Positions 1-23,326 of a stretch of 23,326 nt of DNA are shown piece after piece. The stretch is from IMG/VR virus record IMGVR_UViG_3300038459_000003, positions 1 through 23,326 of that record. The stretch is one strand, 5' to 3'. This stretch comes from a virus. The notes under the pieces are model-generated. The model had not been told where the DNA came from. It saw only the letters and a list, made by a program, of their open reading frames with translations, and made no database searches. The first letter of the stretch is position 1. Each line of letters begins with the position of its first letter. The position numbers were made by a program, and so were the translations under genes.

Positions 1-944
1 GGGCCTAGATTTCCGTTAATGTTACGGGAGAAGTTGAAGATATTATTTCTTCCTGAAAGAGTCTTTGGGGTCCCTTCGGTGCGAGGGGCCAGGAGGGAAT
101 TAAACTTCAAGACCATATCGGCAAGTTCACCCTTGGCCTCGGGAAGCGCGGACATATCACCGATGGACGCCAGGGCGCGGACGACACCGTATTGAGAGAG
201 TAAAGGAAAAGCCTCGTAAGGAATTTGAGGGATAGGGGATTGCATCGAAAGACAAACCCAATCTCCAACGGATATACCAGCGGGGAGCGTCGTGAAAGTT
301 AGGTCATTACCCGAGAATAAAGTCAACGTGCAATCATCGGCAAGGCTGTTGAACGGCGGGAGGTGGTTGATAACGTCGTAGGTCGCCGTAGCTCCAAACG
401 TTGCAGGAGCCGCCGCCACTGTCACCTTATTCCCTGCGATAACCGTAACCTGAGAGCAATCCGCCGCCATAACTAGGTTATTCGGGCGACGCTCGTATTT
501 CATTCTGAGAGAGTATGACGTGTATTGCGACATGGTTGTCGGCCAAAGGACAATCGAATTATCCTTCCAGTAGTAACCGTATTGAAACAGCGGAGAGCCA
601 ACAGGACGCACAGGGAATTTAGTGTCGGTGGGATCGTATAGCGTGAGAGCTAATTCGTTCCCGTTGGTGTCAACGAAAACAACATCACGAAGGGACGAAC
701 CCATTGCCCTATATGGAATTTGGTAGGAAGTCGTCCCCGAGATAATCGGTTGATCTTGAGACGTTACCCAAAACTCATCTTTCAATGCCTTAACAACCGG
801 CATTACCTTAGACCTCATTTCGTCGTCGAGTAACGCCACAATATCAGCGGCGGAGAATGTTGACCCGTTCGTCGGAATCATTCCCCGCCGCTTAACAGAA
901 GCGACTATATTATCGACTGTGAAGTCGGGACCAAGGACAGGCAA
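1..944 (-). CDS. Putative head-tail adaptor/connector protein (3' end beyond window)
   Basis: An open frame runs from a TTG start at 944 out through the left window edge, giving about 314 visible residues. The TTG directly follows the TAA stop of the 66-residue gene, with a G-rich ribosome site (GGGGGGAAG) just before it. The N-terminus (VDNIVASVKRRGMIPTNG, then an AADIVALLDDEM segment) resembles head-tail adaptor-like proteins found downstream of capsid genes in many phages: a short helix, an RRG-IPT turn, then a helix. This similarity is why the TTG is preferred over the ATG at codon 22. Position two genes after the capsid protein fits a neck component. The family assignment is from memory of the pattern and is moderate. 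Confidence 0.65.
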   Translation of the reverse strand, partial: MPVLGPDFTVDNIVASVKRRGMIPTNGSTFSAADIVALLDDEMRSKVMPVVKALKDEFWVTSQDQPIISGTTSYQIPYRAMGSSLRDVVFVDTNGNELALTLYDPTDTKFPVRPVGSPLFQYGYYWKDNSIVLWPTTMSQYTSYSLRMKYERRPNNLVMAADCSQVTVIAGNKVTVAAAPATFGATATYDVINHLPPFNSLADDCTLTLFSGNDLTFTTLPAGISVGDWVCLSMQSPIPQIPYEAFPLLSQYGVVRALASIGDMSALPEAKGELADMVLKFNSLLAPRTEGTPKTLSGRNNIFNFSRNINGNLG

Positions 945-1145
945 TTACTTCCCCCCGGTCAGTTTCTTTAACGCCCCCGCCTGTCCTTCTTCCCCTTCAT
1001 CCCCGTCAGGCTCCGCGTGTCCACCGCCAGCGTTTACAATGACCTGGACAGTAACAGGCGTGGGATTAAACAACGCCTTTGCATCTTCCTTCTCGGAGTC
1101 TTCCATCAAGGAATCAAGAGCTTCGGATTCGTTATCTTTCGGCAT
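945..1145 (-). CDS. Small acidic hypothetical protein in the head operon
   Basis: A 66-residue protein with an acidic N-terminal half (about residues 4-22 rich in Asp and Glu), a hydrophobic strand-like middle (TVQVIVNAGGG) and a second acidic patch (EPDGDEGEEG), ending in KKLTGGK. ATG start preceded by AAGGGGG about 4 nt away. It sits 9 nt after the repeat-containing structural gene and directly abuts the adaptor gene, so it is almost certainly co-expressed with late genes. No family recognised; a minor structural or assembly factor is only a guess from position. Confidence 0.7.
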   Translation of the reverse strand: MPKDNESEALDSLMEDSEKEDAKALFNPTPVTVQVIVNAGGGHAEPDGDEGEEGQAGALKKLTGGK

Positions 1146-1154
1146 ATTTCCCCC

Positions 1155-1964
1155 TTAAACGACGACTCCTTTTTGCTTGTCAACGATCGTACCGTCAACT
1201 CCACCCGCGAAGTTCGCGCCAGTTACAGAGCCACGGGCGGAAATCGCGAGAGTAAGCAAGTTGCCGATGTAACCACCGACGACGGACTCCAAAACAACGT
1301 ATTTCATCGCGGCGGTCCCGTGGGTGGAAATCGCCACACTCAAAGACCCATCGCAAAGAATCGTCGCCGTCCCCGCAGACTCGGTAACGGTGCGGATGCT
1401 TTGAAGCGAAGGGAATTTCTCTTTGATTCTGTTAATACACCGAACGAAGTTTTGACAAGTGGCGGTGTTGTTAGCCCCGATCCCGAATTCAAAATCACTC
1501 GCCGGGGTCGTTTTGCCAGTAAAGACAACGCCGTTGATTGTCACGTAATTCGTGGTCACGAAAGACGAAAACGCCAGAGTCGCTTTTCGGTAGGCATATA
1601 CCGTGTTAGCGATATATCCCAACGCGGAAGCATTGATCTTCGCAACCAAGTTATCCGCGCAAGCGTAGTCGCTGGCACCGACTGCCCATTGAGCCGTTCC
1701 ACTCGGTGAGGTTTTTGCCGTAAGAACAACACCGTTGATCGTGACCGTATCGGAGTCCGCGAAAGAAGCAAACGTGATTTGGTTGTAAGCCTTCGTCGGT
1801 CCAATATCGAAACGCGCACGGGCAGAAATGGACCCGTTAACGATCCGTCCTACCCACCTTTCAAGACCCTGAAAAGTCTGAGTCGCGGAGGCGATATTGA
1901 GTTTGTTCCCCGTGGTAACGGCATTGTCGTTTACGGTGAAAATGACCTTCAATTGACTGGACAT
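1155..1964 (-). CDS. Structural protein with duplicated VTINGVV domain
   Basis: A 269-residue protein immediately downstream of the capsid gene. It holds two copies of a motif: residues about 71-111 (DTVTINGVVLTAKTSPSG, then an Asn-Leu-Val-x-x-Ile-Asn ending) and about 139-178 (NYVTINGVVFTGKTTPAS, then NFVRCIN). This kind of beta-rich repeat ending in an Ala/Asn helix is common in phage virion proteins such as decoration and tail-associated proteins. ATG start with GGAGG 8 nt upstream. Position next to the capsid gene suggests a capsid decoration, head-completion or tail role; the sequence does not decide which. The Gly-rich C-terminus (ANFAGGVDGTI) also fits a virion protein. Confidence 0.75.
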   Translation of the reverse strand: MSSQLKVIFTVNDNAVTTGNKLNIASATQTFQGLERWVGRIVNGSISARARFDIGPTKAYNQITFASFADSDTVTINGVVLTAKTSPSGTAQWAVGASDYACADNLVAKINASALGYIANTVYAYRKATLAFSSFVTTNYVTINGVVFTGKTTPASDFEFGIGANNTATCQNFVRCINRIKEKFPSLQSIRTVTESAGTATILCDGSLSVAISTHGTAAMKYVVLESVVGGYIGNLLTLAISARGSVTGANFAGGVDGTIVDKQKGVVV

Positions 1965-1990
1965 GTTTCCGTCCTCCTTCGTTTAGAAAC

Positions 1991-2027
1991 ATCCCCCGCC
2001 CCCCGGTTTTACCCAGGAGGCGGGGGC
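1991..2027 (-). terminator. GC-rich hairpin between capsid gene and next structural gene
   Basis: CCCCCGCC at 1993-2000 pairs with GGCGGGGG at 2019-2026, 8 bp with an 18-nt loop. It lies 12 nt past the capsid stop codon on the minus strand. The following stretch (ATGTTTCT) is only weakly U-rich, so it may terminate partially, protect the 3' end of capsid mRNA, or be a processing site. Partial termination here would give more capsid protein than downstream products. Confidence 0.6.
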
Positions 2028-2038
2028 ATTTCAATTCC

Positions 2039-3313
2039 TTAGTTCGTGGTGTTGCTGATGTTACTGATGAGGCAACACCGCGCCGGGGCCGTCTCAAGGA
2101 ACAAGGCGGTGTCGGACACAAGCCGAGTCTCGTAACCAAGAGCGTCCTGAATAATGACGAAATACTCGTCAGGATTCTTGACGCCAGGGTTAAACGCAAG
2201 CTCGGTGGAACCGATCCGCTTCCAAGACTTACCAAGGTCGGGGACGATGAAAGCCATAGTCGGCTTCATATACCCGTGCGGGATAATGGTCAACTTCCCG
2301 TTGGAGCTTTCAAACTCCAATTCCCCCGCGCCGTTCTTCATGGCGGTATCGGAACCCGTATAACGTCGGAGTCCAGCCTGATCGTTCAACAGGTTCGCCC
2401 AGGTCTGAGGAGAAACGATAACATCCGCATCCTGATTCAACCCACGGCCCACCGCAAGAGCGATAGCCTCTTGAAGCTTACCGAAGGTCAACGCCCCAGC
2501 CCCGGCGTCAAACGTCGAGCCAGCCCACAGGGAGTAGGTGGCCGCGTTGATACCGTAGAGGCTCCCCGTGTTGCCGCAGGTGTATTGAAGGCCCTTGAAT
2601 TCGACGCCATAGGCACCGATCCAATAGACATCCAACGCCGTTCCAGTGAGGGCTTGGAGCGTGGTCGTCCCACCCGTGGTCCCCACAACGGTTAAGGTCT
2701 TATTGACGACATCAACCAGGGAGATGGTGAAGATTGCATCTGCGCCGGAGCTAACAAGGGAGGTCGAATTGTAGAAGTTGACCTTCGCGCCTTCCTTGCC
2801 AGACCACAACCCAGGAGCCATATCAGCCAAAGGCACGACAGTCGTAATCGTGTCCGTGACCGTGAAGGCCGGGGTGGTCGCGGCTTTCGCAAGGCCCGAG
2901 CCGCCATACATCAAGACGGATTCGATGTAGGAGCTTTCCGATTCGACCATGTTGGAAATGAACAGCTCCAACGCATCTTCCACCGCCTGATCCTGAGAAG
3001 CGGAACGGACGATAGCATCAACGCCGATCTGTCCACGGAGGGCAAAGAACGTCGAAGAAATCGAGGCGTTCGCCATCGTCATGGCAATCGAGGCATTGAG
3101 GGACAGGGGCAGCGTCGAGGAAGAATTACCGAACGTGATACCCTGTTGGTTGGAGAGAATGACAGGCTGATTGTAATGCGCGCCGATTTTATCCCGCTGA
3201 CTGAACTTCGTCATTTTCAGGATTTTGGCGAAAGACGGAACGACGTTGATAACGGAATCACCGTATTTCTCTTTGGTAAGCCCGTTTAGAGTGGTAAGCG
3301 TATCTGAGGACAT
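2039..3313 (-). CDS. Major capsid protein
   Basis: A 424-residue protein directly downstream of the scaffold gene, the normal place and size for an HK97-fold coat protein. The N-terminal half contains a helical region (DKIGAHYNQPVILSNQQG, about residues 43-60) and an A/S-rich part (about 70-90). The C-terminal half has a segment typical of coat proteins (ADVIVSPQTWANLLNDQAGL, about 295-315), then a PHGYMKPTMAFIVP strand and DEYFVIIQDALGYETRL near the end. The ATG at 3313 has AAAGGAGA 7 nt upstream. That ribosome site and the start codon both lie inside a stem of the leader (see 3311-3363). The identification rests on position, length and general pattern; I cannot name the coat subfamily. Confidence 0.9.
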   Translation of the reverse strand: MSSDTLTTLNGLTKEKYGDSVINVVPSFAKILKMTKFSQRDKIGAHYNQPVILSNQQGITFGNSSSTLPLSLNASIAMTMANASISSTFFALRGQIGVDAIVRSASQDQAVEDALELFISNMVESESSYIESVLMYGGSGLAKAATTPAFTVTDTITTVVPLADMAPGLWSGKEGAKVNFYNSTSLVSSGADAIFTISLVDVVNKTLTVVGTTGGTTTLQALTGTALDVYWIGAYGVEFKGLQYTCGNTGSLYGINAATYSLWAGSTFDAGAGALTFGKLQEAIALAVGRGLNQDADVIVSPQTWANLLNDQAGLRRYTGSDTAMKNGAGELEFESSNGKLTIIPHGYMKPTMAFIVPDLGKSWKRIGSTELAFNPGVKNPDEYFVIIQDALGYETRLVSDTALFLETAPARCCLISNISNTTN

Positions 3314-3363
3314 TGTGCGTCTCCTTTGAAAGTATTTTCACTTTCGGGGAGAGTCGCACAATG
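3311..3363 (-). promoter_or_regulatory. Hairpin sequestering the capsid ribosome site and start codon
   Basis: CATTGTGCG (3311-3319) is a perfect inverted match of CGCACAATG (3355-3363), and TCTCC (3320-3324) matches GGAGA (3348-3352), with a 2-nt bulge. Inside is a second hairpin, GAAAGT (3328-3333) with ACTTTC (3340-3345) and a 6-nt loop. In the mRNA the capsid AUG and its AAGGAGA site are both base-paired, 14 bp in all plus 6 bp inside. Such a stem would restrict ribosome entry unless opened. Confidence 0.75.
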
Positions 3364-3578
3364 GCGGTTGCTCATCCGTAATTCGGTGCTACGATGAACG
3401 CGAGACGGTTTCCCGGTGGCTCACGTTTTACGGCAAAACTTCTTTGTTCCCTGGTCCTGCCCCAGGTTCCCCTATACAAGCGCGGCTCGTTAACTAGGGT
3501 ACGGTCTTCTCCGACACGGGCCTAGCCGGAGTCTCTAGATTGCCGTTGTGCGTCATCTCGCCGCACAGGAACAAATCT
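3364..3578 (-). promoter_or_regulatory. Structured 5' leader RNA of the capsid gene
   Basis: The 265-nt gap between scaffold stop and capsid start has no convincing protein gene but several consecutive hairpins on the minus strand. They are 3370-3376/3393-3399 plus 3378-3380/3390-3392 (10 bp, 9-nt loop, one bulge), 3399-3404/3420-3425 topped by CGG-GAAA-CCG (GNRA loop), 3425-3429/3435-3439, 3450-3454/3462-3466, 3509-3513/3527-3531, and 3547-3552/3562-3567. A possible 20-codon leader peptide runs from ATG at 3556 to TAG at 3494. No good promoter was found inside. It could be a regulatory RNA, an RNase processing region, or a structured RNA with its own function. Confidence 0.6.
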
Positions 3579-4493
3579 TTATCGTCCTCTCGCGGCCCTC
3601 ATTCGTTCTCGCCATTCTTCGGGAGTCTCTTTCGGCCTTTCTTCTTTCTTGCTCCCGGCGGGTTTCGGCCCAGGCTTCGGGGCAAGTCCAGCCGCCCGAA
3701 GTGCCGCCAAGTCCGCTTTTCTTAGCTTATCTATAACACCTTTTGGGATGCTTGTCAATAGCTGATCGTCCGGCTGTCCTTCAATGAATTGCCCGGTCCA
3801 GTCGATAAAGTCTTTCTTCGTCGCGGCGGCACAGGCTTTCATGTCTATTTCTTTTCCCGCGACTTTCTGCAACCGCATGTAATAGGCGATTTGCTGGACG
3901 ACCTTCTGAGTATTCGGTAATTTCTCCTCGGCTATTGCCGCGTCAATCATGGTCTTGAATTTTGCTTTAGCCGCCTCAGTGGCCTGTTTGTCCGCTTCTC
4001 TCTGTTGCGCGGTTTTCGCTTCTTCATCGGCTTTGAGTCTTGCGGCTTCCCTCGCCTTGAAGTCCGCAATCTCGCGATCCTTCGGGTCCATCTGCTCACG
4101 CTGTATCTTCTTCCACACACGCTCCTCTGCAAGCCTGTCAGGGTCCAGGCTTAGTGCAGGATTTTCCAAAACCGCCCAAGGGTCTCTTTTAATTAATTCC
4201 ACAAGCTGTGCCATTTGCGATTTAGAAAGATCGTAATCTTTTTGGATTTTGGCTATCTGCTGGAAACGTTTATCAGCTTCCCTAACCTTCCGTTCAGCCT
4301 CCATCGTACGCTCTCTTACTCTAGGCGACGCCTTTTCCCAATCCTCCCCCCATTTCTCAGCAAGTTCCTTTTCAAGAGGGTCAACCTCTTTGACTTCGGC
4401 GGCGGGAACTACCGGGGCCTTCGGATCAACTACCGGAGGCACAACAGGCTTCACGGAAACAGGCATAGGCTTAACAGGCGCGGCGGTCGTCAT
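3579..4493 (-). CDS. Capsid assembly scaffold protein
   Basis: A 304-residue, highly charged, mostly helical protein. It has a Pro/Val-rich N-terminal tail (residues 1-35), long coiled-coil-like Lys/Glu/Ala/Gln stretches (about 55-90 and 125-190), and a basic C-terminus (KKEERPKETPEEWRERMRAA). This composition and the place just upstream of the capsid gene are typical of scaffolding proteins, which nucleate procapsid assembly and leave before DNA packaging; the basic C-terminal helices usually contact the coat protein. Its ATG overlaps the previous stop codon (TAATG), so it is probably translationally coupled. Confidence 0.85.
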   Translation of the reverse strand: MTTAAPVKPMPVSVKPVVPPVVDPKAPVVPAAEVKEVDPLEKELAEKWGEDWEKASPRVRERTMEAERKVREADKRFQQIAKIQKDYDLSKSQMAQLVELIKRDPWAVLENPALSLDPDRLAEERVWKKIQREQMDPKDREIADFKAREAARLKADEEAKTAQQREADKQATEAAKAKFKTMIDAAIAEEKLPNTQKVVQQIAYYMRLQKVAGKEIDMKACAAATKKDFIDWTGQFIEGQPDDQLLTSIPKGVIDKLRKADLAALRAAGLAPKPGPKPAGSKKEERPKETPEEWRERMRAARGR

Positions 4494-4822
4494 TATTTAT
4501 GCTCCTCTTTTTTGAATACAAGCGTTCTCATGTCTTCAAGATGTTTTTGAGTCGCGGCCATTGCCCCAGCAGAGCCAGTTCCATCTGTCGGGCGCAATCC
4601 TGCGGACCAGAGATCATCAATAAGCAACTGAGCATCTTGTATTGATAAATTAATAGACTCTGAATGTTCGAGACTATAAGGAGAATCCTTGAGAACCTCT
4701 TCCCACTCTATACTCTTTATAACAAGATGCTTTTGCCCTTCCATTTTAACAGGTAGGACACTAACAAATAGGCCCCATGATGCCTTTCGCGCAAGAAGCT
4801 TAATCGATCCAACAGGATTCAT
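4493..4822 (-). CDS. Conserved phage protein of the head operon, unknown function
   Basis: A 109-residue protein starting at ATG 4822 in a TAATG overlap with the upstream gene, behind AGAGGAAAAGC. An earlier ATG in the same frame at 4984 would lie deep inside the upstream gene and is rejected. The C-terminal half (SIQDAQLLIDDLWSAGLRPT, then GSAGAMAATQKHLEDMRTLVF) matches a pattern I recall from many phage genomes: Asp/Gln helix, W-x-x-GLRPT turn, HLxDMR helix. Those proteins are normally annotated as hypothetical. Position between portal and scaffold suggests a head-maturation or structural role, but none is shown. Confidence 0.75.
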   Translation of the reverse strand: MNPVGSIKLLARKASWGLFVSVLPVKMEGQKHLVIKSIEWEEVLKDSPYSLEHSESINLSIQDAQLLIDDLWSAGLRPTDGTGSAGAMAATQKHLEDMRTLVFKKEEHK

Positions 4823-5832
4823 TAGCTTTTCCTCTTTCCGTTTCCGATGATCTGCAATTTCAACCCTCCGCCGGTCCCAGCCGTTACCGCACAACGGAGC
4901 CAGAGAAAATATATGGGACCATCCCATGAGATGGTCCCAGGGGAGGAATATGTCACTCCCGTGGCGTTGGAAAGAGAGAACCAATTAGTGTCGTCATTCG
5001 ATCCCCACCACGCGAGAGAATAAGTCCCTGCGAAGGGCGTAGGCGTTAACGTGAAAGTCCCACCACCCGCAACCGTCTGCGCGGTCATATTGATGTTAAG
5101 TCCGGCGACCGAGCCAGTTGACGTGTTGGAGAGTTGGAGCGTATTCAAGTCTTTCACAATGGCGTAATAGGTCGTTCCCGTAGTCAATCCTGTCGGAGCC
5201 GTCCCCGCCGTAGTCGTGAGCAATAGAGGCGTCCCGGTTGAATACCCGTGATTCGCAACCGTTATTTTGTCCGTTGTCGTGTTGACTTTTGAATCGGCCC
5301 CACCAGTAAACACCGCACCCGAAACAACAAGAGCCGTCGGGGTCGACGAATACAGGGTATAAGCGTTTCCCGCCGTTCCGCTGGCAAGGGCCGTGGAAAC
5401 CACAACTCCCCCACTCGTCCAGGTGGAAACCACAAGAGCATTAATCCTCACGTCCGCCATAGCCGCGTCCGAGATAGCCTTTGCACACCCGCTGGCCGTC
5501 GCAACCGCCGTCCATTCCGATCCTTCCGTTAATGGATATCCGGCAATCGCTACCCTCTTTCCCGTCAACGTGCTTGTGCTGGCAACCGTGATACTTCCGG
5601 TTGAGGCAACCCCATCGTTAAATGATCCCGTTGAAAGCGTCGCGCTTGAGTAAATCGCTTGCATCGAAAGATCGTCAATGGCGTCGAGCTTCAAGTCAAC
5701 GTTTTTGCTGTAAGACAAGGCAGGCTCGTTAATCAGGTAATTGCTGTAAACCCTGTCTTCCGAATGGCACAGAGCCGCCGTGAAAGTAGAAAGAGCAAGA
5801 AACCCGCCGACGATGAGAGCAATCTTCTTCAT
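4822..5832 (-). CDS. Secreted or surface-exposed virion-like protein with signal peptide
   Basis: 336 residues from the ATG at 5832, which has GGAGG 4-5 nt upstream; an in-frame ATG at 5865 has no ribosome site. The N-terminus (MKKIALIVGGFLALSTFTAA) is a classic signal peptide: Lys-Lys, a hydrophobic core, then Ala-rich. The rest is Thr/Ser/Gly-rich and beta-like. A segment around residues 195-255 (KITVANHGYSTGTPLLLTTT, then TTYYAIVKDLNTLQLSNT) is a repeat type seen in phage fibre and tail-spike proteins. The C-terminus (about 280-335) looks like a compact beta domain. A signal peptide is unusual for a head-operon protein; it may be exported, or the segment may be a membrane anchor. Confidence 0.75.
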   Translation of the reverse strand: MKKIALIVGGFLALSTFTAALCHSEDRVYSNYLINEPALSYSKNVDLKLDAIDDLSMQAIYSSATLSTGSFNDGVASTGSITVASTSTLTGKRVAIAGYPLTEGSEWTAVATASGCAKAISDAAMADVRINALVVSTWTSGGVVVSTALASGTAGNAYTLYSSTPTALVVSGAVFTGGADSKVNTTTDKITVANHGYSTGTPLLLTTTAGTAPTGLTTGTTYYAIVKDLNTLQLSNTSTGSVAGLNINMTAQTVAGGGTFTLTPTPFAGTYSLAWWGSNDDTNWFSLSNATGVTYSSPGTISWDGPIYFLWLRCAVTAGTGGGLKLQIIGNGKRKS

Positions 5833-5861
5833 AATTCCTCCGTAATACATCTTTTTAGAAA

Positions 5862-6938
5862 TCATTGTGCAACTGTCCGGCTTGCTTCAACCATGTATGT
5901 TCCATCGGACACAAAGTTAAAGATGAAATACTTCCCGCTCGTCGTCCCCGTGGCAATCGTTCCCGTGCTTTTGAATCCAGTCCCAAAGGTCATGGTATAG
6001 GAATTTGTCCCGCTTGTGAGGATGATGAGTTGTCCCACGTTCCCAGACGCAGGGACCGTCGTTGTAAATGAGTTTGTCGCCGTCGGAGTAACCTTAACGC
6101 ATGAGTTCGTCCCAAAGGCCAGGGCAAGCGTTCCATTTGAGAGAGACGAGTAAACCATCGCGCCCGTGGCCCGCGTCAACGTCGCCTGTTTCCCAGAGAG
6201 GTCTGTAACCAAATTGGTCACATCGGATTCCGCGTGGCTGTGGGATGTAGACGCGGCTCCCACTTGGGCGGCAGTAGGTGTTGACGACGCCGCGTCCCAT
6301 GCCCCGCCTGTCGCGTGCGCCCAACCCGTTCCGGTAACGGTCGGCATTGGACCTGTACTCCCCGCTGCGCCCTGCGATCCCGTGTTTCCTGTTGGACCCT
6401 GCAACCCCTGCGGACCTGTATTTCCTGTGGCCCCCGTGTTTCCGGTTGCGCCTGTTGGCCCCTGAATACCTTGTGAACCTGTTGCCCCTTGAGGTCCGGT
6501 GTTTCCCGTCAATCCCGTTGGCCCGGTTAGACCCTGCGACCCGGTATCACCTTTCGGTCCTGTGGGACCAATGCTCCCCGTATCACCTTTAACGCCCTGG
6601 ATTCCTTGCGGTCCCTGTATCCCCGCTGTGCCTGTATCACCTTTCATGCCCTGAACGCCCTGAGAGCCGTTTGATCCTGTTAATCCTGTCTGTCCTTGTG
6701 GACCGACTGGTCCCTGAATACCGGTATCCCCGGTATCACCCTTATCCCCCTTAATTCCCGGTAGTCCTTGAGGCCCTGTGTCCCCTTGTGGTCCCCGTGG
6801 CCCAATATCTCCAGTATCCCCCTTTGGCCCTTGAATACCAGGAATACCGTCTTGCCCCTGTGGACCGGAACTATTCCAATCAGAAATACACACACACGGG
6901 ATTAAGCACATGGAAAGTAGAATTAAAAATTTATTCAT
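5862..6938 (-). CDS. Collagen-like fibre protein with signal peptide
   Basis: A 358-residue protein. Residues 1-19 ([19 protein letters not shown]) form a hydrophobic signal-like segment with three Cys. Residues 25-198 are about 58 uninterrupted Gly-X-Y triplets, with repeated GDT, GPQ, GIQ, GPT and GNT units. Residues 200-250 are a linker, and the C-terminal domain (about 250-358) is Thr/Ser/Gly-rich and beta-like, probably a trimerisation or receptor-binding cap. Collagen-like triplets in phages form trimeric rods in tail or head fibres. The ATG overlaps the portal stop (ATGA). Location between portal and scaffold suggests a head or neck fibre; the leader segment suggests membrane passage. 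The DNA of the Gly-X-Y region is internally repetitive and could expand or contract. Confidence 0.85.
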
Positions 6939-8947
6939 CTGTTTCCAACCCCTGCGGGCTGTGGCATATTTGGAAGCTTTACTTTGTCTGCCAAATTCGT
7001 GACGGGATTACCGTTGTGCATGACCTGAGCGGCGTTATCTCCCGGCTTAGGTGGAATTGCTTGAGGAGGCGGGGGCGGTGCGGGTTGATTCAGGACAGGA
7101 AGCTGTAGCATCCCCGCTAAAATTGGGTCCATCGCCTTCGCGTTCTGTATGTGCATCATGTTATGTTTCAGGACGGCTTGGACTACTTTGGGAGTCTTTC
7201 GGGCATCAAGGTTTGCAAGGACGCTGTTATGTCCAAGAACGTGCTTCGGGTCGTCGTCACCCATAACCGCTATCACGTCCTCACCACGAAGCAAGGCTTC
7301 GTTTTCCTCTTTGATTAGGAGAAGTTGCGCCGACTCTCCTTCGACGAGGGTTTCCATCGTTCCAGTCTCAATGATCGAAAGGTACTGACTCGCGTCCTTA
7401 ATCATCCCAGGAACACGGAGCAAGTCTTGGGCGATCTGCAAACGTCCCGCCGTTGTCTGGGCAAGAGGGTTTCCGACTTCAACAGTCACTCGGTCAATGT
7501 TCGCAATATCTTTCCCGGTGAACTGCGGTATATACTGAGTGTTGTATTTCCCTGCGACGGCGATAAGACGCGGAGCCTTCGCGTAGTTTTTTAGAATGTC
7601 TATCAACGACGTTCCAACGGATTCAATCAGGTTGATGTAATTCCGCTGGAATCCACTTAGGAACTGAATCGCCTGAGAAGCTACAAGAGCAAGAGCCGAT
7701 CCGCTTTTAAGGGACGCTTCCGGCTGTCCCCGCATGACGCTATTAACTCCGCTGATAATCTCCATTTGCTGGATCAGATGATCCATTTGTTTGAAGATTT
7801 CCGGGTCCGTATGCAAAAGGTTCAACGTCGTTGGCTTGGTATCAACCCCAGGCATCGGGGATGTTTCGATGAACCGCAAGCCCCCATCCAAAAAGCTCAC
7901 ATCCGTTCCCGCGCCCTTAATCCCGCAAATCGTCTGCACCCCGAACATGGCCTGGTTCGTGGCGACGGTGCTTTCCAACATGTCTAGGTTTTCTTGCAAA
8001 GGGAGGAGGTCAAAGACTACCGAAGTCCCGAAGGCGTTTCCGGGTTGTTCTTGTGCGCATAGCCTGTGTAGAACTTGCTTATGGGGGAGAGGCCCATCAA
8101 TTAGAACTGTGTCGCCCGATTCGACGAACATGCACAACCGACCTTCGGGGACTACCGCGTTCTTCTTGTGGATCAACGTATAGACAGGAACCAAATCAGA
8201 TTCGCCTTCGTAAATAGGGTGCCCGAAGTGCATCTTCTTCATGTTTCCAACGGAAGAAACGGAAGACAAAATATCATGCTCGGCATTAGGGAACTTCGCC
8301 GCAAGCTCCCATTTGTTCATCCACTTCCGCGTGATGTAATACTGGCAATCATCCGCGCTGTTTACCGTAACGTCATAGAACACGTCCAGGGGAGAATACA
8401 CATACCAGTTTACGTCACCGTCTTTAATTGGCTTTTGAGTTTCAGGATTGACCGCAATATCGTTTCCGTCCGTTGGATTCCAAAGCTCCTCAATAAAAGC
8501 TGTGGCAAATGTCAAGCAGATGTCCGCCGCCAAAACGTGCCGATCCTCTAAACCGTTGTCCGTGTAGTAGGTTAAAACGTTCTTGGCTACTTTGGTCTGC
8601 GCGAGGCTTTGAAAATCGGAGTTTGTGGCCCGAGGGGTAAGATTCTGTTTCGATCCCGTGACGTTGTTGATGATGTGATTGCAAATGTTTCCTAAGTGAT
8701 TGTTCTGCGTAATGAGAAATTGGTTTTTGTCCCCAGCCGTCCGAATCCGTGAGCCTTCGATTGTCCCGATGTAACGCTTCTTGTAAGCCCGCTTCCATGT
8801 CGCCAGCCTTCCGGTCCTTTCCACGTATGAGGCGTAATCGTCAATACGCTTCATGCAAGCATTGACTAATTCCGTCCCGTCCTTTAGGGCGAAATAGTCC
8901 TCAAGCTGGGTGTTCGTGTTCCTTTGCTGTGTGCTAGTCTCGGTCAT
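6935..8947 (-). CDS. Portal protein
   Basis: A 670-residue protein two genes after the large terminase. The N-terminus ([19 protein letters not shown], about 50-68), the middle ([20 protein letters not shown], about 180-200; [20 protein letters not shown], about 312-332) and the [20 protein letters not shown] segment (about 405-425) are typical of portal proteins, in which a helix after an M-x-G-x-P-E turn lines the DNA channel. The C-terminus is Pro/Gln-rich ([15 protein letters not shown]). Portals form the 12-subunit ring at one capsid vertex, where terminase docks and the neck attaches. The length is in the range of large, podovirus-type portals, but the subfamily is not decided. ATG overlaps the previous stop (TAATG). 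Confidence 0.92.
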
Positions 8948-9168
8948 TATTGATCCCCGAAAATCTCTTTGATACCAGGATGGTCTTTGAAAATCCTATC
9001 CCGCAACCGCACAATCTCATTCAAACAATCTTTCGGATGCAAAACCCGTGTCGTGTAGGTCATTCCCTTTTTGTCGCTCCCTACAATGGCCCCAACGATC
9101 CAATAGCCTTTCATGCTCTTGGCCGGACGCAAGACCTTGAATTCCCCTTCCTTGCATGAACACTTCAT
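8947..9168 (-). CDS. Small hypothetical protein between terminase and portal
   Basis: 73 residues, overlapping the terminase stop at its start (ATGA) and the portal start at its end (TAATG). The ATG has GGAGG 5 nt upstream. It begins MKCSCKEGEFKVL, giving one Cys pair, and ends in a charged helix (CLNEIVRLRDRIFKDHPGIK). No family recognised. The tight overlaps show it is translated as part of the packaging operon. Confidence 0.75.
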   Translation of the reverse strand: MKCSCKEGEFKVLRPAKSMKGYWIVGAIVGSDKKGMTYTTRVLHPKDCLNEIVRLRDRIFKDHPGIKEIFGDQ

Positions 9169-10619
9169 GAATCCCTCCGCATAAACGGATTCGATCCAAT
9201 CAAAGCCCGGTGTATCTTCTGCGCCGCGTCTCCCGGCGCCGCCTTGCTCTTGTCGAAATACTGGTTCGCGTAATTCACGTTAAAATCGGGCGGTATCGGG
9301 TTATGCACTTCGTCCACGTTTCGGACCAAATAAACAAGCGCGGCCAGCGCGTCCATGTGTCCAAGTATAACCGACCGCGCAAACTCGTCCTTTTTCTTGT
9401 TCCATATTCCGCCCTTGATCGTCTGCAAGAGAAGCTTGCACCTTGCGTTGATTCTTAGCCTTCCCGCGTTTGCCCACAACCTTACCTTGTTTACCATCGC
9501 ATTCAAAGAATCTTTCGAGGTAGCCGATATCGAGAGGCCGTGAAGTCGGGAAAAATCCATGAGTAGAATCTGGTTGTCCGAGTCCCCGATCCTTCGATAG
9601 ACTGGCAGACTGTTTATCCATCGCTCTTTTTCCTTTGCCTTGATTTCTTCGGCCAAGTCCAGGGTCGTCCAGTTCCGGCCTTCCCTTACAATCTCATCTT
9701 CTATGAAAAGAGCCGCTTTCGTGAAATCGTAGTATCCCAACAACCCAACCGTCTTATCCGTCGTCCCGGTGTCGATGCTGAAATACTTGTCATGAAACCG
9801 TGTAACCGGAGACGTGTCCGAAACCGTGTAAATGTGCTTTTCGTTCCATTCGGGAACAATCAGCCTTTGCGTGTCGTAAACTCGCTTGCACAAGTATTCC
9901 CGGTCCCATGCGTCTTGACTAGTACAGCGCCGCTTTGCCTCTTCGATCTTCTCGGGAGGAATGTCTGACTCGTAAATATCAAACCGAATCAGGTTTCCTT
10001 TCAGTTCCGCCGCGTCTATGTATTTATCCACCGGATGATTAGGAATCTCCGGCGGCGTCGTCGTCATGATGGTTCTCGGCTTTGACTTCGTCCTCAAGAA
10101 CATCGGATTAAGAATGTTGTCAATCACGTAGTCTAAGGGGTAGCTGTCGTCCTCATCCCCAAAGAAAGACGCCTCATCAATGACCACCAGCTTGACCTTG
10201 TGGATTCCACGGATGTCCTCAATGTGGCCCATCTCAGCGCCCACAAGATGCGCTCGGATTCCTCCGGGGAACTGGTAGTAGCTGTCTTGCCCGTTATACT
10301 TCGGCTTCAAGTCCTCGGGACAGTCAAAGAGCAAAGTGTCAAAAGCCGGTTTTACTATGGTCCGCAACTTCTTTAACGTCGCGGAGATAATCAAAATCTG
10401 TTCGTCGCCTTCCGGTGCCGCTTCTTCCATTACTAACGTGCTTCCGATGAAAGTCTTACCGAAGCCCCGCGAACATATTACGGGCAAAACATCTTCGGGC
10501 GGTGAAGCTTTTATCGCGTCGTAAACCCTTTGTTGCTTAGGCTGTAACTTGTACTTTAACCGCCCCGTTTTCCACGCGAGATAAATCGCTTCCTTCACGT
10601 CCTGCATTGTTGGCGACAA
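9165..10619 (-). CDS. terL: Terminase large subunit (packaging ATPase and nuclease)
   Basis: 484 residues from the TTG at 10619, which has GGAGG 9 nt upstream; the ATG at 10607 is the other plausible start. The ATPase domain has a Walker A motif, SRGFGKT, at about residue 50, and a Walker B, LVVIDEAS, at about 145. A TTTPPE coupling-like motif follows at about 187. The C-terminal RNase H-like nuclease domain shows acidic residues in SIDTGTTD (about 283), GDSD (about 346-348) and GHMDALAAL (about 423), the usual metal-binding set. The enzyme cuts concatemeric DNA and pumps it through the portal. It overlaps the small terminase gene by about 80 nt, so the two are probably coupled. Confidence 0.95.
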   Translation of the reverse strand: MSPTMQDVKEAIYLAWKTGRLKYKLQPKQQRVYDAIKASPPEDVLPVICSRGFGKTFIGSTLVMEEAAPEGDEQILIISATLKKLRTIVKPAFDTLLFDCPEDLKPKYNGQDSYYQFPGGIRAHLVGAEMGHIEDIRGIHKVKLVVIDEASFFGDEDDSYPLDYVIDNILNPMFLRTKSKPRTIMTTTPPEIPNHPVDKYIDAAELKGNLIRFDIYESDIPPEKIEEAKRRCTSQDAWDREYLCKRVYDTQRLIVPEWNEKHIYTVSDTSPVTRFHDKYFSIDTGTTDKTVGLLGYYDFTKAALFIEDEIVREGRNWTTLDLAEEIKAKEKERWINSLPVYRRIGDSDNQILLMDFSRLHGLSISATSKDSLNAMVNKVRLWANAGRLRINARCKLLLQTIKGGIWNKKKDEFARSVILGHMDALAALVYLVRNVDEVHNPIPPDFNVNYANQYFDKSKAAPGDAAQKIHRALIGSNPFMRRDS

Positions 10620-10905
10620 TTTGCCCCGCCTCCTCAAGCATTTTTAACGTAGCCAACGCCCGGTTAACATTCTGCACAGATTCTTCGGAAGTCAAAGGAA
10701 TTTGCGCCCTTCCTAACAAAGCCTTGAACGCCGCCATTGCAATCCAGGCACGGTCCGTTGGCTTCAAATCCTTCCACTCGTTTATAACGAGGCCATACCA
10801 GTATTCGAGATTCGCCCATTTTTTGTCACGCGATCCCTTCGGACGCCCCGGACCAGGATGCCCGTCTCCAACAAATTGACGCGAACCGTTCAACGTTTTT
10901 GTCAC
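10537..10905 (-). CDS. terS: Putative terminase small subunit
   Basis: 122 residues from a GTG start at 10905. The N-terminal GPGRPKGSRDKKW motif (about residues 18-30) is a hallmark of one type of phage small terminase or DNA-binding packaging protein. A helical middle (EEWKDLK-like, then RAWIAMAAFKALLGRA) and an Ala/Lys helix (NRALATLKMLEEAGQI, about 80-95) fit an oligomeric DNA-recognition protein. It lies directly before and overlaps the large subunit. The ribosome site is weak (AAAGGG about 11 nt away), but no better start is visible. Function is inferred from motif and position. Confidence 0.8.
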   Translation of the reverse strand: MTKTLNGSRQFVGDGHPGPGRPKGSRDKKWANLEYWYGLVINEWKDLKPTDRAWIAMAAFKALLGRAQIPLTSEESVQNVNRALATLKMLEEAGQIVANNAGREGSDLSRVENGAVKVQVTA

Positions 10906-10910
10906 GTTTC

Positions 10911-11156
10911 TTATTCCCTTTCCGCCATAGCCCCACGAATACCTGAAAGCACTTGAAGGCTAGTGATTTTCGTCACCATTTTGTTGTGCTGATCTTCCAA
11001 CAAAATCACACGGTCTTCCATTTTCTTGAGCGTAACTCTATGGAATTCCTTTTCAGCCCTAAACGCGGTCAAGACTTCCTCAACCGTCATTCTCTCTGGG
11101 AACCGATGGTCGAGGAAGTTTCCAACCGCCTTAAGGAATCTAACAATAAACCTCAT
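10911..11156 (-). CDS. Small coiled-coil hypothetical protein
   Basis: 81 residues, overlapping the preceding stop codon (ATGA). The N-terminus is hydrophobic and basic (MRFIVRFLKAVGNFLDHRF). The middle is a likely coiled coil (EEVLTAFRAEKEFHRVTLKK, then RVILLEDQHNKMVTKITSL, residues about 25-68). It ends 5 nt before the small terminase start. A membrane- or DNA-associated helper of the packaging operon is possible; nothing specific is recognised. Confidence 0.65.
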   Translation of the reverse strand: MRFIVRFLKAVGNFLDHRFPERMTVEEVLTAFRAEKEFHRVTLKKMEDRVILLEDQHNKMVTKITSLQVLSGIRGAMAERE

Positions 11157-11422
11157 CGGTCCCTCCGTGTCATGATTGCCATTAAACGGGCTTCCGTTCC
11201 AATCCTGTTGTCCCTGTCACTCACAATCTTTCGGTCCAAAATCTTATCCCCTTGGATCGTCATTTCTTCCACGGCTGTATTCGCAATTTCACCGGGAACC
11301 TTTGCGATTCGGTAAAAGACTTCCACAGAGGCTGGGGGTTTTGATATCTCCATTTCAACCGGGCCAACTACAGTATTCGGAGGACTTGCTATTGATCTTG
11401 GAAATCCAGGCAAGCGGCCCAT
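11153..11422 (-). CDS. Hypothetical protein at the head of the packaging operon
   Basis: 89 residues starting at an ATG that overlaps the upstream stop (TAATG). The N-terminal third is Pro-rich; the C-terminal half is charged and helical (EEMTIQGDKILDRKIVSDRD). No motif is recognised. Overlaps at both ends place it firmly in the late operon. Confidence 0.65.
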   Translation of the reverse strand: MGRLPGFPRSIASPPNTVVGPVEMEISKPPASVEVFYRIAKVPGEIANTAVEEMTIQGDKILDRKIVSDRDNRIGTEARLMAIMTRRDR

Positions 11423-11685
11423 TATACTTTCCCCTTTTTTTCTTCGGAGGCTTTCTTCTGAATCGCGGACTTCAAGAATGTAATTTGCCCCTCCACTTGA
11501 TTTAATACATTTTCAAGGAAAGCCAAACCATCCGAAACTGACCGCGCCGAATTCCCTTTGAAGTTACCACCAAGAATTGCTTGTTGAAACCTCTGGAACA
11601 TTTCTTGGTTATTTTTGGCTTGGGACAAAAGAACGTACGGGTCAACCTCGGATTCCTTTTGCTCAGTGTCGCCTAAGACTGTCAT
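11422..11685 (-). CDS. Hypothetical helical protein, first gene of the late operon
   Basis: 87 residues from the ATG at 11685, with AGGGGG 4 nt upstream. A longer in-frame reading to 11796 would run through the intrinsic terminator, so the short start is chosen. The sequence is Gln- and Asn-rich and helical (SQAKNNQEMFQRFQQAIL, about 22-39; LAFLENVLNQVEGQITFLKS, about 53-72) with a Lys-rich tail (KKASEEKKGKV). It would be the first protein made when transcription passes the upstream terminator. Function unknown. Confidence 0.7.
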   Translation of the reverse strand: MTVLGDTEQKESEVDPYVLLSQAKNNQEMFQRFQQAILGGNFKGNSARSVSDGLAFLENVLNQVEGQITFLKSAIQKKASEEKKGKV

Positions 11686-11730
11686 TTTACCCCCTCGGGC
11701 AAGGCTTATGCGGACTGATTCTTTTGGTAA

Positions 11731-11770
11731 ATAAAAATCCCTCCCCCGTCGTAAGACGAGAGAGGGATTT
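11731..11770 (-). terminator. Intrinsic terminator ahead of the late operon
   Basis: AAATCCCTC (11735-11743) pairs perfectly with GAGGGATTT (11762-11770), 9 bp, with an inner CGTC-GTAA-GACG stem. On the minus strand it is followed by TTTTTATTTA. It lies between a strong promoter at 11842-11870 and the first late gene, so late expression needs read-through or antitermination. Confidence 0.85.
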
Positions 11771-11779
11771 GGCGAACGT

Positions 11780-11835
11780 GCGAGCATGCGCCACAAATGA
11801 ATTCAAGGACGACCCCCTTGGGGCGTCACGCTCGC
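11780..11835 (-). ncRNA. Folded leader RNA of the putative late promoter
   Basis: If transcription starts at about 11835, the first 6 nt (GCGAGC) begin a 13-bp stem with one bulged A: 11830-11835, 11827-11829 and 11822-11825 pair with 11780-11785, 11786-11788 and 11789-11792. It encloses a CAAGG/CCTTG hairpin (11804-11808/11816-11820). With the terminator downstream this gives a discrete RNA of about 105 nt, comparable in layout to the lambda late leader (6S) RNA. Confidence 0.55.
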
Positions 11836-11841
11836 AAGGCA

Positions 11842-11870
11842 ATTCTAAGTCATGCTGAATTACTTGTCAA
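11842..11870 (-). promoter_or_regulatory. Sigma70-type promoter, putative late promoter
   Basis: On the minus strand TTGACA (11865-11870) is followed after exactly 17 nt by TAGAAT (11842-11847), five of six matches to the -10 consensus. The expected start is near 11835. It is the only strong promoter seen upstream of the packaging and capsid genes. Confidence 0.8.
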
Positions 11871-11879
11871 GGGGTCCAG

Positions 11880-12092
11880 CTAGAATTCCACGGTCACATA
11901 GTCTTCGTGATACGTCGTCTCATGCGGTAGCCTCTCTACCCCGTGTTCGTTGCGGACATCAACAAGCTTCGCGCCGTCCCCTGTTTCCCAAACCTTCAAG
12001 ACCTTCCCCGTAAACGGAGGCACGGATAGACAGCCGGGGACTTCTTCTTTCACAGCTTCTTCGGTTAGGACAACTTTCTCGTTGATCTTCAC
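11880..12092 (-). CDS. Hypothetical small beta-rich protein
   Basis: 70 residues from a GTG start at 12092 with AGGTGG about 5 nt upstream. Alternating strands such as GKVLKVWETGDGAKLVDVRN (about 29-48) and a C-terminal HEDYVTVEF suggest a small SH3-like barrel. It ends 10 nt before the -35 box of the putative late promoter, so it closes the accessory operon. No family recognised. Confidence 0.65.
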   Translation of the reverse strand: MKINEKVVLTEEAVKEEVPGCLSVPPFTGKVLKVWETGDGAKLVDVRNEHGVERLPHETTYHEDYVTVEF

Positions 12093-12100
12093 GATCCCAC

Positions 12101-12175
12101 CTAGTCCTTAGTTATCTTCCAGCAGAACCACACGTAAAGCGCGTAGGCAATGAGGAAGGCAAGTCTCCATGCCAT
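12101..12175 (-). CDS. 24-residue membrane microprotein
   Basis: A short frame from ATG 12175 to TAG 12101 encodes MAWRLAFLIAYALYVWFCWK plus ITKD: a single hydrophobic segment flanked by Arg and Lys. It lies in the 86-nt gap between two accepted genes, starting 3 nt after the previous stop. GGGG about 9 nt upstream may be the ribosome site. Single-pass proteins this short are common in phage accessory regions. The membrane role is inferred from hydrophobicity only. Confidence 0.5.
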   Translation of the reverse strand: MAWRLAFLIAYALYVWFCWKITKD

Positions 12176-12178
12176 CCC

Positions 12179-12409
12179 TTATTTCCCCTTCCTGGGCTTC
12201 TTCGCGGGGAGGAGTAAACCTCTATCAAAACTATTCCCCCAATGACCATTCGATTTTTTCCAAATGGCCCATGTAAAATGTCCACGCCACTCATTTCCAC
12301 CGCCAATCAGCCCCTTACCATAAACATCCGCCTCATCGCCTCTCACCCTCACAACCCTCCCAACCCCCGCGCTCGTCTTCACGTATTGCCCTACCTTGAT
12401 GGTTTTCAT
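12179..12409 (-). CDS. Hypothetical small basic protein
   Basis: 76 residues; ATG with GGAGG about 7-8 nt upstream, overlapping the previous stop (ATGA). The N-terminus (MKTIKVGQYVKTSAGVGRVV) looks like a small beta-barrel of the kind that opens with a turn after a Gly-Val pair. The C-terminus is Trp-rich and then Lys-rich (KKPRKGK). Function unknown. Confidence 0.65.
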   Translation of the reverse strand: MKTIKVGQYVKTSAGVGRVVRVRGDEADVYGKGLIGGGNEWRGHFTWAIWKKSNGHWGNSFDRGLLLPAKKPRKGK

Positions 12410-12564
12410 TTGGACTCCTCCCCGGATTCTTCGACGAACTCTGTTTCCGCAACCTCTGGATCACGCCTATAAACGATCCCCTTCCCTCCGCAACGCCAAC
12501 AAACTTTCCCCAATATCGCTGACTCGCCCTTGCACTCGTCGCACAATTCGCCAGAGAATCCCAT
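12406..12564 (-). CDS. Zinc-ribbon microprotein
   Basis: 52 residues from ATG 12564 to TGA 12406. The ATG directly follows the stop of the next gene upstream (TAAATG) with AGGGG 6 nt before it. C8-x2-C11 and C22-x2-C25 (CDECKG, CWRCGGKG) form a compact four-Cys zinc site like a DnaJ-type or rubredoxin-type knuckle. The C-terminal half is acidic. It overlaps the following gene's ATG. Probably real; role unknown. Confidence 0.65.
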   Translation of the reverse strand: MGFSGELCDECKGESAILGKVCWRCGGKGIVYRRDPEVAETEFVEESGEESK

Positions 12565-12954
12565 TTATTTCCCCTCCTCGAAGCGGAGAGACTTGATGGA
12601 GCGAATGACGTTGAAAAGACTATTTTCTTCCGTCGAGCACCATTCGCATTGAACCTGTTCGGCATCCCCCGTATTCTTGTTTTGACCTGTCCACCATCCA
12701 ATATCGGGACAATGCTGGCACCTATCGGCACCTTCGATCTTTTTGAAAATACTTTCCTTCGCCCTCTCGAACGCCGCCCGCTCGCGGTCCTTGAGAACGG
12801 TTTCGTGACAGACACGAAGCTGGGACGCAACACCTTCCGCAAACGATTTGTTTTCAAAGTTCCACAATGGAGAGTCGTGGATTCCAACTCTCAGAATGAT
12901 GTGAAAGACACCATCCCGTTTCTCAACTCTTGCGAACTTCTCCTGTTCAGGCAT
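12565..12954 (-). CDS. Hypothetical protein with two CxxC pairs
   Basis: 129 residues; ATG with GGAG 7 nt upstream, overlapping the previous stop by 8 nt. Residues 55-75 are a charged helix (LKDRERAAFERAKESIFKKI). C79-x2-C82 and C103-x2-C106 (CQHC, CEWC) with a WW between them form a probable zinc site. Unrecognised; one of several Cys-rich small proteins in this block. Confidence 0.7.
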   Translation of the reverse strand: MPEQEKFARVEKRDGVFHIILRVGIHDSPLWNFENKSFAEGVASQLRVCHETVLKDRERAAFERAKESIFKKIEGADRCQHCPDIGWWTGQNKNTGDAEQVQCEWCSTEENSLFNVIRSIKSLRFEEGK

Positions 12955-13330
12955 CGGGGGACTCCTTTATTAAAATCGGGCACACCTTCTCATGCTCATC
13001 CCGGCATGACGGTTTCCCACAGACGAATATTGTTGTCCTGAAAGATATCCGACAGTCGGCACACCCATACTCCGTTTCATCCCCGCAGACCGTGCAGACC
13101 TTTTTCGGTCGGTCCTTCGCCTTCGAGAGTTCGGATTCGAGGGAGGTGATGCGGTCCCTTAAAACCTTCTCGCGGGATTCGACGGCGGAGTTAATTTGAT
13201 CCCGCAATAATTCGGCACATGCTTTCATGTGGGGATCATACCGATGAACCTCAAGAGGACCGAAATACACAAGCCACCCGGCGGGTCCATCTGTGTTGTA
13301 TTCAATCCTGGCCATCGGTTCACTCTCCAT
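12947..13330 (-). CDS. Cys-rich protein, paralogue of the gene at 17.5 kb
   Basis: 127 residues from ATG 13330; a second in-frame ATG at 13315 has GGAG close upstream and may be the true start. A helical stretch (about 36-72, including DQINSAVESREKVLRDRI) is followed by a Cys-rich domain with C79, C82, C90, C93, C104, C109 and C117, which could hold two zinc ions. The start region (38 bp) is identical to that at 17993-18030, and 34 bp at 13165-13198 differ by one base from 17883-17916, so the two genes share recently duplicated pieces. Confidence 0.7.
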   Translation of the reverse strand: MESEPMARIEYNTDGPAGWLVYFGPLEVHRYDPHMKACAELLRDQINSAVESREKVLRDRITSLESELSKAKDRPKKVCTVCGDETEYGCADCRISFRTTIFVCGKPSCRDEHEKVCPILIKESPDA

Positions 13331-13367
13331 TTGCGTGGGCCTCCTCCGATCCCGGCGGGCGGGTCAT
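13320..13367 (-). CDS. 15-codon mini-ORF before the paralogue start
   Basis: ATG at 13367 overlaps the stop of the upstream membrane-protein gene (ATGA). It encodes MTRPPGSEEAHANGE and ends at a TGA 5 nt before the ATG at 13315. The last eight residues (EEAHANGE) are also encoded in front of the paralogue at 17.5 kb, where a 13-codon version lies at 18002-18043. It may couple translation of the two genes or be a by-product of the duplicated start region. Confidence 0.35.
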   Translation of the reverse strand: MTRPPGSEEAHANGE

Positions 13368-13516
13368 GGCTTTCTTATTTCCTCGACGATTAATAGAAGG
13401 GCATAAAAGATTGCCCAAAGCATTGTGTTCGTTGCTTGGTCGAGATGGCCTTCCCACTCTTGGAAGGCGGATATAAAAATCATCCCAAAGGATATTATTC
13501 GGTAGAATATTTTCAC
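13364..13516 (-). CDS. Small two-segment membrane protein
   Basis: 50 residues from a GTG at 13516 that overlaps the previous stop (GTGA), with GGAGG just upstream. The sequence opens with a hydrophobic segment (KIFYRIISFGMIFISAFQ), then a polar turn (EWEGHLDQATN) and a second hydrophobic segment (TMLWAIFYALLLIVEE). This pattern, including the aromatic W-E-G turn and the A-x-x-T-M-L helix, matches a widespread family of small phage membrane proteins I recall as uncharacterised. No lysis role is claimed. Confidence 0.7.
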   Translation of the reverse strand: MKIFYRIISFGMIFISAFQEWEGHLDQATNTMLWAIFYALLLIVEEIRKP

Positions 13517-13818
13517 AGCCCCTCCTCCTTCCCCGCCCCGGTAGAAGGGGGATCAACATCATCATGGAGCGCGGGCAAACCACATTTCACGCAAGGATAT
13601 TCCCCGGTTTGTCCGGTATCTTTTTGTCCGCACTCCCGGCACAGGCCCGCCCATTCAAGGCCATCCGCAAATGCTTGACTGAGCATAGCCGTAACGTCAC
13701 CCGTATTCAGTTCTCGATGAGACTCATGGACAACCTTTGAATGATCGAACGGGCCAACCACCCGCAACCGTTTCCAGGGTTCAGAACCTTGAAACGACAC
13801 AACTGTATATGGCTTCAC
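13513..13818 (-). CDS. Hypothetical protein with C-terminal zinc ribbon
   Basis: 101 residues from a GTG at 13818, with GGAGG 7 nt upstream. The N-terminal half (VVSFQGSEPWKRLRVVGPFD, about 7-26) is beta-like. Residues 58-80 carry C60-x2-C63 and C76-x2-C79 (CRECG, CVKCG), a classic zinc ribbon. The C-terminus is acidic and Gly-rich. DNA or RNA binding is possible but not shown. Confidence 0.7.
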   Translation of the reverse strand: MKPYTVVSFQGSEPWKRLRVVGPFDHSKVVHESHRELNTGDVTAMLSQAFADGLEWAGLCRECGQKDTGQTGEYPCVKCGLPALHDDVDPPSTGAGKEEGL

Positions 13819-13853
13819 TTGTGGTCCTCCAAACCTGTCTCTTTGTTCGTCAT
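13815..13853 (-). CDS. 12-codon mini-ORF with strong ribosome site
   Basis: ATG at 13853 with GGGAGG 8 nt upstream encodes MTNKETGLEDHK and stops in a GTGA overlap with the next gene. The same residues end the longer RG-repeat frame. The strong ribosome site suggests ribosomes can load here and re-initiate at the following GTG. It may be a coupling peptide rather than a functional protein. Confidence 0.35.
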   Translation of the reverse strand: MTNKETGLEDHK

Positions 13854-14078
13854 TTTCGGTTCCTCCCTGAAATTGTCCCCGGCCTTGCGACCGGGGTTTG
13901 GCGGGCTAGACTTTTTTGAATCACCCCGACCTCGACCTCGACCTCGACCCCAACCACGACCTCGACCTCGACCCCAACCACGACCTCGACCACGACCCCG
14001 ACCCCGACCTCGACCTCGACCACGACCCCGACCTCGACCTCGACCACGACCACGAATTTTCCCATCCAATCCGTGCAA
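13815..14078 (-). CDS. Alternative frame: Arg-Gly repeat protein
   Basis: From a TTG at 14078 an 87-residue frame reads about 22 Arg-Gly dipeptides (residues about 9-52), then DSKKSSPPNPGRKAGDNF and MTNKETGLEDHK. RG-rich tails bind RNA in many proteins. No clear ribosome site precedes the TTG, and the hexamer repeat keeps all frames open, so this reading is weaker than its length suggests. The end overlaps the next gene by GTGA, which is the best argument for it. Confidence 0.3.
   Translation of the reverse strand: MHGLDGKIRGRGRGRGRGRGRGRGRGRGRGRGRGWGRGRGRGWGRGRGRGRGDSKKSSPPNPGRKAGDNFREEPKMTNKETGLEDHK
13877..13896 (-). promoter_or_regulatory. GNRA-loop hairpin in an intercistronic gap
   Basis: CCCCGGCC (13877-13884) pairs with GACCGGGG (13889-13896): 8 bp with one G-U and a GCAA tetraloop on the minus strand. 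No U-tract follows, so it is more likely an mRNA stability or processing element than a terminator. Confidence 0.5.
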
Positions 14079-14091
14079 CAGCGGCGTTCAT
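13921..14091 (-). CDS. Candidate Ser-Arg/Trp-Ser repeat protein
   Basis: The ATG at 14091 directly follows the previous stop (TAAATG), as at two other gene junctions here, with GGTGA 5 nt upstream. The 56-residue product starts MNAAVARIGWENS and continues as Ser-Arg, Ser-Trp and Ser-Gly dipeptides through the hexamer repeat, stopping at TGA 13921. Start context favours this frame over the RG and Val/Glu frames, but repeat DNA is open in all six frames, so a real protein is not established. Confidence 0.4.
   Translation of the reverse strand: MNAAVARIGWENSWSWSRSRSGSWSRSRSGSGSWSRSWLGSRSRSWLGSRSRSRSG
13925..14056. repeat. Hexanucleotide tandem repeat, 22 units
   Basis: Exactly 22 six-base units on the plus strand follow CNCGAC, where N is T (10 units), A or C; two units read CCCAAC. 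Higher-order order is visible: the four-unit block CTC-CTC-CCCAAC-CAC occurs twice in a row (13937-13984), and CCC-CTC-CTC-CAC occurs twice (14003-14050). The tract is 132 nt long. The six-base period preserves frame on expansion, so length changes would add or remove dipeptides. Confidence 0.95.
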
Positions 14092-14442
14092 TTATTTCAC
14101 CGCGAGGATAAGTCCCCTCGGAGACATGGAGATTAAGGCACCGCGACCAATGATTATTTTATCGCCTTGCTTGTACGGCTCGGACTCATTGGCGGGTGAA
14201 CCTTTCATGAACTCATTGAACCGTCCCGTGTCGGGAATCCAGCAAACGTCCTCGAAAGCCAACTCCTTCTCACCGACCCAAATCAGGCGGCCCGTGTAGT
14301 AGTGCGTTACCGTCTGGACGAAATACTCACAACCGATTTCCATGAACGGGTTTGATTTATCCCCTGTTGGGATTGAAACTTTCCCTTTCGGGATATCGGA
14401 TTCCCTCACGTATTTGACGCCATCAATCACAGTCGTTTTCAT
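14092..14442 (-). CDS. Conserved phage/mobile-element protein of unknown function
   Basis: 116 residues; ATG with GGAGG 4 nt upstream. The core (HYYTGRLIWVGEKELAFEDV, then CWIPDTGRFNEFMKGS, about 47-83) matches a pattern I recall from many phages and integrative elements: a TGRL-W-VG strand, then a WIxDTGRF helix start. Those proteins are annotated as hypothetical. The C-terminus (DKIIIGRGALISMSPRGLIL) looks beta-rich. An N-terminal VIDGVKYVRE strand matches starts of small regulators. Function unknown. Confidence 0.75.
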   Translation of the reverse strand: MKTTVIDGVKYVRESDIPKGKVSIPTGDKSNPFMEIGCEYFVQTVTHYYTGRLIWVGEKELAFEDVCWIPDTGRFNEFMKGSPANESEPYKQGDKIIIGRGALISMSPRGLILAVK

Positions 14443-14489
14443 GATACCTCCGTTATTTTTTAAGACACGCCGCCGCCAAATCTGGACGG

Positions 14490-14654
14490 TTACTTTGTTA
14501 TTTCGGTTTCACTTCGTTCAAGAAACCCACAGAAAAACATCTTAATACGTCCACGATAACGTTCGTCCTTCAAGTAATTACTCGCAACCAAATTAGCGTC
14601 GTCTCCAAACTCGCATCGAGCAATTACTTCTCCGTCAAGTTCCACCTCCGTCAT
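14490..14654 (-). CDS. Small acidic hypothetical protein
   Basis: 54 residues from ATG 14654 with GGAGG about 5 nt upstream, stopping at TAA 14490. It begins MTEVELDGEVIARCEFGDD and continues with a helix (NLVASNYLKDERYRGRIKMF). No other gene covers this stretch, and the ribosome site is strong, so a real gene is likely. Function unknown. Confidence 0.6.
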   Translation of the reverse strand: MTEVELDGEVIARCEFGDDANLVASNYLKDERYRGRIKMFFCGFLERSETEITK

Positions 14655-14693
14655 TTCTTCCTCCCCCTCGCCCGGTTGGGGCGGGGAATCAAA

Positions 14694-14837
14694 CTATTTC
14701 TTCTCTCCATTTTTCTTCAACTCGTCCAAATACCGCTCAAATGTGTCCCATTCACTCAAAGCGTTCAACAAAAGTCCTCCAATGATTCCAATAACTGGGA
14801 CAGCGGCAACAACACACAAAATCTGCCATGTCTTCAT
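14694..14837 (-). CDS. Small single-pass membrane protein
   Basis: 47 residues from ATG 14837 to TAG 14694, beginning 2 nt after the previous stop. Residues 5-25 (QILCVVAAVPVIGIIGGLLL) are one hydrophobic helix; the rest is charged (EWDTFERYLDELKKNGEKK) and would lie on one side of the membrane. The ribosome site (GGGA, 9 nt away) is moderate. Unknown function. Confidence 0.55.
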   Translation of the reverse strand: MKTWQILCVVAAVPVIGIIGGLLLNALSEWDTFERYLDELKKNGEKK

Positions 14838-14839
14838 TT

Positions 14840-15025
14840 TTAATTCCCAGTGAAACTTCTAAACATCTTATCCCTTTCGACTAGACCGCACCTATCGCAA
14901 ATATATTCTCCTCTAAATCTGCAAGTTTTGTTTCCCAAATCCTCAACTTTACAAATCCACCTGTGAACCCCAAGACGGCAAAGGATTCGATGAATTATTG
15001 AATCACGCATTATTGGACCCCGCAT
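14840..15025 (-). CDS. Small Cys/His-rich hypothetical protein
   Basis: 61 residues; ATG in a TAATG overlap, with GGAGG just upstream. An LxCRLGVHRWICK segment (about 14-26) precedes C35 and C43-x2-C46 (CDRCG). This His-Arg-Trp then CxxC layout is common in tiny phage zinc proteins. A second ATG at 15010 is possible. Unknown function. Confidence 0.65.
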   Translation of the reverse strand: MRGPIMRDSIIHRILCRLGVHRWICKVEDLGNKTCRFRGEYICDRCGLVERDKMFRSFTGN

Positions 15026-15237
15026 TATTCCTCCCTCCCATCCCAGGAATCTTCCCCGCTTGCCCTTGCTTTGGCGTCAAGCGGTAAAACTGGCATAGCA
15101 ACAGGCTTCTGGAATGACTCCAATGGGCCGGAAATGGCCTTCTTTGGCGTTTCAGGGGGCCGCGTGTAGCTTTGGACCCCTCCAAACCAAGCGCGGTGCC
15201 TTTCCTTGAATCCTTCCAAGAACTCAGGAAATTCCAC
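15025..15237 (-). CDS. Hypothetical Pro-rich protein
   Basis: 70 residues from a GTG at 15237 with AAGGG 5 nt upstream, overlapping the previous gene by 14 nt. A GTG at 15285 in the same frame would overlap by 62 nt and has no clear ribosome site. The product (EFPEFLEGFKERHRAWFGG, then PETPKKAISGPLESFQKPVA) has no recognised domain. It ends in a TAATG overlap. Confidence 0.55.
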   Translation of the reverse strand: MEFPEFLEGFKERHRAWFGGVQSYTRPPETPKKAISGPLESFQKPVAMPVLPLDAKARASGEDSWDGREE

Positions 15238-15448
15238 GTTTGCCCTTTCTCCCCACCCGGCGAAGCTCGAAAAGGGCGCATTCACCCGGTTTCAATCCAA
15301 GAGTTACGATTTCCGCGAAGTCATACCAAACAACACCCTTCGCACCGTTTTTATATGGCTCATGCATGTAGATTTTAGGATTTCTTTCGGCTGGCCTTTC
15401 TGAACCAAAATCATCCCTTGAAATCCACACCCTGATTGTTTTCTTCAC
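15224..15448 (-). CDS. Hypothetical small protein after the replication gene
   Basis: 74 residues from a GTG at 15448 with GGAGG 6 nt upstream; the earlier GTG at 15454 is too close to that site. The sequence (KKTIRVWISRDDFGSERPAE, then GAKGVVWYDFAEIVTLGLKP, GECALFELRRVG) suggests alternating strands. It begins 2 nt after the replication gene's stop. Function unknown. Confidence 0.65.
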   Translation of the reverse strand: MKKTIRVWISRDDFGSERPAERNPKIYMHEPYKNGAKGVVWYDFAEIVTLGLKPGECALFELRRVGRKGKRGIS

Positions 15449-15450
15449 CT

Positions 15451-16149
15451 TCACCCTCCTTGTCGCGGGGAGACTTTCAATCCCCTACCATCCATCCAGT
15501 CTTTCAAAAGCGCACAAAGATACTTCGACTTCGAGGAAACATTGTCCCCGCGCATTTTCACATCACCGATAGCTTGCCGCACCATTTCCGGACCAAGCGA
15601 ACGAACCGACTTTTGAAAGAACGCCCGCGACCCCTCATCACCGCTAAAGTCAACGGCGGCTTGAACCGCCTCCAAGATTTCTTCTGAGCCATTCGGGGGT
15701 GAAAAGTCCTTGCCGTTAGATTCAAGGACTTTTCTCTTCTGGTTAGGTAAGGTACGGTTAGGTACGGTAAGGTTAGGTAAGGTAGCGAGGGTTTTACGGC
15801 GCGGTACGGCGTTTGACGGCGTTTTACGGCGTAACTTGTTGTATAGCCGATCATGCACAATCTTACCAGCGTAGTCCATCCAATCATGCACCTTTTTACC
15901 GTCGAGCCATCCCGTTCCTTGGAGAGCCTTCAAAAAGTCGTCAGGATTTCCTTTCCAGAACGTCCCGTTTGCAATTTGGGATGATGTAAACTTTTTCAAG
16001 TCCCCATCTTTCCAGGCGAACTTAAGCGCAAAGTGCCACAACAAATGCAATACGCCGACCGCCGTAGGTATTTCGACGTTTAACGCCGTACTAAGCGCGT
16101 AGGTTTTTGGGTGCTGTCCTATCTCTTGATGGGACTCAATCCAACTCAC
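15451..16149 (-). CDS. DnaD-like phage replication initiator / replisome organiser
   Basis: 232 residues from a GTG at 16149. The N-terminus (SWIESHQEIGQHPKTYALST, then a leucine/tryptophan-rich helix) is the familiar opening of phage DnaD-like replisome organisers with a winged-helix DNA-binding domain (residues 1 to about 104). A basic linker (about 105-140: LRRKTPSNAVPRRKT, then LPNLTVPNRTLPNQKRK) leads to a C-terminal helical domain (about 155-225) like helicase-loader domains. A longer in-frame ATG at 16200 would translate the leader terminator, and the family's usual N-terminus starts at the GTG, so the GTG is chosen. The linker DNA carries two tandem-repeat arrays, as in a lambda-O-type internal origin. 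Confidence 0.85.
   Translation of the reverse strand: MSWIESHQEIGQHPKTYALSTALNVEIPTAVGVLHLLWHFALKFAWKDGDLKKFTSSQIANGTFWKGNPDDFLKALQGTGWLDGKKVHDWMDYAGKIVHDRLYNKLRRKTPSNAVPRRKTLATLPNLTVPNRTLPNQKRKVLESNGKDFSPPNGSEEILEAVQAAVDFSGDEGSRAFFQKSVRSLGPEMVRQAIGDVKMRGDNVSSKSKYLCALLKDWMDGRGLKVSPRQGG
15741..15785. repeat. Pentamer tandem array inside the replication gene
   Basis: Nine consecutive five-base units of the form GGTNN on the plus strand (GGTTA, GGTAA, GGTAC, GGTTA, GGTAC, GGTAA, GGTTA, GGTAA, GGTAG). A 14-bp segment (15741-15754) recurs perfectly at 15771-15784. The period is half a DNA turn. It lies in the linker-coding region of the replication protein, so it is a candidate part of the origin. 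Confidence 0.85.
15791..15830. repeat. Four 10-bp iteron-like repeats inside the replication gene
   Basis: GTTTTACGGC (15791-15800), GCGGTACGGC (15801-15810), GTTTGACGGC (15811-15820) and GTTTTACGGC (15821-15830). The units share a TACGGC/GACGGC core and repeat exactly once per DNA turn. The 10-bp period is out of step with codons, so protein selection does not explain it; a DNA-level role such as initiator binding is likely. Confidence 0.85.
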
Positions 16150-16156
16150 AAAAAGG

Positions 16157-16199
16157 TGCCCCCCTCTTGATGGTTTTGGCGACGCACCCGAGGGGGGCA
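16157..16199 (-). terminator. Leader terminator abutting the replication gene start
   Basis: TGCCCCCCTC (16157-16166) pairs with GAGGGGGGCA (16190-16199), 10 bp, followed on the minus strand by CCTTTTT running into the GTG at 16149. The G6 of the 3' arm lies 9 nt before the GTG and is the only candidate ribosome site, so the stem may control both transcription and translation. The loop segment 16177-16186 can pair with the transcript's 5' end (16258-16267). Confidence 0.75.
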
Positions 16200-16257
16200 T
16201 AAAAAAATCCCGGCGCGTGACTCTCCGCTCCGAGACTCAAATTTCATGTTCTTCAGT

Positions 16258-16304
16258 TACGTCGCCATGAGTCATATGTAACCTTTTTCCGTGGAATGTG
16301 TCAA
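16258..16304 (-). promoter_or_regulatory. Promoter and antiterminator arm of the replication operon
   Basis: A perfect TTGACA (16299-16304) is followed by TACATA (16275-16280) after 18 nt or TTACAT after 17 nt; the -10 is weaker than in the other two promoters. A start near 16268 would put TGGCGACGTA (16267-16258) at the 5' end of the RNA. That segment can form 10 bp (one G-U) with the loop of the downstream terminator. Confidence 0.65.
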
Positions 16305-16413
16305 GAGGGTTTCCTCCGTCGAGCGCAATGCCTTGTCTCCGCTTTCTTGTGACTCAAAGCCACCGGGGAGGTCAAAAAAAACCCTTTCTTTCAAAACAGT
16401 TTTGACTGAGACA
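16305..16413 (-). promoter_or_regulatory. Intergenic region upstream of the replication promoter
   Basis: No gene is seen here. The region holds a 15-bp palindrome, TCAAAACAGTTTTGA (16391-16405), just past the methyltransferase-like gene's stop, followed on the minus strand by a T8 run. It could be a repressor operator or a weak terminator of the upstream operon; the T run is 9 nt past the palindrome, further than usual for a terminator. Confidence 0.4.
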
Positions 16414-17034
16414 TCACCCCGTCACCGAAGTGGGGAGGGAGGTGGAGATGGTTAATGATCCCCATTGATCTGCCATCGCATTTGCAATTCCGGGGAAAGT
16501 TTTAGACCTATTTTTTTGACGATCCTTTCCTCCGTGGTTAAACCAATTTCCAGCCTGTTTTGTGCTAGACAAAACTTCAACTATTTTTGTTGGTTTTAAT
16601 TCAGGAAGGCAACGAAGCCATAGATACGTTCTTTTTGAGTATGGGTGACCGAACATCCACGGCTGAATTATTTGAGTAAATTTTGGGAACTCGAAGACGC
16701 TGCTCGGCATAGGATTTTCAACTGCTATTTTGGGAATTTCACAATTTAACAACTTAATAAATAACTCTTTCGCTACCAACCCCTCTTTATGCCTGTTTTG
16801 GTTAAGCACACCTTTTGGGAACAAATGACGCGCCCCCGCATTAGAAACCTTTGTACATGGAGGATGAGCTATCATTAAATCCCATCCATTGTTAATAATG
16901 TCCAAAACGTCCCCTTGATAATGCGGACCCGGTTTATCCGTCGGTAAAATGTCGCAACTCATAGCGTCGTGCCCTCGCGCAATGAAGGCGTCTCTTACGA
17001 TACCCGAAAACTCGCACGCAACAAGAACCCTCAT
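16414..17034 (-). CDS. Cytosine-C5 DNA methyltransferase-like protein
   Basis: 206 residues from ATG 17034, overlapping the previous stop (ATGA). The N-terminus (RVLVACEFSGIVRDAFIARG, then DAMSCDILP) is an SAM-binding fold with the FSG and acidic CD turn. PPCT at 58-61 fits motif IV with the catalytic Cys at 60, and VENP at 105-108 fits the ENV-type motif VI. It is shorter than full C5 methyltransferases and lacks an obvious target-recognition domain. Such short versions are common in phages. Likely role: modifying phage DNA against host restriction. Activity is not certain. Confidence 0.75.
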   Translation of the reverse strand: MRVLVACEFSGIVRDAFIARGHDAMSCDILPTDKPGPHYQGDVLDIINNGWDLMIAHPPCTKVSNAGARHLFPKGVLNQNRHKEGLVAKELFIKLLNCEIPKIAVENPMPSSVFEFPKFTQIIQPWMFGHPYSKRTYLWLRCLPELKPTKIVEVLSSTKQAGNWFNHGGKDRQKNRSKTFPGIANAMADQWGSLTISTSLPTSVTG

Positions 17035-17483
17035 TTCTTCCCCATCTTCCTGCGGGGGAGGGGGAGGCATTTTCGACACATAACGCCTTGATAGTTGCAT
17101 TGATCTGGACCGCCGATTTTCTTATGGGGTTTTCGGTGGAGACAAGAATCGCAACCAATAGCCCCCTTTTCATATGCTGGGCAAACCACCTTCTCGGTCA
17201 TGGCTTTCTTTCTCATCTTCCCCTCCAATCCTTCATTCTCCATTAGATCAACCAAAGAAAAGATCAGGGCCTTCAAGCCCGCCCGGTTCTTAAACCGTAG
17301 ATAGAACTCTCCCGGTTGCGGCATGTGGTTTTTCTCAGGAGGAGAGTCAAATGTTTCGCACGGGATATGAGGCGTTCCCGAGGCGGAGAGGATCAATCCG
17401 AACGACCCATCTTTTGAGTCGTTGAATCCCTCCATCTGAACACTCCCATAACCGAAAACTATCTGTTGCGATTGTTTATCCAC
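17031..17483 (-). CDS. Hypothetical protein with C-terminal Cys-rich domain
   Basis: 150 residues from a GTG at 17483, with GGAGGGG about 5 nt upstream, overlapping the previous gene by 8 nt. The N-terminal part (residues 1-85) has beta-like segments and a helix (LKALIFSLVDLMENEGLEG). After a basic joint (KMRKKAMTEK, about 89-98) comes a Cys-rich part with C101, C111-x2-C114, C129 and C136-x2-C139. The joint suggests a fusion of two small genes. Function unknown. Confidence 0.65.
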   Translation of the reverse strand: MDKQSQQIVFGYGSVQMEGFNDSKDGSFGLILSASGTPHIPCETFDSPPEKNHMPQPGEFYLRFKNRAGLKALIFSLVDLMENEGLEGKMRKKAMTEKVVCPAYEKGAIGCDSCLHRKPHKKIGGPDQCNYQGVMCRKCLPLPRRKMGKK

Positions 17484-18132
17484 GTTCCCCTCCTTCCTTC
17501 GGGTCCAGGACTTCGTTCATCTCCTTGGCGTTTCCACATTCGCAGGTGTCGTCACATGGACACTCCGGGTCTTCGTGTTCCCACTCGCCACCGTCAACAA
17601 ATATCCGTAGAAACTTGCGGGCTATTTCCAACCGTCCCTCGCATCCTTTCGTGTATGCGTCCACCAAATTTAGAGCGGCATTTAATTCCCGAACCATTTT
17701 ATTTAGCCTTTCGTTCTCGGCGGCCAGTTCCTCGTTGGAGAGCTTGAGGGAGTCGCGCTCTTTTTCGGCATCTTGAGACGCGTGAATTCGGTCCTGTTGT
17801 GCGCGTATAAATCCATCAATTACCTGCGGAGTTCCACCCCAAGACAATAGCGTCTCCCACCGATTAATTCTCTCCCTCAACCCCTTCTCGCGGAATTCGA
17901 CGGCGGAGTTAATTTGTTTAAGAGCTGAGTCCGAAAGTTCATACAATATCGGAATCCCGGCAATGACAGCCCCCTGTCCTTCCCTGTTGAATGCCATCGG
18001 TTCACTCTCCATTTGCGTGGGCCTCCTCCGCTTCCCATCCCATATCTTCTGCCCCTGAGTTACCATGTCCTTTTCCGTCAACAAAACCCAACCCTTCGGC
18101 GGCTTCACCGGGATTCCTCCAAGACTCGGCAT
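17476..18132 (-). CDS. Coiled-coil protein, apparent fusion with duplicated start region
   Basis: 218 residues from ATG 18132 (TAATG overlap). Residues 1-40 (IPVKPPKGWVLLTEKDMVTQ, then GQKIWDG) resemble small phage proteins with a KPPxGW-LL opening and a late WDG turn. At residue 41 begins MESEPMAFN, whose DNA is identical over 38 bp to the start of the gene at 13 kb, including two ATGs and the ribosome site; translation could therefore also start at 18012 or 17997. A coiled coil (about 100-170) and a Cys-rich end (CPCDDTCECG) follow. It looks like a small gene joined in frame to a paralogue of the 13-kb gene. Confidence 0.7.
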   Translation of the reverse strand: MPSLGGIPVKPPKGWVLLTEKDMVTQGQKIWDGKRRRPTQMESEPMAFNREGQGAVIAGIPILYELSDSALKQINSAVEFREKGLRERINRWETLLSWGGTPQVIDGFIRAQQDRIHASQDAEKERDSLKLSNEELAAENERLNKMVRELNAALNLVDAYTKGCEGRLEIARKFLRIFVDGGEWEHEDPECPCDDTCECGNAKEMNEVLDPKEGGERG

Positions 18133-18350
18133 TATTTTCCCATCCTCAGCCTGCCGCCACAATAACAGCAAAATTTCATGTGATTTTCATGCGGGGTTCC
18201 CTCGTTAATAATGAAGTCGTTCCCACACGTAGTTGACCACAAATCACTTTCGCTGGATGGTTCATGATTAACCCAAAAACATTCCCCCACCCCCAGGACG
18301 ATGCGGCGCTTTTTATTCTTCAACGGGAATCTCCTGATGTGGTATTCCAT
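18132..18350 (-). CDS. Small zinc-finger-like protein
   Basis: 72 residues. Residues 40-66 (TTCGNDFIINEG, HENHMKFCCYCGGRL) carry C42, H54 and H57, C61/C62 and C64, a pattern like the small phage zinc proteins that end in FCPYCGG. The ATG lies 38 nt inside the previous gene. Restriction-alleviation-type proteins have a similar look but the evidence is too thin to say so. Confidence 0.65.
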   Translation of the reverse strand: MEYHIRRFPLKNKKRRIVLGVGECFWVNHEPSSESDLWSTTCGNDFIINEGTPHENHMKFCCYCGGRLRMGK

Positions 18351-18528
18351 TAATTTCCCATTCCTGAGCCTTCAAGAGGGCGTTGTCCGAAGGATAGTCG
18401 TTTCCCGCTTCGCCAACAGCGTAGGCGAGCGCGCGGCACCAGTCGCCGGATTTCGGGTGTCCGTGTAATTCCAGCATCCTGTCACCCCACGCCATTAGCC
18501 ATCGCGTGTTTTTATGGAGCCCTTCCAT
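18313..18528 (-). CDS. Hypothetical protein
   Basis: 71 residues from ATG 18528, with GGAAGG 9 nt upstream; a GTG at 18537 directly abuts that site and is less likely. The sequence (TRWLMAWGDRMLELHGHPKS, GDWCRALAYAVGEAGNDYPS) is Trp- and Ala-rich and mostly helical. No family recognised. Confidence 0.6.
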   Translation of the reverse strand: MEGLHKNTRWLMAWGDRMLELHGHPKSGDWCRALAYAVGEAGNDYPSDNALLKAQEWEINGIPHQEIPVEE

Positions 18529-18529
18529 A

Positions 18530-18841
18530 TCACTCACCCTTCCTGAACTTCTCTAAGGCTCTCTCAGAAATCATCCACACGTTCCACGAAAACTCGTCAC
18601 AATGTCCAGAGCATTGGGATTGCACAGATTCAAGAGCCTCCACAAGCGGCGCGGCCCAGCGGGAGGCGGCCAGGTTGATATTATCTGCCGTCAAATCTTG
18701 GATACTTTTGTCGTTATGCCCGCTTACGTGCATCCCATTGACCACTAAATCCCACGTCTGGAATCCGCAAACCATCCCGCCATCTTCCACATGTGCCAGC
18801 CTCCCCCCGTCCCCTGCCTCCTTTCCAGAATTATTCGACAC
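18530..18841 (-). CDS. Hypothetical protein
   Basis: 103 residues from a GTG at 18841, with GGAGG 6 nt upstream and a short overlap with the previous stop. Earlier in-frame ATGs (18898, 18970) lack such a site and overlap the previous gene much more. It contains WDLVVNGMHVSGH (about 30-42) and a helix (INLAASRWAAPLVEALESVQ, about 55-74). A strand followed by a long Ala-rich helix is common in small phage proteins; no function is assigned. Confidence 0.6.
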   Translation of the reverse strand: MSNNSGKEAGDGGRLAHVEDGGMVCGFQTWDLVVNGMHVSGHNDKSIQDLTADNINLAASRWAAPLVEALESVQSQCSGHCDEFSWNVWMISERALEKFRKGE

Positions 18842-19106
18842 CGGGGTCCTCCATAATCTCGTAAGTTGTTGTTGCGTTGATACAGTGTTTATATCCATAC
18901 TCGATGGATGTTTCACCGGGCCAAAGACATCCGGGGAGTGGCGGTTGATTATACCCGTGGCAATCATCATGGCACCACGAATCCCATACTACCCCAGGGC
19001 AATCTCGTCCGTGCGGAGCCTTCCTCTTCCCGCATATTTTGCAGTCTACTGAAATCCCTTTTAGGCCAATCCACGCTATACCCACCTTTCCAGAATCAGC
19101 GGGCAT
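18831..19106 (-). CDS. Cys-rich hypothetical protein
   Basis: 91 residues from ATG 19106, with AAGGAG 7 nt upstream, overlapping the MazG-like gene's end. C22-x2-C25, C36, C45 and C49 with nearby His (CKICGKRKAPHGRDC, CHDDCH) suggest a two-part zinc site. A longer in-frame reading to 19373 runs through the MazG-like gene in another frame and is rejected. Function unknown. Confidence 0.6.
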   Translation of the reverse strand: MPADSGKVGIAWIGLKGISVDCKICGKRKAPHGRDCPGVVWDSWCHDDCHGYNQPPLPGCLWPGETSIEYGYKHCINATTTYEIMEDPGVE

Positions 19107-19392
19107 CTTTGGACTCCTTCCAGCTCCACTTTCCACGGTCCAGACATTCGACGATTGCGATGGCGACAGCGGCGACCTGAACAGCCTCCTCCCGAATCCT
19201 TCCGGCCTCCGGTCCTCCATATCTTGTTTCAAGAATCGCCTTCGCCGTCTCACCAACTTCTTCCATGAGGATCGTGAGATAAATAAACGGGTTGTGATTT
19301 TGCTCCCCCCATTTTTCATCTTGTCTTTTTCTTTCATCCAACACATCCCGAAGCACCTTCCCTCCATCATCAATCTTTTTCGAGTCGGTCAT
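19096..19392 (-). CDS. MazG-like nucleotide pyrophosphohydrolase
   Basis: 98 residues; ATG in a TAATG overlap with the resolvase stop. The sequence DVLDERKRQDEKWG (about 16-29), ILMEEVGETAKAIL (about 41-54) and IREEAVQVAAVAIAIVECL (about 66-84) is the layout of small phage MazG-like proteins: an E-E-x-x-E metal motif and a second acidic helix. Such enzymes hydrolyse NTPs or dNTPs to NMPs and pyrophosphate, and in phages are thought to tune nucleotide or ppGpp pools. The second helix has Glu and Gln where classical MazG has an E-x-x-D, so activity is not assured. Confidence 0.8.
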   Translation of the reverse strand: MTDSKKIDDGGKVLRDVLDERKRQDEKWGEQNHNPFIYLTILMEEVGETAKAILETRYGGPEAGRIREEAVQVAAVAIAIVECLDRGKWSWKESKDAR

Positions 19393-19745
19393 TAGAATAT
19401 CTCCACGTTTAATCCGGGCTTTTCCCGGTCAATCTCATGCGTAGTCCATTTCACGTTTGCAAAGAGTGAGTCGTCCTTAATGATCCCGAAACGCTCGAAA
19501 CAATGGAACATGGCGTCAATCATCCCTGGAACGTCACGGCGTCGGGCGTCACCCGGCCAGTAGTCAAAGGCGATATTGCACGGCTTATCAATCGGGATAA
19601 GACCGTGAGGGAACGCGCACTTAAGATGCCCGAACACTTCCGCCCTCCATGCGACGAATCGGGGAAGCGGGTAGTGTTTCCCCATGCGCGTGACCTGCAT
19701 GGCGTTCTTGCCCGATAGTATCTGTCCGTCAATTCGGAATTTCAC
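19392..19745 (-). CDS. rusA: RusA-type Holliday junction resolvase
   Basis: 117 residues from a GTG at 19745, with GGAGG 7 nt upstream. The motif PGDARRRDVPGMIDAMFHCF (about 64-83), then GIIKDDS (87-93), is the RusA signature: paired Asp residues (D66, D71), the D77 helix, and the D91/D92 pair that completes the metal site. RusA dimers cut four-way junctions, resolving recombination or replication branches before packaging. Length matches the family (about 120). It follows the Cas4-like nuclease and HTH genes, fitting the recombination module. Confidence 0.9.
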   Translation of the reverse strand: MKFRIDGQILSGKNAMQVTRMGKHYPLPRFVAWRAEVFGHLKCAFPHGLIPIDKPCNIAFDYWPGDARRRDVPGMIDAMFHCFERFGIIKDDSLFANVKWTTHEIDREKPGLNVEIF

Positions 19746-19981
19746 AAGAAAACCTCCTGCCCGTTTGGTTCAACCCTGACAGGGGGTAACAGGGTATAGA
19801 CGTTCTCCGTCGGACGCTCCCGGTTTTGCTTGCACGTAACGGAGTATCCGAGTTTCCGCAAGTCGTCTACCCTGCTTGTGTAACGACTTCCGATTAGATA
19901 CCCGTTGTCCAGCATCTGCTTAAGCGTTAACTGGTTCCCGTTCGTCTCAAAGAGATACAGGAGGTTTTGGGTGCGGGTCAT
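19742..19981 (-). CDS. Small winged-helix/HTH DNA-binding protein
   Basis: 79 residues, overlapping the previous gene (ATGA) and the resolvase start. The sequence LLYLFETNGNQLTLKQMLDN (about 7-26), GYLIGSRYTSRVDDLRKLGY (about 27-46) reads as a winged helix: a first helix, a turn with a recognition-like S-R-Y-T-S-R helix, then a V-T-C strand and a wing (RPTENVYTLLP). Small HTH proteins of this type often act between recombination genes in phages; its DNA target is unknown. Confidence 0.75.
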   Translation of the reverse strand: MTRTQNLLYLFETNGNQLTLKQMLDNGYLIGSRYTSRVDDLRKLGYSVTCKQNRERPTENVYTLLPPVRVEPNGQEVFL

Positions 19982-20988
19982 TCTTTTGCCTTCGCGTCCA
20001 AGTCCTCAATTACCATCCGCGTGACAGGAACCTTTTTAGCGTGAGCCTTTTTGATCGCGGAGATTTCCTCCTCCGCTTCGGGAGGAAGATCGTAGGTCGT
20101 CCGCTGGCTCGGGACACTCAATATCATCCAGCGCGTCCCGACCACAGCCTTTTCGACCCCCTTAAACGTCTCCTTGAGCTTGTCATGGAGACCGTCATAC
20201 TCCGACGCAAGGGGCTTCAATTCCTCATGCCGGGTCACGTCGGCCTCAAGCTCCGGGTTGTCTATGAAATCTGCGGGCTTGTTCATGATGTCGGGGAGGC
20301 ATTGAACGGAGAAAGGGCACTTCCCGCAAATAGATTGATCGTATGGGATGCGGGGGAGGTATTCTTTGCGCTTGATGGACTCATGGACGCGCTCAAGGCG
20401 TTGTAGGAGGGCTTCACACTCCCCCAGGTCAAGGGTTAGGGGTAGGAGCTTCCAAGCTCCCAGGCCATTCGTCACAAGGAAAAGGCCAAATTCCGCATTG
20501 TTACCGAACATGTAGAGGGAAAGTTGCCGGGTGTATTTTCGGAGGTAGGGCTTCTTCTGGAAATCCTCAACGTTTTGGATCTGGTCAAAGACGTGTATGT
20601 TCATCGTTTTTATTTCTACGGGGATTTTCTTTTTGTCCCAAAGAATGAATCCGTCAATCTTCCCCGATGCAATCAATTCGTCCTTCCGGTTCTTGATCTG
20701 GACGGGCATCTGGCTGGCCTGGAAATCGAAGCCTAGGGATAAAAGCTCGACGGAAACCTGAGTCTCCCACGTTTTTCCGGCGTCGAATCGGGCTTGTAAA
20801 TCGGCGTCGTGCATGGGCCGCTTGTCCCAATCCAAGACGGAGTAACACATCTGCCGTTCACAGTCCCCAATATCCGAGAGTATGGAATTCTTTCTCTGGT
20901 AGGCCGTGATTTTCCTTTCCAATGCCTCCCGCCGCCGCGTGATAATGGCGTCGGCCAGTTCGACGGCGGGAGTGGTGTCGGTGTTCAT
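19978..20988 (-). CDS. Cas4-like PD-(D/E)XK exonuclease with Fe-S cluster
   Basis: 336 residues from ATG 20988 (ATGA overlap with the annealing-type gene). The nuclease core has W-E at about 75, GKIDGFILWDKKKIPVEIKT at 109-128 with D112, E125 and K127 as catalytic residues, and a Y-x-x-Q helix (YTRQLSLYMFG, about 152-162). C43 and C221-x2-C224-x5-C230 form the likely iron-sulphur cluster, as in Cas4 and AddB-type nucleases. In phages such nucleases resect DNA ends for annealing proteins; the neighbour upstream is such a candidate. There is no CRISPR array here, so a Cas role is not implied. A C-terminal charged tail (about 250-336) is extra. Confidence 0.85.
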   Translation of the reverse strand: MNTDTTPAVELADAIITRRREALERKITAYQRKNSILSDIGDCERQMCYSVLDWDKRPMHDADLQARFDAGKTWETQVSVELLSLGFDFQASQMPVQIKNRKDELIASGKIDGFILWDKKKIPVEIKTMNIHVFDQIQNVEDFQKKPYLRKYTRQLSLYMFGNNAEFGLFLVTNGLGAWKLLPLTLDLGECEALLQRLERVHESIKRKEYLPRIPYDQSICGKCPFSVQCLPDIMNKPADFIDNPELEADVTRHEELKPLASEYDGLHDKLKETFKGVEKAVVGTRWMILSVPSQRTTYDLPPEAEEEISAIKKAHAKKVPVTRMVIEDLDAKAKE

Positions 20989-21788
20989 GAGCTTTTTACG
21001 TTCGCTTGCTTTGCGATGGCCTCCGCTTGCGCACAAATCGCGTCGTAGGCGGGACGATCAATTTCTTTCGTATGTTCCACTTTGTAGTTCGACTTCATGA
21101 ACGATTTTAGGGCTTCTTGCCGTGAGTTTTTATCTTCGTCCCCCTGTGATCCGCTCATGAGGATGGCAAACAATCGTTTCCCTTGCGCCTCGCTGATCTT
21201 CCCGCCGCCCGCACCGCCCCCGGCGTAGTCCACCTTCCCAACCTTTTCCAGGTCAATGCCGGACTCCCGCAATTCCTCGATTGTATAACTCAGACCGAGG
21301 ATTTTCTTTAGGAGACGGCCCTGCAAGTTCGTGACGGCCTTTTTCTTCACATCCGTCAAATCCACGTCTTGCAATGGCTTCGCCTTGCCTCCCGACCGAC
21401 CGAAAAACTCGTCCCGAGTGGAACAAGTCCCGATGTCCTCAACCGTCCGCCCTTTGAATTCCGCACCCCCCTGGACGGTGAAAAGGATATAGTCACCGTT
21501 CGCATCGGAAATGCGCTCCCCACTCTCAGGCATGAATTTTCGTCCCAGGAAGTTCACGCCCCAAAGTTGGGCGATTTTCATGCACCCCATGTTTTCGAGG
21601 TAAGGCTTACCGCTTTGGAGACTCCAATCCGAGTAGTTCGTCACTTTGATGGAAATGGCCTTGATCTTCTTGACGCCTTCCACCATCATCTCCGCCCGTC
21701 GGATAGCCTCCTCGTTCAGCAGTCCATCGGCAATCGCCAGGGGCTGTTCGACACGCTCAACTATTTCACCGTCTTTCAATTCAGACAT
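20985..21788 (-). CDS. Putative single-strand annealing protein (Rad52-like)
   Basis: 267 residues from ATG 21788, with AGGAG 8 nt upstream; an earlier ATG in frame lies inside the HNH-type gene. The segment [20 protein letters not shown] (about 107-126) then [20 protein letters not shown] (about 145-165) resembles the Rad52 core, where an E-D-x-G strand precedes a K-x-A-V-T-x-x-x-x-R-x-L helix. A Gly-rich linker (GGGAGGGK) and a charged C-terminal helix follow. Directly upstream of a Cas4-like nuclease, the usual pairing of annealing protein and exonuclease in phages. Family placement is a distant similarity and not certain. Confidence 0.65.
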
Positions 21789-22254
21789 TTGCTTTTCTCC
21801 TATTGTTAGCTTGATCTTTCGGTGTCGCCCACCGGCAATTACTTGGCTCATAATTTCCGTCGTTGTCGATCCTGTCGATACTGTAATATGAATCCGGTTT
21901 CCTACCCATGTCTTTTAGGAACATCTCAAACGATTTAGACCACCGTTCGCATACTGAAATACCACGTCCACCATATCTTGAATATCGGTTCCCCTTTTCA
22001 TACCTGCAACGTTCAAGCATTTTCGCCCAAGACCGATATTCTGGACTCGACTTTCTACCCCTAGTTTCTCCGTGGGTTGTCCGTCGAATACTTGTTAGTT
22101 CCTTTTTCAAACATCCACATGAACGGGTATTGCCTCCGTCAACGCTGTAAATCATACACATAAAAACATGACCGCATCGACACAAGAACCATCCTGTTTT
22201 ATGGCTCCTACGTTTCCCTTCAAACCCAATGAAGACCGGTTTAATTTCCTTCAT
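21781..22254 (-). CDS. HNH-type endonuclease-like phage protein
   Basis: 157 residues from ATG 22254. N-terminal Cys ligands (FLCRCGHVF, then RSCGCLKKE) form a zinc knuckle. The central part ([20 protein letters not shown], then [12 protein letters not shown]) leads to [20 protein letters not shown] and a Q-x-N-N-R-R end. This is the familiar layout of phage HNH/AP2-type proteins, often free-standing homing-type nucleases. The start is the first ATG after the leader terminator; the in-frame ATG at 22401 would translate that hairpin and overlap the promoter. It is the first gene of the recombination operon and overlaps the next by 8 nt. Confidence 0.75.
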
Positions 22255-22263
22255 AAAAATAGA

Positions 22264-22299
22264 CCCCCCTCCGACCCAGGCATGGGAAACGGAGGGGGG
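22264..22299 (-). terminator. Leader terminator abutting the HNH gene start
   Basis: CCCCCCTCCG (22264-22273) pairs with CGGAGGGGGG (22290-22299), 10 bp, with an inner CCC/GGG pair, followed on the minus strand by TCTATTTTT and then ATG (22254). The G6 of the 3' arm lies 9 nt before the ATG, the same spacing as at the replication gene. The loop 22274-22286 is perfectly complementary to 22364-22376 at the transcript's 5' end. Confidence 0.8.
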
Positions 22300-22309
22300 C
22301 AAAGTAAAA

Positions 22310-22346
22310 GCGGTATGCTTTCCCCCCAAATGGAAAAGCACACCGC
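22310..22346 (-). ncRNA. 15-bp hairpin in the recombination-operon leader
   Basis: 15-nt arms 22310-22324 and 22332-22346 pair fully in the minus-strand RNA (two G-U pairs) around a 7-nt loop. It sits between the 5' antiterminator arm (22364-22376) and the terminator (22264-22299), holding the two at a fixed distance. It is too far from any start codon to act on translation directly. Confidence 0.7.
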
Positions 22347-22363
22347 CGTTTAGATTGTCCTGC

Positions 22364-22376
22364 CCCATGCCTGGGT
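22364..22376 (-). promoter_or_regulatory. 5' antiterminator arm of the recombination leader
   Basis: On the minus strand ACCCAGGCATGGG, about nucleotides 5-17 of the predicted transcript, is a perfect 13-nt reverse complement of the terminator loop at 22274-22286. If it pairs with the loop, the terminator's two arms are separated by a helix and the stem is hindered. Confidence 0.65.
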
Positions 22377-22386
22377 TCATGCCCAT

Positions 22387-22415
22387 ATTATTGCTCTCCA
22401 TTTTATCGTTGTCAA
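22387..22415 (-). promoter_or_regulatory. Sigma70-type promoter of the recombination operon
   Basis: TTGACA (22410-22415) is followed after exactly 17 nt by AATAAT (22387-22392), five of six -10 matches. Start expected near 22380. It lies 11 nt past the 3' end of the tRNA-like element, and the leader downstream carries the terminator and antiterminator arms. Confidence 0.85.
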
Positions 22416-22426
22416 CAACAAATTTA

Positions 22427-22486
22427 GCCCCTGCGAGGGATCGAACCTCGGACCGTGCAACGCTCTACCATCTGAGCTACAGGGGC
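22427..22486 (-). pseudogene. tRNA-like sequence with truncated anticodon arm
   Basis: The acceptor arms GCCCCTG and CAGGGGC are perfect, the D-arm (GCTC-AGATGGTA-GAGC) is normal, and the T-arm (CGAGG-TTCGATC-CCTCG) is normal. Between the D-arm and T-arm only GTTGCACGGTC (11 nt) remains where a tRNA has about 23. It looks like a loss of 12 nt: the anticodon loop and the 3' half of its stem. A 3-bp CGU/ACG stem with a UGC loop is the only anticodon-arm-like fold possible. It cannot decode normally. It may be a decayed tRNA or a tRNA mimic. Confidence 0.8.
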
Positions 22487-22493
22487 GAGGCCG

Positions 22494-22733
22494 TTAGGTG
22501 GCCGAACTTTTAACAGCGTCCAACGTCCCACCCGTAACGGGTTTCGTCGCCTTTACTTTCCTTGTCATAAGCGGCGGCTCATACGCCTTGACGGGCTTTT
22601 CAACCTTCGGCTCCCGCTTCTTGTAGACCTTCCGGGGTTTCTTCTCCTTCGGGTAAACAAGCAAGGCCCGCGCCTTCGCCAAGTTCTCCATCTTGTCGCT
22701 CAACTCCTGAATTTCCACTTCCAACGCTTTCAC
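22494..22733 (-). CDS. Hypothetical coiled-coil and Lys-rich protein
   Basis: 79 residues from a GTG at 22733; the nearest GGAGG is about 17 nt away, so the start is unsure. Residues 1-25 are a coiled coil (ALEVEIQELSDKMENLAKAR); the rest is Lys/Pro-rich (EKKPRKVYKKREPKVEKPVK, then RKVKATKPVTGG), like histone H1-type tails. It could bind nucleic acid. Ends 7 nt before the tRNA-like element. Confidence 0.6.
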   Translation of the reverse strand: MKALEVEIQELSDKMENLAKARALLVYPKEKKPRKVYKKREPKVEKPVKAYEPPLMTRKVKATKPVTGGTLDAVKSSAT

Positions 22734-22778
22734 GGCTTCGCTTTTAAAGTTTCCCTCCTTACTTCGATTTCAAATTGT

Positions 22779-22856
22779 CCCGGCGGGCTTCCTGACTGGA
22801 AACCGTCCCATCATGGGACGCGGTCGCCGGGGTCCGACTTCCTGCGGGAGTCGGAG
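22779..22856 (-). ncRNA. Branched RNA-like fold downstream of tRNA-Asn
   Basis: CCCGGCG (22779-22785) pairs with CGCCGGG (22825-22831), enclosing two hairpins: 22787-22792/22798-22803 (6 bp) and CGTCCCA (22804-22810) with TGGGACG (22814-22820) and a 3-nt loop. A further hairpin, TCCGACT (22833-22839) with AGTCGGA (22849-22855), starts 4 nt after the tRNA on the minus strand. Together they form a three-way junction plus a stem. It has no T-arm or CCA-like end, so it is not a second tRNA. Function unknown; tRNA 3' processing or a small RNA are possible. Confidence 0.6.
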
Positions 22857-22858
22857 AA

Positions 22859-22930
22859 CTGGCAGGGAAGGGATCGAACCTTCAATCACTCGGTTAACAG
22901 CCGAGAGCATTACCTTTGTGCTACCTGCCA
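22859..22930 (-). tRNA. tRNA-Asn (anticodon GTT)
   Basis: Acceptor TGGCAGG/CCTGCCA, anticodon stem CTCGG/CCGAG with loop CTGTTAA giving GTT, T-arm GAAGG-TTCGATC-CCTTC, discriminator G. The D-arm is short (GCA/TGC with an eight-to-nine-base loop). CCA is not encoded. It begins 2 nt after the stop of the gene at 22933-23055 and would be cut from the early transcript. Phage tRNAs usually supply codons used more by the phage than the host. Confidence 0.9.
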
Positions 22931-22932
22931 AA

Positions 22933-23055
22933 TTATAGGCCAGTCCTCGTCTGGCCTTTGTCCCTCGTAAACTTGATCCACAACAGCCTCCCTATCAATA
23001 GGCTCCACGGAATAGAGAGGAGGACAAGGACGACGGCGGATTTTATGGCGTTCAC
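22933..23055 (-). CDS. 40-residue membrane protein
   Basis: A GTG at 23055 in a GTGA overlap with the previous gene reads NAIKSAVVLVLLSIPWSLLI, then GRLLWIKFTRDKGQTRTGL, and stops at 22933. It is a single membrane segment with a basic C-terminal tail. GGGGGAAGG lies just upstream. Unknown function. Confidence 0.55.
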   Translation of the reverse strand: MNAIKSAVVLVLLSIPWSLLIGRLLWIKFTRDKGQTRTGL

Positions 23056-23222
23056 GCCTTCCCCCGCGTCATTCTATCGGCTAAGACAAGTAGCGAGTCC
23101 CGGCATCCGTCGTAATACTGAGCCGTTTGTGCGTCGTGGACCCATTGAATAGACCTGCGGGCCGCTAGGAACCATAGGCACATCAACAAGACGACTATCA
23201 CGGCTTCGGTTCGTCGTGTCAT
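23052..23222 (-). CDS. 56-residue membrane-anchored protein
   Basis: ATG 23222 directly follows the previous stop (TAAATG). An N-terminal hydrophobic segment (EAVIVVLLMCLWFLAA) is preceded by RR; the rest is soluble and helical (IQWVHDAQTAQYYDGCRDSL). The one-anchor layout resembles spanin-like or other small accessory membrane proteins, but nothing specific is shown. A ribosome site is weak. Confidence 0.55.
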   Translation of the reverse strand: MTRRTEAVIVVLLMCLWFLAARRSIQWVHDAQTAQYYDGCRDSLLVLADRMTRGKA

Positions 23223-23326
23223 TTAAGTGGCGTCCCCTATCTGCGAAAGGTCCGCCCTCTTTGTGAACCGGGAACGGTCGAGCTTACAACCCTTTGAACA
23301 GGCGCGTCCGTAGCTGTTTTCATCGT
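23223..23326 (-). CDS. C-terminal end of a Cys-containing small protein (start beyond window)
   Basis: An open frame enters at the right edge and reads DENSYGRACSKGCKLDRSRF, then TKRADLSQIGDAT, stopping at TAA 23223, directly followed by the next ATG. C-x3-C (CSKGC) suggests a small metal or nucleic-acid-binding protein. Only about 34 residues are visible. Confidence 0.5.
   Translation of the reverse strand, partial: DENSYGRACSKGCKLDRSRFTKRADLSQIGDAT

Follow-up and report, generated by a model that had tools for sequence, protein, structure and literature searches.

The capsid leaders of the phage family examined here carry one to three copies of a small hairpin, GGAY-G..C-YAYCC, and together they make up an undescribed hairpin family that stands before capsid genes across very diverged, uncultivated phages. 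The leader RNA probably tunes the amount of shell protein made. A sequence-only reading of one member of this group had proposed a four-segment switch in its capsid leader; the hairpin family is a broader and better supported finding than that switch, parts of which are nonetheless real.

The window, by which we mean the whole stretch of DNA analysed, is a virus record of 23,326 bases. Its minus strand encodes, in order, a terminase (9165-10637), a portal of the P22 type (6935-8947), a collagen-like gene and two more genes, a scaffold-like gene (3579-4493), a non-coding capsid leader of 265 nt (3314-3578) and the major capsid (major head) protein gene (2039-3313; phrog_14242, E=9.5e-7). The scaffold-like gene sits between portal and capsid, and its product is 25% identical to the protein at the equivalent place in a related locus, L003. 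Where the window has its leader, relatives have a similarly sized gap. The capsid family is nearly missing from cultivated phages, with a single Silvanigrella phage (24% capsid identity) as its only cultivated member, and this phage has a short 66-nt gap in place of the leader. The plasmids searched gave no match, nor did the GTDB genomes, which were searched with poor patterns. Elsewhere in the window, an HNH endonuclease gene lies on the minus strand at 21781-22401 (phrog_374, E 3.4e-48), with two tRNA matches near it (22426-22486 and 22859-22930). A tandem repeat of 6 and 24 bases (13923-14055) codes for an Arg-Gly- or Val-Glu-rich stretch depending on frame, and a tRNA-Arg called by ARAGORN antisense within the portal gene (7308-7382, plus strand) is without Rfam support and probably false.

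A hairpin family in capsid leaders

Relatives were gathered by a portal fragment scan and a capsid alignment scan, which together yielded many related loci, most of them with a non-coding leader of 100-400 nt ahead of the capsid gene. The hairpin recurs within single leaders: L092 has GGACGCUACGGC(C/U)AUCC three times, and L113 has GGACGCAAUCGCCAUCC twice. In its strict form the pattern occurs 2.05 times per kb in capsid leaders versus 0.066 (sense) and 0.056 (antisense) elsewhere, an enrichment of about 31-fold. The strict pattern demands at least two inner pairs, so these pairs cannot be counted as evidence. Covariation is seen at the two pairs that the pattern does not include (p 0.002 and 0.01), the both-side changes are matched by one of 500 shuffles, and in an alignment of 11 rows four different Watson-Crick types occur at the outermost pair. 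The copies thus form a covarying family on the sense strand. In 16 whole records, 17 of the 20 matches to the model fall in the capsid leader, 11 of the 17 being training copies; among non-training matches at E<=1 the figure is 9 of 12. None of the 4227 families of Rfam 15, Mu-gpT-DE (RF03012) included, gives a covariance-model match above chance to the window leader or those of its relatives.

On a capsid tree of 41 rows, 20 of the 21 rows scored as motif-bearing lie in one half. Up to 12 changes are needed on this tree, which indicates that the motif is often gained and lost, or that weak copies are often missed. Copies are found 40-160 nt upstream in most relatives.

The strict position, the strand bias and the covariation together suggest each copy as the binding site of a factor. 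Repeated, strand-specific sites at a fixed intergenic place would also suit a factor whose target is RNA polymerase or DNA, in antitermination, replication or packaging, and which has nothing to do with translation. We consider this quite improbable, given that the hairpins come directly before the capsid RBS, that covariation shows the paired form to matter, and that neither a promoter of its own nor a coding-strand terminator was found in the window leader.

Several leaders depart from the common arrangement. One copy (L116:1518-1548) lies just upstream of a presumed scaffold gene and not of the capsid gene. At the start of the capsid leaders of L078 and L079 stand a hairpin resembling a terminator and a good sigma-70-like promoter (TTGACA, TATAAT), which suggests a separate capsid transcript in those phages. 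A clade of 12 phages (L128, L131, L134, L139, L143, L151, L159, L161, L162, L166, L169 and L171) has another, longer leader (243-309 nt) in which blocks such as AACAACTATGTTAT and AAGGAGATTT recur. These leaders are without the strict GGAYG hairpin, none of the nine tested has an Rfam match, and they are possibly a second structured leader type.

Window copies and predicted closure of the capsid start

The phages nearest to the window are L172, whose capsid is 64% identical, and L013, of whose capsid just the end is covered (about 70% over 37 residues). The leaders of both contain, twice each, an elaborated copy of the form GGAU-GAG-CAAC-stem-loop-N-CUC-UNCC. A covariance model (R1) built from those four copies alone has its best two matches in the 23-kb window at 3342-3381 (E=2.1e-8) and 3396-3428 (E=0.02), both in the capsid leader. 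The corresponding minus-strand copies, m1 (AACGUGAGCCACCGGGAAACCGUCUCGCGUU, 3397-3427; the second-best match) and m2, the last copy (CGGAUGAGCAACCGCCAUUGUGCGACUCUCCCCG, 3345-3378), fold as the L172 and L013 copies do. Measured against the family hairpin, m1 is without the outer internal loop and m2 reads UCCC instead of UACC. Outside its loop m2 differs little from the second copy of L172. The loop itself is CAUUGU in the window versus GAAA in L172, and it is this difference that makes segment C of the proposed switch (CAUUGUGCG, 3355-3363, minus strand) complementary to the capsid start. That segment C falls within a repeated, conserved hairpin had been missed. As a separate observation, L013 has an extra frame of ~70 codons with a GTG start (L013:11368-11580) between scaffold and leader, which is missing in L172 and in the window.

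Segment C and segment D (CGCACAAUG, 3311-3319, minus strand) are predicted to form a strong hairpin (3311-3363) in which most pair probabilities are about 0.9-1, and in which an anti-SD, CUCUCC (3348-3353), pairs with the SD, GGAGA (3320-3324). An arm with at least 12 of 13 matches, counting C:D together with CUCUCC on GGAGA, arises in two of 20,000 dinucleotide shuffles, and SD and AUG are closed as fully as here in seven of 1,000 shuffles. The earlier proposal that C:D buries the capsid SD and AUG is therefore borne out as a predicted fold. By sequence comparison, the exact C:D pairing is peculiar to the window phage. A search of IMG/VR for the exact C-N-D arms returned five loci, none of which matches the window in capsid or scaffold.

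Loss of this complementarity in related phages had been named as evidence that would count against the switch. That evidence is half there: L172 and L013 do lack the A, B and C sequences, but they keep a predicted SD/AUG-closing hairpin in the same place, made of different bases. In each of these two phages GGAG is paired by the CUCC that ends the last hairpin, and the pairs formed by the AUG and its preceding base differ between phages in both partners (CAUU:AAUG for the window, CGUG:CAUG for L172, UAUG:CAUG for L013). Of the four capsid starts that rank as most closed among 67, three belong to these phages and the window, and only one of 176 other gene starts is equally closed. Closure to the degree of the window, L172 or L013 is found in 4-7 of 1,000 shuffles, about 0.5% for each. 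The recurrence is suggestive, the three phages being related and so not independent.

A wider claim, that capsid starts are more closed throughout the family, was rejected. The SD of most relatives is no more closed than that of other genes (p 0.99), and SD closure is therefore not a family-wide mode of action.

Local folding predicts the same order of events in all three phages, the last hairpin being the best structure until the SD is transcribed, and the RBS hairpin thereafter. When the whole window leader is folded, B:C outcompetes m2 in the nascent RNA, and in the finished RNA m2 is disfavoured relative to C:D by about 17 kcal/mol; even in folds where m2 is imposed, the SD is predicted to be only 29% unpaired. 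The whole leaders of L172 and L013 are no more stable than shuffles.

The hairpins could instead be elements of mRNA stability or processing that raise the level of capsid transcript, the RBS hairpin of this clade being incidental or simply opened by ribosomes. We regard this as unlikely, if less so than a factor on polymerase or DNA. The number of copies (1-3), their variable distance to the AUG (about 40-156 nt for clear copies) and an SD that is mostly open in relatives all suit such a role. The hairpins also have conserved unpaired bases, namely a Y opposite YA and, in the window clade, CAAC, which suggest recognition and not mere stability, and RBS closure recurs with changed bases in all three of the nearest phages.

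The four-segment switch

The sequence-only reading held that translation of a 20-codon frame decides between an off state (A:B with C:D) and an on state (B:C). All four segments do exist on the minus strand, which is the RNA strand, with A (UGUGCG) at 3562-3567 and B (CGCACAA) at 3546-3552. Nine bases of D are repeated in B and six of C in A, so that one short repeat pair makes A:B, B:C, C:D and A:D pairings all possible, the last of which had been overlooked. A B:C match of 7 bp is by itself no rarity, arising in 283 of 20,000 dinucleotide shuffles. A:B plus B:C together was seen in none of 20,000, in a test that was framed post hoc.

Our folding predictions are for equilibrium at 37 C, with kinetics outside the model. 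They agree with the earlier reading in that the leader has competing folds: B:C is favoured in nascent RNA ending before the SD (mean probability 0.96), and A:B with C:D in the finished full leader, where the probability of B:C is 0. They disagree with it in that B:C does not free the capsid start. When B:C is forced, the best structure lies only 5.9 kcal/mol above the minimum; A pairs with D and CUCUCC largely stays on the SD, which is 26% unpaired, or 5% with A blocked as well. Nor would a ribosome choose the fold. Whether the ribosome is placed on the 20-codon frame or at the stop of the scaffold gene, C:D is still predicted to be closed, and it persists in every version in which A, B or both are blocked in a ribosome-like manner.

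The 20-codon frame (MTHNGNLETPARPVSEKTVP, 3494-3556, minus strand) is present as described but has a poor SD, with a duplex of -2.4 kcal/mol versus -8.7 for the capsid gene, and it is probably not translated. L172 and L013 lack any equivalent of the frame, of segments A and B, and of the A:B hairpin (UGUGCG-N9-CGCACA, 3546-3567, minus strand). These features lie in a 5' extension specific to the window (3433-3578, minus strand), the whole L172 leader being 145 nt long. This half, to which several further hairpins had been assigned, is not clearly better folded than shuffles (z -1.29), and a strongly structured 5' domain is unconvincing; the 3' half (3305-3432) does fold better than shuffles (z -4.36). 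We conclude that a strong RBS hairpin and alternative pairings specific to the window are real, and that the switch built on them is too specific. Control by a ribosome on the 20-codon frame seems to us highly improbable.

A candidate regulator and known systems

We favour a reading in which the leader is a cis-regulatory capsid RNA in which the last hairpin cannot form together with the RBS-closing one, and put its chances at about even. The tandem conserved hairpins (GGAY-G-stem-loop-stem-C-YAYCC) would form a cis-acting regulator of capsid synthesis, with each copy as a putative site at which a trans-acting factor, probably a protein, binds. No candidate RNA-binding protein was found among the proteins scanned. 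In the window, L172 and L013 the pyrimidine 3' arm of the last copy would double as anti-SD and its loop region would pair with the AUG. The last copy shares bases with the RBS hairpin, so that formation of one would exclude the other. A finished leader with nothing bound would have its RBS closed, and capsid synthesis would be low; a last copy held by the factor, or during transcription, would leave the SD more open and allow capsid to be made, although control could run in the other direction. One lineage would thus have re-used a conserved hairpin to close its own start site. More speculatively, and with considerable doubt, the tandem hairpins may be a new class of phage RNA element that senses a small ligand or one of the assembly proteins, capsid or scaffold, thereby tying shell-protein synthesis to assembly in a whole family of uncultivated tailed phages. 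A short, well-defined hairpin before the capsid genes of very diverged phages is a ready target for naming the factor.

Tailed phages need a balance of scaffold and capsid, and we know of few RNA elements that provide it. The scaffolding protein of P22 autoregulates post-transcriptionally in a manner tied to assembly, the regulated gene being scaffold and not capsid; no RNA element of the capsid-leader kind is known to be involved. The window shares with P22 the portal-scaffold-capsid order and the portal type, and only these support autoregulation of the P22 type here. The ermC-type translational attenuator has four segments with alternative pairings, one of which closes the SD. Its layout is like that of the window leader, which lacks both a well-initiated leader peptide translated from a ribosome site of its own and an alternative pairing that opens the SD. 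The coat-protein operator of the MS2/R17 type, located at a translation start in an RNA phage, is a small hairpin whose recognition bases are unpaired, and it represses replicase. The capsid-leader hairpin is likewise small with unpaired bases, but it differs in motif sequence and comes in one to three copies per leader. Mu-gpT-DE is a conserved RNA linked to a phage head gene, as the window leader is, and located downstream of that gene. Its Rfam family (RF03012, named in PMC7657543) has no match in the window leader.

A further parallel is the mom leader of phage Mu. As one account has it (PMC6483171), the translation start lies in a stem, which the Com protein opens by binding the adjoining RNA. 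The Mu gene is a DNA modifier and the window gene a capsid, no Com-like protein was found among the proteins scanned, and the available text of that account does not describe tandem conserved hairpins of the window kind (PMC6483171). Common to both is a phage mRNA whose start is closed by a stem, and in the window free RNA is predicted to be shut at the start, as activation of the Com/mom type presupposes.
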